Source: Candidatus Obscuribacter sp. (lineage in GTDB: Bacteria; Cyanobacteriota; Vampirovibrionia; Obscuribacterales; Obscuribacteraceae). Taken from it: 64,000 bases of DNA. The stretch covers positions 30,445 to 94,444 of the forward strand of contig JADYXQ010000122.1 of NCBI GenBank assembly GCA_021772135.1, written 5' to 3'. Under the pieces are notes generated by a model. That model was not told the origin of the DNA. It worked only from the letters and a program-made list of their open reading frames with translations, and ran no database searches. The position numbers were made by a program, and so were the translations under genes. Of the stretch, positions 1-64,000 are shown one piece after another. Numbering within the stretch: position 1 is the stretch's first letter; the number at the start of each line of letters is the position of its first letter.

Positions 1-72
1 GAAACCTTGAACAGTGCCGGTCGTCGGAGAGGAGTAATCCCTTGGACCTGGCTTGCGGACTATTGAACGTTG

Positions 73-282
73 TTAACGCAGGTATTTTCTGTATGGGAAC
101 ATAGACAGTACGTGTTCCTCAACATCAGGATGCACGGCTGTAGTTCCGCGCAGATTGCGCTTCACTTTGGCTGACTTCCACTCATTTAAGTGGCGACTAC
201 CAGCTTGCCTGCGCAAAATCTTACCGGTACCGGTGATTTTGAAGCGGCGAGCGGCAGCCTTATTGGTTTTCATCTTAGGCAT
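73..282 (-). CDS. rpmI: 50S ribosomal protein L35
   Basis: 69 aa [31 protein letters not shown], typical L35; downstream of infC. Confidence 0.96.
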
Positions 283-344
283 TTTGGTTCCACTCTCTGG
301 GTGAATTCGACGACTTATGCTGGTCTCAGACTTCTGAAATCCAG

Positions 345-908
345 TTAAGCAGGCGATTTGCCCCTTGACGGAAGGGGCGAAAGAATCATGATAACACTCT
401 TGCCCTCGAGTTTCGCCTCTCTGTCAATCAAACATAAATCTTTCAGGGCTTCGGCGTAACGATTCATCAGATCAATAGCCATGTCGGCATGCTGCATCTC
501 GCGTCCACGCAGGAGAATCAAGACTTTAATTTTGTCGCCTTCAATTAAGAACTTTTGAGCGCTGCGTAACTTCACATCAAAATCGTGGTTCTCGATTTTG
601 TAGCGCATCTTGATTTCTTTGACATCTTGGATGTGATGCTTTTTCTTGGTTTCGCGGGCGCGTTTTTCCAATTCAAATTTATGTCGACCGTAGTCAAGAA
701 TACGGGCCACAGGCGGATTAGCGTCTGGCTGCACCAGCAAAAGATCAAGACCTTTTTCTTTGGCAGCAGCTAGAGCCTCACGAGTAGGCACAATTCCCAG
801 CTGACTACCATCCTCATCAATAAGTCTGACTTCGCGATCGCGAATGCGTTCGTTGAGAGGGGGAAGGTCTCGTCTTGCGTCCGGACGACGGGGATCGATT
901 GTGCTCAA
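345..908 (-). CDS. infC: Translation initiation factor IF-3 (TTG start in ORF track)
   Basis: [28 protein letters not shown] and [25 protein letters not shown] are IF-3 signatures. Confidence 0.96.
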
Positions 909-945
909 GCGTACCTCGTGTAACTAATAAGTATTAACAAAAAAC

Positions 946-1028
946 TGCCGAAGGGGGGACTTGAACCCCCAAGAGATTGCTCTCACTACGACCTGAACGT
1001 AGCGTGTTTGCCATTTCACCACTTCGGC
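946..1028 (-). tRNA. tRNA-Leu(CAG), class II with long variable arm; CCA not encoded
   Basis: Minus strand GCCGAAG...CTACG TTCAGGT CGTAG...GAGAGCAATCTC...GGGGGTTCAAGTCCCCC CTTCGGC A; acceptor, anticodon, variable and T stems all pair. Confidence 0.93.
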
Positions 1029-1046
1029 GCGGGCAAATAATCTTAC

Positions 1047-1103
1047 AACAGCCGAAATAGAAATAGAAATAGAAATAGAAATAGAATCTCTATTTCGGCT
1101 GTT
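1047..1103. repeat. 15-bp perfect inverted repeat enclosing five AAATAG hexamers
   Basis: aacagccgaaataga ... tctatttcggctgtt; (aaatag)x5 at 1055-1084. Confidence 0.9.
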
Positions 1104-1140
1104 TATATGACTACTTGCACTAAATCTAAACAAATCGGAT

Positions 1141-1383
1141 CTAGCCTTCTGCCATGTAAGGCATAAGAGCAATATCACGAGCCCGTTTAATCGCTACGGT
1201 GAGCGAGCGCTGATGCTTAGCGCAGTTGCCGCTGATGCGACGTGGCAAAATCTTGCCGCGCTCAGTGACAAATTTCTTCAAACGGTTCGGATCTTTGTAA
1301 TCAATAAATTCAACTTTGTCAGCGCAAAATCCACATGTCTTGCGACGACGCGGTGGTGCTGAGTCATTTGACATTCTGCCCAT
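1141..1383 (-). CDS. rpsR: 30S ribosomal protein S18
   Basis: [60 protein letters not shown]. Confidence 0.97.
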
Positions 1384-1408
1384 TTAAAAATTCTCCTGAA
1401 AATGCAAT

Positions 1409-1891
1409 TTAGAACGGAATCTCGTCTTCTGAAGAGAAGATAGCGTTGAGATCTTCCGGTTCTTTACCTTCTACTATGTTTTTACCTTGTGGCTTCTTTT
1501 GACCAGATACTGCAGCCAGGCGACTTTCGTCTTCCGGACCTTTGCTCTTGGTTTCTCCTTCTCCACTAACTGTGAGAGAAAGGTTTTCCACTGCCACTGC
1601 ATCTACTTCCACGTCGCGACGTTTGGCGCCTTCAGCCGTGGTGTAGTTGTTTACTTGCAGCCGACCATCAACCGCTACATAATCGCCTTTTTTGATCTCG
1701 AGAGCGGAACGCTCAGCCAGATCGCGCCAGGTAATCACTTTAACGAAGTTGGTATCCACTCCACCGTCTTGACGATTAGGTGAATCCACACCAATTGTGA
1801 ATTCAGTCACCGCCACGTTGTTGTTAGGTGTGAAGCGCTTTTCCGGTGCTTTCACTACCCGCCCTGAAATGACTATTTTGCTCAAACTCAT
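1409..1891 (-). CDS. ssb: Single-stranded DNA-binding protein
   Basis: OB-fold SSB sequence plus acidic C-terminal tail ending DEIPF; between rpsF and rpsR. Confidence 0.95.
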   Translation of the reverse strand: MSLSKIVISGRVVKAPEKRFTPNNNVAVTEFTIGVDSPNRQDGGVDTNFVKVITWRDLAERSALEIKKGDYVAVDGRLQVNNYTTAEGAKRRDVEVDAVAVENLSLTVSGEGETKSKGPEDESRLAAVSGQKKPQGKNIVEGKEPEDLNAIFSSEDEIPF

Positions 1892-1920
1892 GGCATTACC
1901 TGCTTACTCTAAAGTGTGTA

Positions 1921-2250
1921 TTACTGACTAGTAGCCGCTTTCGCTTCTTCTTCCAACACAACAATGAGTGAGCGGATGATGTCTTCAGAAAGAATCATCA
2001 TTCTCTTCAACGGTGAAATAGACTCGGTCTTAGCTGTGAAAGTAATGACGACATAGTAGCCATCACGCATTTTTTCCACTTCATAGGCCAATCTTTTACG
2101 GCCTTTTTTATCTACTGAGTCGACTGAGCCACCCTGGGCCTTGATGAATTCTTCAACGGCGTTGATGGTGCGGTCGACGGCGTCTTCATCGAGATTTGGT
2201 CTGACGATGAAAACCGATTCGTACTGTTTTTGTTTTTTAGATTCAGCCAA
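1921..2250 (-). CDS. rpsF: 30S ribosomal protein S6
   Basis: YESVFIVRPNLDEDAVDRTINAVEEFI...GRKRLAYEVEKMRDGYYVVITF. Confidence 0.95.
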   Translation of the reverse strand: MAESKKQKQYESVFIVRPNLDEDAVDRTINAVEEFIKAQGGSVDSVDKKGRKRLAYEVEKMRDGYYVVITFTAKTESISPLKRMMILSEDIIRSLIVVLEEEAKAATSQ

Positions 2251-2479
2251 TGCTTTATCCCCTATGGTCTAAACGTCCTGCTCGGCAGGCAAAGGAGTAC
2301 TTATATGAAGGGAAGATCGTAACACAGTGCGCTCTTTCAGTATTTTCAAAGGTCGCTTGTATTACGCAATAATTTGCTAATTACCTTAAAATCCACATAG
2401 AATAGGCTTAAGGAACGAAATAAAATAATGATTTCCTTCTTTTTGACGGAACGTGAGATTGTTGAGCTTGATGACTTGA

Positions 2480-3523
2480 TTGAAAGGAGTAATGAGTATG
2501 CAGGTTAAAGCGCAAGCAACAAACCTGACAATGGCAGCAGCAACCTTATTCTGTTGTTTTTGTCTAACTCTAACGCCGGCAAGCGGGCGCGAACAGTGGC
2601 AGATGCAACACCCGGAAGGGGGGGCACCCACCGGTCCGATTGGCAAAGGTTATGTACCTCCGGCGGCCGGCTCAGTTCCCGGTCTGGTTGGTTCTGGTTC
2701 TAGTTCTAATTCTAATTCCAATTCAAATTCCAGCGGCATGGCCCCGTCTCTTATGGCCGCCCCTGAGGCACCATACGCCGGCCCCGGTTCCTTCAACCGT
2801 CCCGGTCAGGTCTCCAATGAAATGATTCAGCAATTTATCAATTCGCGCATTGGTGCTGGCTCTGTCTTAACCGGTGTTCTTGGTGACGATATTTCTTCTA
2901 AAAAAAGTCTCTCCGGCGATCTTTTTTCCATTGTGATCGTGGACGGTTATTCGCAAAACGGCGTTGAACTGGTGCCACGCGGCTCCCGGATCATCGGCAA
3001 AGTAGTTGTAGCAGCTGCGGCGGCTGTGCAAAGGCAAAGAGGTGCATCCGGCAATGTTGAAGTTGGCCTCACCACTTTAGTTTTTCCTGACGGTCGCTCG
3101 ACACCGTTTACCGGTTTTATCGATCGCAATCCCGCCCATGATATGAAAAAAGCGCCCATTGTCCGCGGTTCTGGTCTGTCTCTCTCTGATTATAAAAGTT
3201 CAGTAGGATCTATGGTCAATTCAATGACATTTGGTCTTACCCGCCGCAGTAGTCGTGCCTATAGAGGCAAAGATTTGTTGCTTGAAGAAGGTGATGTGGT
3301 ACCAGTGCGTTTGACCAGATCTATTGATTTAACCAAGATGACTCCACCAACGGCGCCACCTAATGCACCTCTGGCTAATCCGTTTGCAGTGGGGCCTATG
3401 CCTGGATTGCTTGGCGCACCAGGCGTTTCAGCGAGCAACAATTATGGTCAGTATGGTCAGTCAAAAACGCATCCGGGTTTCTCACAACCGCTTTTACCAA
3501 AAGAGCTGCCTGAGCCTTTCTAA
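2480..3523 (+). CDS. Secreted hypothetical protein with SN-rich linker
   Basis: 347-aa ORF; N-terminal signal-like segment; (SN)n tract; domain with GSRIIGKVVVAAAAAVQRQRG. Confidence 0.75.
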   Translation: MKGVMSMQVKAQATNLTMAAATLFCCFCLTLTPASGREQWQMQHPEGGAPTGPIGKGYVPPAAGSVPGLVGSGSSSNSNSNSNSSGMAPSLMAAPEAPYAGPGSFNRPGQVSNEMIQQFINSRIGAGSVLTGVLGDDISSKKSLSGDLFSIVIVDGYSQNGVELVPRGSRIIGKVVVAAAAAVQRQRGASGNVEVGLTTLVFPDGRSTPFTGFIDRNPAHDMKKAPIVRGSGLSLSDYKSSVGSMVNSMTFGLTRRSSRAYRGKDLLLEEGDVVPVRLTRSIDLTKMTPPTAPPNAPLANPFAVGPMPGLLGAPGVSASNNYGQYGQSKTHPGFSQPLLPKELPEPF

Positions 3524-3525
3524 CG

Positions 3526-4800
3526 TTAGTCTTCTTGTTGTGGCTTTTGCGTCGGACTGCCTGATTTATACTCAGCCAGATGCCTCCACCCTTGGTGCAA
3601 AATTAGCTGATAAGCATAGATTTGCTCTAACCAGCGGCGTTCGCCTTCAGGCAGATCCGGCCGCTCTAAGCGGCGCTTGAGCGAACCTGTAATCAATCTG
3701 GTTTCTTCAATGGCTTTACGATATGACCGCACAGGTTTTTGCATTTGAGCCCATGAAGAAGGCTCGACACTGCGTTTCTCTTGCGTCATTGCTTGAGCGG
3801 AGGCAGCGGCAATGGCCCTTTCGTGCCCATTAAGACCTGGCTTTTCTCTATCGCGATCACCGCTTGGTGCGCGACCTTCACGATCACGGACTTCTCTTTC
3901 CGGTCTGTCAGCACGTTCGAGTCTATCGCCACGCTCTGGTCTATCAGGGCGCTCGGCGCGTTCTGGTCTGTCTGCGCGCTCAGGTCGATCACGACGAGGT
4001 TCGCGGTCAGGGCGTTCAGTTCTTTCAGGTCTGTCAGCGCGATCAAGTACATCTTTTTCGCCTGGTGCAGCTAGTGCCGACGCAGCGGGTGGAGATTGGG
4101 TTCTGCTCAAAACTTGAGTAGCCAACGGATTTTCGATAACTTTTTTGTGTTTCTCACCGCCGCCCCGTCTTCTTTCTTTGCGCTTGGCGCGGTAGCACTC
4201 AAGGCAATCTCTCAAGCGAGGATTATTATGTTCAAAAGTTTTGCTGCAGGTCTGGCAGGTCAATGCGTGCATGAAGCGGTCGCCGTCGGCACCGGCGGCT
4301 GCCTGGCCAGACTGCTCCTCATCTTCGCCATCAGTCTCTGATGCGGCTTCTTCTTTTTCTTCTTCTTGCGCAGGCTGCGCTTTGACAATTTTTGTAGCAC
4401 GCACTTTGCGGGCTGGTTCTTCTTTGACGACTTCTTTTTCTTCTTCGTCTTCTTCATCATCAGCTTCAACTTCAGCTGCGGCTTTCTTACCTTTAGCTGG
4501 GGCTTTGACTGGTTTAGCTTTTGCTTTGGTCGCTTTAGCCGGCTTTTCATCCGGTTTTGCTGAACGCATCTCTTCCAGCTGTTCCATCACCTTAGGATTG
4601 GTCAGCCCGTCTTCTTTCAATTTGCGAATTTCTTGCAGTTCTTCAAGAGCCTGAGCTGGAAGAACTTTAATGCCGTTTTCGTCAGTGGCTGTTTCAATCT
4701 CGAACTCTTGAATGTAGCGTCTGATTGTGACGCTGGTGACATTGAGATCTTTTGCAGCCTGGGCAATCTTGGTGCCCTCTACCTTGCTTCGACTCATCAA
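3526..4800 (-). CDS. MerR-like helix-turn-helix protein with acidic linker, zinc-finger-like Cys motif and R/E/D/P repeat region
   Basis: KIAQAAKDLNVTSVTIRRYIQEFEIET (HTH); CQTCSKTF...LRDCLECYRAKRKERRR; RADRPERAERPDRPERGDR repeats. Confidence 0.72.
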   Translation of the reverse strand: MMSRSKVEGTKIAQAAKDLNVTSVTIRRYIQEFEIETATDENGIKVLPAQALEELQEIRKLKEDGLTNPKVMEQLEEMRSAKPDEKPAKATKAKAKPVKAPAKGKKAAAEVEADDEEDEEEKEVVKEEPARKVRATKIVKAQPAQEEEKEEAASETDGEDEEQSGQAAAGADGDRFMHALTCQTCSKTFEHNNPRLRDCLECYRAKRKERRRGGGEKHKKVIENPLATQVLSRTQSPPAASALAAPGEKDVLDRADRPERTERPDREPRRDRPERADRPERAERPDRPERGDRLERADRPEREVRDREGRAPSGDRDREKPGLNGHERAIAAASAQAMTQEKRSVEPSSWAQMQKPVRSYRKAIEETRLITGSLKRRLERPDLPEGERRWLEQIYAYQLILHQGWRHLAEYKSGSPTQKPQQED

Positions 4801-5112
4801 ATTACCTTATTGATACGATATAAATGTTTGTTTTACTTAGCTTCGAGTGCTTGCACTGTGCGTGGTCAGCTTGTGACATCGATTCTTGTGGCATCGCCAA
4901 GACAGGCAATGCTTTCCACAGTCAATTGTTAAACTCTGCAGCCTTTTTGGCGTTGGATGCTCTAGTTGGTCTTTCAGAGGCGCGAGGTTTAACCGGCAGT
5001 GACTTCGAAAGACGACAACAAATAGATGACATCAAAAACCTGCTTATAAGGTATCGCATCCTGGGCATTGACATGAGCGGGTGGCTATTAATTGTTACTA
5101 ATAGAATTATTT

Positions 5113-6585
5113 CTACCTAGTCAAGCGCTCCAGGCCGATTTTGTAATAGCGATAGAGGTAAGAAGGAGTGCCGCCCATTTCGCGTAATAGCATGGCACTG
5201 GGGCGCTTGTGCACCACTGTGGCGCTAAAAGGAGGCAGAGTGGGTTCGCTCAGCATCAGGCCGGCCAAAAGTGGCCAGGCGATGCGATGACCCATATTGA
5301 TAGTGACTAGGCCGGTGTCGTCAATCAGTTTGGCCCTACTGCTCCAGTCGCGACTGAGTTGTGGATTGGCTGAAAGCCAGGCCTGTACGTCCGGTGATTC
5401 TGCCGTACCAGATAAATTGCCGCTGTTTGGCCCGGCCAGTAAGCCACCAGATGCGCCACCACTAGCGGGCTTGTTGAGAAAAGTGGTTAGAGCAAATTGG
5501 GCCAAACTATTATTATTGTTACCGCTGTTTACGGCAGGCTGCGAACTGGCCAGTAAATTGCCCACTTGATTTAGCAATTCACCTGATTTAGCACTGGTAG
5601 CCATATTGCGCAGATCACTGACATTGCGCGGCAGACGAGCGCCTGATGCCGGCGAGGCGATCTGCCTGATGGCGATGCCACCATCGGCGGGGCGACCTAA
5701 TCTGGTTTGAGCATGCAACGCTTGCGACGTCAGCAGCGGTCCGTCATTGTCATTGGTAAGAATAAAAATGTTTTTGTAAGCGCACTTTTGCAGCTCTTCT
5801 TTGCGCTGCTCAGCGGTGTAATAATCGATGTCGGCACAAGAGAGAAAAATATTGCGAAAAGGTGGTTTGCCTGTTGAGGCTAAAGTTGGAGCAGCAGCCA
5901 TGGCGTACCAGAAGGCCAGTCGCGAACCCATAGAATGGGCGACTAAATCAATACTGGAACCTTCACTTTTTTCGTTGTTCAAACGATTGACGAAGTCACG
6001 AAATGGCACCGCCGACCATTCTAAGCTTGCTTCGTCACCGCTGTAGTCGACTTTACTGCCGGTGGATGGCCAGGAAAACAGAATGGGTAAAATCGGCTGC
6101 CCCGCCCGCTTTTCATATTCATCAGCCAGCTCGGCCAGTTCTCTGGCTGATTCGGCAAACGAAATATCGTAGCCGTGCACATAAATGCAGATCAGTCCGT
6201 GGAAGTTTTTTACCCGGTTATAGAAGTCGCTGTCAGATAGTTTAGATGGCTGACCCAGTTTGGCGCTTGTCCAGAAAGTGTCTCGCCTGGCCATTTCGCT
6301 TCGTAGCTGAGGCCAACTTTTGCTCTCGATAATAGAGTGAAAGTTGCCGCGATTAAATGGTGCCACTCCATAGTCTAAAGAGCCCTGGCCTAAATCAAGG
6401 TGTCTGCCGCCGCCGTAAGCAGGCGCTGAGGCTGTGCCCTCGTTATCGCGGGTGGTGGCGTAAAAAATACCCAGTTCGCTGCCGTTGCTGAAAGCTTGCG
6501 CTAAAGTCGGCGCACAGGCAAAAGCCAGCGTTATGGACGACATTAAAAGGGCACATGCAATTTTCAGGCCTGGTGCAAAGCTCAT
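5113..6585 (-). CDS. Secreted alpha/beta hydrolase, DUF900-like
   Basis: IYVHGYDISFAESARELAELADEYE...LFSWPSTGSKVDYSGDEASLEWS...DLVAHSMGSRLAFWY; start placed at MSFAPG, giving a signal peptide. Confidence 0.8.
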   Translation of the reverse strand: MSFAPGLKIACALLMSSITLAFACAPTLAQAFSNGSELGIFYATTRDNEGTASAPAYGGGRHLDLGQGSLDYGVAPFNRGNFHSIIESKSWPQLRSEMARRDTFWTSAKLGQPSKLSDSDFYNRVKNFHGLICIYVHGYDISFAESARELAELADEYEKRAGQPILPILFSWPSTGSKVDYSGDEASLEWSAVPFRDFVNRLNNEKSEGSSIDLVAHSMGSRLAFWYAMAAAPTLASTGKPPFRNIFLSCADIDYYTAEQRKEELQKCAYKNIFILTNDNDGPLLTSQALHAQTRLGRPADGGIAIRQIASPASGARLPRNVSDLRNMATSAKSGELLNQVGNLLASSQPAVNSGNNNNSLAQFALTTFLNKPASGGASGGLLAGPNSGNLSGTAESPDVQAWLSANPQLSRDWSSRAKLIDDTGLVTINMGHRIAWPLLAGLMLSEPTLPPFSATVVHKRPSAMLLREMGGTPSYLYRYYKIGLERLTR

Positions 6586-6592
6586 TAAGAGA

Positions 6593-7762
6593 TTATAGTG
6601 CAATGCCAAAATTAGTTTGCGCTTGAGCATAGGCACTTTTTAAGTGGGCGCGCGATACGTGGGTATAGAGCTGGGTGGTGACCAGATTAGAGTGTCCCAG
6701 GAGCTCTTGCACGGCCCGCAGGTCGGCGCCGTTTTCAAGCAGGTGGGTGGCAAAACTATGGCGCAAGGTGTGAGGCGAAATCGACTTTATAATGCCGGCT
6801 CTTTGACTGAGCCTTTTGATAATTTGCCAGACCACCAGGCGCGACAGTCGCTCCCCTTGTTCATCTTTAAATAGAGGCTCGGCTTTGACGGCCCGAGACC
6901 GGCTTTTAGTGCTGACAGCAGTGCTCACCACTATTTTTCGTGGTCGTCCTCTTTTGGCTCTGGGCTTGACTCCTAATTTGGCCGCCCGGGCAGCCTCTTT
7001 CTGTTGGGCTTCAACTAATTTATTTTGCTGTTCGACCTGACGCGACGCTTCATCACTACGATAAAGTGCCAACGCATTAATCGCCTGATTGCCCATTGGC
7101 ACTATTCGTTCTTTAGAACCTTTGCCGAGACATTTGATTAAGCCATGGCCGACATTTAGATCCGATACATTCAGTCCAACCAATTCTGAGACGCGCAGGC
7201 CGCAACCATACATGAGCTCAAGCAGTGCTTTTTCTCTAGCTGTGCTGGTCACTGCAAAAAGCAATGAAATTTCGTCGGTGGTCAGTACTTGAGGTAACTT
7301 TTTTATCCTGTGTGGATTTTCAAAATGTTCCAGTGGGTCTCTAACGATAAAATGCATGTCTTTAAGCCAGCTGAACCAGCCGCGCAGGCTAGCGAGCATA
7401 CGAGTGACACTGGCTGGTTTTTGGCCTTTGGCCTTGAGCGATGACAAATACTGCAAAATTTCTCCCCGGCTGGGCACCGTCGCATTCGCCCCGGAGAAGT
7501 TGACGCTATTGAACCAGGTGACAAAGAATGTCAGGTCACGGCGATATGAAATCACGGTATTGAGCGAGAGACTGCGCTCAGCTTGAATGTGCTCCAGATA
7601 TGGTGGCAGCAGGGCCGCCAGCGATTGCCGCTGCTGGACGCCCTGAGCTTGCGCAACCAGGCTTGACGGCCCGGCCGAAGTGGAGGGCACAGCACTACGA
7701 GCGGTGACAAATTTAGGGCTGATGTGGGTCAGCCCTGCCATAGGATTATTCAATTGTGTCAT
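6593..7762 (-). CDS. Tyrosine recombinase, XerC/XerD-like, with a basic insert carrying an AT-hook-like motif
   Basis: Catalytic residues in GLRVSEL, GKGSKERIVP, HTLRHSFATHLLENGADLRAVQELLGHSNLVTTQLYTHV; insert contains KRGRPRK. Confidence 0.88.
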   Translation of the reverse strand: MTQLNNPMAGLTHISPKFVTARSAVPSTSAGPSSLVAQAQGVQQRQSLAALLPPYLEHIQAERSLSLNTVISYRRDLTFFVTWFNSVNFSGANATVPSRGEILQYLSSLKAKGQKPASVTRMLASLRGWFSWLKDMHFIVRDPLEHFENPHRIKKLPQVLTTDEISLLFAVTSTAREKALLELMYGCGLRVSELVGLNVSDLNVGHGLIKCLGKGSKERIVPMGNQAINALALYRSDEASRQVEQQNKLVEAQQKEAARAAKLGVKPRAKRGRPRKIVVSTAVSTKSRSRAVKAEPLFKDEQGERLSRLVVWQIIKRLSQRAGIIKSISPHTLRHSFATHLLENGADLRAVQELLGHSNLVTTQLYTHVSRAHLKSAYAQAQTNFGIAL

Positions 7763-7839
7763 TGCCTATATCATACACATATGCAAAATGTTGGCAAGGG
7801 CTTACATCGCCGGTGGTGGCGCACTTTTTTTATCAGCCG

Positions 7840-10800
7840 TTAAAGACCAGGAACAGGGTGAGCACTGGCTGCTTGTTTATTCGGCAACCACTTGAATGTT
7901 TTTTCGATTGATTTGGTTATCTGTTTGGCATCAGACATGTTCGACGCCGTGGTAAAGCTAAATGTGCGCGGCTTGTCTGAAGCGATGTCGCCTAAGAGCG
8001 GAAGAGAAGGCAGATTTTCCAGGCGACCGAAAGTGACGGCATTGAGCAATTTAGATATTGTCACCCGTCTTGAGAGGTCACCCATTACTCCTCCCAATCT
8101 AGATTTTGTTACCCGCGGAATGGTGCCGGCGATTTCTACATCGATAGTATTGGCTGCCAGATTAGCGTTACCGGCACCCCACATGCGTAAGTCGTCACCG
8201 CTGAAGCGAATTTCTTTGATATTGAGCATGCCTTGATAAATCGAATAACGGCCATTCAATTCATTGAATTCACCGGTTCTAACAGGCACAACACTCTGCA
8301 TCAGATTATTGAAGTTAAAACCGAGAATGCCCTGTTGCAATAAATTTGCTTGAGTCAGTTTCGTTTGCAACTGGCCAAAGCGAGCGACAATGCCGTCTTT
8401 GATGGTAAACGCTCCGGTCCCTTCGAGGTTTTTTATGAATTCTTTGGGAGTGCCACCACCTGATGCCGTCAGGTGCAGTTCACCGTCCATAGCACCGGTC
8501 AATTCGCCCGGTGTGCCCAGAAGCCTGTCTGAGACTTCTTCCATATGGACCTGGGTCATCTGAGCATTGAAGACCGTCAGCCTTTTTTCCAAATCTAGGT
8601 AGCCGTCCATTTTAAGCAAGCCACCTGCTACTCTGGCAGTGCCTTCTTTCATAGCCAGTCGCGGCGCCATCGCTTTACCGTCTTTGCTTTCCTGGCTCTC
8701 GATTTGCAAGAGGCCGCCCAGATCGTTGACGCTCAGTTTTTGCAGCCTGAGATGGTTGATATCGATGTGAGCGACAGAGACAGCGTAAGGGTCGTTTTTA
8801 GTGCTGTTGGTATTATCAGCGGAAATTGTGCCGCTCATGCCGAACAAATTGAAATCTGGAATGCTGATGCGATCGAGAGATATTTTTCCACTGAGCTTCG
8901 GATGGCGCACAGGGCCTTCCAGCGTAATGAAACCGTCAAGAGTGCCGCTCAAACTTTTGGTTTCTAAAGAAGGGTCGATTAAACCAACAAGTATTTTTAC
9001 CGGCACCGGATTTGGTGAAAGCACGGTTAAGACCACCGGCTGATCAGGAGAACTCCAGTTCCAGTTGCCCTGCGCTTTGATGGCTGCTTCACCAAGCAGC
9101 AAATTGGTGCTGTGTAGCTCCATTCCGTCTTTGGTAACGCTAATGGAGCCGTCGAGATTGAGCTCTTCACCGGCGGGTTGATTGACGGTCAAAATCGGAA
9201 TGCTTAGTTTTAAGTGGTCGTCAGCGTCGGCATGAGCAGAAAAAATAACTTCGTTTGTCTTGGGGTTGCCTTCAATTTGTGCCCTCAGTTGCAGAGGGCC
9301 AGCGGACTGTATTTTCAACTGCCCGTTCATCATCGAGGAAGTTAACGCCGGCACCAGATCAAGAAATTCTTGAGTGGCGATGGTTGAACGTAATTCGGTC
9401 TTCCAGCTGGGATGATCTGATTTGTAGTTTTTGACATAACCATCGAGGTCGAAATGGGTCGAGCGCGCATAACCACTCATATCTTGAATTAAAAGCTCGT
9501 CGCCGGACGCTGCCAGAATGCCGGCAATACGCTCTAACGGCACCTCAAGGCTACTGACTGTGGCGCCGACGCTGTAGCACCCAAGGACCCCTTCTAAATT
9601 GAAGTCTTTCTTGCCTTTGGGCATGACCACGACGTCGCCGTAAATTTTGCCGTGCAGATTTTTGATTTTATACGTGTTGAGTAGATTTTTATAGGCTAAA
9701 CGCAGTGGCGTGGGCAGCACAGGCGAACTTAAGTAATAGTCGATGTCACCAATATCGATACCATCACTTTTGACGTGCACACGCTTGAGGGCGGCCACCG
9801 TAGACAGTGCTTCAATGCGCACACTGGTGGTCAGCCGCATGCCCCTGCTAAGGATACCAACGTCTGTGAGAGTGACATTGTCATGTTCATAAAGAATATT
9901 GCCTGAAACCGCCCTAATAGGCCTGGTCAGACCCGGCGGACGGTAAGCGACATCCGCCGGCGAAGCGCTCATGTACACCTGCGGACCTTTTGGCTGTCCT
10001 GTCAGTTTAATGACCAGTTCTCGCACCTGACCGGTTAAATGTTGATCGGTAATGGCAGGAAACTTGAGTTCGAACAAATTCATGATCGTGCTCAAATTTT
10101 CAAAATTGACATTGGTGCCACGCAGGGCCAGGTCAATGGTAGTGCCGGGATTAAAGAGCCTGACGGCGCCACCAGTTAGAGTAAAGCGGCCCAGACTGCC
10201 GACTCTTCCTTGCACATCCTTGAACTTCAACGTGGTGCCGTTAATCAAAGCTTCGCCCGAGATGGCGTTTGCATTGAGGGTATGGTCGGCAGTGGCGAAG
10301 CCGCCATTGCTTAGATGGGCTACGATATTGGCTTCATTGCTGCGTTTGTTGCCTCTGACATTGCCTGAGGCACGCACCAGGCCGTCAACAAATAGAGTGC
10401 TTAAATTAGTACGCCTAATCCGCATGGCAATTTGCTTACGCGCTTTGGGGTCATTAAGTGCGGCTGCCCAGGCTTTTTTTAGTGAAAGTTTATCGGCATC
10501 GAAAGTGAGATTGTAAGAGTCTTTGAGCAGGTCGACTTCGCCAGATAGTTTAATTACCGAACCAGGCACCGTAATTTGTCCGTCTTTAATTAAAAGTCTG
10601 CGCCCGGGCAAGGCTTCGAAAACCCCAGTGACCACTGAATGTGGACCAATACCGGCAATGGCTAAATATGGAGCGTAGCCGGGTGCCAGTTCGTGCACCA
10701 GCTCTTGGACCGGTAGACCTTCCGCTCTTAATTTGGAAAGCAGTTTTGATTGGCTCTCAGTGCCAGTTAGTTTTAGATCAAAAAATGCCTTGCCGCTCAA

Positions 10801-11997
10801 AGTTGCTGTTTTGATTACGTGAATCAGTTGCTCGGCTGGTTTAGCATTTTGTTTGAAGCCGGTTATATCAATGTGTTTAGTCAGGCTGGCGAGATCTGTC
10901 AGCTGGCTTTTGGCCGTGAGATTGTAGCTGGCTTTCTTTTCTTTCCAGTCGCGCAATTCACCGTTCGATTTGATTTTTAGTGGACCCAGGCTCAAATCAA
11001 GATCTTTCCAGCCAATCAGGCCATCTGTCAGCTGCACGCTGCCTGCGGTACTTATACCTTTGGTGTGCAGTTTGCCCATGTCTTTTGAGGCTACGACAAA
11101 ATCGTTGATTTGAGTTTTCATGTCGGCAGCAAAACCATTGGCCAAACTGCCCACAACATCGGCATTAAAATTGAGCATGCCCTGTACCGAAAGATTTTGA
11201 CCACGGGGATCAAGTGTGTCTTTCAGTCTTTGGTTATCGGCCACAACGGCCAGAAAACGTCGCAGGTCGTTGGCTTGAATATTGGTAGCGTTAATTTTGA
11301 CCGTGTAATTGGTGTGCTCGAAACTTTTGTCGGTGGCGCGCCCGATTCCGTCTACGCGGACGAATCCGGGAATTTTTTCTTTATTGACCGTGTCGGTATT
11401 AAAAGAGAGAAACAGTGGGCTGTTTAAGCCGCGGGAAGGCCAGTTGAGTTTGAGGTCGACATTATTCAGAGTAAGAGATTCGGTGGCAATGGCCAGTTTA
11501 CTGCGGTCAGTTAAATGCACTGTGCCCGAGTCGATTTCGATAAAATGCACATCAATATTAGGTTGAAGCAAATCTTCGAAATTCCAGGCCCCGGGTTTTA
11601 ATTTCACCGCCCAGATTTCAGGGTGATCGATTTGCAGAAACTTGACAATCAATTTTCCTGATAAGAGTGGCGTGAAGGCCACACCGATATTGCTCGACTT
11701 GGCCAGAATGAAAGGATCGCCGTCAAGCTCATCGACTTTGAGCGAGCGAGTCAGCACGGTGATGCCGTTTAAACCAAAATGCCATCTCAGGTGACCGAGT
11801 TTTATCGAGCGGTGCAAATTCTCGCCGATAGCCGCTTCTAATTTTGGTTTCATCCAGTCGATATTGATCATCAAGGCCAGGACAATAAGCACGGCAATGG
11901 AGAAAATCCAACCCATAAGAAAGCGCACAATCAACCAACGAGGGCGCATCAGTGCCTCTTTGTTGATTTTTTCTTCTGATTGCCGCGTCTCGATCAA
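7840..11997 (-). CDS. AsmA/TamB-like inter-membrane protein (DUF3971/AsmA-like C-terminus), 1385 aa
   Basis: N-terminal TM anchor, long beta-rich body, C-terminal LTGAMDGELHLTASGGG...IKEIRFSGDDLRMWGAGNANLAANTIDVEIAGTIP. Confidence 0.78.
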   Translation of the reverse strand: MIETRQSEEKINKEALMRPRWLIVRFLMGWIFSIAVLIVLALMINIDWMKPKLEAAIGENLHRSIKLGHLRWHFGLNGITVLTRSLKVDELDGDPFILAKSSNIGVAFTPLLSGKLIVKFLQIDHPEIWAVKLKPGAWNFEDLLQPNIDVHFIEIDSGTVHLTDRSKLAIATESLTLNNVDLKLNWPSRGLNSPLFLSFNTDTVNKEKIPGFVRVDGIGRATDKSFEHTNYTVKINATNIQANDLRRFLAVVADNQRLKDTLDPRGQNLSVQGMLNFNADVVGSLANGFAADMKTQINDFVVASKDMGKLHTKGISTAGSVQLTDGLIGWKDLDLSLGPLKIKSNGELRDWKEKKASYNLTAKSQLTDLASLTKHIDITGFKQNAKPAEQLIHVIKTATLSGKAFFDLKLTGTESQSKLLSKLRAEGLPVQELVHELAPGYAPYLAIAGIGPHSVVTGVFEALPGRRLLIKDGQITVPGSVIKLSGEVDLLKDSYNLTFDADKLSLKKAWAAALNDPKARKQIAMRIRRTNLSTLFVDGLVRASGNVRGNKRSNEANIVAHLSNGGFATADHTLNANAISGEALINGTTLKFKDVQGRVGSLGRFTLTGGAVRLFNPGTTIDLALRGTNVNFENLSTIMNLFELKFPAITDQHLTGQVRELVIKLTGQPKGPQVYMSASPADVAYRPPGLTRPIRAVSGNILYEHDNVTLTDVGILSRGMRLTTSVRIEALSTVAALKRVHVKSDGIDIGDIDYYLSSPVLPTPLRLAYKNLLNTYKIKNLHGKIYGDVVVMPKGKKDFNLEGVLGCYSVGATVSSLEVPLERIAGILAASGDELLIQDMSGYARSTHFDLDGYVKNYKSDHPSWKTELRSTIATQEFLDLVPALTSSMMNGQLKIQSAGPLQLRAQIEGNPKTNEVIFSAHADADDHLKLSIPILTVNQPAGEELNLDGSISVTKDGMELHSTNLLLGEAAIKAQGNWNWSSPDQPVVLTVLSPNPVPVKILVGLIDPSLETKSLSGTLDGFITLEGPVRHPKLSGKISLDRISIPDFNLFGMSGTISADNTNSTKNDPYAVSVAHIDINHLRLQKLSVNDLGGLLQIESQESKDGKAMAPRLAMKEGTARVAGGLLKMDGYLDLEKRLTVFNAQMTQVHMEEVSDRLLGTPGELTGAMDGELHLTASGGGTPKEFIKNLEGTGAFTIKDGIVARFGQLQTKLTQANLLQQGILGFNFNNLMQSVVPVRTGEFNELNGRYSIYQGMLNIKEIRFSGDDLRMWGAGNANLAANTIDVEIAGTIPRVTKSRLGGVMGDLSRRVTISKLLNAVTFGRLENLPSLPLLGDIASDKPRTFSFTTASNMSDAKQITKSIEKTFKWLPNKQAASAHPVPGL

Positions 11998-12041
11998 CTA
12001 TGCCTGCTTTTGCTCAAATTTCTTTCGTCATCTCTTGATAG

Positions 12042-12656
12042 ATGCTAACTGCCAGATGTTGCCGTAAGCTGTCTAAGATCACGGTGTTTGGCTTTGGCCA
12101 GATTAACTTAGTGGAATGGAAACGACGAGGACCGCTAGTGTCGGGAACGAGAACGAGAACGGGAGCAGAACGCATATATTCCAAACAGTGCAGCTTAAGG
12201 CTTGCCTTGCCTATTCTACTGGTCTGCATCACCTATTTTCATGGACTGGCTCCAGTCTCTGCAAGTTCCCCGGATCAGCAGGGTAGTCAAGAGGAGAGGG
12301 TGTTGAATCTGGCCTTGAAAAAGCTCAAGGGGCGAGACATCGAAGGGGCGATTAGCGCCCTGGAAACTTTAAACAGACTTTTTCCCGATAATGAAGATTA
12401 TGCACTGCTCTATCGCATGGCCTTAAAAAGACAAGAAGCGCAACAATGGTACCGCTATCAAGATTGGGCTGAGCAGAAAAATAAAGCAGATGCCGGCGGT
12501 AAAGCATTTACTCAGCTTTCACAAACTTTAAAGAAAGAGAGCAGAGAGCCCGGGCGCGTCAATGAATTGAAACGGGCCACCTGGTTAATTTTAGCGACGG
12601 GCAAATATCCGGCACCAGAACGCAAAGTACAAGTTGAATTAATTAGAGATGAATGA
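12042..12656 (+). CDS. Small exported protein with TPR-like helices; true start probably downstream of 12042
   Basis: Signal-like LALPILLVCITYFHGLAPVSA followed by LNLALKKLKGRDIEGAISALETLNRLFPDNEDYALLYRMALKRQ. Confidence 0.6.
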   Translation: MLTARCCRKLSKITVFGFGQINLVEWKRRGPLVSGTRTRTGAERIYSKQCSLRLALPILLVCITYFHGLAPVSASSPDQQGSQEERVLNLALKKLKGRDIEGAISALETLNRLFPDNEDYALLYRMALKRQEAQQWYRYQDWAEQKNKADAGGKAFTQLSQTLKKESREPGRVNELKRATWLILATGKYPAPERKVQVELIRDE

Positions 12657-12660
12657 TTAG

Positions 12661-14058
12661 GTGGAAAGGAAAACCAGTTTAAAAACTCGCTTTATTCTTT
12701 TAATTTGTTTACCGCTGGCTATTCAGGCCCTTTCAGTAGCAATCGTGCTCGGCTGCCTGTCTCAAGTGGAAAATTTGGAAGTAATTCAGTTTGCTAAAAG
12801 CACAATGCCCCTGGTTGTCTGCGGCGCTCTTTTGCTCAATGCGGCAATGGTGGCAGTTTTAGGCCTGCAGCTATTCAAAACAATTAGCGATCGTTTTATG
12901 GTTTTGACTGACAACGTCGCTAGATTTCGCCTTCAGGAAAAATTGCATTATCTGCAAGAAGGTGATGACGAGCTGGCTGCTCTCGATCAATCATTTCATG
13001 AAATGGCTGCTGCCCTGGGGGAGTCCATTGCCAGAGAAAGAGACCTGATTGAAAGTGCCGCCACGATTATTTGCGCCATCGATGGTGAGTTTGTTATTCA
13101 GACAATTAATCCGGCGGGCGAAAAATTGCTTGGTTTTAAATCTCAACAACTGATGGGTAATTCGGTTTTAAATCTACTGGGCGCGCCAGAGCAAGAGTTG
13201 CTTCTGGAAACACTCTATCAAGTGCGTTATTCAGCTTCAGAATCGGTACTCGAGCTGCAGATGAAAACTGCCGGCAGCTCCTTTATCGATAGCTTCTGGA
13301 TGATCAAATGGTCGAAAGAGAGCACCTGGATCTGTTTGATTCAAGATATATCTGAACGCAAACTGGCGGAAAATATGCGTCAGCAAATCGTCAACATGGT
13401 CAGCCACGACATTCGTTCTCCACTTTCCACCATTAATTTGATTTTTGCCTCACTGCAAACCGGCGGCTATGGCCAGCTGAGCGAGAAAGCGATAGAACTT
13501 ACTCAGAGCGGTGAGCGCGCTTGCGCCAAACTTTTAACTTTGACAGGTGACCTGCTCGCTTTAGACAAAATGGAATCGGGCATGTTATCGCTCGATTATG
13601 CCGAAGTCGACCTCGACGAGCTTTTCGCCGGCGTAGTGAGCATGATGAGTGCCGTGGCCGAAAAAGAAAAAGTGGTGCTCAAGCACCAGAAATGCTCATT
13701 GATTTTAATCGCTGATCGCGAACGCCTCGGTCAGATTTTTATTAATTTACTGGCCAATGCCATCAAATTTTCCCACCCTGGCGGCTCGGTTTATTTGCAC
13801 GCCACTCTGGTGCAGGCCAATATTGAAATTGTAGTCAAAGACCATGGAATAGGCATTGAAGCTCACAATCTTCCTTTTATATTTGATCGTTATCGCCAGG
13901 TGCGCTCCGAAGAAACGAAGAAAAAAGGTGGCAGTGGTTTGGGTCTGGCCATTGCTAAAGCCCTGACCGAATTGCATGGCGGCACCATTAATTGCACAAG
14001 CGAATTTGGCCAGGGCACTTGCTTCTATGTTTCTTTACCGCAAAATCACATTGTCTAA
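12661..14058 (+). CDS. Membrane sensor histidine kinase with PAS domain
   Basis: Two TM segments, PAS, VSHDIRSPLSTINL H-box, LANAIKFS N-box, KDHGIGI and GGSGLGLAIAKALTELHGG G-boxes. Confidence 0.92.
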   Translation: MERKTSLKTRFILLICLPLAIQALSVAIVLGCLSQVENLEVIQFAKSTMPLVVCGALLLNAAMVAVLGLQLFKTISDRFMVLTDNVARFRLQEKLHYLQEGDDELAALDQSFHEMAAALGESIARERDLIESAATIICAIDGEFVIQTINPAGEKLLGFKSQQLMGNSVLNLLGAPEQELLLETLYQVRYSASESVLELQMKTAGSSFIDSFWMIKWSKESTWICLIQDISERKLAENMRQQIVNMVSHDIRSPLSTINLIFASLQTGGYGQLSEKAIELTQSGERACAKLLTLTGDLLALDKMESGMLSLDYAEVDLDELFAGVVSMMSAVAEKEKVVLKHQKCSLILIADRERLGQIFINLLANAIKFSHPGGSVYLHATLVQANIEIVVKDHGIGIEAHNLPFIFDRYRQVRSEETKKKGGSGLGLAIAKALTELHGGTINCTSEFGQGTCFYVSLPQNHIV

Positions 14059-14067
14059 GAGCTCAAC

Positions 14068-15408
14068 TTAACTCAAGTGATTTTCGTAAGCATAACGCAC
14101 CAGAGCCGCCCGGGTGCTCAGGTTTAACTTCTTGCGCAGACGCGAGACGTGCACTTCTGTAGTGCCTTCGGTAATGTGCAATTCTTCGGCGATCTCTTTA
14201 TTGGATAGACCCAGCGCCACCTGTTTCAATACTTCAATTTCTCGGGTACTGAGTTTGATGCGCACTTTCTCGCGGCTTTCAGTGCGCTCGGTCAACTCTT
14301 TGGTGCTGTGCACCACCTGAGTAAGTTGGCTGCATAAATCGGTCAATTTGCTGATAGAAGTGCTCTGGGCCTCGACGATTTGATAAAGTTTGGCCTGGCT
14401 GAGGGCAATAGATAACTGATTGGCAATGCGCGAAAGTAAAGTAATATCGCGCACTGTCCACATGCGCGCATCATGTTTGGTGCCTACATGAGCGTCAAGG
14501 TGAAGCAGACCCATGAGCCGGCCGCGGTAAACTAGAGGCACCATCACCATTGATGAAATTTTATAGTTGATGAGCTCCAGGCGCACATCTTTGGCAAAAG
14601 CAAAAGTATCGTCTTGCATCACCATCAGCGGACGGCGCTCACCTACATCTAAAAGCAAATCATGATATTTAGAAAAGAGACTGCTCTTGTCTGAAATAGG
14701 TGCAAGGCTGTCGCTGGTCATTTGTCTGACGATGCGCATAGTATTATCAGGATCGCCTATCAAACAAATGAGAGCGCGTGAAGCTTCAAACTCGGTCAGC
14801 AAGCTTTGAGTTGCCCGCTCAAGAATGTCGGCTTGATCGAGCGAACCGTGAATATTGACCACAAAGCGGTTGAAGAGCGCTTCGTCACGTGACGATTTTT
14901 CCACCCGGTCGTACATTTCTTTGAGATTTTCAATAATGATGGCGCGCTGCAAATTGGTGGTGATCATGCGCGGTAAAAACTTTTGATACTCGCCAATCTT
15001 CGGCAAATAATCACTGGCCCCGGCAGTCAATAATTTAAGCGCGAGCTCTGGCGAATCTACACTGGTAATGACGATAATCGGTGAATTAGGCGCTTCGACC
15101 ACCAGCTTAGCCACCAGGTCAACGCCGCTGCTGTCCGGCAGATCGTTATCCACCACAAGCACGTCATAAGGAACGGTTTTGATGCGAGCCAGAGCTTCTT
15201 TGGCCGAGCCGGCCGTGTCGACATCATATAAAGGAGATTGAGAGACGATAGCCTTTTTAATCAGCTGCATCTCTTTTTCTACAGTTTCGATTAAGAGCAC
15301 TCGGCGCTCGCGATGAATATGCTGAGCCAGCTCGACGGCAGCTTCCTCAGTGTCGCCTGAGGGCCTGAGGTCAGAAGTATTGATACTGGGGGCTGAATGC
15401 TCGTCCAC
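14068..15408 (-). CDS. Response regulator: receiver - GAF - LuxR-type HTH
   Basis: VLVVDNDLPDSSGVDLV receiver; GAF-like centre; LSTREIEVLKQVALGLSNKEIAEELHITEGTTEVHVSRLRKKLNLSTRAALV. Confidence 0.9.
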   Translation of the reverse strand: MDEHSAPSINTSDLRPSGDTEEAAVELAQHIHRERRVLLIETVEKEMQLIKKAIVSQSPLYDVDTAGSAKEALARIKTVPYDVLVVDNDLPDSSGVDLVAKLVVEAPNSPIIVITSVDSPELALKLLTAGASDYLPKIGEYQKFLPRMITTNLQRAIIIENLKEMYDRVEKSSRDEALFNRFVVNIHGSLDQADILERATQSLLTEFEASRALICLIGDPDNTMRIVRQMTSDSLAPISDKSSLFSKYHDLLLDVGERRPLMVMQDDTFAFAKDVRLELINYKISSMVMVPLVYRGRLMGLLHLDAHVGTKHDARMWTVRDITLLSRIANQLSIALSQAKLYQIVEAQSTSISKLTDLCSQLTQVVHSTKELTERTESREKVRIKLSTREIEVLKQVALGLSNKEIAEELHITEGTTEVHVSRLRKKLNLSTRAALVRYAYENHLS

Positions 15409-15482
15409 GATGCTAATCCACTTTTTCGGCGCTGTTTAATCAAGCTAACATAAGAAACCCTATACGCTTTTATTGTCCCACC

Positions 15483-15498
15483 TATAGGGTGCCCTATA
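15483..15498. promoter_or_regulatory. Palindrome TATAGGG-TG-CCCTATA upstream of the response regulator
   Basis: Perfect 7-bp arms; extra CCCTATA at 15458-15464. Confidence 0.45.
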
Positions 15499-15717
15499 CA
15501 GCAGACTGGTATAACTGCATTATGAGGTTCGGAACCGATTTGTAAAACGCTCAAATTGAAATTGAAATTGAAAATTAAAATTGATTTGAAGCCCGAACCC
15601 TGACCGATCCTTGTGAATGCCTTTTAGATCTATTTGATTGATCCTGACCCTCACTAAGCCCCCCAGCCCAAGCACTGTTAGGTTTCAAGCAAGAGCTATT
15701 CACAAGGTACAAAAACT

Positions 15718-15755
15718 AAAGAGCAGCAGGTTTCCCTCCACCGCTGCTCTTTTGT
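15718..15755. terminator. Intrinsic terminator-like hairpin, possibly bidirectional
   Basis: aaagagcagc ... gctgctcttttgttt. Confidence 0.7.
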
Positions 15756-15771
15756 TTAGATATGCTCAAAT

Positions 15772-16062
15772 TTATTGGCCCTGGCCGCTCATTTTCACTG
15801 GCTGCCGGCCGCTTTGAATGTAAACAGCGCGCAACTGGCGGTGGGCGATTTTACTGTCGTTATTGGCCAGATCGCCAAGATCGGCCGTATAAGGCATGGC
15901 TTGCGGGTTGAAATCGATGCGCACGGGCTTTTCACCACTGGCATCGAAAAAATCGCCGCTCAATTCATAGTCGCCATCGGCATGTGCTTTTACTTGCGGA
16001 TTGACGAAATAACCCACATGTTTGCCCGCTGGGGTGTAAACACTGACCTTTACATCAGCCAT
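15772..16062 (-). CDS. Hypothetical protein
   Basis: 96-aa ORF MADVKVSVYTPAGKHVGYFVNPQVKAHADGDYELSG; isolated, with purine-rich upstream region. Confidence 0.6.
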   Translation of the reverse strand: MADVKVSVYTPAGKHVGYFVNPQVKAHADGDYELSGDFFDASGEKPVRIDFNPQAMPYTADLGDLANNDSKIAHRQLRAVYIQSGRQPVKMSGQGQ

Positions 16063-16343
16063 GAATGAATGCTCCTCTTCTGAACTTACAGAGTGAAGTG
16101 TATTTGATCTCTTACATATAGAAGGCGGTGTAACGTTTATTGCATAGATTATTCAAACAGAAGCGGCGGGTGGCAGTCGTGTCAAGTAGCGATTATTGCA
16201 AGACTGTACTGAGATCTTCGCCAAATATGAGAAAAAACTCGGCTGATTGTGAAGAAATCAAGCAGGCTAAGACCCGCAGGTGGTAAGCCGCGGGCTTCGT
16301 ATATGCTAGTATCTACCTTCAACTTAAATGGAAAAAGATGTAA

Positions 16344-16613
16344 ATGCCACTTTTAGCTGATCGTAAGCAAGAGCTGATTCAAGGTAACCAGACGCACGGA
16401 AAAGACACCGGCTCGCCGGAAGTGCAGGTAGCCATGCTCACAGACAGAATCACCCAATTAACTGACCACCTGAGAACGCACTCGAAAGATTTTCACAGCA
16501 GACGCGGGCTCTTGATGATGGTTGGTAAACGTCGTCGTCTCCTTCAATATTTGATGAAGGAAGACAATGAGCGCTATCGCAAGCTCATTGAAAAGCTCGG
16601 ACTACGACGCTAG
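16344..16613 (+). CDS. rpsO: 30S ribosomal protein S15
   Basis: [53 protein letters not shown]. Confidence 0.97.
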
Positions 16614-16628
16614 TTAACTTGTTATTTG

Positions 16629-16656
16629 AAGGCGGGCCTTTGGCTCGCCTTTTTTG
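16629..16656 (+). terminator. Terminator/attenuator hairpin between rpsO and pnp
   Basis: aaggcgggcctttggctcgccttttttgttttt. Confidence 0.75.
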
Positions 16657-16745
16657 TTTTTGGCAAGTTCGGGCAAGCTTTGTGCGCGTTGCATCAAAGC
16701 CTGGTTTCCCTTTAAAAGAAGTACAAAGAAGAAGAGGATGAAGAA

Positions 16746-18899
16746 TTGCAAGTAGAAGAACGTTCCAGCACTCAACACAAAGCCGAAATTGTCATTGACG
16801 GTAAAACAATCACTGTCAAAGCCGGTCGCATGGCCAAACAAGCCGGTGGTGCCGTAGAAGTTTATTGCGGCGAGACCATGGTGCTGGTCACCTGTACAGA
16901 GAGCAAAAAAGTTAGAGACGGAATTGATTACTTCCCTCTGCTTGTTGACTACGAAGAGAAACTTTATTCGGTAGGCCGCATTCCTGGATCTTTTGGTCGT
17001 CGCGAAGGAAAAGCGCCTGACAAGTGTATTCTCACCAGCCGTTTGATTGATAGACCAGTACGCCCACTGTTTCAAGAAGGCTATCGCAATGACGTACAAA
17101 TAGTGGCTACCACTATGAGTGCCGATATGGAAAACCCACCGGAAACTCTAGCCATGTTGGGAGCAAGCTTTGCTCTAGAACTGGCCGGACTGCCATTCAA
17201 CGGACCGATTGGCGCTGTGCGCGTAGGCCGCGTTGACGGCAAATTTGTGGGTAACCCCACATACGACCAGTTAGATAATTCCGATATGGATTTGATCGTA
17301 GCCGGCACTGAATCATCAATCATGATGGTGGAAGCCGGTTGTGATTTCGTCACTGAAAAAGACATCCTGAGCGCCATTGACTATGCGCACCAGATCATCA
17401 AGAAACAAGTTGAATCCCAACGTGACTTCGTCAAAGCATTCGGCCGCACAGTAAAAGAATTCGACGCACCACCTTCACTTGATTCATTGAAAGAAATTGT
17501 GCAGTCGAAAACTACTGAAGCTTTGAAAGCTTCTATGGATTCGGTTACCGACAAGAAAGTTCGCCAGGGCTTTATCGATCAAGCTATCAAAGCGATCACT
17601 GACACCATCGCCGAATTGGCTGATGATCATGAATTGAAAAAAGTATCCGGCAGCAAAATTGCTGAGTATTTAGAAAATTATGAAGCTGAATTGATGCGGG
17701 CTAAAGTGCTCGATACAGGCGTTCGCGCCGACGGTCGACGCTGCGACGAAGTTAGACCGATAACGGTTGAGTGTGGAATTCTACCCCGCACACACGGCAC
17801 CGGCCTATTTACAAGAGGCACTACCCAGGTACTTTCCGTGGCCACATTGGGTATCGGCTCAGACGCTCAAAGATTAGATTCAGTCGATCCGCAAACTGAA
17901 AAACGCTACATGCACCATTACAACTTCCCTGGTTTCTCAGTGGGCGAAGTTAAACCAATGCGCGGCCCAGGCCGTCGTGAAATCGGTCACGGTGCGCTGG
18001 CTGAGCGCGCGATCATGCCTGCTCTGCCCAGTCAGGACGAATTCCCTTATGTGATTCGTGTAGTTTCTGAAGTGTTGGAATCAAACGGTTCTACTTCTAT
18101 GGCTTCAACTTGTGGTTCATCGCTCTCGCTGATGGACGCCGGTGTACCTCTCAAAGCCACTATCGGCGGCATTGCCATGGGTCTGATTCTTGAAGGCGAA
18201 CGTTTCGCCGTTCTCACTGACATTCAAGGACTGGAAGATTTCCTCGGCGACATGGACTTCAAAGTGACCGGTTCCAGAGACGGTATCACCGCTTTGCAAA
18301 TGGACATCAAGATTGAAGGCATCTCGCTGGAAGTCATGCGTATCGCTCTTGACCAGGCTAAGAAAGGCCGCGTGCATATTATCGAGAAAATGGAAGCGGT
18401 ATTGCCTGCTCCTCGTGAAGAGATGTCTCCATGGGCTCCTCGCATCATCACAATCCATATCAATCAAGAAGATATCGGTACGGTAATCGGACCTGGCGGA
18501 AAAATGATTCGCCGTATTATTGAAGAAACCGGCGCCACTATCGACATCGAAGATGACGGCACCGTGCGCATCGGCTCAGTTGATCAAGAAGGCGGCAAAG
18601 CTGCTCGCGACTGGATTCAAAACCTGGTAAAGCGCATTGAAGTAGGCGTTGTCTACAACGGTCGCGTCACCCGCATTATTCCAGTTGGCTGTTTTGTTGA
18701 AGTACTGCCGGGCAAAGAAGGCCTGGTTCATATTTCACAACTGGAAAACAGACGAGTGGAAAAAGTCGAAGACGTCGTGGCTGTTGGCCAGAAAGTAGTG
18801 GTCAAGGTCAAAGAAATCGACGAGCGCAATCGCGTCAACTTGACCATGAAAGGCGTCAGCGACGAAGAGAAACAACAGCTTGAGCAACAAAGTTCTTAA
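16746..18899 (+). CDS. pnp: Polyribonucleotide nucleotidyltransferase (TTG start)
   Basis: Two RNase PH cores, KH (GTVIGPGGKMIRRIIEETGA) and S1 (GVVYNGRVTRIIPVGCFVEVLPGKEGLVHIS). Confidence 0.97.
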   Translation: MQVEERSSTQHKAEIVIDGKTITVKAGRMAKQAGGAVEVYCGETMVLVTCTESKKVRDGIDYFPLLVDYEEKLYSVGRIPGSFGRREGKAPDKCILTSRLIDRPVRPLFQEGYRNDVQIVATTMSADMENPPETLAMLGASFALELAGLPFNGPIGAVRVGRVDGKFVGNPTYDQLDNSDMDLIVAGTESSIMMVEAGCDFVTEKDILSAIDYAHQIIKKQVESQRDFVKAFGRTVKEFDAPPSLDSLKEIVQSKTTEALKASMDSVTDKKVRQGFIDQAIKAITDTIAELADDHELKKVSGSKIAEYLENYEAELMRAKVLDTGVRADGRRCDEVRPITVECGILPRTHGTGLFTRGTTQVLSVATLGIGSDAQRLDSVDPQTEKRYMHHYNFPGFSVGEVKPMRGPGRREIGHGALAERAIMPALPSQDEFPYVIRVVSEVLESNGSTSMASTCGSSLSLMDAGVPLKATIGGIAMGLILEGERFAVLTDIQGLEDFLGDMDFKVTGSRDGITALQMDIKIEGISLEVMRIALDQAKKGRVHIIEKMEAVLPAPREEMSPWAPRIITIHINQEDIGTVIGPGGKMIRRIIEETGATIDIEDDGTVRIGSVDQEGGKAARDWIQNLVKRIEVGVVYNGRVTRIIPVGCFVEVLPGKEGLVHISQLENRRVEKVEDVVAVGQKVVVKVKEIDERNRVNLTMKGVSDEEKQQLEQQSS

Positions 18900-19728
18900 T
18901 TTAAGGGCGATTGCGGTGGCCGGCCTGCTTCTTATCAGTCAGGCCGGCTGCATCTGTTTTGAAATAACGAGTACGGCTGCTTTTGCCCGTGGTCACAGTT
19001 CAAGCACTCATAAAACTGTTAAGGCGCGCTCGCACAAAAGTCCAAAGACTAAAAAAAGCGCGGGGCGCAGAAGCAGCCGCTCTACGAGAACTTCTCGAGT
19101 GACGCACCATCGCGCTGGCCGTGGTCGAGCTACACATAGAGCCGTTCATCACGCGCATACAAGCCAAAGGTGGCAAACAAAATTTGTTGCACCGCCCGAC
19201 CTAGGCGGGCCGGTAGACTTCGGCATTGCGCCAAGAGCCCGCAACTCTTCTCTACTCACCCAGGCATATTTCCTTTATGACCAGGGCGTTAATGAAAAAT
19301 TGCGCGGCAATTATGGCGCGGCTACTGACAAGCTTGCCCAATCGGTCAGCTTGATTGATCAAGCCCGCAGCAATCAGCATAACGGCGTGCCCAGCACCCT
19401 CGAGGCCATGGTTTTCTATGAGCTCGGTGAGGCGGCCGAGGCCGACGGCGATTTCATCCTTGCTCGCGACTCTTACGCCCATTGTCTGCGGGCAAAGGCT
19501 AACTTCGTTGAGGCCTATCTGCACATCGTTAATTTGCTGGCCAGCCAGGGCCAGTTGCCTCTAGCGGCCAACTGGTTGAAAGAAGGCCTGCAAGAGTGTC
19601 CACACGATGCCAGAATCAACGAACTGTCCACTCAACTATCGACCTATATTGGCGCTACCGGGACCGATTTGGTTACCCCGGTTAAAAGCCCGCAAGGCCC
19701 ACTGGAGCCGGAAAAGTCTGAAGATTGA
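18880..19728 (+). CDS. Basic, exported TPR-like hypothetical protein; overlaps pnp 3' end
   Basis: Signal-like N-terminus, K/R/S/H-rich segment, TPR-like C-terminal half. Confidence 0.65.
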   Translation: MSNKVLNLRAIAVAGLLLISQAGCICFEITSTAAFARGHSSSTHKTVKARSHKSPKTKKSAGRRSSRSTRTSRVTHHRAGRGRATHRAVHHAHTSQRWQTKFVAPPDLGGPVDFGIAPRARNSSLLTQAYFLYDQGVNEKLRGNYGAATDKLAQSVSLIDQARSNQHNGVPSTLEAMVFYELGEAAEADGDFILARDSYAHCLRAKANFVEAYLHIVNLLASQGQLPLAANWLKEGLQECPHDARINELSTQLSTYIGATGTDLVTPVKSPQGPLEPEKSED

Positions 19729-19750
19729 GGGTTTGATTTGGGCTTGATTT

Positions 19751-19784
19751 AAAAGCTTGAGCGATGTCGCTCGAGCTTTTTTTT
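19751..19784 (+). terminator. Intrinsic terminator
   Basis: aaaagcttgagcgatgtcgctcgagcttttttttt. Confidence 0.85.
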
Positions 19785-19812
19785 ACCCGTTTGCCGCCGG
19801 TCCATTTTTGCA

Positions 19813-19842
19813 AAGAAAAAGGGGAAGTTTGACCTTCCCCTT
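19813..19842 (-). terminator. Intrinsic terminator downstream of the HU gene (minus strand)
   Basis: Minus strand aaggggaaggtcaaacttccccttttttc. Confidence 0.75.
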
Positions 19843-19895
19843 AATACTTTTTTGTAAGCCCTTTGGGGCAAACCACTTCAGAGAGCGGCCGTAGA

Positions 19896-20177
19896 CTATT
19901 TTTTGTCGACGGTGTCTTTGAATTCTTTACCAGGTTGGAAAGCAGGAACCTTTTTAGCAGGCACCTTGATTTTCTCACCAGGTTTTTGTGGATTGTTTGT
20001 TTCGCGAGCTTGTCTGTCACGGCGCAAGAATGTTCCGAAACCTACCAAGGTGACGCGATCACCTTTGGCTACTACTTCGGTCACGCAATCGGTGAAAGCG
20101 GCAAGCATTTCTTCGACGGACTTCTTGGTTGTGTTAGTACGAGCAGCAATTTCGGCAGCCAGTTCTGCTTTGTTCAC
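19896..20177 (-). CDS. hup: HU-family DNA-binding protein
   Basis: MNKAELAAEIAARTNTTKKSVEEMLAAFTDCVTEVVAKGDRVTLVGFGTFLRRDRQARETNNPQKPGEKIKVPAKKVPAFQPGKEFKD. Confidence 0.96.
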   Translation of the reverse strand: MNKAELAAEIAARTNTTKKSVEEMLAAFTDCVTEVVAKGDRVTLVGFGTFLRRDRQARETNNPQKPGEKIKVPAKKVPAFQPGKEFKDTVDKK

Positions 20178-20426
20178 AGAGATTCCTCCTAGTATCCGGT
20201 CCTAAATCAAAAGTACAACATAAAGTGTATTCTCGGCGGTCTAATAACCACTTGAGCGACAAAGATACAGCACCTGTAAGGCTGACACAAGAGACTTGGC
20301 ATAAATTGTCGCTCTTGATAAGCATTTGCCGTCATAATTGGTAAGAGATGGCTTGCCAGGCGGTTTTTACTAAGTGGCTGAAGCGATCGCTATGTAGTCG
20401 GTGTCAAGCCAATTACAACTAAAATA

Positions 20427-20885
20427 TTGGTAGAAAATGGTGAAATCCTAGATGGAAAGGGAACAAAGATAGTGTCATATCCTCCGAGTGGGCCTCCCTT
20501 GAGACCAATAACTGTTGACGGCAAAACTATCGATGCCAGGACCGCTGCCTATTTAGCGGCCAATGCCTGCGAGAGTAAATTAGCTCAGTCGACCGTAGTG
20601 TTGGATGTGGCGTCGGTAACAGTGCTGGCGGAATATTTTGTTTTTGCCGGAGGTGAATCGGCCGCGCAGGTTAAAGCTATAGCTAACGCAGTCGACCAGG
20701 TGCTTGGAAGCCACAATTTCAAGCGCAAGTCAATTGAAGGGATGAGCGAAGCCAGGTGGGTTTTGTTAGATTACGGTTCTGTGATTGTCCACGTGTTGCA
20801 GGAGAAGGAGCGAAGCTTTTACAAAATTGAGCAGTTTTGGAATCACGCACTGATTGTTGATCGCCAAGAATGGGTAGAAGAATAA
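20427..20885 (+). CDS. rsfS: Ribosomal silencing factor RsfS
   Basis: DVASVTVLAEYFVFAGGESAAQVKAIANAVDQVL...EGMSEARWVLLDYGSVIVHVLQEKERSFYKIEQFW. Confidence 0.9.
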   Translation: MVENGEILDGKGTKIVSYPPSGPPLRPITVDGKTIDARTAAYLAANACESKLAQSTVVLDVASVTVLAEYFVFAGGESAAQVKAIANAVDQVLGSHNFKRKSIEGMSEARWVLLDYGSVIVHVLQEKERSFYKIEQFWNHALIVDRQEWVEE

Positions 20886-20951
20886 GCGTAGGGTTAGTAT
20901 TTAGTTTAAGTTTCTGGGAAATATGTTGGTGATTGGTGAGGGGCATTTGCT

Positions 20952-22100
20952 ATGAGCTTTAGGACCAGGCTACAGGGGTTCGTCGATAGCCGGCAGAAAA
21001 TTCAAATCTGGTACGGTATGGGCTGCCATAACACCGTCACCGGACGAGTTCTTTCTGTTGACCATGACCACATTGATGTTGAGTCTTACTCACATGAGAG
21101 TGATGGCCAGATTCACATTCGTCGCATTCTCGTACCGCTTCATTTGATACTGCACATCGACATCACGTCTGCGGAGACGGCTGAAGAAGATGAAGGAGTG
21201 CTAGCCACCGAAAAGGAGTCTAAGGGGAGCGGTTCGTCATTATCTGTAATTGACCTTCCTGATGCTCCCCGAGGATACGCTGTACGGATTCTCTCTCAGC
21301 TCAATTCACAATATTCCAATCGTTTCTCCCGCATGACTGCAGGGCCCGGCGGCATTTATTTCTCTTGCGACGGTTCTGTCTGGTTTATTGACAGCACAGG
21401 CCAATTAAGTGAATACGCCCGCATTCGTGGCAACAGCACTATTTCCGGTCTGCGTTTCGATCGCAAAGGTGTGCTCTACGTGGCCACAATTCAGGGTACT
21501 GTTTACAAGATTGATCCCAACAAATCGGGCCGCATCCTGGCTCAGCTTGACGGCAATCTTACAGGCGGCGGCACTTTCCTTTCCGACATCGCCATTGGTG
21601 CTCGTGAAGAAGTCTATGTCTCCAATTTTCCATCTAATACCGGCGGCGTTTTCAAAATCGACAAGACCGGTGAATATGAAGTGCTTCTCGGTGGCCCTGG
21701 CCATGGTACTCAGGGTCTGTTGCTTGAAAGAGACGGGTTTTTGTGGTGCCTTGAGCATGCTTCTGGTTGTGTAGTGAAGCGTTCGCTTGATGGTCGCGAA
21801 GTCGCGCGCATTCAAGTGGCCGAATCTGAGAGTTTCAATTTTGCCGACGGTTATGACGGCAATCTGGCCATGGACAGCCTCGACAGGCTCTACATTACAG
21901 CCGGCCGCGCAGGCACTGTGATCCGCGTCAATCGCGAAGGACGTGCTGAAACTTTCTTGACTGGTCTCATTAATCCAACCGGTGTCGCTTTCGGCCACGA
22001 CGGAGCCCTCTTCGTTCTCGAAGCGGGACGCTCAAGAGTGCTTAAAGTAGCGGCTCTTGATAAAACCGAGAGAAGCGAATCCGCTAAAGCTCTTTCTTAA
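20952..22100 (+). CDS. NHL/SMP-30-like beta-propeller protein with an N-terminal small beta (LSm-like?) domain
   Basis: Repeated G.....D..G.LYVA patterns (RFDRKGVLYVATIQGTVYKI, DSLDRLYITAGRAGTVIRV). Confidence 0.72.
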   Translation: MSFRTRLQGFVDSRQKIQIWYGMGCHNTVTGRVLSVDHDHIDVESYSHESDGQIHIRRILVPLHLILHIDITSAETAEEDEGVLATEKESKGSGSSLSVIDLPDAPRGYAVRILSQLNSQYSNRFSRMTAGPGGIYFSCDGSVWFIDSTGQLSEYARIRGNSTISGLRFDRKGVLYVATIQGTVYKIDPNKSGRILAQLDGNLTGGGTFLSDIAIGAREEVYVSNFPSNTGGVFKIDKTGEYEVLLGGPGHGTQGLLLERDGFLWCLEHASGCVVKRSLDGREVARIQVAESESFNFADGYDGNLAMDSLDRLYITAGRAGTVIRVNREGRAETFLTGLINPTGVAFGHDGALFVLEAGRSRVLKVAALDKTERSESAKALS

Positions 22101-22133
22101 GCACTGCATGACAAACTTGCTTGAGCTCGAAAG

Positions 22134-24059
22134 CTACTTGCTTGTGTGTGCCAATTCGCGCTGGCCCTGGCCGTCATGCTCATAGGCCGCAGGATCTGGG
22201 CTGGTGTAGAGCTGATCGATCAGTGATTTATAATTGCGGCCAACCACATTGCGCTTGATTTTGAGAGTAGCAGTCAATTCTCCTGCTTCTACCGAAAGTT
22301 CGTTGGCAAGAATGGCAAAGCGTTTTACTTGCTCGTATTCGGCCAGTGACGTCGAACGTGATTGTAATTCACGTTTGAGGAAACCAAGCAAGGCGCTGGA
22401 GCGGCTCAAGTCGAAGTAAGAATCGAACTCCCAGTTACGCTCGCGGGCAAAGTCGCAGGTGGCTTGCTCATCTAAGGTTAGAAGGGCCACAAGATGCTTC
22501 TGCTGATCGCCGAAAACAACCGCTTGCGTAACAAAAGGCACCGTCTTTAATACCGCTTCTACTTTTTGTGGAGCAATATTTTTGCCGGCGGAATTGATGA
22601 TCAAATCTTTTTTGCGATCGGTAATCTTAAGGAAGCCTTCGTCGTCAATGGCGCCGATGTCTCCTGTTCTGAACCACTCACCGTCAAAAGCCTCTGCATT
22701 GGCTTCAGGATTGTTGTAATACCCTTTGAAGATGGTTGGCCCCTTAACGAGAATTTCGCCGTCATCAGCCAATTTTTGATGCACTGAATCAAGTGCTGGC
22801 CCTACTGTGCCCATGCGCACTTTGCCCAGGCGATTGACATTAGTGGGTGCGGAAGTCTCGGTCAGTCCGTAGCCTTCCAGGCAGCTGATGCCAATAGCGT
22901 TAAAGAATGTCAGAACTTCTTTAGTGGCTGGGGCACCACCGCTGACGATCAGCTTCAAGTTTGGTCCGATTTTTTCGCGTAATTTTTCCAGAACCAATTT
23001 GTCGGCAATTTTTTGTTTGGCCCAGAGCAAAGGACCAATCTTTTTACCGTCGGCCAGTTTTTGCACAACTTCTTCGCCGGTGCTGAGAGCCCAATCAATT
23101 AAAGCGCGACGACGGCTGGATGTACCATCAATACCGCTTTTGACTTTGGCGTAAATGCGGTCAAGTACTCTTGGCACCACGAGAATGAGAGTCGGTTCCA
23201 CTTCGGCCATATTGCGGCCCATGGTTTCAATACTTTCGGCAAAGGCACAGACGCCGCCGTGGGTGAGCCAATAAAATTCACCGCAAATGCGTTCGAATAT
23301 GTGTGAAAGCGGCAAGTAAGAAAGATATACGGCTCTTTCATCAACAGAAAGAATTGGCTTCATGTCTTCAATGACGGCCATGATATTGCCGTGAGTGAGG
23401 GGAACGCCTTTAGGTACACCAGTGGTGCCCGAGGTATAAATGATGGTGGCGATACCATCTTTAGGCGTGCTCTTCATTCTGTCTTCGAGAATTTTTAAGT
23501 GAGCAGTATCCAGGCTGGCGCCCAGTTTTCGCAAAGATTCAATGTCTACGAGCAGGCCGCTTGGCAAATTGTATTTGTCTGCCAGTTCATCAACCGATTT
23601 GACATCGGCTGGCAGGAAGAAGAGTACGATTTTTTGTACTGTAGGCAGGGCATTTCTTACAGCCAGAGCGCGTTTGAGAATGTTTTCGTTTTGCACGAAA
23701 AGTACTTTTGCCTGACTATTATTGACAATAAATTCGATGTCGCTGGCAGAAGATGTGGGGTAGACGGGCACAGAAATAGCGCCATTAGATATGGTGGCAA
23801 GGTCGGCCGCCACCCAGAAGTGTGTGGTTGAAGAAAATATTGCAGCTTTTTCGCCGGCTTTCAGTCCAATAGTCATCAGACCAAGGGCGATTTGCTGTAC
23901 CAGTTTGCTGAATTCGCGCCAGTTCATGGAGCGATATGGTTCTTTTTTCTCTTTGTATTCGACGCAATTGAGATGGTCGAGTTCTTTGGCACGAGCAAAA
24001 AAGACTGCCGCGATATTGCGATCAGTAATACTATCGGATATCTTCCGATCCACCAGCAT
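22134..24059 (-). CDS. AMP-forming long-chain acyl-CoA synthetase
   Basis: IIYTSGTTGVPKGVPLTHGN; EGYGLTETSAP; RTGDIGAIDDEGFLKITDRKKDLIINSAGKNIAPQKVE; start chosen at MLVDRK after gaggtg. Confidence 0.93.
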   Translation of the reverse strand: MLVDRKISDSITDRNIAAVFFARAKELDHLNCVEYKEKKEPYRSMNWREFSKLVQQIALGLMTIGLKAGEKAAIFSSTTHFWVAADLATISNGAISVPVYPTSSASDIEFIVNNSQAKVLFVQNENILKRALAVRNALPTVQKIVLFFLPADVKSVDELADKYNLPSGLLVDIESLRKLGASLDTAHLKILEDRMKSTPKDGIATIIYTSGTTGVPKGVPLTHGNIMAVIEDMKPILSVDERAVYLSYLPLSHIFERICGEFYWLTHGGVCAFAESIETMGRNMAEVEPTLILVVPRVLDRIYAKVKSGIDGTSSRRRALIDWALSTGEEVVQKLADGKKIGPLLWAKQKIADKLVLEKLREKIGPNLKLIVSGGAPATKEVLTFFNAIGISCLEGYGLTETSAPTNVNRLGKVRMGTVGPALDSVHQKLADDGEILVKGPTIFKGYYNNPEANAEAFDGEWFRTGDIGAIDDEGFLKITDRKKDLIINSAGKNIAPQKVEAVLKTVPFVTQAVVFGDQQKHLVALLTLDEQATCDFARERNWEFDSYFDLSRSSALLGFLKRELQSRSTSLAEYEQVKRFAILANELSVEAGELTATLKIKRNVVGRNYKSLIDQLYTSPDPAAYEHDGQGQRELAHTSK

Positions 24060-24221
24060 GTAAAGCACCTCAGATTCCCACCAGCCCATAGTATAGCCAG
24101 TTCTCAATATGTTGAATGAAGCCTAAATTATCTTTGCCATCCTGCTGTGCCGGGAGCCTAGACAGACTGTAATGAGTACTGCTCAGCGCTTGATAAAAAG
24201 CTGCTAATTCTACGGCGCTGA

Positions 24222-25145
24222 TTAAGAAACTGAAAGCTGCTCTTTTGAGACTTCGTCAATCCAGGTGAGCAGCAGCTGCACCAGCTCGTCAAGCACCGGA
24301 TCGAACATCAAGTCGTGCCAGGCTTCAGGGAAAGAATGCTTGCGTTTGCTCGGCGCGCTCAATCTTTCAAAAATAGCTTCGCTGACCAGGTTATTGACGA
24401 TGGTTTCCTGGCCGGAAGTAAACATATATATGGGACAGGGTAACTTGCGTCTGCTGGAAGATTTGGTGTCTTGAGTGAGTTTGAGCAGCTCCAGCAGCGC
24501 TCGGGCGCTCAACTCAAATTTGCGATCGGGGTCGTTGGCCAGCCAGTTGCGCACTTGCGGCTCACGAGTAATTTGATCGGTGGAATAAGGGAGGGTGAGC
24601 AGCTTATCGGGGCTAATTAAGGCCGTGCTCATGGCTTTAAGACGGTAGGAGAGCTTGAACATATCCGGATGGCCGTCAAAACCGGGCGAAAACATTACCA
24701 GACCTGAAGGATTGATTTCCTGCATGGCCTTAAGAGCAACCACCGCTCCCATGCTATTTCCCATGACAAAAATAGGCCTATCGCCCACAGTTTCACGCAA
24801 ATATTCATAGGCTTCTTTTAAATCGTTAAGCCATTGCTGCTTCATCATCAGAACTTGGGTGCCGCGCTTGCCATGACCGACGTGGTCGTAGGCAAGAGAG
24901 AAAATTCTCTTCACCTTTAAACGCCTGGCAAGAGCCTCAAACCATCCACTATGGGCACCAAGCCCGTGCACGAGCAATACTGCCGCCCGGCAATCTGAGG
25001 ACGAGCCCCAGGTGCGAGCGGTAATTACATGATTATCTCCTTGAGTCAGAGGCTGAGATCGTGGGACGATGTCAACGAATGAACAAGTGGGCGTGAGCTT
25101 AATATCCTGCGTCATACTGAACGTTATTATAGCTTCTGATACCAC
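24222..25145 (-). CDS. Alpha/beta hydrolase, monoacylglycerol lipase-like
   Basis: VLLVHGLGAHSGWFEALARRLK; DHVGHGKR; VMGNSMGAVVAL. Confidence 0.85.
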   Translation of the reverse strand: MVSEAIITFSMTQDIKLTPTCSFVDIVPRSQPLTQGDNHVITARTWGSSSDCRAAVLLVHGLGAHSGWFEALARRLKVKRIFSLAYDHVGHGKRGTQVLMMKQQWLNDLKEAYEYLRETVGDRPIFVMGNSMGAVVALKAMQEINPSGLVMFSPGFDGHPDMFKLSYRLKAMSTALISPDKLLTLPYSTDQITREPQVRNWLANDPDRKFELSARALLELLKLTQDTKSSSRRKLPCPIYMFTSGQETIVNNLVSEAIFERLSAPSKRKHSFPEAWHDLMFDPVLDELVQLLLTWIDEVSKEQLSVS

Positions 25146-25204
25146 TGAGCATGTCTAGTTTGTCTTAGACAAATGTGTAATCAAAGGAAAACAACAGAAA
25201 GTAA

Positions 25205-26770
25205 ATGTCAGGCAAGGACGGCACTAAGAGCGATTCTTCCCCTGCTAACGAAGTGGACGCCTCAGGGCGCCCTCGTGCTCCTAAAGCAGGCAAGGGTGTT
25301 CCGTTTGTTGTTATTGGTTTGATTGTTTGTGCACTACTTGCGATTGGTTACATTGTCTTTACGCCGAAAGAGACTCCGCTTGGTAAGGCCGCTGCCATGG
25401 TGCGCACCAACAAAGCCGCTTCAGCTCTGCCTTTACTAGAAGATCTCGTGCGTAAGGATCCAGCCAATGTGGGAGTCTATCCCTGGTTGGCACAGGCCTA
25501 TTTAGCCACTGACCGTTTTGCCGAAGGTCGCACTGCTCTCGATACTGCTTTTCGCGTGCGCTGTCAGGATGTCAATCTGGCTCCGGTGGTAGATAGCTAT
25601 TCCACTTATTATCAAAACCATAATCACTACGAAGAAGCTGAGCGCCTTTATAATTCGGCGCTGCAAGTGGTTAAACCGGCTGAGCTTTCCAACAGCCGCG
25701 CTCGTATGTATTTGCGCTGGTCTGAAGCGAATCTGGCAGCCGGTGCCATTGATAGCGCCGTCACTCATTTAAGCAAGGCCTGGCAGTATAAAGACAGTCT
25801 GGAAGAGCCGCTCAAGTCACAAGTGCCTCATCAACTGGCTGAATCATACCGTCAGCTGGCTGCCCTGGCCGAAACTCGCGACAAAGACGAAGATCAGGCC
25901 ATAAGCATGCTGGAAAAAAGCTTAACGGTGAGCGATGAACCGAGCACGCGCATTGCGCTGGCCGGCTTGTACAGTCATAAGAAAGACACGACCAAAGCCA
26001 TTCAAAATTATGAAATTGTCTGCAAGCAAGATGCCAACAACCTGGAAGCCCGTCACCGCCTGATTGAACTTCTGCTGGCCAAAAAAGATTTTGAGCGCGC
26101 TCAAGAGGCGCTGACAGAGCTTGTCGATAAAGAAAAAAGTTTCGATAACTATGAATTGCTGGCTACGCTCAATTTGAAATTGCAAAATTATCCAGGAGCT
26201 GTCCGCTCGCTGGAAGAGGCGGTGTCGCTAAAACCAGAATCTTCAATATCGCTTTTAAAGCAACTATTGAACACTCTCAATACCTGGAGCGCGCTTTTAG
26301 CCAAAGAGAACAAAGCGCAGGAAGCCATGTCAGTAAAAGGACACGCTGAACGTGTTGCCGAGCAACTGGCGATGCTTATGAAGGAACAAAAGAAAGACGA
26401 AGTCAAAGCAGAAGTTAAAACCGATGCCTGGAACCCGGGCGCTTCGCCCATTTCAGTGGTCTCTTCACACAACTGGCTGGCTAAAGGCAGTTTGACGCCG
26501 GAGGGCGAAATCAAGATTAAGAACATCAGCGGTCAGCCAGTAAGTGATTTGCAATTGACGGCCGTATTTTTTGACCGTACTAAACGCCGCAATAATGGAT
26601 CTGTGGCATTACCCGTGGCGTCATCGGCGTCTATGCCTTTTGCTGCAGGCGCTGAACGCACTCTTTATTTCTCATGTCCAAACATTGTCAAAGATGACCA
26701 TCAACTTGCCGTTATCATTTACTGGAAGGGCAAAATGCTGCAAGAGTTTCCTGTCACTAAACAGCATTAA
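25205..26770 (+). CDS. Membrane-anchored TPR protein with C-terminal beta (FxLYD-like) domain
   Basis: One TM segment, multiple TPR helices, GEIKIKNISGQPVSDLQLTAVFFDRTKRR. Confidence 0.75.
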   Translation: MSGKDGTKSDSSPANEVDASGRPRAPKAGKGVPFVVIGLIVCALLAIGYIVFTPKETPLGKAAAMVRTNKAASALPLLEDLVRKDPANVGVYPWLAQAYLATDRFAEGRTALDTAFRVRCQDVNLAPVVDSYSTYYQNHNHYEEAERLYNSALQVVKPAELSNSRARMYLRWSEANLAAGAIDSAVTHLSKAWQYKDSLEEPLKSQVPHQLAESYRQLAALAETRDKDEDQAISMLEKSLTVSDEPSTRIALAGLYSHKKDTTKAIQNYEIVCKQDANNLEARHRLIELLLAKKDFERAQEALTELVDKEKSFDNYELLATLNLKLQNYPGAVRSLEEAVSLKPESSISLLKQLLNTLNTWSALLAKENKAQEAMSVKGHAERVAEQLAMLMKEQKKDEVKAEVKTDAWNPGASPISVVSSHNWLAKGSLTPEGEIKIKNISGQPVSDLQLTAVFFDRTKRRNNGSVALPVASSASMPFAAGAERTLYFSCPNIVKDDHQLAVIIYWKGKMLQEFPVTKQH

Positions 26771-26808
26771 ACAAGTAAGAAAAAAGAATACAGGCGAAAA
26801 TAGAGAGT

Positions 26809-27384
26809 ATGCAAGAAGAACCTGAAAATCCAATTAATAGCTCTACGCAGCCGGCTAATGGTTTGCCGGTAGAATCGGACGTTCCAGTACCAGCCGTCCC
26901 TGAAGTAGTAATACCTGCAGTACCGGCCGCACCTGCTTGCCGACATGAGTATGTGAAAATTTACCAACGCAAGCTGAAAGGGCTTGACAGGCGTCTTGTG
27001 GCTACCAAAGCCTACCTTCCTATTGGCTTCAAGATTGGTGATTTTGGCCATCTCGGTGAAAACAGTTATTGTTTTTGCAGCAAATGCCGAGCCCGGCTTT
27101 ATCCTAAGCGTACACAAGCAGACAGACTGCAAGCTCGTCTGGCGGCCGCGGCAGGCAAGCTGAGCGCAGAACAGGCTGCCCAGGCCGATCAAGATTTGAT
27201 TGATGACGTTGGCGCAGACCTATTGCAAGAGGTCTTGAGCACACTGTCGGCAGACAAAATCGGCGTTGATATACACGTAGAAGAGATGGAGCCGGAGATG
27301 GTGGATGTTCAAGACATCACTGCTGAAGGTGGTCTTAAATTGTCGGACGAGGAGGAAAGTTGTGCTTTATCGGAAGAAGAATAA
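26809..27384 (+). CDS. Hypothetical acidic protein with Cys motif (CFCSKC)
   Basis: 191-aa ORF; start of a run of closely spaced plus-strand ORFs. Confidence 0.6.
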   Translation: MQEEPENPINSSTQPANGLPVESDVPVPAVPEVVIPAVPAAPACRHEYVKIYQRKLKGLDRRLVATKAYLPIGFKIGDFGHLGENSYCFCSKCRARLYPKRTQADRLQARLAAAAGKLSAEQAAQADQDLIDDVGADLLQEVLSTLSADKIGVDIHVEEMEPEMVDVQDITAEGGLKLSDEEESCALSEEE

Positions 27385-27520
27385 AGGTTTGCTGCACTGG
27401 TTGGACAAAATTATGTTCTTCAGTGCTGTAGTACCGCCTGGATATATTATCTATCGCTTCATTCGCTGGTATTTGCGCCAGGATGTCGTTGTGCCTGATG
27501 CGGATTTAGAAGAACAGTAA
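27362..27520 (+). CDS. Small membrane protein, GTG start overlapping upstream ORF
   Basis: GTG preceded by gaggaggaaa; VLYRKKNKGLLHWLDKIMFFSAVVPPGYIIYRFIRWYLRQDV with one TM segment. Confidence 0.6.
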   Translation: MLYRKKNKGLLHWLDKIMFFSAVVPPGYIIYRFIRWYLRQDVVVPDADLEEQ

Positions 27521-27525
27521 AAAAA

Positions 27526-28116
27526 ATGGGCCGTTATTTACTGCGAGTTTTTCGTGCCATGTTGGTGAGCTCATTAGGGTTCGGCGGCGGCATTGGCTTG
27601 CTCATCATGATTTTTGTTTTGACCAATACTGACAAACCTAATGCCTTTCGTTATGGCCTTATGGCCGGGCTCACAATTGGCGCTATCTTTGCGGTTTTTA
27701 TGGTGGCTGTACTCTTACCATTAGATTTAAGCGCCCACGTCTTTCTCAACAAAGGCCGCTATCGACAAATTTGGGATCTTGAACAAATTCGTGAACTGGA
27801 GATTGTCGGCACAGGCAAGCAAGTTTTACACGCCGCTCGTCAGGCACTGCTTGTGGTGCCATACGTAACACGCGTGTCAGACGATGTGGAACATATGATC
27901 ACCAGAGCTGCCAGTGGCCCTAGCTGGCGATCCAGCGGTGAAGAGATGGAAGTGGAGTTAAACCCGCTGGCTGAAAATCACTGGAAAATCAAAGTGACCA
28001 GTCGGCCGCGTTCAAAAAATGTAGTCTTCGATTACGGCAAAAACTTTGAAAATGTTGAGACCTGGGTAGGTCAGTTTACTCAGTTGCTTGCTGAAGCAAT
28101 CGCTCAAAAAAAGTAG
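27526..28116 (+). CDS. Membrane hypothetical protein
   Basis: Two TM helices at the N-terminus; directly follows the previous ORF. Confidence 0.65.
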   Translation: MGRYLLRVFRAMLVSSLGFGGGIGLLIMIFVLTNTDKPNAFRYGLMAGLTIGAIFAVFMVAVLLPLDLSAHVFLNKGRYRQIWDLEQIRELEIVGTGKQVLHAARQALLVVPYVTRVSDDVEHMITRAASGPSWRSSGEEMEVELNPLAENHWKIKVTSRPRSKNVVFDYGKNFENVETWVGQFTQLLAEAIAQKK

Positions 28117-28126
28117 TACGGCGTAT

Positions 28127-28669
28127 TTATTGCAGTAAATTAGCCATGTCGTCGGCATGCTCTTCTTCTACGGCGAGAATTTCTTCCAACATTCTTCTAG
28201 TAGTTGGATCTTTGGTGCCGATAAATTCGATCATCGAGCGATAAGATTCGATCGCCACTCTTTCTGCCACCAGATTTTCTTTGATCATGTCTTTCAAATC
28301 TTTGCCTGGTACATACTCAGCGTGGCTGCGGGTGGTCAATGTATCAGGATTAAGATCAGGTTCGCCGCCGAGTTGAGTAATTCTCTGAGCTACCTTATCT
28401 GCATGGCCAAGCTCTTCATTTGAATGGGCCAAGAATTCTTCAGCGACAGATTCTGAATTCATGCCTTTAGCCATGTAAAAATGTCGACGATAGCGCATCA
28501 CGCAAACTAGTTCGGTGGCCAGGGCTTCGTTGAGAATCTTGACGATTTCTTCAGGGTCGCATTCATAATCTGCGGTGACGGCGCCTTTTTCAACATTCTG
28601 GCGAGCACGTTGTCTCATTTCGCCAATGTTCGCTTTGAAATTTGCGTCGCCTGTTTTTTGCGGTTCCAT
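28127..28669 (-). CDS. Ferritin-like/bacterioferritin-type protein
   Basis: ALATELVCVMRYRRHFYMAKGM...EEFLAHSNEELGHADKVAQRI...LVAERVAIESYRSMIEF...EEILAVEEEHADDMANLL; start placed at MEPQKT after ggagaaagag. Confidence 0.85.
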   Translation of the reverse strand: MEPQKTGDANFKANIGEMRQRARQNVEKGAVTADYECDPEEIVKILNEALATELVCVMRYRRHFYMAKGMNSESVAEEFLAHSNEELGHADKVAQRITQLGGEPDLNPDTLTTRSHAEYVPGKDLKDMIKENLVAERVAIESYRSMIEFIGTKDPTTRRMLEEILAVEEEHADDMANLLQ

Positions 28670-28760
28670 TGCTCTTTCTCCCGATCTTTTCAAAGCTATT
28701 GTCTGGCAATATTGTATAAGAAAACACGCAGCCAGAATCTCACTGTGGTAATTTGAACCT

Positions 28761-29156
28761 ATGTCAGAAGCAGAAACTGCAATTTTAACAATCAAGTTAT
28801 TTTACGCCGGTCTTTCGGTAGCCGGTTTTGTCACAGGACTGTTGATTCTTTATTTGGGCAAGCCGGGATTGACCATTCGCATGGCCATTGTTGCCAGTAG
28901 CGCCCTGGCGCTGGTGACGGCGATTTTAATGGGCGGAGACTTGTTCACTGCCTCTACCGTGCCCGATCGTTTTACCACCCTGCGACAGGCCGGCTGGTTT
29001 GCTCTCGGTCTATTATTCGGGGCCGGTCGCGGTGACAAAATCGTCAAGTATTTCCCAGCTATCAAGAGCGACCGCGCAGCTGGAGTTGAGGTCGACTACA
29101 GCGTCAAGCCGCAAGCAGACTCAGCAGCAGAGCTTCCGGAAAAACCACAAGAATAA
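28761..29156 (+). CDS. Small membrane hypothetical protein
   Basis: 131 aa, three hydrophobic segments. Confidence 0.6.
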   Translation: MSEAETAILTIKLFYAGLSVAGFVTGLLILYLGKPGLTIRMAIVASSALALVTAILMGGDLFTASTVPDRFTTLRQAGWFALGLLFGAGRGDKIVKYFPAIKSDRAAGVEVDYSVKPQADSAAELPEKPQE

Positions 29157-29191
29157 TCGGCGGCAATGGGCTAGTTAAAGAAAGTCGCTAA

Positions 29192-30910
29192 TTAGAGACC
29201 GAGGAAATCGGGTCCGCTTCCTTGAGCAGTTGGTTTAACGCGCAAATTGACTTCAGGACAAACTATTTCGCAAGTACGGCAATGAACGCAATTTTCAAGC
29301 GACATACCGTGTTTGCGCACATCGTCGATGATATCAACTCTGTGCACTTCTGCGGTGCAATCTGCCACGCAGGGTGTGGTTTTGCCCAGGGCTTCGTATG
29401 TGCCGATGCAACGCACACAAGTATTGGCATTGAATTCATCAATGTGATTATTGCCTTCGTGATACTTGGTTGAAGCATAGAAAACCGCATCTACTCTTGA
29501 GTAAATGGTCGCTTTCTCGTAATTTTGCGGCTCATCATATTTAGGCGGCACCCAGGCCGGAATAATATGCTTGTAGTCTTCTACGTATTTGATTGGGCCA
29601 ATATCGATTTTGCCTTCAATCAGCGAAAGCGAACGCACACCGTCTTTGGTGGCACCAAGCGGATTTTTAAAGCCGACTTTGAGCATGCCTATCCAGGCAT
29701 TGGACTTGTCGATACTCTTGGCTATATCAGGCAGATAACGGCCTAACAGCTTGGGATTTTCGATAAATGCCCAGCGGAAATAACGATTTTTGTAAGACTC
29801 TTTGATGACAAATCCGTCTTCCAATTCTTTTTGATAAGGTGCCAGGGAAGCTTCTGAAGTATCGCCGGCAACCAGCGCATCGTGCAAAACTTTAGCGCCG
29901 ACGTAACCGCATTCCATAGAGCGGTCAATACCGGCCAGATATTTGACGTCCAGTACGCCCAAAGCGTCGCCGAGCAAGATTGCTCCCGGCACATAGAATT
30001 TTTTGGGCAAGCTGTAATAGCCGCCTTCAGGCAAGACCGCAGCACCATACTTTAATAGTTTGCCGCCATTGATCAGTTTCTGAATGAAAGGATGCTTTTT
30101 GTATTCTTGCAACTTCTGTTGCGGATTCATGTTGGGATCCTGGCTATCCAGGCTGATTACCATGCCTACGGTAAGCTTATTGTCTTTCATACCGTAGACA
30201 AATCCACCGCCGAATGTGCCTTCTAAAAGCGGCCATCCAAGCGTGTGCCAGACTTTGCCTTGCGCACTCTCATTCATTTGCCAGACTTCTTTTACACCCA
30301 CAGACCAAATTTGTGGGTTGTCGCGCAGTTTGAAATGATCAATGACGTCGCGAGAAATAAAACCTTTGTCGCCGAAACAAGTGAATTTGCCGTAGACATA
30401 ATCTTCTTCGGTTTTAGCTTCTTCGGTAACAGAAACACCGACAACCCGTCCATCTTCAAAGACTACAGAGTGCGCGGCAAAACCTGTGAAAAGATCGATA
30501 GTGACGTTTGGCACATCTTTTGCTTTTTCTTGCAGTTGATTGGCCATCCAATTAACTACATAGCTCAGAGTTAAAACCAGATAGCCCTTTTTATCGAATG
30601 ATTTTGGATAAAGGCTTGGTGGAATATCCCATTTTTTTTCTGTACCTAGCACTGAGAAATTAGACTCAGTGCAAGTGGCTTCGATAGGGAAACCCATCTC
30701 TTTATAGTTGGGCCAAACTTTTTCGATAATATGAGGATTAGTGACGGCACCACTTAAAATGTGGGCACCGAAATCTTTGCTCTTCTCGAGAATAGCGATG
30801 CTAAATTTTTTACCGCTTTCTTTGGCTAATTCAAGAAATCGATAAGCCAGTGTAAGGTTTGACGGGCTACCACCGACCAAAAGTAGGTCATACTCAATGC
30901 GTTCCGACAA
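29192..30910 (-). CDS. Electron transfer flavoprotein:quinone oxidoreductase (FixC/FixX-like fusion)
   Basis: N-terminal FAD motif, GDALGVLDVKYLAGIDRSMECGYVGAKVL, C-terminal CVHCRTCEIVCP. Confidence 0.92.
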   Translation of the reverse strand: MSERIEYDLLLVGGSPSNLTLAYRFLELAKESGKKFSIAILEKSKDFGAHILSGAVTNPHIIEKVWPNYKEMGFPIEATCTESNFSVLGTEKKWDIPPSLYPKSFDKKGYLVLTLSYVVNWMANQLQEKAKDVPNVTIDLFTGFAAHSVVFEDGRVVGVSVTEEAKTEEDYVYGKFTCFGDKGFISRDVIDHFKLRDNPQIWSVGVKEVWQMNESAQGKVWHTLGWPLLEGTFGGGFVYGMKDNKLTVGMVISLDSQDPNMNPQQKLQEYKKHPFIQKLINGGKLLKYGAAVLPEGGYYSLPKKFYVPGAILLGDALGVLDVKYLAGIDRSMECGYVGAKVLHDALVAGDTSEASLAPYQKELEDGFVIKESYKNRYFRWAFIENPKLLGRYLPDIAKSIDKSNAWIGMLKVGFKNPLGATKDGVRSLSLIEGKIDIGPIKYVEDYKHIIPAWVPPKYDEPQNYEKATIYSRVDAVFYASTKYHEGNNHIDEFNANTCVRCIGTYEALGKTTPCVADCTAEVHRVDIIDDVRKHGMSLENCVHCRTCEIVCPEVNLRVKPTAQGSGPDFLGL

Positions 30911-32003
30911 CTGCCTTTACCCCCCGTCCTGACTGGATTTCCGCGAACTGTTTGATCATTTCAGGAATGATCTGATAGATATCACCGACGATACCGTGAT
31001 GAGCAAATTTGAAAATCGGTGAATCAGGATCTTTATTGATAGCAATGATCAGTCCTGATTTCGACATACCCACCCGGTGCTGAATGGCCCCTGAGATTCC
31101 ACAAGCGATATAAAGTTTTGGTCGCACTGTTTTGCCAGTTTGACCGACCTGATGCTGATAAGGAATCCAGCCCAGGTCAACGACTTTGCGTGACGCGCCA
31201 ATAGCGGAGTTTTCAAAGACATCGGCCAGTTGTTTCAAGAGGTCAAAACCATCAGCGCTACCGAGGCCATAGCCACCACCGATGATGACATCAGCTTCCG
31301 TCAGTTTGATCCCTTTGGCTACTTCGCGAACAGTGTCGGCCACGATTAAACGATAATCGTCAGGCTGCAGGTTCACAGGAACTGATGTAATTTTGCCTTT
31401 GCGGCCTGGTTCATTTTTATTTGGTGTCATCACACCAGGCCGGGTAGTGGCCATTTGTGGGTTTTTCCAGGGTCCAAGAATTCTGGCCTTCAAACTTTCA
31501 CCGAAACTTGGGCGAATGGCATAAAGACAATTGGGGTAAAGACCAATCTTGCTCGGGTCGACTTTGTTTTTGTGATCGTAAGGTCCGATATCGAGTTCGG
31601 TGCAGTCAGCTGTCAAACCGGTTTCGAAATGGGCGGAAATGCGCGGTGCCAGATCGCGACCGGTGGTGGTAGAGCCCAGCAAACAAGTGTGAGGTGGTTC
31701 TGGCAGGGACTCTAGAAAGTCTACTACTACTCTTCTGTAAGGCAGAGTGCGGTACAAATAAAGTTCCTGGTCATCAGCGACAAAAACCTCATCAGCACCG
31801 GCTTCGATCAATTTCTGAGGTATATCGCCAAGGTTATGACCGAGCACCAGGCACTTCAAGTTGCGTTCCATTTTGTCGGCCAAGATACGGCCGGCGCCGA
31901 GCAACTCTAAAGTTACCGGTTGCAAATCTCCCAAGATCTGCTCGGCAATGACGAGCACATCTCCCTTAGGACAAAAAGCTGATACATCAGGCTGTTCACT
32001 CAT
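30894..32003 (-). CDS. etfA: Electron transfer flavoprotein alpha subunit
   Basis: DVIIGGGYGLGSADGFDLLKQLADVF...GASRKVVDLGWIPYQHQVGQTGKTVRPKLYIACGISGAIQHRVGM. Confidence 0.96.
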   Translation of the reverse strand: MSEQPDVSAFCPKGDVLVIAEQILGDLQPVTLELLGAGRILADKMERNLKCLVLGHNLGDIPQKLIEAGADEVFVADDQELYLYRTLPYRRVVVDFLESLPEPPHTCLLGSTTTGRDLAPRISAHFETGLTADCTELDIGPYDHKNKVDPSKIGLYPNCLYAIRPSFGESLKARILGPWKNPQMATTRPGVMTPNKNEPGRKGKITSVPVNLQPDDYRLIVADTVREVAKGIKLTEADVIIGGGYGLGSADGFDLLKQLADVFENSAIGASRKVVDLGWIPYQHQVGQTGKTVRPKLYIACGISGAIQHRVGMSKSGLIIAINKDPDSPIFKFAHHGIVGDIYQIIPEMIKQFAEIQSGRGVKAVVGTH

Positions 32004-32063
32004 TTCTTTGTTTACGCTTCATTGGATGCCGGCTACTTTCTTACTTACTGCTTACTGTGACTA

Positions 32064-32912
32064 CTATTTAGTGCTGCTACTGGGGACTAAAAACTGATTG
32101 AGAGCACTAGCTAAAATTACTTCTTGAATCAGCTCATGGGCTGATTGACCCTCATGCATGACGCAACTTCCGCCCAGTTCACCAACTTTTTCGGTCCAGG
32201 CAACGATTGTTGGAGAACCTTTGAGTCCGGTGCGATCCGGATCGGCGCCCACCAGATCAAGATCGATAGTATGAATAAATTTCTTCATCTCTTCCTGGTC
32301 CCGTGCCAATCGTCTTACGCGGTAGGCGCCTCTGAAAGATTTGTATTCAAGCGGATGATAGGAATTGGCGACAGTGATCAGGAGTGGTGTTTCAGCTACG
32401 ACTTTCTGATAACCGCCCTCAATAATCCGCCGGGCGTGCACTTTGCCGTCTTCCATATGGAAGTCTTCACAATAAGTGACCTGGGGTAGACCAAGACGCT
32501 CGGCTAACTGCGGGCCAACTTGTGCGGTATCACCGTCGGTAGTCTGCAAACCGCAGAAAATCAAATCGGGCTTGCCGATGAAGTTCAAGACTTTATAAAG
32601 AGCGTAAGCAGTAGCCAGTGTGTCGGAAGCAGCCAGCCTTCGATCTGAAAGTAGATAAGCTTCGTCAACACCGTGCTCAAGGGTTTCCAGGAGAATTTCT
32701 ACCGCCGGTGGCGGCCCCATGGATATGGCTGTGACTTTGCCGCCATATGTGCGCTTGGCATGCAAAGCTGCTTGCAAGGCGAAACGATCGAACGGGTTGA
32801 GCATGCGCTTGGCTTTTGCTCTGTCAATGGTTCCGTCAGGGTTGAGACCGGCTTTAGACCCGGTATCTGGTACCTGCTTGACCAATACATAAATGTTTAA
32901 ACCGGCGGACAT
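32064..32912 (-). CDS. etfB: Electron transfer flavoprotein beta subunit
   Basis: VKQVPDTGSKAGLNPDGTIDRAKAKRMLNPFDRFALQAAL...PDLIFCGLQTTDGDTAQVGPQLAERLGLPQVTY. Confidence 0.96.
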   Translation of the reverse strand: MSAGLNIYVLVKQVPDTGSKAGLNPDGTIDRAKAKRMLNPFDRFALQAALHAKRTYGGKVTAISMGPPPAVEILLETLEHGVDEAYLLSDRRLAASDTLATAYALYKVLNFIGKPDLIFCGLQTTDGDTAQVGPQLAERLGLPQVTYCEDFHMEDGKVHARRIIEGGYQKVVAETPLLITVANSYHPLEYKSFRGAYRVRRLARDQEEMKKFIHTIDLDLVGADPDRTGLKGSPTIVAWTEKVGELGGSCVMHEGQSAHELIQEVILASALNQFLVPSSSTK

Positions 32913-32954
32913 AAAACCTTCTGGGTATCCCTAACTCAAAGATTCTACCTACAT

Positions 32955-35117
32955 ATGGCAGATGCTTCCCCAATTGTTAATAAGAATCGCTTCTACTTAA
33001 CGAAAAGCACGTTATATCAGGGTAGTTTGACTCTTAATTTCCTGCCCCTGAGCATTCTCAATTGTTTCTTTATATGGAAATCTGCCATGCTTCAGATTAT
33101 CCTTAGTTCACTTAAGCCTTTAAGTTCAAATCTACTGATCTGGTGTTTTATGTCTTTGCCTTTGCCGTCTGCTTTTCGTACTGGGATCAAGAGGTCCGTA
33201 GCTAGCTTTATGCTGACATTGTCATTTTTGTCGCAGCTTTATCATGACGCCGGTGCACAGGTGCAAGTAATCAAGCTCGACGGTTCTACGGGTGCTGACG
33301 TTGTAGACAAGATTCAACTCCAGAGATCTGGTTTCCAGAAGGTTGTGGCTCCTAATCGCGATGCACCCGTTTTTACTGTTGGTGAACAAAGTCACGGACC
33401 TTTTCCTGACACTGAGTACGCGCGTTTAGTTGAAGAGTATTTCGCTACTGCTTTTGCCAACAGTCCATCCTGGGGTACTCAATCTGGTTTTCATCAATAT
33501 GATGCTCAATTAGAAGATTTATCCGCTGCCGCCTTGAGCAAATTTGAAAAAAGTTTAGTCAGTTTCCGAGAAAAATTTGCCAATCCGGATTTTAACCAGC
33601 TAGAGCGCGATAAACGTCTCGACCTGGCAATGATTGAGGCCAACATTTCGGCAAATCTGCTGGATTTACAACAACTACATAGCCTTGAACGCGACCCCGA
33701 CAAATACCCCTCACTGATTGCCGACAGTGTTTTTGCTCTGGCCAAGCGCAATTTTGCCCCAGTCAATGAACGCTTTGCTTCGGCAATTGCGCGCATCGAG
33801 AAAGCACCTGCAGTGCTTGAAGCCGGCAAGGCCAATCTGATACCAGATGAGGTGCCGCCAATTTATTGCCAGATTGCTCTGGAGCAATTGCCAGGCACTG
33901 TTGATCTGTTCAAGAAAACTATCCCTGATGCATTCAGAGATGCTGATCCGGCCTTAAAAGATCGCTTCAACAGAGCCAACGAAAAGCTCATCGCTGCCCT
34001 GGGCGACTATCAGGTATTCATTAAAGAGAAAGTGATGCCGAAAGCAAAAGGCAAATTCCCTATTGGTGCCGATGCCTATGCAAAGAAACTTGCATACGAC
34101 GAAATGGAAGACGAAAAACTTGATGTCATTCTCGCTAGTGGCTATAAGGAACTGAAGAGACTGCAGGTGCGCTTCAAAGATCTGGCACATGAGATCGATC
34201 CCAAAGTCAGTGTCAGAGAATGTTTTGACAACATTGCCAGTGATCATCCCAGCCCTGATAAATTGGTTCCTGCCACTGCCGACGTGCTTGACCGCATCTC
34301 CAAATTTGTGGTGGACAAAAAGATTGCCACCATCCCATCGACCGATAGAGTGACAGTGGCTGAAAGCCCGTCATTCATGCGTGCTCTCACTTTTGCTTCG
34401 ATGGATACGCCCGGGCCTTACGAAGACAAAGCTAAAGAAGCTTTTTACTACGTCACCCCCGTCGAACCTGAATGGGACAAAAAACACATCGAAGAACATA
34501 TGCGTTTCTTCAGTTATCCCGATTTAATCAATACCAGTGTGCATGAGGCTTACCCCGGTCATTACGTACAGTTCCTATGGGTCAAGCATGCACCATCCAA
34601 AGTGCGCAAACTTTTAGGCTGTTCATCGAACGCTGAGGGTTGGGCCCATTACTGCGAAGAGATGATGATTGAAGAGGGGCTGCCGGCCGCCATTTCGCCC
34701 GGTGACACCATGGCTCAGAAAAAATTAGCGATGATTCAGGTGCACGATGCACTATTGCGGGCCTGCCGTTATATAGTCGGCATCGAGATGCACACACGCA
34801 GCATGACTTACAATCAGGGCATAAAATTCTTTGAAGAAGAAGGTTTTATGGAAAAAGCCAACGCCGAGCGTGAAACCAAGCGCGGCACCAAAGATCCGAC
34901 TTATCTGGTCTACACCCTGGGTAAACTGAAAATTTTGGCAATTCGTGACCGGTACAAAGCCAAAATGGGCGACAAATTCAGCCTCCTGGACTTTCACGAC
35001 AAATTCTTAAAATGCGGTTTTCCGCCCCTAAAAGTCGTGGAAGCAGAAGTATTGGATGTACCCTACAGCAGAAACAAAATAGTTCGGCCATCGTCCCCTG
35101 GATCACGGACTCAGTAA
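32955..35117 (+). CDS. DUF885-family putative metallopeptidase, exported; start may be internal
   Basis: HEAYPGHYVQ and NAEGWAHYCEEMMIEEG motifs. Confidence 0.88.
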   Translation: MADASPIVNKNRFYLTKSTLYQGSLTLNFLPLSILNCFFIWKSAMLQIILSSLKPLSSNLLIWCFMSLPLPSAFRTGIKRSVASFMLTLSFLSQLYHDAGAQVQVIKLDGSTGADVVDKIQLQRSGFQKVVAPNRDAPVFTVGEQSHGPFPDTEYARLVEEYFATAFANSPSWGTQSGFHQYDAQLEDLSAAALSKFEKSLVSFREKFANPDFNQLERDKRLDLAMIEANISANLLDLQQLHSLERDPDKYPSLIADSVFALAKRNFAPVNERFASAIARIEKAPAVLEAGKANLIPDEVPPIYCQIALEQLPGTVDLFKKTIPDAFRDADPALKDRFNRANEKLIAALGDYQVFIKEKVMPKAKGKFPIGADAYAKKLAYDEMEDEKLDVILASGYKELKRLQVRFKDLAHEIDPKVSVRECFDNIASDHPSPDKLVPATADVLDRISKFVVDKKIATIPSTDRVTVAESPSFMRALTFASMDTPGPYEDKAKEAFYYVTPVEPEWDKKHIEEHMRFFSYPDLINTSVHEAYPGHYVQFLWVKHAPSKVRKLLGCSSNAEGWAHYCEEMMIEEGLPAAISPGDTMAQKKLAMIQVHDALLRACRYIVGIEMHTRSMTYNQGIKFFEEEGFMEKANAERETKRGTKDPTYLVYTLGKLKILAIRDRYKAKMGDKFSLLDFHDKFLKCGFPPLKVVEAEVLDVPYSRNKIVRPSSPGSRTQ

Positions 35118-35138
35118 ATTTACTTCAAAGGAAAGACC

Positions 35139-35642
35139 ATGAAACGTTCAAAAAGTTTAGGAGCTCGCACCGTACTTTTAGTTGTTAGTTCAGTGGCACT
35201 GGCGGTTGGTGTAGTCAACTCAATGGTCTTCTATCCCGGTACATATAGCGGTGACGGCCATTTTTCAGCAGCGGCCGCCGGTGGCCTGGGCTGGAAAAAC
35301 AGCTTGAGCGCCGGTCTGTCTGAAGCGAAAGGTAAAGATAAGTATGTGTTGGCCGATGTCTATACCGACTGGTGCGGCTGGTGCAAAAAGCTCGATAAAG
35401 ATACTTTTGCCGACGCGGGGATGGTCAAATATCTGAAGAGCAAATTTGTCTGCGTCAAAATCAATGCCGAAGGCTCACAAGAATCGCGCGATGCCGCCGC
35501 TAAATACAATGTTCACGGTTTTCCGTGCTCGCTTGTCTTTGATACGCACGGTAAGTTCATTGGCCGGCTCAGTGGCTACATGGAACCTTTGCAATATCAG
35601 AGTGCCCTTGAACAGTTGATTGCCAATCCGACAGCGCGTTAG
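35139..35642 (+). CDS. Exported thioredoxin-like protein
   Basis: N-terminal TM; DVYTDWCGWCKKLDKDTFADAGMVKYL...YNVHGFPCSLVFDTHGK. Confidence 0.88.
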   Translation: MKRSKSLGARTVLLVVSSVALAVGVVNSMVFYPGTYSGDGHFSAAAAGGLGWKNSLSAGLSEAKGKDKYVLADVYTDWCGWCKKLDKDTFADAGMVKYLKSKFVCVKINAEGSQESRDAAAKYNVHGFPCSLVFDTHGKFIGRLSGYMEPLQYQSALEQLIANPTAR

Positions 35643-35821
35643 TTGTCCCAATTTTGTCCGAATTATCTCCTAAGTTGTTTCGCCGCAACGAGCAATTGCT
35701 TTATTTGCCAGCACAGCTGGTTCGTTTGCAAGGTCGCTTAGAAGGACAGCAGCTTGCAGCGCAGAAACGGACTTTTCTCTCAACCAAGACACGGGGTTGA
35801 GCCTCCCGGAGAAAATCGACT

Positions 35822-36613
35822 TTAGGTTTTGCTCTCCTTTTGGTCTATGAACACGGAAGCATTGCTGTCGCCCTCGCACCACGACACACTGTTCAGCAAT
35901 GAACCGTAGAGATCATCGTTCGTTGCGATTTTGAGTTCGGCGATTTCTTCGCTGGTTGGCTCTCGATCCTGGAAATCAACAAATGGGAGCTTGGAGACGA
36001 TAGCCAAAGGAGTTTGCTCGTTGGACTCCCCCATGCACAGCACAGCAGCTGCGGCTAATCCATCGGCAACATTCACCTTCGTCACTTTTAACAAGCAGCC
36101 GAAAATATCGGGAGTGCCGATTAAATTGCGCACCGCCTTGAATCCGCTATGAACTAGGCAAATTCCCGTTACCCCCGACCTCAGTGGTGCCGTAGTGCTA
36201 TCGGTGATGATCACACCGGCGCGACGACAGCCAAACCTGCTGATTAGATAATCGCGCAAATCATTTGCCACTCGCTGCGCATCTGCAGGCCAGAGAACAT
36301 AGTGCCCATTAGAATTTGATTCATCGATACCGGCGCTCGGAATTAGGCGGTTGTCTTTGATAGTCAGGCAAATGCCATATTTATTGCTTTCAACCGGAAG
36401 GAAGTAATCTGACTCACTTTTTATAAGGTCCAGTTTGTCGGCGACTGAGTTGTTGATCGTCCTTCCCTGGCAAATTGAGACGATTTTGGATGTTATTGCA
36501 AGAACATTTCCTTCACCAAATTCAAATGGAGTTTCATCAAGCAGCTCATGCAGAGTGATACTATCGACAGTGACTTTTCTGGTTCTAACAACTTTTACTT
36601 CCATCCTATTCAA
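35822..36613 (-). CDS. CofE-like (coenzyme F420-0:gamma-glutamyl ligase family) protein
   Basis: VLAITSKIVSICQGR...ICLTIKDNRLIPSAGIDESN...GVIITDSTTAPLRSGVTGICLVHSGFKAVRNLIGTPDIFG. Confidence 0.78.
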   Translation of the reverse strand: MNRMEVKVVRTRKVTVDSITLHELLDETPFEFGEGNVLAITSKIVSICQGRTINNSVADKLDLIKSESDYFLPVESNKYGICLTIKDNRLIPSAGIDESNSNGHYVLWPADAQRVANDLRDYLISRFGCRRAGVIITDSTTAPLRSGVTGICLVHSGFKAVRNLIGTPDIFGCLLKVTKVNVADGLAAAAVLCMGESNEQTPLAIVSKLPFVDFQDREPTSEEIAELKIATNDDLYGSLLNSVSWCEGDSNASVFIDQKESKT

Positions 36614-36683
36614 CGACCGAGGTGCAGTTCAAGGCTGATTCGGAGGAGGAGTTTTGAGTGGACCAGAAGGTCAATGACATCAA

Positions 36684-38177
36684 TTATTCCCCTTGCCCAA
36701 GGGAATAGGCGCGCTCTCCATCAAAAGTGCATAAATTCTCTGTTTTGATAAAATCGAAGCCTGCGGCAGAAACCCTGGCTAAAAGAGCGATTATGTCATT
36801 GTGGCTGATCGCTTCGAGTGTCGGCGACACAAACCGGCAGCGCCAGTGATCCACACAAAACGTCTCAGGAAAGCCTTCCGGCCACACCTTGACGCCGCGG
36901 TTCGTGATCATCTTGAGTTTGAGATTGCTTGCACCTAACTCTGAAATGGCGGAGCCGAGATCGGCAGTTGTTCCCGTATTCCAGTGAAGGAAAACATCAA
37001 CACCAATCGTTTCTTTGACCGGTTGAACGATGTCAGCTTTGTCAAATTGCTCTACACCCGATCCTACTTCCTTTGTCTCATACTTGGCCGACTTAAGGAC
37101 CGTTGGGCTTTGACATAGGCGCTCGATAACTGCATTTGCAAATTCTCTCGTGCCAACCTTCTGCTTGCTCACTCCTTCGGCGAAAATATCATAGGTGTGG
37201 ATTCCATCTTCTATGGTCTTTAGCCAGGCATTGTGAACGCGCTCAGCAACCTCTGGCTGCCCAATATGAACAAGCATCATGACGGCCCCGAGCAATAATC
37301 CGGATGGATTCGCCAGGTTTTGTCCGGCTCGGCGCGGAGCAGACCCATGAATGGCTTCAAACATTGCACAGTGTTCGCCGATATTCGCAGAACCAGCCAA
37401 CCCAACCGAACCAGCTATTTGAGCCGCTACGTCAGACAGAATATCGCCATACAAATTAGGCATCACGATCACATCAAATGTTTCTGGTGAATCGGCGAGC
37501 TTAGCCGCTCCTATGTCAACAATCCAGTGTTCGTTTTCAATCTCTGGATAATTTGCTGCAACTTCGTCAAAAACTTTGTGAAACAGCCCGTCGGTCAGCT
37601 TCATGATATTGTCCTTGGTGAAGCAAGTGACCTTCTTCCGGTTATTGGCTTTGGCGTATTCAAAAGCGTATCGGACGATCTTTTCTGTGCCTGGACGCGT
37701 GATCAGTTTGAGACATTGGTAGACATCAGCTGATTGGCGGTGCTCAATGCCGGCGTAAAGGTCCTCTTCATTTTCCCGAACGATTACTACGTTCATATTC
37801 GGATGTTTTGTATCGACAAATGGAGCGAATGAAACGCAGGGTCGGACATTTGCAAACAATCCCAGAGTCTTGCGCGTAGTCACATTTAGGCTCTTGAAAC
37901 CGCCGCCTTGCGGAGTGGTAATTGGTGCCTTCAGGAACACCTTGGTGCGTCTCAGTGATTCCCACGACTCTGGTTCTATGCCGGAGCTGGTACCCTTCAG
38001 ATAAACTTGCTCGCCGATTTCTATTTCTTCAATATCAAGCCGCGCGCCTGCCTCCTTGAGAATTCGCAATGTCGCCTCCATAATTTCGGGGCCTATTCCA
38101 TCGCCTCGCGCTACAGTTATCGGCACCGTTGTGAGACTTGTAAGCGCCAAGGTGCTACTGGGGTATGTCTCGGACAT
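36684..38177 (-). CDS. icd: Isocitrate dehydrogenase with C-terminal extra domain (Thermus-type length)
   Basis: TVPITVARGDGIGPEIMEATLRIL; NVVIVRENEEDLYAGIEHRQ; NLYGDILSDVAAQIAGSVGLAGSANIGEHCAMFEAIHGSAP; about 110-aa C-terminal extension. Confidence 0.88.
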   Translation of the reverse strand: MSETYPSSTLALTSLTTVPITVARGDGIGPEIMEATLRILKEAGARLDIEEIEIGEQVYLKGTSSGIEPESWESLRRTKVFLKAPITTPQGGGFKSLNVTTRKTLGLFANVRPCVSFAPFVDTKHPNMNVVIVRENEEDLYAGIEHRQSADVYQCLKLITRPGTEKIVRYAFEYAKANNRKKVTCFTKDNIMKLTDGLFHKVFDEVAANYPEIENEHWIVDIGAAKLADSPETFDVIVMPNLYGDILSDVAAQIAGSVGLAGSANIGEHCAMFEAIHGSAPRRAGQNLANPSGLLLGAVMMLVHIGQPEVAERVHNAWLKTIEDGIHTYDIFAEGVSKQKVGTREFANAVIERLCQSPTVLKSAKYETKEVGSGVEQFDKADIVQPVKETIGVDVFLHWNTGTTADLGSAISELGASNLKLKMITNRGVKVWPEGFPETFCVDHWRCRFVSPTLEAISHNDIIALLARVSAAGFDFIKTENLCTFDGERAYSLGQGE

Positions 38178-38217
38178 AATAAATTCTCCTCATTGCTGGC
38201 TTGTTGATTTAACTGAT

Positions 38218-38685
38218 TCAGGCATCGAAATGTTCAAGATATTCACCAGGAAGATCGACCCCGTTAAGGGCCCGCTGCAGCTCTGCATAATCACTAATTT
38301 TTGGCTGTCGGCTGCTTTCGCGTGTGCTGATTAAGAGCAAAACGTCCCCACTAGTAGCGATCGCTAACGCTTCGTGTATGTCTTGTGACCGCGCTTCAGA
38401 AACGGCTGACAAAAGTAGCAGCAAGTCAGTTTTAGTTACTTCCACTGTTTGCGAATGAGCGTCTGTTAGAACTATCAATCGGCCGCCGGCACAAACAAAT
38501 TGCCGAGCCCAGTCTTGCACCTCATTAAGAGCTAATTGCATTGACGCAATATCGCCATAAATGCAGAACGGCTGACTTGGCAGTTCCTTGCGAACCATAA
38601 TCAAACCGAGTTCACAGGCGCTCTTGCTTGCTAACTCTTCTTTTCTTTGTCGCTGCACTGCGCCACTTCCTCCACGCCTACTCAA
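38218..38685 (-). CDS. Hypothetical protein in a likely operon with icd and the CofE-like gene
   Basis: 155-aa ORF, 40 bp from icd; no family recognised with confidence. Confidence 0.5.
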   Translation of the reverse strand: MSRRGGSGAVQRQRKEELASKSACELGLIMVRKELPSQPFCIYGDIASMQLALNEVQDWARQFVCAGGRLIVLTDAHSQTVEVTKTDLLLLLSAVSEARSQDIHEALAIATSGDVLLLISTRESSRQPKISDYAELQRALNGVDLPGEYLEHFDA

Positions 38686-38748
38686 AACCTGTCAGGCATA
38701 TCGCCTAGTCTTCTAGAATTCCATCGCATTATCTCATAAAGTTTTGCA

Positions 38749-38762
38749 TGTGCATATATCTA
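38749..38762 (-). promoter_or_regulatory. Putative ArsR-type operator site 1 (TAGATATATGCACA)
   Basis: 13/14 identical to the site at 47296-47309; lies 64 bp upstream of the 38685 start; flanked by TGCATAT N16 ATATGCA (38751-38780). Confidence 0.5.
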
Positions 38763-38842
38763 AGAAATTGCAAATATGCAGCAATTTTTTTTCAATCAGA
38801 CGGCGCTGAATGTGCTAGGTCTTCGGTCCAGTCATTAGAAAG

Positions 38843-40363
38843 CTAACGGCTGGAAGACAGATAAGTTCCAGGCGCGGCGGCCTGCTTTATCGGCGAGTGA
38901 CGAGAGAGTGCTGATGGATCGAAATCGACGTCGATTTTCTCAAGTATTACCTTATTTGTTTTTCTGTCCCATATGAAGGTGGCGACGTGAGGATAGGCGA
39001 ACATGGAGTTTTCTTTCTTGACAATAGAAACATATTCGTAATGAAGCTGACAAACCTGTCCTTGGTCTCTCAAATTCATAGCACCAATGATCGATCTGGA
39101 ATATGAAGAGAGTTTTTTCTCAAATAGGCCCCAATTACCATTGAAGTATTTGAGGGTAGTGAAAAGACTTGACAGAGTGATGGACTCACAGACGTGCAGA
39201 AAACGAAGTTTTAGAAGAATTGGTCCTTTCTGCCGCAAGTCATAGGTGGACTCATCGAGGACCGTCATCCGCCCGTCGGAAAAAGTAGGTCCTACAGCAA
39301 AGATTCGGACGTAGAAATTTACTAAGTCTGCCGTGAAAACTCTCCAAATGATAATTGGCACCCAGTTCATGAAGCGATCAAATAGTTTCTGCAAGCCACC
39401 CGGAAGCGACTTCTGCGAAAGGTAATTGTAGTACTGGATCGCCTTAAGCACGGGCAAGGCGAAGATGTAAGCATAGATACTGGAGATGATGCAGGAGGCC
39501 ATCCACGGAGTTATGCAGAGCGCTGCCTGGGGTTCAACCGCTCCGGCTCTAACACCGGGCCATATCAGGAAAGGTAAAATAGCCATGAGAAAGGCAAGTC
39601 TTCCAAGTCTAATGAAACAGGAAACATAAAAAAAACTGAGAGTGATCGCTAGGGCGCCCATAGTCTGGAGAGCGGAATTTGGCGACAGAATAAAAAAACC
39701 TGAGATGATCTCGACAATGCAGGCGACGCAATTCATCAGTTTTGGATAAAAGCCAAAAGGATTTTTTTTTGAGAAAAACCGCCAGTGGTGACCCCACATC
39801 GGATTGACTCGTCCGTACTCCATGCCTTCGTCGCGGGTGTAACCGGAAAGGACTTTGTAGCAACCGGCACAGACCATAATAAGTCCAAAGTCGACCCGGT
39901 AAGCTTCCCAAAGCGCAGCACCGATTCGAGCGGAAGGGTCTATCAGGCGAAAGAGCTCAAAAAGTGCTAGGTAGCGTACTGCCCAGTGAGACATGAAGCC
40001 AGGTGCACCACATCCTCTCCGGACACTTTTCCATCTCTGGTCGATAAATAGCCAGCGAAAAAGTCCCCAGAGAAAAATCAAGGCTGCGAGCTTTGGCAGC
40101 GCCGGGGTAAAGGCTGATGCAACGATTGCCAAGGCCCAGGCTCCGAACAGCAGACGAGATCGCGACAGCGCCGGAGCATTTTCTTCGTCGATGTCTGAAA
40201 AGAGCCATCGTCCTATTGGAACGAAAAAAAACAGGTCAAGGGCAAAGAGCAACACTAGAGCTGAGTAAAAATTGCAATAGTTCAAATCCGTATCTCCGAG
40301 CATAGCCCATCTCTTAAAGTTCGCGTCTTTGCTTGACCCGCTAAATGGTTTGGACAATTCCAA
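38843..40363 (-). CDS. Polytopic membrane protein, HTTM/vitamin K-dependent gamma-carboxylase-like
   Basis: Multiple TM segments; GCYKVLSGYTRDEGMEYGRVNPMWGHHWRFFSKKNPFGFYPKLMN resembles HTTM proteins; weakly conserved. Confidence 0.55.
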   Translation of the reverse strand: MELSKPFSGSSKDANFKRWAMLGDTDLNYCNFYSALVLLFALDLFFFVPIGRWLFSDIDEENAPALSRSRLLFGAWALAIVASAFTPALPKLAALIFLWGLFRWLFIDQRWKSVRRGCGAPGFMSHWAVRYLALFELFRLIDPSARIGAALWEAYRVDFGLIMVCAGCYKVLSGYTRDEGMEYGRVNPMWGHHWRFFSKKNPFGFYPKLMNCVACIVEIISGFFILSPNSALQTMGALAITLSFFYVSCFIRLGRLAFLMAILPFLIWPGVRAGAVEPQAALCITPWMASCIISSIYAYIFALPVLKAIQYYNYLSQKSLPGGLQKLFDRFMNWVPIIIWRVFTADLVNFYVRIFAVGPTFSDGRMTVLDESTYDLRQKGPILLKLRFLHVCESITLSSLFTTLKYFNGNWGLFEKKLSSYSRSIIGAMNLRDQGQVCQLHYEYVSIVKKENSMFAYPHVATFIWDRKTNKVILEKIDVDFDPSALSRHSPIKQAAAPGTYLSSSR

Positions 40364-40440
40364 CGTTTGATAGTATCATGATATACAGAAAAGCAAATTT
40401 TCAAATATTCAAATTTTTGCATTAATGAGGTTGCTTGCCA

Positions 40441-40605
40441 ATGTTGACTCACAAGCTCTCCCAGGCTCCAGCAAATATCGTCGCTCCCACCGAAGTATCC
40501 GGTCACAAGAAAAAGAACCTATTGAAGAAGTTTAAAAACCTTCTTGTGGATCTCTTTCTGTCATGCGATGACCCGGACGCGATTTACTCTGCCACGGCCT
40601 ATTAA
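40441..40605 (+). CDS. Unlisted 54-aa ORF, stop codon overlapping the start of the CA-like gene (TAATG)
   Basis: MLTHKLSQAPANIVAPTEVSGHKKKNLLKKFKNLLVDLFLSCDDPDAIYSATAY*; gagg 10 nt upstream of ATG; TAA (40603-40605) shares its last A with ATG at 40605. Confidence 0.5.
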   Translation: MLTHKLSQAPANIVAPTEVSGHKKKNLLKKFKNLLVDLFLSCDDPDAIYSATAY

Positions 40606-41312
40606 TGAAAAAAGAAAACTTGTGCCCTGGCTGTGGCTGTAACGTTTTTGCAAACGCCCCTCGCAAAGTGGTGCGTGAAAGATCCCACGGACGAGAAGTA
40701 TTTATTGTTTGTATGCTCTGTTTTGAAAAATTATTTATCGACGAAGAGCACGAGGGATTTCCGATTATTGATTTCAACGCCGCCGACTTAATTACGGGCG
40801 AGCCACAGATATCCTATTTCGACGACCAGCAACTTTTTGCTGGCTTGCATAGTGGCGAAATTCAAAATCCAGTGGTGATAGCTTGTTCTGAAATGGGGCT
40901 ATGCCTGCCCAGAATTTCCCCCGCGGCTGATGTGCTGATTCTGCAAAACTTCGGAACTCACAAAATTCCTGGTGACGCACAGCTGACTTTCCTGATTGAA
41001 AGAACCAGGACGAATCATGTCGTGATGTATGGCCATTCTCGTTGTCGGTTCCTGAGTTGGTTCATGGAAGACGAAGAACGCCCGGATAAACAGGATTCCA
41101 AACTATATAATTCTGTTGACGAGCTTGCTCGAAGGGCGGTGCTTAACGATATTCGCATACTCGCGCAATCTGACACAATGAAAGAGCTAGCAGCGAAGTA
41201 CGATATTCAGCTACACGCCTGGCTTTACGATGATTCTACTGATCAATTGCACGCTTATGACCCGGCAAGTGCCAGATTCGTCGACACTCGCACCACCAGT
41301 TGCAAGCAATAA
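40605..41312 (+). CDS. Divergent beta-carbonic-anhydrase-like protein with N-terminal zinc-ribbon-like Cys pairs
   Basis: CPGCGC...CMLCF; VVIACSEMGL ... DVLILQNFGTHKIP ... VVMYGHSRCRF ... LHAWLYDDSTDQLHAYD aligns with beta-CA CSDSR / RNAGN / GHxxCG / GW.YD.xTG landmarks. Confidence 0.65.
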   Translation: MKKENLCPGCGCNVFANAPRKVVRERSHGREVFIVCMLCFEKLFIDEEHEGFPIIDFNAADLITGEPQISYFDDQQLFAGLHSGEIQNPVVIACSEMGLCLPRISPAADVLILQNFGTHKIPGDAQLTFLIERTRTNHVVMYGHSRCRFLSWFMEDEERPDKQDSKLYNSVDELARRAVLNDIRILAQSDTMKELAAKYDIQLHAWLYDDSTDQLHAYDPASARFVDTRTTSCKQ

Positions 41313-41322
41313 CGCGTTTTCA

Positions 41323-42234
41323 CTATGGATTACAACGCTGACAGTAAGTTGCCTCGACAAGCGTAAGCCCGTCTCGGCGAGGCAGTTTTTGACTGTAGCT
41401 GCATTTAGAACAAGAATGGATCTCGAAGGCGGGTGCTTCCTGCGATGGATACCCGCAGTCTTCGCAAGGCAAACTGCCCGCCACCCCTGTTATACCCCAG
41501 CCAGGGCACTCGCATTGTGCACAAGCCCGTTGCAGTCGACGCGCCAGCTTAATCGCCAACCTGCGAATCACGCGCTGTCTCAGTGGATTCATGTGCGCCC
41601 GCATATCTGTTTCTATCCGTGCCAATCCGTCATTGGACTGAGACTTGCAAAATTCTATGGCTTCTTCCAGAGTCGCCCGATCGCGAATGCCTTTGATTAA
41701 AGTGAGGGGCTCTTTTCCAGAAAATGCTCCTCCTGCTTTCTCTGGCCGTGACCTCTTTTGATTGTGCGGTAGCACGATTAAACCATGAGAAGGAAAACGG
41801 ACCTGCTCTAGAAACGCTGCTGCTGCTGCTATTGAGGATACGTTAGTGTGATTGTAATTTGTTTCTGTTGATATGGTCTGCTCCGCTATTTCAATTCCAA
41901 GCTCGTCATCAATAAAGACCATGAATTCTTGGTTTCCAGGAATAAAGATTAACTGCGGGTGAGGACCAAAGCTACCTTCATTGGCGAAACCAAATGGCAG
42001 TTTTGTTATCGACATCCCCAGCCGGGCTTTTCGTATCGCCGTCTCAAGTGGGGTACCATCGCGCTCTACTTCTCCGCTAAAAGTCCCCAGGGCATCTGTA
42101 TCAATTCCAGGTGGAGAAATGAGACTCATGCCCAGACCAGTCAGCATAGGCTTTTCGATTGCCCAAAGCTTCTCGTGCTTGGTGGCTAATACGGCTGTCT
42201 TGCCCCGATATCGGTTTACACTTAAAGCCCTCAT
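41323..42234 (-). CDS. DUF6671-like protein with C-terminal multi-zinc-ribbon region
   Basis: ACAQCECPGWGITGVAGSLPCEDCGYPSQEAPAFEIHSCSKCSYSQ...YCQRC; start ATG one nt after the dabA stop (TAAGATG). Confidence 0.65.
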   Translation of the reverse strand: MRALSVNRYRGKTAVLATKHEKLWAIEKPMLTGLGMSLISPPGIDTDALGTFSGEVERDGTPLETAIRKARLGMSITKLPFGFANEGSFGPHPQLIFIPGNQEFMVFIDDELGIEIAEQTISTETNYNHTNVSSIAAAAAFLEQVRFPSHGLIVLPHNQKRSRPEKAGGAFSGKEPLTLIKGIRDRATLEEAIEFCKSQSNDGLARIETDMRAHMNPLRQRVIRRLAIKLARRLQRACAQCECPGWGITGVAGSLPCEDCGYPSQEAPAFEIHSCSKCSYSQKLPRRDGLTLVEATYCQRCNP

Positions 42235-42235
42235 C

Positions 42236-44671
42236 TTAAGCGAAAACTGAAAACTCATTGTTGTCTAATCTCGCCGCTGAAGTTGCTGACTGGCATCGTT
42301 TGATTTGGCGCCACTTGCCGACATCGTCTGCTTCGTAAAATTCCTCCGTTAAAGGATCGAGCGCAATCAGTCTAATCCAGCGGTTTGACACAAGGTTCCT
42401 TACTTCGACATACTTATTCAAAACGTCGTCGATTGAGGTGAGTGGTGCCCTAATTATGGCAAGCAAGCGCATCGGCTCATGCCTAAACCCTTCACTAGCC
42501 ATTACTGATTGCAACGGCAATCCAATTTTTAGGTCGCTTTGCGCTCCCTGCATGACGCCGAAGTCTCCGATGACGTTATGCAAAACCTTACTACCACTGC
42601 CGAAGACTTTATTGTCCATAGTTGACAGGTAGTACTGAATGTTGATCCATTGTGCCACCACAAGCGGTGCTGTCATAATCAGCTCGAGCACTTTGCGGTC
42701 ACTGTCGTTTTCGTACTGATAAGAGTGCAGAAACACGCGTCCCTCAAGGTCTGAATCTTTGCTCAGGCTTCTTGGCGCCGCGAGGAATGCCGCGTTACCA
42801 GCTAATCCCCATTCTGGTGCTATTTGTGCCCAATCGTGAGATCGCTTGAGAGGATTGTTTAATACTGTCAGGCAGCTTTGCGGAAGTGTTGCTGCTCGTC
42901 TGCTACGAACAGCCGTACCTGCAACACTAAGGTCATCTTTTAATTGATTGATAATTATGTGGTGATCTTCAGATAGATTTTCTGCGTCATAAAACGTGAA
43001 AAGATCGGTCGTCGTGTCGTGCTCTGCTGCTATGAAGAGCGTATCGTCGGGAACACGAATGCCTTTGACTGCAAGCTGAGCTCGCACCGTTTGGTCATTA
43101 AGAACATCGGCTGCCAGCCGGGCGCTAAAACCGCCTGCATTCCCGCCGCACGCTCCACAATCTAGAGATGAGGCGTAGGGGTTGTTGACTGAAGAGCTTT
43201 TGTGGCCGCAAAATACCATCACTTTGCCAAAATGTGTAAACCCGATTCCATTCAAGGCGCCTTCGGCAAGCGAAGTCTTTTCGTCGAGTGAAAATTCAGA
43301 TGAGTCAAGCTTCGTCGAGCCTTTCCCCCCCCAAATGTTGTCCAGTTGAAGCGAGACCCGGTGCAAAAGTTCAGGAAAGAATGTCTTTGCCAGAAGCGGT
43401 ATCGACGACCAGAGCCCAAGCAGCTCCACAAGTCCAAAGGCACCGGCAAGACTGCACTTCAGTCTCTTCTTGAGCTGCAACGCAGATACGTCAAGAGCTT
43501 GCCAGCTCATCGTTTTAGCTTTCTCGGCAACGCTAGCCGTCTCGCAGACTTCTTTTTCAGGTTTAAGCAAAACTGGGCAGAGGTCGAAAGACATTGCGCT
43601 TCCTAATTCTTTCAAACGCATTGGCATGGCGAAAAAACCGGCAAATCCGTACGTTGAGTATGGTCCTAACTGCTCCAACTCTCGGCGAATCGGCTCAGAG
43701 CGCACATCAATGCAGAAGACCATCTGACAGCAAGCTATTTTGTCTGATGCTGCCTTTACATTCAACGATGAAAGTAGTTTGTTGCGGTAGTTAAGCTCAT
43801 AAGCATCTTGCCAGACCGGACCGTAGTCGTCGCCCTCGCTAGCACTGCTCGGGACTGCATGTTCTGACTTGAGAAGATTGCGGACAAGACCTAAGTCAGC
43901 ACATTTATACCAGCGCTTAGCGACGACCTGCGACAGCATCTTTTCATAGAACAGCCTTATTGCTAAATAATCGGCAAGAATGCCTGCTTCTCCGTTTTCT
44001 ATCTCTTTCCATTTGAGATAACTGGCAAAGCCCGGCAATTGAGTTAAGTGTCTTCTAAAGTATGGCGCGGCATCCTGTGGTTGGATTTCAAGCTCTGCTA
44101 CTAATGCTGCCAAAGTATCTTGCGACGACTCTGATAATTCATTGATCGACTGCGACCAATCTCTGCAACCGTGCCACCACATTGACAAGTCGTGCCTGGC
44201 CATGTCTTTCCAGAAGTGAAAGAAGCTCCGCTTATCGCTGCTATCTGACCACTGAGCCTGCGTTCGATCAAGAAACGCGCCGCACCACTTGATCATCTGA
44301 CGATTTATTATTGAGACCAAGAGCGAGCCTGTTGTGCGGTCAAGCATCTCAGCGAGGTTCAGCACAGTACGCTCTCGTTCGTTTCCAACAGTGGCCTTAC
44401 GCACCTGGCTCTGGAAAGATTCTTCTAGGTCAGATGGTGTAATCCGTTCGGATTCGTACATCGCTCTGTAATCGGAAAGCGGCAGGAAGCCATTGGCACC
44501 GAATAGATCATTGGATCGCCGCATCGCTTTTTCAAATGGAATCTTTTCCAGGCCCTTTAGAGCGTTGCATGCTATGAAGTTAGTTAGCGGATAGAAAGAG
44601 TTTATACAACTCATCGCTTCACTTACGGCATCACTCAGGTTCTGAACCTGAACTGCTTTGGTGTCCCTCAT
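42236..44671 (-). CDS. dabA: DabA-type inorganic carbon transporter subunit (DUF2309)
   Basis: 811 aa; MVFCIDVRSEPIRRELEQLG (Cys/Asp) and FCGHKSSSVNNPYASSLDCGACGGNAGGFSARLAADVLN (His/Cys), diagnostic of DabA/UPF0753. Confidence 0.93.
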   Translation of the reverse strand: MRDTKAVQVQNLSDAVSEAMSCINSFYPLTNFIACNALKGLEKIPFEKAMRRSNDLFGANGFLPLSDYRAMYESERITPSDLEESFQSQVRKATVGNERERTVLNLAEMLDRTTGSLLVSIINRQMIKWCGAFLDRTQAQWSDSSDKRSFFHFWKDMARHDLSMWWHGCRDWSQSINELSESSQDTLAALVAELEIQPQDAAPYFRRHLTQLPGFASYLKWKEIENGEAGILADYLAIRLFYEKMLSQVVAKRWYKCADLGLVRNLLKSEHAVPSSASEGDDYGPVWQDAYELNYRNKLLSSLNVKAASDKIACCQMVFCIDVRSEPIRRELEQLGPYSTYGFAGFFAMPMRLKELGSAMSFDLCPVLLKPEKEVCETASVAEKAKTMSWQALDVSALQLKKRLKCSLAGAFGLVELLGLWSSIPLLAKTFFPELLHRVSLQLDNIWGGKGSTKLDSSEFSLDEKTSLAEGALNGIGFTHFGKVMVFCGHKSSSVNNPYASSLDCGACGGNAGGFSARLAADVLNDQTVRAQLAVKGIRVPDDTLFIAAEHDTTTDLFTFYDAENLSEDHHIIINQLKDDLSVAGTAVRSRRAATLPQSCLTVLNNPLKRSHDWAQIAPEWGLAGNAAFLAAPRSLSKDSDLEGRVFLHSYQYENDSDRKVLELIMTAPLVVAQWINIQYYLSTMDNKVFGSGSKVLHNVIGDFGVMQGAQSDLKIGLPLQSVMASEGFRHEPMRLLAIIRAPLTSIDDVLNKYVEVRNLVSNRWIRLIALDPLTEEFYEADDVGKWRQIKRCQSATSAARLDNNEFSVFA

Positions 44672-44704
44672 TTATTACTCCTCATATTTTTAGAAAGACA
44701 TCTT

Positions 44705-46258
44705 TCAGTGAGAATTTCGTCTTACTCGCAACCAATTTGAAAAAGCGGAAGTGATCTCCTCGGTATAGAAACCGTTGAGGCTGTGCACATACAGTGCGCT
44801 CGCAAGCCTGCTCTTCCGTGCGATCGATAATGTCATGGCAATCACCGCGAATGATGCCAGACAAAGCGGCAGAAGCCACCCGGTTATGGCATGCTCCGTC
44901 TGCAATAACTTCTCCAGTTGCACACTACCCAATGCACTGGCAGAAGCGAGGCCGAGCACAGAAAACCAAAACAGAGCTAGAGAATTAAGGCTGACACGAT
45001 TGACTGCCGGCACTGCACACAGAATAGCAGTGGCTGCGATGATTGCTGAAATAGCCGTCCATCCTGAATTGGGGCAGGCTATTAACAATGCGCAGCAGAA
45101 ACCTAGTGCTGTTGCCAAAATAAAAACTAGGTTCCTCAATTTTTTTCCCTTTCCTTCTTTCGCCTCAACGGTATAGGCAAATCGCCTTTTTGCAAGCCCT
45201 TCTGCGACAGCGCTACCAGACTGAAGGAACATGTGGCATTTGAACAGTCCATGAGCTAACAAGTGAAAAAGAGCAAAGCCCAACGCACCAGCGGCGCACT
45301 GCAAGCTCATAAATCCCATTTGCCCTACGGTTGAATACACCAGCTTGCGCTTCACGTCGGGCTGAGCGGACATGCTGAGCGTGCCTATCACCACAGAAAT
45401 AGCCGCCAGACCGCCCCACAGCAGCAGCACCACTGGAGATTCATTCAGTACTGGCATCATGCGGTAAGCCACCACCGCAGAGACATTCACTATGCCTGCA
45501 TGCAATAGACCAGACAGCGGTGTCGGTGCATCGAGCGTAGCCAGGAGCCATCTATGAAACGGAAAGAGGGCTGACTTGATACTGAATGATAGAATCAGGA
45601 GCAAACAAATCAAATTGCCTATAGTCAGCGGCAGCTTCAGTCCGAGTAGATGTAATTGACCGTTAAAAGACCCAAGCTGCTGGGGCAGCTCGCTGAAAGT
45701 AACACATTCACTGCAGCTCATAACGATTACTAGCGCTGCAAGCAGGAGTGCATCGCTCAGCAAGTGGTGTCTCAAGACAACAGATGCAGCTTCGCGGCTA
45801 TCTGGCTGCAAGCACATGATCCGCCACAATCCCAGTGACAGAAGGTGCCAACAGATGATGCTCAGGGGTAAGCTGTCGGAGACCGCCAGCACAGCTGCGG
45901 TGGATGATAACAAAGACAGAATACAGAGAAAGCTTTGGCGTGTTTTGTCGCCGCCTAAATAGCGTTCGCTGAAAGCTATTACCACAGCAGAGATTAGCGT
46001 TATTGCCGCTATCACACAACTGGATGCAGGATCTAATTGCAGCTCCAGCCACCGATCACCAAGCACGACCTGCGTTGAAACTGATTGGCAGAAAACAGAA
46101 ACCAGCGCAATAATTGCAAAAACAAAGGCCGTGATATGACCGACGATCAGCAGCTTCGATTGCCACTTCTCACTGAAAGCGATTTGACTGCAAACAACTG
46201 CCAGCACTGGTGTCAATAGTGCGCCGAGCTGGCTTGCAATAAAGAATTCTGTACTCAT
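44705..46258 (-). CDS. dabB: DabB-type NuoL/MrpA-like proton-conducting subunit
   Basis: Polytopic; FPFHRWLLATLDAPTPLSGLLHAGIVNVSAVVAYRM; KRKLVYSTVGQMGFMSLQCAAGALGFALFHLLAHGLFKCHMFLQSGSAV. Confidence 0.9.
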   Translation of the reverse strand: MSTEFFIASQLGALLTPVLAVVCSQIAFSEKWQSKLLIVGHITAFVFAIIALVSVFCQSVSTQVVLGDRWLELQLDPASSCVIAAITLISAVVIAFSERYLGGDKTRQSFLCILSLLSSTAAVLAVSDSLPLSIICWHLLSLGLWRIMCLQPDSREAASVVLRHHLLSDALLLAALVIVMSCSECVTFSELPQQLGSFNGQLHLLGLKLPLTIGNLICLLLILSFSIKSALFPFHRWLLATLDAPTPLSGLLHAGIVNVSAVVAYRMMPVLNESPVVLLLWGGLAAISVVIGTLSMSAQPDVKRKLVYSTVGQMGFMSLQCAAGALGFALFHLLAHGLFKCHMFLQSGSAVAEGLAKRRFAYTVEAKEGKGKKLRNLVFILATALGFCCALLIACPNSGWTAISAIIAATAILCAVPAVNRVSLNSLALFWFSVLGLASASALGSVQLEKLLQTEHAITGWLLPLCLASFAVIAMTLSIARKSRLASALYVHSLNGFYTEEITSAFSNWLRVRRNSH

Positions 46259-46283
46259 TATTCCCTCGCGTGATTTTGTCGAA

Positions 46284-47276
46284 CTAACCGATCAGCCTTA
46301 CGGAAGGCAACCCGGACTGGTGCCCTAAGTCCTGGCCATCAAGTTCGAAGATCTCTTCTAGCTCTGAAGTGGACATGCCTAGAGCTTTAGCCGCTTCGAC
46401 AGCACACCATACTTCCGCCCTGGATACGGGCTCACTGATCGCCGATTGCATCGCTTCGCTCAATTGGTGAAGAGCGCTTTCAGAGAGTCTTTCGGCAATA
46501 CCCTTACCGCTTAAAGAATGTCTTGAGGCAAGCAGGTCTTTGAGAACTTGATCAGCGCGTTTTTGCATTGCTGGATTTTTGTCATAGATGACCGCAGCAA
46601 GTTTTTCATTTGGAAATTCTGGCAGTGTCTCCAGCAGCTCGCAGTAGAGTGCGGCGGTTAGCGCTTCTCGCTCAGGCGAAGGCAATGGGTGACGAATTTG
46701 CGTTAAGACCACAAGATCCGGATCTAGTGCGCTGCCGATGCGCGCGATATCACCTCTAGCCACAGCGCCTGCTTCGAAAATCAAAACATCCGTGCCTTGC
46801 GGCATGGAAAGTACTTCTCTGACACACCCAAACCAGCCAAGATTTTCCATGAAAGCAATATGCGTTTTTGCGTTATTCTGAAGCAGTTGGCTGAGCAGCA
46901 TCATCGTCACACGGCGTCCATTACTGCCTGTCACACCGACCACTCTCGGCTGCACGCGATGTCGCCAATAACGAACTATATCTAGAAGGGCGGTCCTGGT
47001 ATCCGGTACGGAAATCAGGACTGCATCTTTTGCGGCTGCTGCGTAACGGCTGCGACGATTGACAATGCAACCGCGCGCGCCTCTTTCGATAGCCAAACTC
47101 AAGTCGTCATGCGGGTCATGACGCTCAGAAGGAATAGCAATAAACCAATCGCCTGGAGTCAATTCGTCAAGGTTCCAAACGATCTTGCCTGGTTGTTCAT
47201 CGATACATCCCGACTTTAAGCGGCTGTTGGTTGCGTAAAGAATTTCTTCTGCTGTTAGTTCTGCGACCATGGTCAT
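46284..47276 (-). CDS. Truncated Mur-ligase-like protein (MurE/MurF N and central domains) with altered P-loop
   Basis: LTPGDWFIAIPSERHDPHDDLSLAIERGARGCIVNR; VVGVTGSNGRRVTMMLLSQLL; VLIFEAGAVARGDIARIGSALDPDLVVLTQIRHPLPS. Confidence 0.7.
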   Translation of the reverse strand: MTMVAELTAEEILYATNSRLKSGCIDEQPGKIVWNLDELTPGDWFIAIPSERHDPHDDLSLAIERGARGCIVNRRSRYAAAAKDAVLISVPDTRTALLDIVRYWRHRVQPRVVGVTGSNGRRVTMMLLSQLLQNNAKTHIAFMENLGWFGCVREVLSMPQGTDVLIFEAGAVARGDIARIGSALDPDLVVLTQIRHPLPSPEREALTAALYCELLETLPEFPNEKLAAVIYDKNPAMQKRADQVLKDLLASRHSLSGKGIAERLSESALHQLSEAMQSAISEPVSRAEVWCAVEAAKALGMSTSELEEIFELDGQDLGHQSGLPSVRLIG

Positions 47277-47295
47277 AACTTTACCTCAGCGAATG

Positions 47296-47316
47296 TGTGC
47301 AAATATCTAGATATTT
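47296..47316 (-). promoter_or_regulatory. Putative ArsR-type operator site 2 (TAGATATTTGCACA within AAATATCTAGATATTT)
   Basis: 16-bp perfect palindrome 47301-47316 immediately upstream of the Mur-like/dabBA operon start. Confidence 0.55.
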
Positions 47317-47513
47317 CAATCTGGCGATATATGTAAGTATAGCTGACCAACCCCTACTGTCAAACGCTTCTACTGCTTGTGACGAAATGGTAAATCATCC
47401 TGGAACCGTCGTATGCAGCCCTTCTTGCGTCAAGCACGCACGCATGATACTATTGATATGTCTTCATGTTCAAATAAATGAATATATATAAATTTAAACA
47501 AGCGGAGGCTTTT

Positions 47514-47912
47514 ATGCCGCACAGAGCCATAGTGGCACGACAACTCGCCAAGCTCTTTTCAGTGTTATCACACCCTGTACGGGTGCAAATAATCGTCGAG
47601 CTCAGAAGCGGCGAACTTTGCGTCAACTCCTTGCAAGGCATCCTTGAAATAAGGCAATCGGCAGTCTCGCAGCACTTGGCTTTGCTCAAGTCTCATAACT
47701 TGATCAAGGAGCGAAGAGACGGTCGGCATGTCCTATATAGCCTATCCATAGCAGCTATTGCACCATGGCTGGTGGAGGGAATACCGCTTATCCTGCCGGA
47801 TGATTCGGATTCCAAACTACTAAAGTCGGCAGCTCAACTTGCTTTGAATCAATGGTCTGAGCCACTGAATAAACAAGATGATCACAAAACGGCAGTATTT
47901 CTAACAAACTAA
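47514..47912 (+). CDS. ArsR-family winged-helix transcriptional regulator
   Basis: MPHRAIVARQLAKLFSVLSHPVRVQIIVELRSGELCVNSLQGILEIRQSAVSQHLALLKSHNLIKERRDGRHVLYSL; internal ATG at 47514 has SD gcggagg. Confidence 0.9.
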   Translation: MPHRAIVARQLAKLFSVLSHPVRVQIIVELRSGELCVNSLQGILEIRQSAVSQHLALLKSHNLIKERRDGRHVLYSLSIAAIAPWLVEGIPLILPDDSDSKLLKSAAQLALNQWSEPLNKQDDHKTAVFLTN

Positions 47913-47929
47913 AGAACTAGAGGTAACTA

Positions 47930-48325
47930 TCAAGCTTTTGGCGTTCGCTTCTTTGGCCCTGGCTGAGGCTTGGCTTCTGGTCCCCAAACTGTTTTTACGC
48001 TCTGGATTGCAGACATCATTTTCTCTATCTCTGAGGCATCTGGAGAGATAAAGGAGACGCCATCCATGATCCAGCTTGCCAATTTTGGATTACGAAGATG
48101 ATAGAAAACATTTCTACCTTGTCGCATTTCAACGACCAGGTGATGACTTCTAAGAACCGCTAGCTGTTGCGACACAGCCGAGTGGGTTATTCCCAATATA
48201 TCTTTGAGGTTGCCGACAGATAAGTCTTCGCGCTTCAACTCTTCAATTATGCGTATCCGAAGTGGGTGGGAAAGCACGCCAAATAGTTTCGCCATCTCCG
48301 CGCTGACAACCGCCCTATAAGGCAT
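47930..48325 (-). CDS. ArsR-family winged-helix transcriptional regulator (paralogue of the previous)
   Basis: MPYRAVVSAEMAKLFGVLSHPLRIRIIEELKREDLSVGNLKDILGITHSAVSQQLAVLRSHHLVVEMRQGRNVFYHL; SD aagaggtgg. Confidence 0.9.
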   Translation of the reverse strand: MPYRAVVSAEMAKLFGVLSHPLRIRIIEELKREDLSVGNLKDILGITHSAVSQQLAVLRSHHLVVEMRQGRNVFYHLRNPKLASWIMDGVSFISPDASEIEKMMSAIQSVKTVWGPEAKPQPGPKKRTPKA

Positions 48326-48345
48326 ACGACCACCTCTTAATAACT

Positions 48346-48367
48346 TGTGCAAAGTTTAGCATATCTA
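48346..48367 (-). promoter_or_regulatory. Putative ArsR-type operator site 3 (TAGATATGCTAAACTTTGCACA)
   Basis: Same TAGATAT and TTGCACA half sites as sites 1-2, upstream of the second ArsR gene. Confidence 0.45.
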
Positions 48368-49921
48368 CATAAGTCGGCAAGTCACGGCTCTAAAGGCAGC
48401 CACCGACTGCATGTAATCGACATGGACTTCAACGAGCCGCATTTGCGCCTCTGCAGAGGATCGTTCGCGCTGATTGACTAAAAATAAGGTGCTGTCGCCA
48501 GCTCCAAAGCGCAAGCGTTCGCCGTCCTCTACTTGCTTTGCCTTTCTTACTTCAAGTAGCGTCGCCTGCCAGCGTTCATAAGATGTATTGATTCCTGAAA
48601 CAGTATCGTCAACTTCAGCTTGAATGCGCAACTTTTCTGCTCTTTCGTCGAGGTTCAACTTTTGAATCTTTAGCTGTGCTGCTTGCGTTTGTCCTCTGGC
48701 GGTCCGCTGTCTAATTGGCAATGACACAGTCATACCACCACGCACAACTGGTCCGATGCCCTGAGAACCGGTGTCCGCACCTTGAAGCAAGTATGCATCC
48801 ATGGCCGGCAAGATCATATTCTGCGCTAGTCTCAGTTCGACTTTTGCTTGCTCCCGTTCTATTGAAATTCTCTTCAATTCGGGACGTAATTGCAGCGCTG
48901 ATTTTCTTCCCTCCATCCATTCGGCTTCTTTCAATTCACGAGGCTCTGGTGCAAGTGCAGGTACCTCCTGGAAGCTCGGAATGGCTTTCGGGAAGCCGTT
49001 TTCATCCCACAAGAAAACTGACAACATAAGAGAAGACTTTTGAAATTCCCGCTCAGTTTTGACAAGTGCGGCTTGGCGCCTCTGTATTTCTTGCTCAGAT
49101 TCGGCAATGTCCAACGCTGGTAAATCACCTTTCTCCACCCGAACTTTTATTTGCTCAACTCGTGCCTCTGCAATTTTCACAAGATTGCGAGCAACATCGA
49201 TACGGCCTTTTGCTCCGGCCCAGTCATAGTAAACAGCCGCCGCCTTTAAAAGCACCTCCAACCTTGCAGTTCCAAAAACTTGTGACGCTAGAGGTTCGCC
49301 AAGCTTCGCTTGCTGCTCGGCAGCCGTCTTTTCGTTTATCTTCAAGCCGCGAAGTAATGGCACGGACATTCCCGCATAGTACTCACCGCTTTTGCCGGTA
49401 GGCACAAAAGGTGTCTTTGTGTCGTTGGGATTCAACCTCATCCCAACGAACATTTTAATTCCCGACCGGGTTAGCAGGTCAATCTTTGATTCATTATGAA
49501 TGGCATTTTTTGCTACGCCCGGTGTGAACGTATCCTGTACTCGCAAATATTCATTGAGCGAATTCAAGACAGGGTCAAAGGCACCTGACTTTTCTAATCG
49601 TTTGGCGCTTGCTATGCGCCTTTCCGTATCTGCACTTTGTAATTTCGGATAGTTTTTATCAACAATCTGAAGGAAGTAATCGAGGGAGAATGTCTTACCA
49701 CCATTGTTACCGCTTGCTGTTGGATAGATAGCAGAAAGTTGAGCGGGGCTCCTGCCACTACCTTGCAGGCTCTGCGTACTTGTCGGAGATGGAGGTGCAG
49801 ATGGAGATGGAGGCTTTGCCAAATCATCGCCCTGAGCAGAACTTGCACAGGCGACCGAAAGGAGAACAATTGCGCTAAGTATTGAAGGCAACTTTTCTTG
49901 TTTTGTTCTTTGTAAACGCAT
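48365..49921 (-). CDS. TolC-like outer membrane efflux protein
   Basis: Signal peptide; repeated long helical segments; RIDVARNLVKIAEARVEQIKVRVEKGDLPALDIAESEQEIQRRQAALVKTEREFQ. Confidence 0.85.
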   Translation of the reverse strand: MRLQRTKQEKLPSILSAIVLLSVACASSAQGDDLAKPPSPSAPPSPTSTQSLQGSGRSPAQLSAIYPTASGNNGGKTFSLDYFLQIVDKNYPKLQSADTERRIASAKRLEKSGAFDPVLNSLNEYLRVQDTFTPGVAKNAIHNESKIDLLTRSGIKMFVGMRLNPNDTKTPFVPTGKSGEYYAGMSVPLLRGLKINEKTAAEQQAKLGEPLASQVFGTARLEVLLKAAAVYYDWAGAKGRIDVARNLVKIAEARVEQIKVRVEKGDLPALDIAESEQEIQRRQAALVKTEREFQKSSLMLSVFLWDENGFPKAIPSFQEVPALAPEPRELKEAEWMEGRKSALQLRPELKRISIEREQAKVELRLAQNMILPAMDAYLLQGADTGSQGIGPVVRGGMTVSLPIRQRTARGQTQAAQLKIQKLNLDERAEKLRIQAEVDDTVSGINTSYERWQATLLEVRKAKQVEDGERLRFGAGDSTLFLVNQRERSSAEAQMRLVEVHVDYMQSVAAFRAVTCRLM

Positions 49922-49943
49922 TATCGCTGCGTACCTTTCTCTA

Positions 49944-51395
49944 CTACTTTGACTTGCGTTTAACGTCTGTCTTGTTCCCTTCTAAAGTTTTGTGCATACC
50001 GAGCTCTTCGGGCCTTACCGTAGGAGGAAAAGCATTGAATTGTCGCCAGAGCTCAAATCCCAAGCTCACAGTATCCAGCATGATCCAGCCACTCACCTCG
50101 GCCCCGGGACGCAAAAATTTAGCTTTCGGCCAGGGTTCGTCGCGGCCCTGAGCTATTGCTTCTGTGTCAGGTTTGATTATCACACGGTAACGATTGCGTC
50201 CGTCGTCCACCGCATCTATAACAGCTATCCTGCCACCAAAGGTTCCTACGGCTATTGACGGCCAACCCGCAAATTGCAGTGCAGGCCACCCGGCAAATTG
50301 CAATCTAACCGGTCTGCCTACCGCTACTAGCGGTGCGTCATTATCACTTATTGTCAACTCTGCTGCCAGGTCATCAGTGTCAGGCGCTATCACAGCCAGT
50401 ACCATGCCAGCGTCTACGGTCTCGCCGGCGCCCACGCGCATAAGGCGTACGATTCTTCCGGCTGCTGGCGCATATACTTTTCGCTGCTCCATGCGTAAAC
50501 TGACGTTTTGCAAGTCTATCTCCAGCTTGTAGATTTCGCTTGCAGTCGATTCTATTGTCTCCTGGGCGGCCGCCATGGCAGCACTTATATTGCTCATGGC
50601 AGCATCTGTATCAGCCGCCACTTTGTCCTGGTCCAGGACCGCTACTGTTTGATCCCGTTTAGATACCTGCAGTGCAGCATGTGCTCGATCCAGATCGGTC
50701 AGTGCACGAGTGCTATCCAGCTCTGCCAATTCTAGATCCCGCCTTGATCGCAAACCCTTTTCATGCAGCTCTCTCATACGCTTTAAATTGAGATCGGTCG
50801 TAACAGTATTTTGCTGTACCGCTTCCACAGTTTCTTCCGCTGCCCAAATGCGATCTTTTGCTTGCAGTGCGCGCTCGTCTGCTGAAGGTACAGCCGCTCC
50901 CTGAGAGCGCTTCAAGCTCTTTAGCTGATATTCGAGCGCTTTTTGTCTTGACTGTGCGGCTTGCCTGCGCGCTGTTAGTGCTTGCTTTTGCCCCTTCAGG
51001 CGCTTGCTTTGTTCTGGATCTAGAAATTTAGAATCGATATCAGAAAGCTCGGCAATCAACTCGCCTTTCTTCACCACCTGACCATCTCTTACATACCAAC
51101 TTTTTAGTCGTGCTGGGATTTGAGCTTCGATGTTTTGTGGTCGCTCCATCGGGGAAAGGATGATTATTTTTCCACTGCCGGTGACGCTCTGCTGCCAGGG
51201 GACATACACAAGCATCGCACTGAGTGCTACAAGCACAATCGTCAAAAGCACAGCTATCGTGCCATAGCCTCCGGAGGTAGCTACAACCTTCAACGACTGG
51301 TACTCATTGGTACTGAAGCTGTTGGCCTGAAAATCTTTGTCGGCGGTCATTTTCATATTATTCGCTCCCGACTCTCTCTGTCTTTCGTCGCTCAA
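49944..51395 (-). CDS. HlyD-family membrane fusion protein
   Basis: N-terminal TM; IPARLKSWYVRDGQVVKKGELIAELSDIDSKFLD lipoyl motif, coiled coil, VYAPAAGRIVRLMRVGAGETVDAG. Confidence 0.9.
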   Translation of the reverse strand: MSDERQRESGANNMKMTADKDFQANSFSTNEYQSLKVVATSGGYGTIAVLLTIVLVALSAMLVYVPWQQSVTGSGKIIILSPMERPQNIEAQIPARLKSWYVRDGQVVKKGELIAELSDIDSKFLDPEQSKRLKGQKQALTARRQAAQSRQKALEYQLKSLKRSQGAAVPSADERALQAKDRIWAAEETVEAVQQNTVTTDLNLKRMRELHEKGLRSRRDLELAELDSTRALTDLDRAHAALQVSKRDQTVAVLDQDKVAADTDAAMSNISAAMAAAQETIESTASEIYKLEIDLQNVSLRMEQRKVYAPAAGRIVRLMRVGAGETVDAGMVLAVIAPDTDDLAAELTISDNDAPLVAVGRPVRLQFAGWPALQFAGWPSIAVGTFGGRIAVIDAVDDGRNRYRVIIKPDTEAIAQGRDEPWPKAKFLRPGAEVSGWIMLDTVSLGFELWRQFNAFPPTVRPEELGMHKTLEGNKTDVKRKSK

Positions 51396-53157
51396 CCATG
51401 CGGATCTGTGTCGCTAAATCAGGGAAAAGTACTGAAAACTCACTTTCCTTGCGCCATGCCAGATCTTGAGGCGTACCAGACTCCGTAATTGCCCCGGCAC
51501 TTAGCACATAAACTTTGTCAGAGCGCATCACGACCTCGGCATCATGCGATATGTCGAGTACAGTCCAACCGATTTCTGGTGAAAACAATTGATGGATTAT
51601 CTTCAGTTTGGTTTTTTCATCTATACCAGTGAATGCTTCGTCCAGGATAAGAAGGCTCGGTCTTTCTGCTATTGCCCTGGCGATTAAAAGACGCTGAACT
51701 TGACCGCGAGACAGATTGCGTCCACCACTCACCAACATCGTGTTGATGCCGTCCGGGAGATCGATCAGATCAGTGGAAAACTGCGCTGTATCAAGCGCCC
51801 AACGAATATCCTGATGGGAAACTGAGGGTCTACCCAAACCAACGTTGTCTTCTATTGTTCCTTCCAAAATTTCATTAACATCCCCCACAAAACCTACTTG
51901 CTTTCTAAGGCTGTGCAAGTCGAGGTCTCTTACGTCATGGCCGCCAACCTCAACCGTGCCATGGCTAGCCTCCTGCAAACCGCAGATGAGAGATGCCAGA
52001 GTTGTTTTTCCGGCACCACTTGCTCCGACCAGACTTGCTTTTTGCCCGCTCTCAATCAGTAAATCAAGCCCAGAGAGAATTTCGCTTCTGGTATAGGAGA
52101 AACGCAGCTTCATACACTTTATGCTGAGACCTCTTTCACTGTATGAGAGCTCGGTGCCACCCTGCCGCTCGATTGGCAGGTCGCTGACGTGACCGATTTT
52201 GTCTAATCCTGTGAGCAGGTCGTAAAAGGTATCGCAATTGCGGATTAGCTTCTCCAGTGCGCTTAGTACGTTCAACATAACCAGTTCTGCCGCCACAAGT
52301 TGTCCTAATGTCAATTCCCGGTTTATGACAAGCCATCCGCCAATTGCAAGAATGCCTGCACTGGCTATGGCTTGGAAGAAATAGGTTCCAAATGCCTGCC
52401 TGAAGAGCACAGCGAAGTGGGCTCGTCTTGCTTGCAGATAATTGAGCACCAGGCCGTCGCTACGTCTAACGAGATACTGAATGAAGCCGTTTGTTTTCAG
52501 ACTGGTCTGGCACCGCCCCATATCCTCAAGCCATTCCGCTACCCGGTACTTCAGCACTGACTCGTGAATACTGGTTTTTAGCCCGCCTATGCCGAGCACG
52601 CTCACGGCAAAAAATATGAATAGGAGAATGAATACGTCGAAAGCCAGTAGAAACGGACTGTAGAAGGCCATCAATACTAGACCGATAAGAACTTGCAGAA
52701 GTGCGGAAGGTCCTTCCAGCAGCAACTTTCCCCAGGACTTCTGCACAGTGATTACATCGAAGAATCTATTGATCAACTCTGGCATGTATTCATTGTTAAG
52801 TGCCGACGCTTTGATCGACGGTATACGCTCGCTCAAGAGCAAGGTTATGCGCGCGAAAATCCTCTGCTGCAAATTCTCAACCAGGCATAATTTCATCATT
52901 CTCAATACGCTGGCGAATAAAAGTCCGGCTAGAACAAGAAGGGAAAGGACTATCAGGGGCTGGAGGAATATGCCGGCAGCGATAGTGTTGACTAAAGCTT
53001 GAGATGCTAGAGGCACTGCCAATGACACCAAGCCAGTAATTAATGTGTAGACGATCAGGACGATTAAGTCTTGCTTGTCAGCCAGAAGCAAGAGCCAAAG
53101 CCGCCGCATTGGAGTCAAATGGTCCCGGTGAATCTGATCATGAATACCGGATGTCAT
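51358..53157 (-). CDS. ABC transporter, fused TMD-NBD, type I secretion/peptide exporter-like (no C39 peptidase)
   Basis: Walker A LVGASGAGKTTL, signature LSRGQVQRLLIARAIA, Walker B LLILDEAFTGID; overlaps hlyD-like ORF. Confidence 0.92.
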   Translation of the reverse strand: MTSGIHDQIHRDHLTPMRRLWLLLLADKQDLIVLIVYTLITGLVSLAVPLASQALVNTIAAGIFLQPLIVLSLLVLAGLLFASVLRMMKLCLVENLQQRIFARITLLLSERIPSIKASALNNEYMPELINRFFDVITVQKSWGKLLLEGPSALLQVLIGLVLMAFYSPFLLAFDVFILLFIFFAVSVLGIGGLKTSIHESVLKYRVAEWLEDMGRCQTSLKTNGFIQYLVRRSDGLVLNYLQARRAHFAVLFRQAFGTYFFQAIASAGILAIGGWLVINRELTLGQLVAAELVMLNVLSALEKLIRNCDTFYDLLTGLDKIGHVSDLPIERQGGTELSYSERGLSIKCMKLRFSYTRSEILSGLDLLIESGQKASLVGASGAGKTTLASLICGLQEASHGTVEVGGHDVRDLDLHSLRKQVGFVGDVNEILEGTIEDNVGLGRPSVSHQDIRWALDTAQFSTDLIDLPDGINTMLVSGGRNLSRGQVQRLLIARAIAERPSLLILDEAFTGIDEKTKLKIIHQLFSPEIGWTVLDISHDAEVVMRSDKVYVLSAGAITESGTPQDLAWRKESEFSVLFPDLATQIRMVERRKTERVGSE

Positions 53158-53218
53158 AGCTAATTCCTAGAGTATTCCTGGCAAACAATGTCTACACTAT
53201 CCAAAGTATCATTACTAG

Positions 53219-53251
53219 TTCAAATGTGCAAGAGTTTGAATATATAGATAT
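53219..53251 (-). promoter_or_regulatory. Putative ArsR-type operator site 4 (TTCAAA N10 TTTGAA plus TTGCACA)
   Basis: ttcaaatgtgcaagagtttgaatatatagatat upstream of the ABC transporter operon. Confidence 0.5.
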
Positions 53252-53388
53252 GGTGAATTTTTTCTATACCGCTCCCTGGCGGACACCGCTTGCTGGGAGG
53301 CCTGAGCTTTATGCGTCTCCCCTGTATAGGTGATGCGGGTCGGCATCTTTTAAGCTATAAGTGAGGGATATCTAAAAATGGACGTCAG

Positions 53389-55128
53389 ATGAAAACAATT
53401 GCACCGTTCCAAAATGCTCCTATCGGGATGGTCTGTTTTGACCGCGGGCTGACGCTTCTCGAGTGTAATGAGTCTGCTGCAAACCTTTTTGGAGCAAGAT
53501 GCGTTGCAGGTGAAAGTCTTTGCTCCATAGGTGATCTCAGTGAAATTTGCAGCGAATTATCTACATGGTTGCTTACCACGGAGAGAACTCTTTCACTTGA
53601 GAGCGGCAAAAATGGGCGACGGCTGGAATTTCAATGCTGGTTGAGTGATACGGATCTGGTTTATGCCCTCGTCAAAGACGCGACCGAAAAAGCTCGCGAC
53701 ACGGCCAGGATGAACTTGCTGGCTACCGCTGTAGAACAAGCCTGGGAGTCGGTCTGCATAACCGACGCAGAGCTGGATTCACCCGGGCCTCATTTCGTAT
53801 ATTGTAATCGTGGTTATGAGGCATTAATGGGCTACAGAGAGGCTGAGGTTCTCGGCCTCTCTCCAAGAATCCATCAGGGCCCGTTAACAGACAAAGCAGT
53901 CTTAGCGCGATTGAAGCAAAATTTGCGCAATGGCACCAATTTTCATGGCGAAGCCATTAACTATAAGAAGGATGGCTCTCCTTTTTGGTTGGAGTGGAAA
54001 ATATCTCCAATTAAAGATGAAGCCGGGAAAATCATAAATTTTATCGCTTTTCAGCGCGATATAACTCCTTTAAAAGAAGCACAGCAAAGAGCCAGAGACC
54101 TTTCTTCAATCATGGCCCACGAACTCAAAGCTCCTCTTACCTCAATAAATGGCGCTTTGGGCCTGTTACAGATCAGTTATGAGCCGGAATCTGCCGATGA
54201 GTTGCTGACCATTGGTATGGACAGCATCCAGCGGTTGCTTCGATTGATAAATGATATTTTGGAAGTCGAACAACTTGAAGATCGGAAATTCGAATTAAAG
54301 CTCGATGTTTTCTCTGTGCGACGTCTGTTTACTTCTGTTCAACAGACTCTGCAAAATTATATTCCTGAGAATAATTTGCACATTGTTATCGATTTGCCAA
54401 AAGACTTAAATCTCTATGCCGATATCGATCGAATTACACAAGTTCTAATTAATCTCACGTCAAATGCTCTCAAGTATTCACCCAAAGGTGGAACAGTCAC
54501 TCTGCGAGGCCTGGTCGCAGAAGACAATTCAGTACGCCTTTCTGTACATGATCAGGGTCCTGGAATACGCGAAGAAAATCTAACGAAGCTCTTTTTCAGG
54601 TTTCAACAATTGGCTGCTGAAGATGGCGTACCGAGAGAAGGAAGTGGAGTAGGTCTTGCTATAGCTAAGTCTTTGGTAGAATCACATGGTGGCAAAATTG
54701 GCGCTGAAAGCGTGCTGGGTGAAGGCAGTACTTTTTGGTTCCAGCTGAATGGGAATGGACATTTTCCGCACGAACAAGAAGCATCGATGTCTCCCAGCTC
54801 CGTGCTTCTAGTTGATGACAACGAACTTTTTGCTTCATTCATAAAACGACGTATGACCAGCCTCGGCTATCTCGTCAATCGTGTTACATCACTGAATAAC
54901 ATTGGCGCAGCACTTAAAACTTTTACACCTCAGATGTGCATAGTTGGCAGCGAGACTGTAGGAGCGGTAGATGCCGTAGCGTCAATTGGAGATGCAAAGC
55001 CTCAGATTCCGATCGTAACTGTTTCAGGCTTCGGCACGGACGGTGAGGGATTGATCAGTTCTATCAGCCCATCAAAGCTATCTGCTGAGCAGTTCATCGA
55101 GCAATTGCAGAGAAAGCTTTTACGATGA
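53389..55128 (+). CDS. Hybrid sensor histidine kinase: PAS - LOV-like PAS - HisKA/HATPase - degenerate receiver
   Basis: MAHELKAPLTSINGALGLL; LTSNALKYSPKG; EGSGVGLAIAKSLVESHGG; C-terminal SSVLLVDDNELFASFIKRRM. Confidence 0.9.
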   Translation: MKTIAPFQNAPIGMVCFDRGLTLLECNESAANLFGARCVAGESLCSIGDLSEICSELSTWLLTTERTLSLESGKNGRRLEFQCWLSDTDLVYALVKDATEKARDTARMNLLATAVEQAWESVCITDAELDSPGPHFVYCNRGYEALMGYREAEVLGLSPRIHQGPLTDKAVLARLKQNLRNGTNFHGEAINYKKDGSPFWLEWKISPIKDEAGKIINFIAFQRDITPLKEAQQRARDLSSIMAHELKAPLTSINGALGLLQISYEPESADELLTIGMDSIQRLLRLINDILEVEQLEDRKFELKLDVFSVRRLFTSVQQTLQNYIPENNLHIVIDLPKDLNLYADIDRITQVLINLTSNALKYSPKGGTVTLRGLVAEDNSVRLSVHDQGPGIREENLTKLFFRFQQLAAEDGVPREGSGVGLAIAKSLVESHGGKIGAESVLGEGSTFWFQLNGNGHFPHEQEASMSPSSVLLVDDNELFASFIKRRMTSLGYLVNRVTSLNNIGAALKTFTPQMCIVGSETVGAVDAVASIGDAKPQIPIVTVSGFGTDGEGLISSISPSKLSAEQFIEQLQRKLLR

Positions 55129-55150
55129 CGAGTCAGCAGCAGTTGTTAGT

Positions 55151-55480
55151 TTAAGGTTGCATCACTTGATACATTGTTTCTAGAGCCAGAGGGCCATTGC
55201 CGCAACGGCGAATATACTCTTGAGCGATTTGGCGGATATGCTGCATATCTTTCAAATTAGGCATGAAACCAAAGCGCATCGATCTTGAATTGACGAGCAA
55301 GTGGCGAACGAAACGCAAGCCGGCATCGGTGGTTTCGTTGTTCTCTGGTCCGCCGCTGCCGGCGACAATATTTTCTACGACGGTGTTTTCGATGGCAGAT
55401 TCAATGGAAGTGATTTGAGCGCTGACATGTCGGCAGAGGTCAAAGTCGATATGCTCGAATGAGGCGGGATCAAAGTTCAT
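55151..55480 (-). CDS. Hypothetical protein
   Basis: Start at MNFDPASFEH with SD aaggaaac. Confidence 0.55.
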   Translation of the reverse strand: MNFDPASFEHIDFDLCRHVSAQITSIESAIENTVVENIVAGSGGPENNETTDAGLRFVRHLLVNSRSMRFGFMPNLKDMQHIRQIAQEYIRRCGNGPLALETMYQVMQP

Positions 55481-55803
55481 TGCTGTTTCCTTAAAGGGGG
55501 CGTTTAATTCGTTTCTGAATAATGAAGAAATTGTTGAGGTGATGCAATTCACTTTAGGTGCATCAGTCTGCCTTGGCAACTAAAGAAACGCTAAGGGACT
55601 ATATCTTCAGTACATACACAGCCAAAATGCGCTTAAAAGCTGCGTCTTGGTACGGCTTGAGCTTTATAGGTAATGTGAAGTAAATTTGTTTTCGTTGCTT
55701 TTCTGTAACTTTCCAAGCGAGGACCACAGAGCAAATGGCCACCACCAGTTCCAAAATAAGCACAGAAACCAATGGCAACCAATTCAAAGAAGGTAACAAA
55801 GGA

Positions 55804-56964
55804 ATGAAATGTCTCATCAAAGAAGACTTAGACCGCGACGGGTTGACTTTGATGACCAATCATCCGGAGCCCCAACTAAAGTTAGATGAAGTCAAAATCA
55901 AAGTTCTCGCTACAGCTGTATGCGGCACTGACAAGAGCATTTTCACTAGTTCTCAGAATGAAGGTATTCGCAATGAGATGAAACGCTATATAGGAGAAGG
56001 CGTTAAATATTCTCCTATCGTAGTGGGCCATGAATTTTGCGGCATCGTCGAAGAAGTCGGCGATGGTGCTCGCGACGGTAGTTTGGCTGCACCGGATCAT
56101 CTGCGTGTAGAAGTGGGCGATTATGTCACTGCCGAAATGCACCTGGCCTGCGGCCACTGTCTTCTCTGCCGCACAGGCAGCGAACACATCTGCACATCAG
56201 TCAAAGTAAAGGGCGTACATTTAGACGGTTGCTTCGCCCGGGCCGTCACTGTTCCTTACAAGAATGTCATTCTTCTTGGTAAAGGCGGCGACACATCCAT
56301 CATTCCTCCACGCATCGGTGCCATGCTCGATGCTTTTGGTAATGCCGTGCATACGGTCTCAGAAGCTGACGTGAGAGGCAAATCAGTGGCTATTCTCGGG
56401 GCCGGACCACTAGGTTTGATGGCTGCAGCGCTGTGCAAAGACTTTGGCGCTTCGCGCATTTATCTTACTGAAGCTGCTGACGTGGACAGGCGTTTTAAGC
56501 TTGCTACCGACTTTGGTGTTCGTCATTGTTTTGATGTAGGCCAGGGTTCAAGCAAACTTTACGCCGCCGTGGATAAATATGAAACTGGTGCCAATGGTGT
56601 AGATGTTGTGCTGGAAATGTCCGGCTCACCACCCGCTTACACAGACGCTTTCCGCATTGTCCGTAACGGCGGTCTGGTCATTTTACTCGGCATCGCAAGA
56701 AAACCACTGGCCAGTTTTGATATCGCCAATGGTGTTATCTGGAAAGGCGTCACTGTAAAAGGAATTTTTGGTCGACGCATGTTTGATACCTGGGAGACCA
56801 TGCTCAACTTACTGAAAGAAGATCATAACGGCCTACAGGAGCGACTTTCTCAGGTGATTGCCCCTGGCCTATATCCTCTTGATGATTATCAAAATGCGTT
56901 TAAGTCGCTGGTTAGCGGCAAAGAAATGAAACTCGTATTCAGCCCTGAAGACGCAACAAAATAG
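55804..56964 (+). CDS. tdh: Zinc-type L-threonine 3-dehydrogenase-like medium-chain dehydrogenase
   Basis: [56 protein letters not shown]; adjacent to kbl. Confidence 0.85.
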
Positions 56965-56971
56965 AGAGGTT

Positions 56972-58231
56972 ATGAAAATGAGTCAGAGCGTAGCCAAAAA
57001 AATGGGAGTGAAATCACTTTACCAGGCTCTCGACCGTGAACTTGAGCAAGCTAAAGAAGCTAAAACCTATAAGTACGAAGTGCCTGTAGATAGCGTACAG
57101 GGCGGTGTTGTTCAGGCCAATGGCCGTCAGCAGGTGATGTTGGCATCGAATAATTATCTCGGTCTGGCCAATCATCCGCGCATCGTTGCTGCTGCACGCA
57201 AAGGTATTGATCAGCATGGTTACGGTCTGGCTTCGGTAAGGTTTATTTGTGGAACTCAGAAAATTCACCTTGAACTAGAAGAGCGTCTTGCTAGGTTTTT
57301 AGGCACAGAAGCAGCTATTCTTCACTCTTCTTGCTTTGCCGCTAACGAAGCTTTCTTTGCCGCCTTAGTAGGAGCCCAGCTGGGCGCCAGTGATTATCGC
57401 GATGTGATTTATTCAGATGCTCTCAATCATGCCAGTATCATCGACGGTATCAGGCTGTCTCGTATCGCCGTTAAAACCACCGACCTGAGAGCTTATCAGC
57501 ACAATAATATTCAGCAACTGCGTACCGCCATAAGCGAAGACAAAGCTAAAGACTACCGACTTTCAATTATTGCCACTGATGGTGTATTCAGCATGGAAGG
57601 CGAGTTTGCACCACTGCAAGAATTTGTGGAGCTGGCCAAAGCAAATGACGCTTTATTATTTGTGGACGAATCACACGCAACCGGTGTGCTTGGTGCAAGC
57701 GGGCGTGGAACTCCTGAACACTGCGGAGTACACGGCAAAATAGATGTGATTTCGGGCACCCTGGGCAAAGCGCTTGGTGGTGCTGCCGGTGGTTTTATCG
57801 CTGGCAAAAAGCATCTGGTTGATTTCTTGCGCCAGAAATCGCGCCCTTATACTTTTTCTAACTCCCTACCGCCGGCGATTGTCTGTGCCGCTATTGAAGC
57901 AATCAATATGCTGGAAGAAGACACAAGCCTGGTGGAGAAATTGCACCAGAATACTGACTACTTTAGAAAAGAAGTTAAACGATTAGGTTTCACTATATTG
58001 GAAGGCATTCATCCGATCGTGCCCGTAATGGTTGGTGAAGCTGCCACTGCCATGGATATGTCCAACCAGTTGCTTGATGAGGGTGTCTATGTGCGTGGTC
58101 TCTGGTATCCTGTTGTGCCTAACGGCGAAGCACGTTTACGTGTCCAGATTTCTGCCGCGCACGAAGTGGCAGACTTAGACAAAGCCCTCAGCGCTTTTGC
58201 CAAAGTAGGGAAAAAACTGGGAGTTATTTAG
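56972..58231 (+). CDS. kbl: Glycine C-acetyltransferase (2-amino-3-ketobutyrate CoA ligase)
   Basis: [100 protein letters not shown]. Confidence 0.93.
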
Positions 58232-58237
58232 ACATTC

Positions 58238-59260
58238 TCAATGAGAAGGATCGAACAGATCCGGTGACACGTTTTTCGAAGCTGAAGCGTCGTAAATTGT
58301 CAGCGTCGCTTTTGGTGATTTACCGAAGCCTTTAATCCAGAAGCTCTTACTGCGCACCACTAGTTTCTTCAAAAGCGGTAGCTTTGCCAATTGCGGCAAG
58401 CTTTTTTCAGTTACTGAAGTATCTTGTAGCTGTAATGTTTTCAGTTTTGTCAACTTACTGAGGTCTTTAATTGAACTGTCGCCAATTTGTTTGTTGCCAC
58501 TGATATCGAGATTGGTCAGCTTGATGCATTGACCTATAAATGGCATCTCTATAGCCGTACAGCCAGTCTTGCTAACGTTGAGATCGATAATTTTTTCTGG
58601 CAAACTTTTGATTTTACTCAAAGTGCCCGGCTTTAAACTAATTCCACTTAAATTGACGATCCTCAAGGGCAGACCTGTAAGCGCACCAAATCCGGTGCCC
58701 GTCACGTCTGTGGTGCTGAGGCGCAAATCAATCAACTCTTTTAAAGACCCAATGATTGGCAAAGACTTATCAGTAATGAGGGCGTCGTTTAAATTGAGTC
58801 GCCGAATTTTTGGAAATTTCTTCAAGTGCGGTATGTGTTTGTCTTCAACTTCGAGCTTACTTGCCGAAAATTCTTCCACCAGCTCTCCTAGCGGCTCTAA
58901 GCTGCTCAAGTGTTCCAATCCATCAAAATTGAGAATTACTACAATGGACGAATTGACAGGAATTTTAACCACGCCCTGCGCCACTAACCGTGTTCGCCTG
59001 GAAGTGGACTGATGATTTACTTCATCAAAATTGTAAACCATCAATTGTGCTAACGACTTATCATTGGGAAATGTAACCGTAATGAATTTTTTTGCCACCG
59101 GCACAGCCAGGGTGCTTGCTAATGGCGACAGTGAAATGCTGGCAAGCAAACCAACGGCTAGTTTCGGCCAGCATTGGGCAAGAGTCGGGTGGTACCACTT
59201 ATAGTGCCTGTCAATCAACCTGTGCTTACCTGACTTGTTCGGCCATCCACATGCCACCAC
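58238..59260 (-). CDS. Leucine-rich-repeat protein, possibly exported
   Basis: Repeats such as LKELIDLRLSTTDVTGTGFGAL, IKLTNLDISGNKQIGDSSIKDL, LTKLKTLQLQDTSVTEKSLPQL. Confidence 0.75.
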   Translation of the reverse strand: MVACGWPNKSGKHRLIDRHYKWYHPTLAQCWPKLAVGLLASISLSPLASTLAVPVAKKFITVTFPNDKSLAQLMVYNFDEVNHQSTSRRTRLVAQGVVKIPVNSSIVVILNFDGLEHLSSLEPLGELVEEFSASKLEVEDKHIPHLKKFPKIRRLNLNDALITDKSLPIIGSLKELIDLRLSTTDVTGTGFGALTGLPLRIVNLSGISLKPGTLSKIKSLPEKIIDLNVSKTGCTAIEMPFIGQCIKLTNLDISGNKQIGDSSIKDLSKLTKLKTLQLQDTSVTEKSLPQLAKLPLLKKLVVRSKSFWIKGFGKSPKATLTIYDASASKNVSPDLFDPSH

Positions 59261-60143
59261 CGTTGGTTTTGCCTTCCATTCTGGTGCCCTGATATTCAGC
59301 TTCGTTGACTACAGAAGCTTTGCCTCTAAATTCTAGTGATCGCTCACCTTTAGCTTTGTTTTTGCCACTGGCTTTAACCGGCAAATATTTGACCCACATT
59401 TTGACTTCAGGATATTTATAGACGCCTTTTATGTTGAATGCTTCTTTGCTGGCTCGGTCCATACCGTGACCGACAATTTTATTGCCGTCTTGTTCCAGAT
59501 ACATGCTGGAGCGCACAGTTTTGAATTCGAATTCATAACCGGCATCCCACTTACCAGAAAGATGTGGGCGGTGATTGCTGTTCACCGGTGGTGGAGCTTG
59601 CTGGTGCGTGGGTGTTGCGGTCACACCACCACCGCCGGCAATCTCTGCGTCCCACTGGCCTTCAGCAGTCTGACCGTTTTTCACTACTTTATAAGTGCCA
59701 GACATATATGGCCCGCTATAGTCGGCACCTTTAGTCATTTCAAAATTACCTGTATATACGATCGGCGGTAGATTGGGGTTTTCGTCGACGTGATAGCGTT
59801 TGTGAAATCTGATTGATTTGCCGTTAATTGCACCGGCATCAATGACAAAATTTTGCTGGTCGCTGTCGTCAGTTCCCAGCCCCTGGAAAGATGCCCCGTT
59901 CTGGCTAATATTCATGTGTGCCGAGCGAGTCTCGCCGCCGACTGAATAAGAGATTTGCCAATTGCCGGCTACTGGAGTATCTGAGGCGGCTCCTTGGTTA
60001 GAGCCGCCGGTATGGGCAGGTTGGTTCGAGAGTTTTACTGACTGGCAGCCACTGAGACTAAAGGTGGTAAGGCAAAGGCTAAGCAGCACGAACATTGCAG
60101 ATCGCATCTGGCGAATACAATGGCTCAAGCGGAAAGAATCCAT
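59226..60143 (-). CDS. Lipoprotein of unknown function
   Basis: Lipobox LSGC after hydrophobic LFVLLSLCLTTFS; beta-rich body. Confidence 0.7.
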   Translation of the reverse strand: MDSFRLSHCIRQMRSAMFVLLSLCLTTFSLSGCQSVKLSNQPAHTGGSNQGAASDTPVAGNWQISYSVGGETRSAHMNISQNGASFQGLGTDDSDQQNFVIDAGAINGKSIRFHKRYHVDENPNLPPIVYTGNFEMTKGADYSGPYMSGTYKVVKNGQTAEGQWDAEIAGGGGVTATPTHQQAPPPVNSNHRPHLSGKWDAGYEFEFKTVRSSMYLEQDGNKIVGHGMDRASKEAFNIKGVYKYPEVKMWVKYLPVKASGKNKAKGERSLEFRGKASVVNEAEYQGTRMEGKTNGGGMWMAEQVR

Positions 60144-60203
60144 TTAACAGTTTGTCCTATAGGATGATGCTCTAGCATTCTATATTAAAACTGTAAGTTC
60201 TCG

Positions 60204-62414
60204 TCAGGCCGCTGAATTGTCCTGCTGCTTAGCTGCCCATTCTTTCGCTTGTTGTGGTGTATAACCACCAGACATGGACAATTTCAGAGCGTCGTTAATG
60301 GCAAAACCAGAAGTCAGCCCAGACGATTGTAGATTTGCTCTCTCGGCGCTAACTCGCCCAACTTCGTTAAACTTCGCTGCACAAATTCCCATGGCACTGT
60401 TAGCAGCGACCATTCCGGAAGTGCTAAAGGAAGTTAGTGAATGGCCGAAAGCGGCGCTTGCTGCATTGTACGCCGCACCTAGAATACTTGATAGATATCC
60501 AGCGTCCATTGACCCAGGGTTAGACATTGCAGAAGCAACAATAGATGCTGCATTGGAAGCGGCTGCACAAGCTGCAGAAGCTTCGGCTGATGCTTTCTTT
60601 GCGGAAGCTTCGGTGGCTGCGCTGAAACTAGAACTGCCTGTGTGCAGCAGTTCGCCATGAGAGCCATAAACTTCATTGTCATGGGTAATGCCGAATGCAC
60701 TGTCGCCATAACCGTAGACCACATCGCCTTCGGCATTGGCCGCCATGAGGTTATTGCCTTGACTGTCATTGAATTTTATGGCCATTTCCTTACCGGAAGT
60801 GTCCATCGTGGCAATGACCACGCCTTTCTCATTTACTTCTGTAAAAGCGTGCTCTTTATCCTGCGGGTTAACGATGGTGGCATTGCCAATTTGCTTACCG
60901 GCAACATCTTGCTGAACCTGTTTAAACTTGCCGTCGCCCTGAGCATCTACCTTTAAGGTCTGACCATTTCTTGTGTCGGTTATAACAACATCAGAAGTGG
61001 CATTAGGATTGCCATTCATCAGATACCGGTTGTTGTGTCGACGGCCAGATTTATCGCAGGCTGACTGATCGAACTCTACGCCGCCATTAATTTGACGTAT
61101 GTCATTCCTATATTGAGGATGGGCTTGAAAGAATTCGCGCATACTCATAGGTTCAGATTTTACGCCGTTATTGTCGGTAATTACTGTACCAGTCTTAAAA
61201 TCGAGTTTGTGAGTGACGCCAGAGGGCTTACCGTTCTCACCATTTGGCACGATAGCGAGAGTTCGTTCCTTCGAATTAAGACTAACTGAGTCATTGTCAC
61301 GGACGACAGTTACGTTGTCACCATGCGTAACAAATTCGCCTGCTTGCCTGCCTCTTGTTACATCATTACCTCTGGCTACGAGAACATTAACTCCGGTAAC
61401 AAAATCACCGTACTGGGTTTCAACTTCTTCTTTAGAGTAGTGCGTTATTCGACCGTTTTTCTCGGTCTTGGTTGCTTCAAAAGTTTTAGGATCGTATTCA
61501 ATGATGTCGCCTGACTTGATGTCAGTGGTGTGACGAACACCGGTAGTTTTATCAACAACGACCCGAATTTCTTTACTGTCAATGGCCATATTGCCCTTAT
61601 CGTCGAACATATAGCTGTTGCCTGTGCCCTTATCGACAATTTTCTTGGTGCCATCTTTAATAGTGGTTGTTTGATCTGAAGTGGTACCTTCAAAACTGAA
61701 ATAATTGAATTTATCATAAGCCAGTTTGTAATCGCTCTCACTACCAACCTTAGTCGTAGTGTTTATGCCAAATTTATCAATACTGGTTTCAAGTTTAGCG
61801 ATGTTCGAGGTCACGTCGTTCCATGTGTCAGATACATATTTAGTGGCAGACTCGAAGCCGTATGAAACTTTCCCCCAGATAGAATCAAGGAAGCTCGTTT
61901 CTGGTTTAACTTCCAGCGAGAATGGTTTCGCCGTGAATTGCTCGCTAGGTTTGAAGACGGATGTGCTAAGAGAGAATTGCTCGTTAGGTTTGAAGACCGC
62001 TGTGTCAAGCGACAATTTAGCGCTTGTACCAAAATTAAGTGGTGGTACATCAAGGTGCAGTGGCTCTTTAGCCTTGGGTTCAACTTTAGGAGGCAGCAGG
62101 GTCGCGTCAACTGGTTTATGGTTAAAGAATGCAGCCACAGAAGAATTGCGAATCTCGTTCCATGCTCGCTCAGCAAATGTCTCTTCAGGTTGAGTGGCGC
62201 TCTTTTCTATTCCTTCTTTCTTTTCTGTTCCTTCTTTCTTTTTTTCCGTCTTCCCTTCCGTATTTGCCTTATCTGCCGGTTTTGTGTCGGCTATAGTGCC
62301 ACCAGGCGTAGCGTCAGCCTTTAACTTCTCCGTAGCCGTCTTCTCCGCCTCTTTGTGGGCGGGATCAGCAGATTCTTTAGTTTTGTCGACTGCCTTAGCA
62401 GGGCTATCAGTCAT
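60204..62414 (-). CDS. Large low-complexity/beta-repeat protein without obvious signal peptide
   Basis: K/E/T-rich N-terminus; 13-aa tandem repeat FKPNEQFSLSTSV/FKPSEQFTAKPFS; YD-like strand segments; Ala-rich helical C-terminus. Confidence 0.7.
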   Translation of the reverse strand: MTDSPAKAVDKTKESADPAHKEAEKTATEKLKADATPGGTIADTKPADKANTEGKTEKKKEGTEKKEGIEKSATQPEETFAERAWNEIRNSSVAAFFNHKPVDATLLPPKVEPKAKEPLHLDVPPLNFGTSAKLSLDTAVFKPNEQFSLSTSVFKPSEQFTAKPFSLEVKPETSFLDSIWGKVSYGFESATKYVSDTWNDVTSNIAKLETSIDKFGINTTTKVGSESDYKLAYDKFNYFSFEGTTSDQTTTIKDGTKKIVDKGTGNSYMFDDKGNMAIDSKEIRVVVDKTTGVRHTTDIKSGDIIEYDPKTFEATKTEKNGRITHYSKEEVETQYGDFVTGVNVLVARGNDVTRGRQAGEFVTHGDNVTVVRDNDSVSLNSKERTLAIVPNGENGKPSGVTHKLDFKTGTVITDNNGVKSEPMSMREFFQAHPQYRNDIRQINGGVEFDQSACDKSGRRHNNRYLMNGNPNATSDVVITDTRNGQTLKVDAQGDGKFKQVQQDVAGKQIGNATIVNPQDKEHAFTEVNEKGVVIATMDTSGKEMAIKFNDSQGNNLMAANAEGDVVYGYGDSAFGITHDNEVYGSHGELLHTGSSSFSAATEASAKKASAEASAACAAASNAASIVASAMSNPGSMDAGYLSSILGAAYNAASAAFGHSLTSFSTSGMVAANSAMGICAAKFNEVGRVSAERANLQSSGLTSGFAINDALKLSMSGGYTPQQAKEWAAKQQDNSAA
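61935..62013. repeat. 39-bp tandem repeat (two copies, in frame)
   Basis: gaattgctcgctaggtttgaagacggatgtgctaagaga / gaattgctcgttaggtttgaagaccgctgtgtcaagcga. Confidence 0.85.
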
Positions 62415-62746
62415 CGCGGAACTCCACTGAACGCAAAAGAAATTTTTGGGATGCCGGTTGGGTTTGGTAAGTCAATTTATTGTGATTTAGACCAGAGCCC
62501 TTGTCAACGCCTCACTACGTAATTCCACCATGGCTGAGTACGTATTTTTCCCATCTGCGAGCATATTTAATGTTGCTAATGATTGTATACCCCAAAATTT
62601 GGCACTTTTAACGCTATTAGGGTCATTTCTGTCAGTGAAGGTTTCGCTCGCGGTAAGTCCCTCACGAAGTCACAGCACTACTGTCGGGCATTGGCTTGTA
62701 TGATTAGGGATGTTAGGTTCTGCCGCTTCTTTCATTTGGAGTATCG

Positions 62747-62965
62747 ATGGCCATTCCCATGAATACAGCAGTAACCGTTCTTCTTATGAGCGGTGAGCAG
62801 GTTGATGGTGAGGTAGCTATGGCCGACCAAGGCACATATCTGTGCTTGCGGCGAGAAAATGAAACGCTTTACTTGCCCTGGTCAGCTATAAAAGTAGTGC
62901 GGGGGCCGGCATTGCCTGAGCGCGGTGTGGGCAGCGCATTGAACAAGTACAGCGTCAGTACCTAA
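62747..62965 (+). CDS. 72-aa LSm/Hfq-like small protein (tentative)
   Basis: TAVTVLLMSGEQVDGEVAMADQGTYLCLRRENETLYLPWSAIKVVRGP resembles the Sm1/Sm2 pattern of Hfq. Confidence 0.5.
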   Translation: MAIPMNTAVTVLLMSGEQVDGEVAMADQGTYLCLRRENETLYLPWSAIKVVRGPALPERGVGSALNKYSVST

Positions 62966-63018
62966 AGGTGTAACTTACGGAACCTGTTCTTTAAAAACCA
63001 GGACCGATCAATATAAAA

Positions 63019-63894
63019 TCAGGGCGTTTTATCATTTCGCCTGGAAAGCAAATCTTTCACAGTTTCGTTGGTTACGGGAGTGGATACCGATGACATCGGG
63101 CTGGTTTGAAAATCATTGACACCAACAGCGGTGCCTGTTTTGTCAAAAACCGCTCCGCCTGAAAAACCTTCACGAATTGAAAGGCTGGTGACCAGAACGT
63201 CTCGATTAGCATCTTCACCTGGTAGAGGCTGAATCATATTACTGAACGTGCCACGTTTTTGTATTTGAGATGCGGTACCGGTAGATGTATAAATCGCATC
63301 AGATGTGTATGGTTGTCCGATAGTGATTAGCTCAGGTGACTGCGCCGGGTCAATAACTGTGTCGTGGAATTTGGCGGGTTTGCAAATAGTTTCGGTCTCG
63401 GCGCCGGTATCAATTTTTACAAGAGCTAGATCGCGGGCAGGATCAGAAGTGATCACAGAGCCCAAATATTTCTTGCCATTGGCCAGCACAACTCCAACTT
63501 CGCCGACTTTGACATGTTGCTGCGGCACCCCTTTGGTCACATGATCGTCGGTAATCACTAAGCAGCTGTTTCCTTCTTTGCCGGCGATGACTCCGCTGCC
63601 GCCCCGGGTTTTATCTATTCCAGCTGGTTCTTTACCAGTGCCATCGCTTTTGCCCTGCATTTTAAAGAGAGCCACGCTGGGCCGTAGCTCTCTATACAGT
63701 TGAAGCGCATCGATGTCGCCACTGTTGGCTGGCGGCGATTGATAGCTTTGAAGATCGCAGCCTGGCGATCTAAAGTTGCGGGTTATAACAGGCAATTCGT
63801 TTTCTTGCGGCTGAATGGCGCAGGCTTTGCCAAAAAAATCTTTAGCAGTTTCTTGAATCTTGGCTGATGTTTTTGGGGAATTTATTTGATCCAT
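63019..63894 (-). CDS. Trypsin-like serine protease without signal peptide
   Basis: VITDDHVTKG (His), PARDLALVKI (Asp), REGFSGGAVFDKTGTAVGVN (Ser). Confidence 0.82.
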   Translation of the reverse strand: MDQINSPKTSAKIQETAKDFFGKACAIQPQENELPVITRNFRSPGCDLQSYQSPPANSGDIDALQLYRELRPSVALFKMQGKSDGTGKEPAGIDKTRGGSGVIAGKEGNSCLVITDDHVTKGVPQQHVKVGEVGVVLANGKKYLGSVITSDPARDLALVKIDTGAETETICKPAKFHDTVIDPAQSPELITIGQPYTSDAIYTSTGTASQIQKRGTFSNMIQPLPGEDANRDVLVTSLSIREGFSGGAVFDKTGTAVGVNDFQTSPMSSVSTPVTNETVKDLLSRRNDKTP

Positions 63895-64000
63895 TTAAAA
63901 ATCCATGCGGACCTAACCTGAAAATTTTCATGCTCTATTTTGATGATAAAGCCGATTTGCAGCTTAGCAATACGTATATACACGGCGCTAAACTTGCTAG

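What the first reader, a model, noticed from the sequence alone, without database searches (positions are those of the whole stretch)
38749..53251. Shared putative operator across the carbon/ArsR/secretion region: a candidate regulon
Four minus-strand promoters carry TAGATAT and (T/A)TGCACA half sites: TAGATATATGCACA (38749-38762), TAGATATTTGCACA (47296-47309), TAGATATGCTAAACTTTGCACA (48346-48367) and ATATCTATATATTCAAACTCTTGCACATTTGAA (53219-53251, plus-strand coordinates). The first two differ at one of 14 positions. They precede, respectively, the hypothetical-icd-cofE unit, the Mur-like-dabB-dabA operon, the second ArsR gene and the ABC/HlyD/TolC operon. Two related forms occur as well: ATATTCAAATTTTTGCATTA (about 40405-40425) before the micro-ORF/CA-like pair, and TTCAAATAAATGAATATAT (47469-47487) at the first ArsR gene. 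ArsR-family proteins bind AT-rich inverted repeats, and two ArsR paralogues sit in the middle. Linking the regulators to the sites is inference.
Basis: partly seen in the sequence, partly recalled or inferred. Interest (0 to 1): 0.78.

Follow-up and report, generated by a model that had tools for sequence, protein, structure and literature searches.

The report
ArsR-repressor operator for inorganic-carbon genes
A short DNA site, conserved in dozens of relatives, marks the promoters of CO2/bicarbonate-uptake genes, an exporter and two ArsR-type repressor genes, which points to a previously undescribed local switch for inorganic-carbon supply in non-photosynthetic relatives of cyanobacteria.

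Summary
Motif finding on relatives only, separately per promoter class, gives one element: ATAT[TG]C-N5-YTTGCA, i.e. AT[TG]C-N8-G[CA]A, the ATTC-N8-GAAT geometry of the ArsR-family regulator SqrR. Scanned over the window, a matrix built without window data ranks first to fifth the promoters of the CA-like gene, ArsR2, the ABC/HlyD/TolC operon, Mur-dabB-dabA and ArsR1. A model built without this genome puts three of these as its top three hits genome-wide. The icd site scores at background, although icd is joined to this gene set in another family. In relatives the site follows the same transcription units, keeps fixed spacing to -35/-10 boxes, and also precedes beta-carbonic anhydrase/bestrophin operons, one in this genome headed by a third ArsR paralogue. 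Best reading: a local ArsR-type repressor regulon for inorganic-carbon supply. The ArsR proteins lack SmtB alpha5 and SqrR-type cysteine ligands, so the signal is unknown; CO2/bicarbonate status is the leading guess. Nothing here is biochemical proof.

The parts
40400..40423 (+). Operator at the micro-ORF/CA-like promoter; core 40405-40421 ATATTCAAATTTTTGCA
   Evidence: Rank 1 in window with relatives-only matrix; E 0.0033 genome-wide, third of all hits
40441..40605 (+). Micro-ORF (54 codons) overlapping the CA-like start by one base (TAATG)
   Evidence: Read from sequence
40605..41312 (+). Beta-carbonic-anhydrase-like protein; GHSRC present, CSEMG lacks the Asp/Arg of CxDxR
   Evidence: PF00484 E 1.2e-5; sequence; its seven homologues in the family lie next to DabB/DabA
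41323..42258 (-). DUF6671 protein, end of dab operon
   Evidence: PF20376 E 5e-52
42236..44671 (-). DabA
   Evidence: PF10070 E 2e-237
44705..46258 (-). DabB (Mrp/Nuo-like)
   Evidence: PF00361
46284..47276 (-). Truncated MurF-like protein, first gene of dab operon
   Evidence: PF08245; TIGR01143 below cut-off
47298..47319 (-). Operator at the dab promoter; inner perfect palindrome AAATATCTAGATATTT; core 47298-47314
   Evidence: Rank 4 in window; same place relative to -35/-10 as in 12 relatives
47336..47363 (-). dab promoter TTGACA (47363-47358), N16, TATACT (47341-47336)
   Evidence: Exact match and spacing in 11 of 13 genomes including this one
47465..47490 (+). Operator at ArsR1 promoter; TTC-N8-GAA at 47469-47482
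   Evidence: Rank 5 in window; ArsR1 class not used for the matrix
47514..47912 (+). ArsR1, divergent from the dab operon
   Evidence: HTH_5 E 6.5e-10; NF033788 above cut-off
47930..48325 (-). ArsR2, last gene of the ABC-HlyD-TolC-ArsR2 gene run, convergent with ArsR1
   Evidence: HTH_20/HTH_5; NF033788 above cut-off
48343..48369 (-). Operator before ArsR2; core 48348-48364 ATATGCTAAACTTTGCA
   Evidence: Rank 2 in window; second of all hits genome-wide
48365..53157 (-). TolC (48365-49921), HlyD (49944-51395), ABC exporter (51358-53157)
   Evidence: Pfam; orthologues in the same order across the family, mostly 61-85% identical
53222..53249 (-). Operator at the ABC promoter; core 53227-53243, overlapping the -35 TTGCAC
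   Evidence: Rank 3 in window; best hit genome-wide, E 8.8e-4
53203..53211 (-). Extended -10 TGATACTTT of the ABC promoter, 17 bp after TTGCAC
   Evidence: TGNTANNNT at the identical offset (32) in 16 of 17 genomes
38741..38762 (-). Doubtful operator at the hyp-icd-cofE unit (TGCAAT-N10-TATGCA)
   Evidence: Matrix score 6.8, background; partial conservation in one relative, L117

Best explanation
The sites are operators of ArsR/SmtB-type winged-helix repressors (ArsR2, helped or antagonised by ArsR1). Bound dimers cover the start region of the dab promoter, the -35 box of the ABC-exporter promoter and the promoters of the two ArsR genes and the CA-like gene. They thereby repress, as one local regulon, the DAB bicarbonate/CO2 pump, its carbonic-anhydrase-like partner, DUF6671, an ABC/HlyD/TolC exporter and themselves. 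A paralogue, ArsR3, uses the near-identical ATTC-N8-GAAT site for an ArsR3-betaCA-bestrophin operon elsewhere in this genome. Shown: the conserved element, its placement on promoters, its genome-wide rarity and the gene content. Inferred: that ArsR proteins bind it, that the effect is repression, and that release follows inorganic-carbon shortage or a related metabolic signal.
For: Separate motif discovery on ABC, Mur and ArsR2 promoters of relatives gave the same element (log-likelihood ratios 228/183/366 against 73-89 for shuffles). Relatives-only matrix: window ranks 1-5. Model without this genome: its top three hits in 5.9 Mb are in the window. Exact consensus in 50 genomes: 62 matches against 4 for the reversed control; in G036, 4 of 5 matches lie in this cluster. 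In 630 kb of relatives 72 of 77 hits of 14 or more lie near starts of ABC, ArsR, Mur, DabB, CA or DUF6671 genes (partly circular for training classes). The site moves with the unit: before DabB where Mur is absent (L058, L062), before CA where CA is first (L063). Fixed promoter-operator spacing. Out of sample: betaCA promoters in G036, G029, G030 and all seven ArsR3-betaCA units carry it; 21 other betaCA paralogues do not. SqrR's deduced site is ATTC-N8-GAAT (PMC9774250). Genomes with ArsR1/2/3-type genes have a good site in 26 of 32 cases, those without in 1 of 18. Another family has CA-icd-DUF6671-ABC-HlyD-TolC behind one ArsR gene (L252).
Against: No binding or expression data. The dab site in the window is a divergent copy (14.6 bits) and ArsR1's is weak (12.5). 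No SmtB alpha5 ligands and no Cys pair, so no known ArsR sensing chemistry applies. Why an exporter belongs to a carbon regulon is unexplained. The occurrence test is partly circular because training sites come from ArsR-bearing genomes. A few strong hits in relatives lie by unrelated genes (L183, L189, L191). Another regulator could own the site.
Confidence: 0.78

Rival explanations
1. Chance: AT-rich promoter sequence that happens to look alike.
Against: Relatives-only matrix ranks, genome-wide top hits, fixed promoter spacing and absence from 21 unrelated betaCA promoters.
Confidence: 0.02
2. The element is a real shared operator, but a different transcription factor (for example a response regulator linked to the PAS histidine kinase at 53389) binds it; the ArsR genes are only targets.
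For: No binding data; a histidine-kinase gene is divergent from the ABC operon.
Against: Site precedes the ArsR genes themselves in three ArsR clades, tracks ArsR presence, and matches the SqrR-type geometry. Homologues of that kinase were not found beside the sites in the relatives' loci.
Confidence: 0.1
3. A metal or sulfur-species (thiol) regulon of the classical ArsR/SmtB or SqrR/BigR type; the carbon genes are controlled because carbonic anhydrases and DabA need zinc.
For: Nearest solved relatives are SmtB, SrnR, SqrR and BigR; operator geometry is SqrR-like; exporters are frequent ArsR targets.
Against: SmtB alpha5 ligands are replaced (D104/H106/H117/E120 against N79/K81/I92/D95 in ArsR2, the last two by extending the alignment). 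ArsR2 has no Cys; ArsR1 only the single ELCV Cys. Target genes are carbon-supply genes in several families.
Confidence: 0.1
4. The motif is a lineage-specific core-promoter element rather than an operator.
For: At ABC it contains a -35-like TTGCAC.
Against: It overlaps the -35 at ABC but lies downstream of the -10 at dab, with constant spacing inside each class and different spacing between classes; it is rare genome-wide.
Confidence: 0.03

Closest known systems
SqrR/BigR/YgaV (ArsR-family sulfide-responsive repressors)
   Same: ArsR winged helix; AT-rich dyad ATTC-N8-GAAT over promoters; site at the regulator's own promoter (PMC9774250)
   Different: No Cys pair; half-site drifted to GCA in the ArsR1/2 regulon; targets are inorganic-carbon genes and an exporter
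SmtB/ArsR metalloregulators
   Same: NF033788 family above cut-off; local, self-linked regulon
   Different: Alpha5 metal ligands absent; targets are not metal-handling genes
LysR-type inorganic-carbon regulators (CcmR/NdhR, CmpR, CbbR; own knowledge)
   Same: Physiological target: CO2/bicarbonate acquisition genes
   Different: Different protein family and operator type
DAB / MpsAB inorganic-carbon pumps
   Same: DabA and DabB families; in S. aureus MpsAB is needed for growth at atmospheric CO2 (PMC6689103)
   Different: No paper in the held library holds DabA, inorganic carbon and ArsR together

Membership tests
ArsR/SmtB transcription factors | ArsR-type winged HTH (PF01022, NF033788) | tested here: met
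ArsR/SmtB transcription factors | Operator at own promoter (autoregulation) | tested here: met
   Sites before ArsR1, ArsR2 and ArsR3 in many genomes; the site is shown, binding is not
ArsR/SmtB transcription factors | Binding and release by inducer | not testable with these tools
   needs EMSA or reporter
SmtB-type metal sensors | Alpha5 ligands Asp104, His106, His117, Glu120 | tested here: not met
   Alignment of ArsR2 to SmtB covers the first pair; the second pair read by extending it
SqrR/BigR thiol sensors | Conserved Cys pair | tested here: not met
   No Cys in ArsR2, one in ArsR1; below NF040642 cut-off (54.7/55.1 against 155)
SqrR/BigR thiol sensors | Operator ATTC-N8-GAAT | tested here: met
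   ArsR3-type sites match closely; ArsR1/2-type sites keep the spacing with a GCA half (PMC9774250)
LysR-type carbon regulators | LysR HTH and effector domain | tested here: not met
   Both regulators are 131-132 aa ArsR proteins
DAB inorganic-carbon pump | DabA (PF10070) and DabB (PF00361) adjacent | tested here: met

The most novel reading that the evidence does not exclude
An ArsR subfamily that senses CO2/bicarbonate (or a tightly coupled metabolite) without metal or thiol ligands, and in non-photosynthetic Cyanobacteriota does the job that LysR regulators do in cyanobacteria.
Probability: 0.3. Interest if true: 0.85.

Novelty: new variant of a known kind. Interest (0 to 1): 0.7.

Why it matters
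It proposes a regulator and operator for a DAB inorganic-carbon pump, assigns a carbon-supply role to an ArsR subfamily lacking the known sensing sites, and ties an exporter, DUF6671 and a MurF-like protein to bicarbonate supply. All of it is testable with short DNA probes and three small proteins.

Tried and rejected
A 22-bp TKSAAA-N10-TTTSMA dyad, tried first: it finds the CA, dab and ABC sites, 3 of 25 in the genome, but misses ArsR1 and ArsR2 and was superseded by the 17-bp core. The icd site as an established operator (score 6.8); only 8 close icd orthologues exist in the family outside this genome, of which one (L117) keeps a similar block. The enrichment quantiles against random loci windows, because those windows included true sites. 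The '0 of 17' counter, which used wrong offsets; the printed lists show 16 of 17 at offset 32. No structure prediction was run: the fold is not in doubt and would not reveal the ligand.

Full report
WHAT IS THERE. The quoted sequences are present at the quoted coordinates. The minus-strand unit Mur-like/DabB/DabA/DUF6671 (47276-41323) faces away from ArsR1 (47514-47912, plus). ArsR1 converges on ArsR2 (48325-47930, minus), which is the last gene of an ABC-HlyD-TolC-ArsR2 run starting at 53157. A micro-ORF and a CA-like gene start at 40441 on the plus strand. Loci found with ArsR1 are titled Melainabacteria and Obscuribacter; the family has 50 genomes in the search collection.

The near-identity of two 14-mers is one of 638 such same-strand pairs in the window, and 3-mismatch matches are at shuffle level. 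The site between TolC and ArsR2 sits in a 39-bp gap and its TAG is the TolC stop codon. The claim had to be tested with relatives.

COMPARATIVE TEST. The neighbourhood ABC-HlyD-TolC-ArsR2 / ArsR1 / Mur-DabB-DabA-DUF6671 recurs, wholly or in pieces, in many genomes. Aligned upstream regions show conserved blocks. Expectation-maximisation run separately on ABC, Mur and ArsR2 promoters of relatives, with no window sequence, returned the same core ATAT[TG]C-N5-YTTGCA; the smaller ArsR1 set gave a less clear motif. A 17-bp matrix from those three classes, scanned over all window positions on both strands, ranks as its five best the promoters of CA (23.7), ArsR2 (22.2), ABC (21.5), dab (14.6) and ArsR1 (12.5). 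The null expects 0.02 hits of 20 or more, 0.7 of 14 or more and 2.2 of 12 or more, so the dab and ArsR1 sites rest on position and conservation as well as score. The ArsR1 and CA classes were not in the training set. A 29-position model built from relatives gives the ABC, ArsR2 and CA sites as its three best hits in the whole 5.9-Mb genome (E 8.8e-4, 0.0023, 0.0033). The exact consensus gave 62 matches against 4 for the reversed control in 50 genomes.

SITE AND PROMOTER ANATOMY. Read as AT[TG]C-N8-G[CA]A the core has the spacing of the deduced SqrR site ATTC-N8-GAAT (PMC9774250). At the ABC promoter the site contains the -35 TTGCAN, and an extended -10 TGNTANNNT follows at exactly the same offset in 16 of 17 genomes. 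At the dab promoter a TTGACA-N16-TATACT promoter precedes the site at the same offset in 11 of 13 genomes exactly, and in the other two with a one-base -35 change. Different placement in different promoters, constant within each, is what an operator shows and a core-promoter element does not. By position the expected effect is repression (inference).

THE SITE FOLLOWS CARBON GENES. Where Mur is absent the site precedes DabB (L058, L059, L062); where CA is first it precedes CA (L063). The family-wide model scan, whose training held no canonical carbonic-anhydrase promoter, hit the promoters of beta-carbonic anhydrases in G036 (with bestrophin), G029 and G030. Orthologous betaCA genes elsewhere are headed by a third ArsR paralogue: all seven such ArsR3-betaCA units carry the site before ArsR3, including one in the window's own genome (G000:C325, L085), whereas 21 other betaCA paralogues have none. 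The seven homologues of the window's CA-like gene in the family lie beside dab genes. A dab operon in G028, a genome without ArsR1/2, has no site (L255).

OUTSIDE THE FAMILY. Of 386 genomes drawn from the phylum (this genome included), seven others have close ArsR3 homologues. In G075 (another family), ArsR3-betaCA-SulP is preceded by a perfect site (L247). In the same genome ArsR-CA-icd-DUF6671-ABC-HlyD-TolC form one gene run behind ATTCTCCATATATATAGATAAATATATATATGGAGAAT (L252). Most genes that the window joins only by a shared operator are thus contiguous there, icd included. This keeps the icd unit a plausible member on genomic context although its site in the window is at background and only one relative (L117) keeps a similar block. 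Not every ArsR3 homologue outside the family is carbon-linked: those of family f10 (L244-L246, L248-L249) have no carbon gene nearby and no site.

REGULATORS. ArsR1, ArsR2 and ArsR3 fall in distinct parts of the tree, with ArsR1 and ArsR3 supported clades. ArsR2-type proteins occur with the sites in genomes lacking ArsR1 (same-genus G005-G008), so ArsR2 is probably the main regulator and ArsR1 an addition (inference). SmtB alpha5 ligands are not conserved, ArsR2 has no cysteine and ArsR1 a single one, so classical metal or persulfide sensing is unlikely but not excluded. Genomes carrying these ArsR genes have a good site in 26 of 32 cases, those without in 1 of 18; this is partly circular because training sites came from ArsR-bearing genomes.

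CONCLUSION. The shared operator is shown by sequence evidence. ArsR binding, repression, and a carbon-status signal are inferred, in falling order of confidence (about 0.85, 0.8, 0.5). No paper in the held library holds DabA, inorganic carbon and ArsR together, and the two that hold ArsR family, carbonic anhydrase, bicarbonate and operator are, by title and abstract, about zinc quota and arsenic resistance; subscription journals are largely missing.

Noticed in passing
L085:9979-11717 (G000:C325): ArsR3-betaCA-bestrophin operon in the window's own genome with an operator of 21.6 bits before ArsR3; the betaCA match is split in two overlapping pieces, suggesting a frameshift or assembly error.
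   Followed up: partly
L252:7176-14440 (G075): One gene run ArsR-CA-icd-DUF6671-ABC-HlyD-TolC behind a long inverted repeat ATTCTCCATATATAT...ATATATATGGAGAAT, with a second ArsR gene divergent.
   Followed up: partly
window 46284-47276: MurF-like protein truncated after the central domain, with GSNGRRVT in place of the usual GKT/S P-loop; conserved as first gene of dab operons. Longer versions with a Mur ligase C-domain sit downstream of sites in L186 and L198.
   Followed up: no
window 40605-41312: CA-like protein keeps GHSRC but has CSEMG instead of CxDxR and carries an N-terminal CPGCGC/CMLC cluster; possibly not a classical active anhydrase.
   Followed up: no
L075, L077-L082: A further ArsR clade related to ArsR2 without the operator upstream; targets unknown.
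   Followed up: no
L183:4554, L189:4348, L191:4735: Isolated strong matrix hits (21-24 bits) in relatives near a response-regulator gene or inside coding regions; chance or extra targets.
   Followed up: no
window 38218-38685: Hypothetical protein heading the icd-cofE unit; homologues precede icd in L117 (41%) and L118 (33%), so the pair is conserved.
   Followed up: partly
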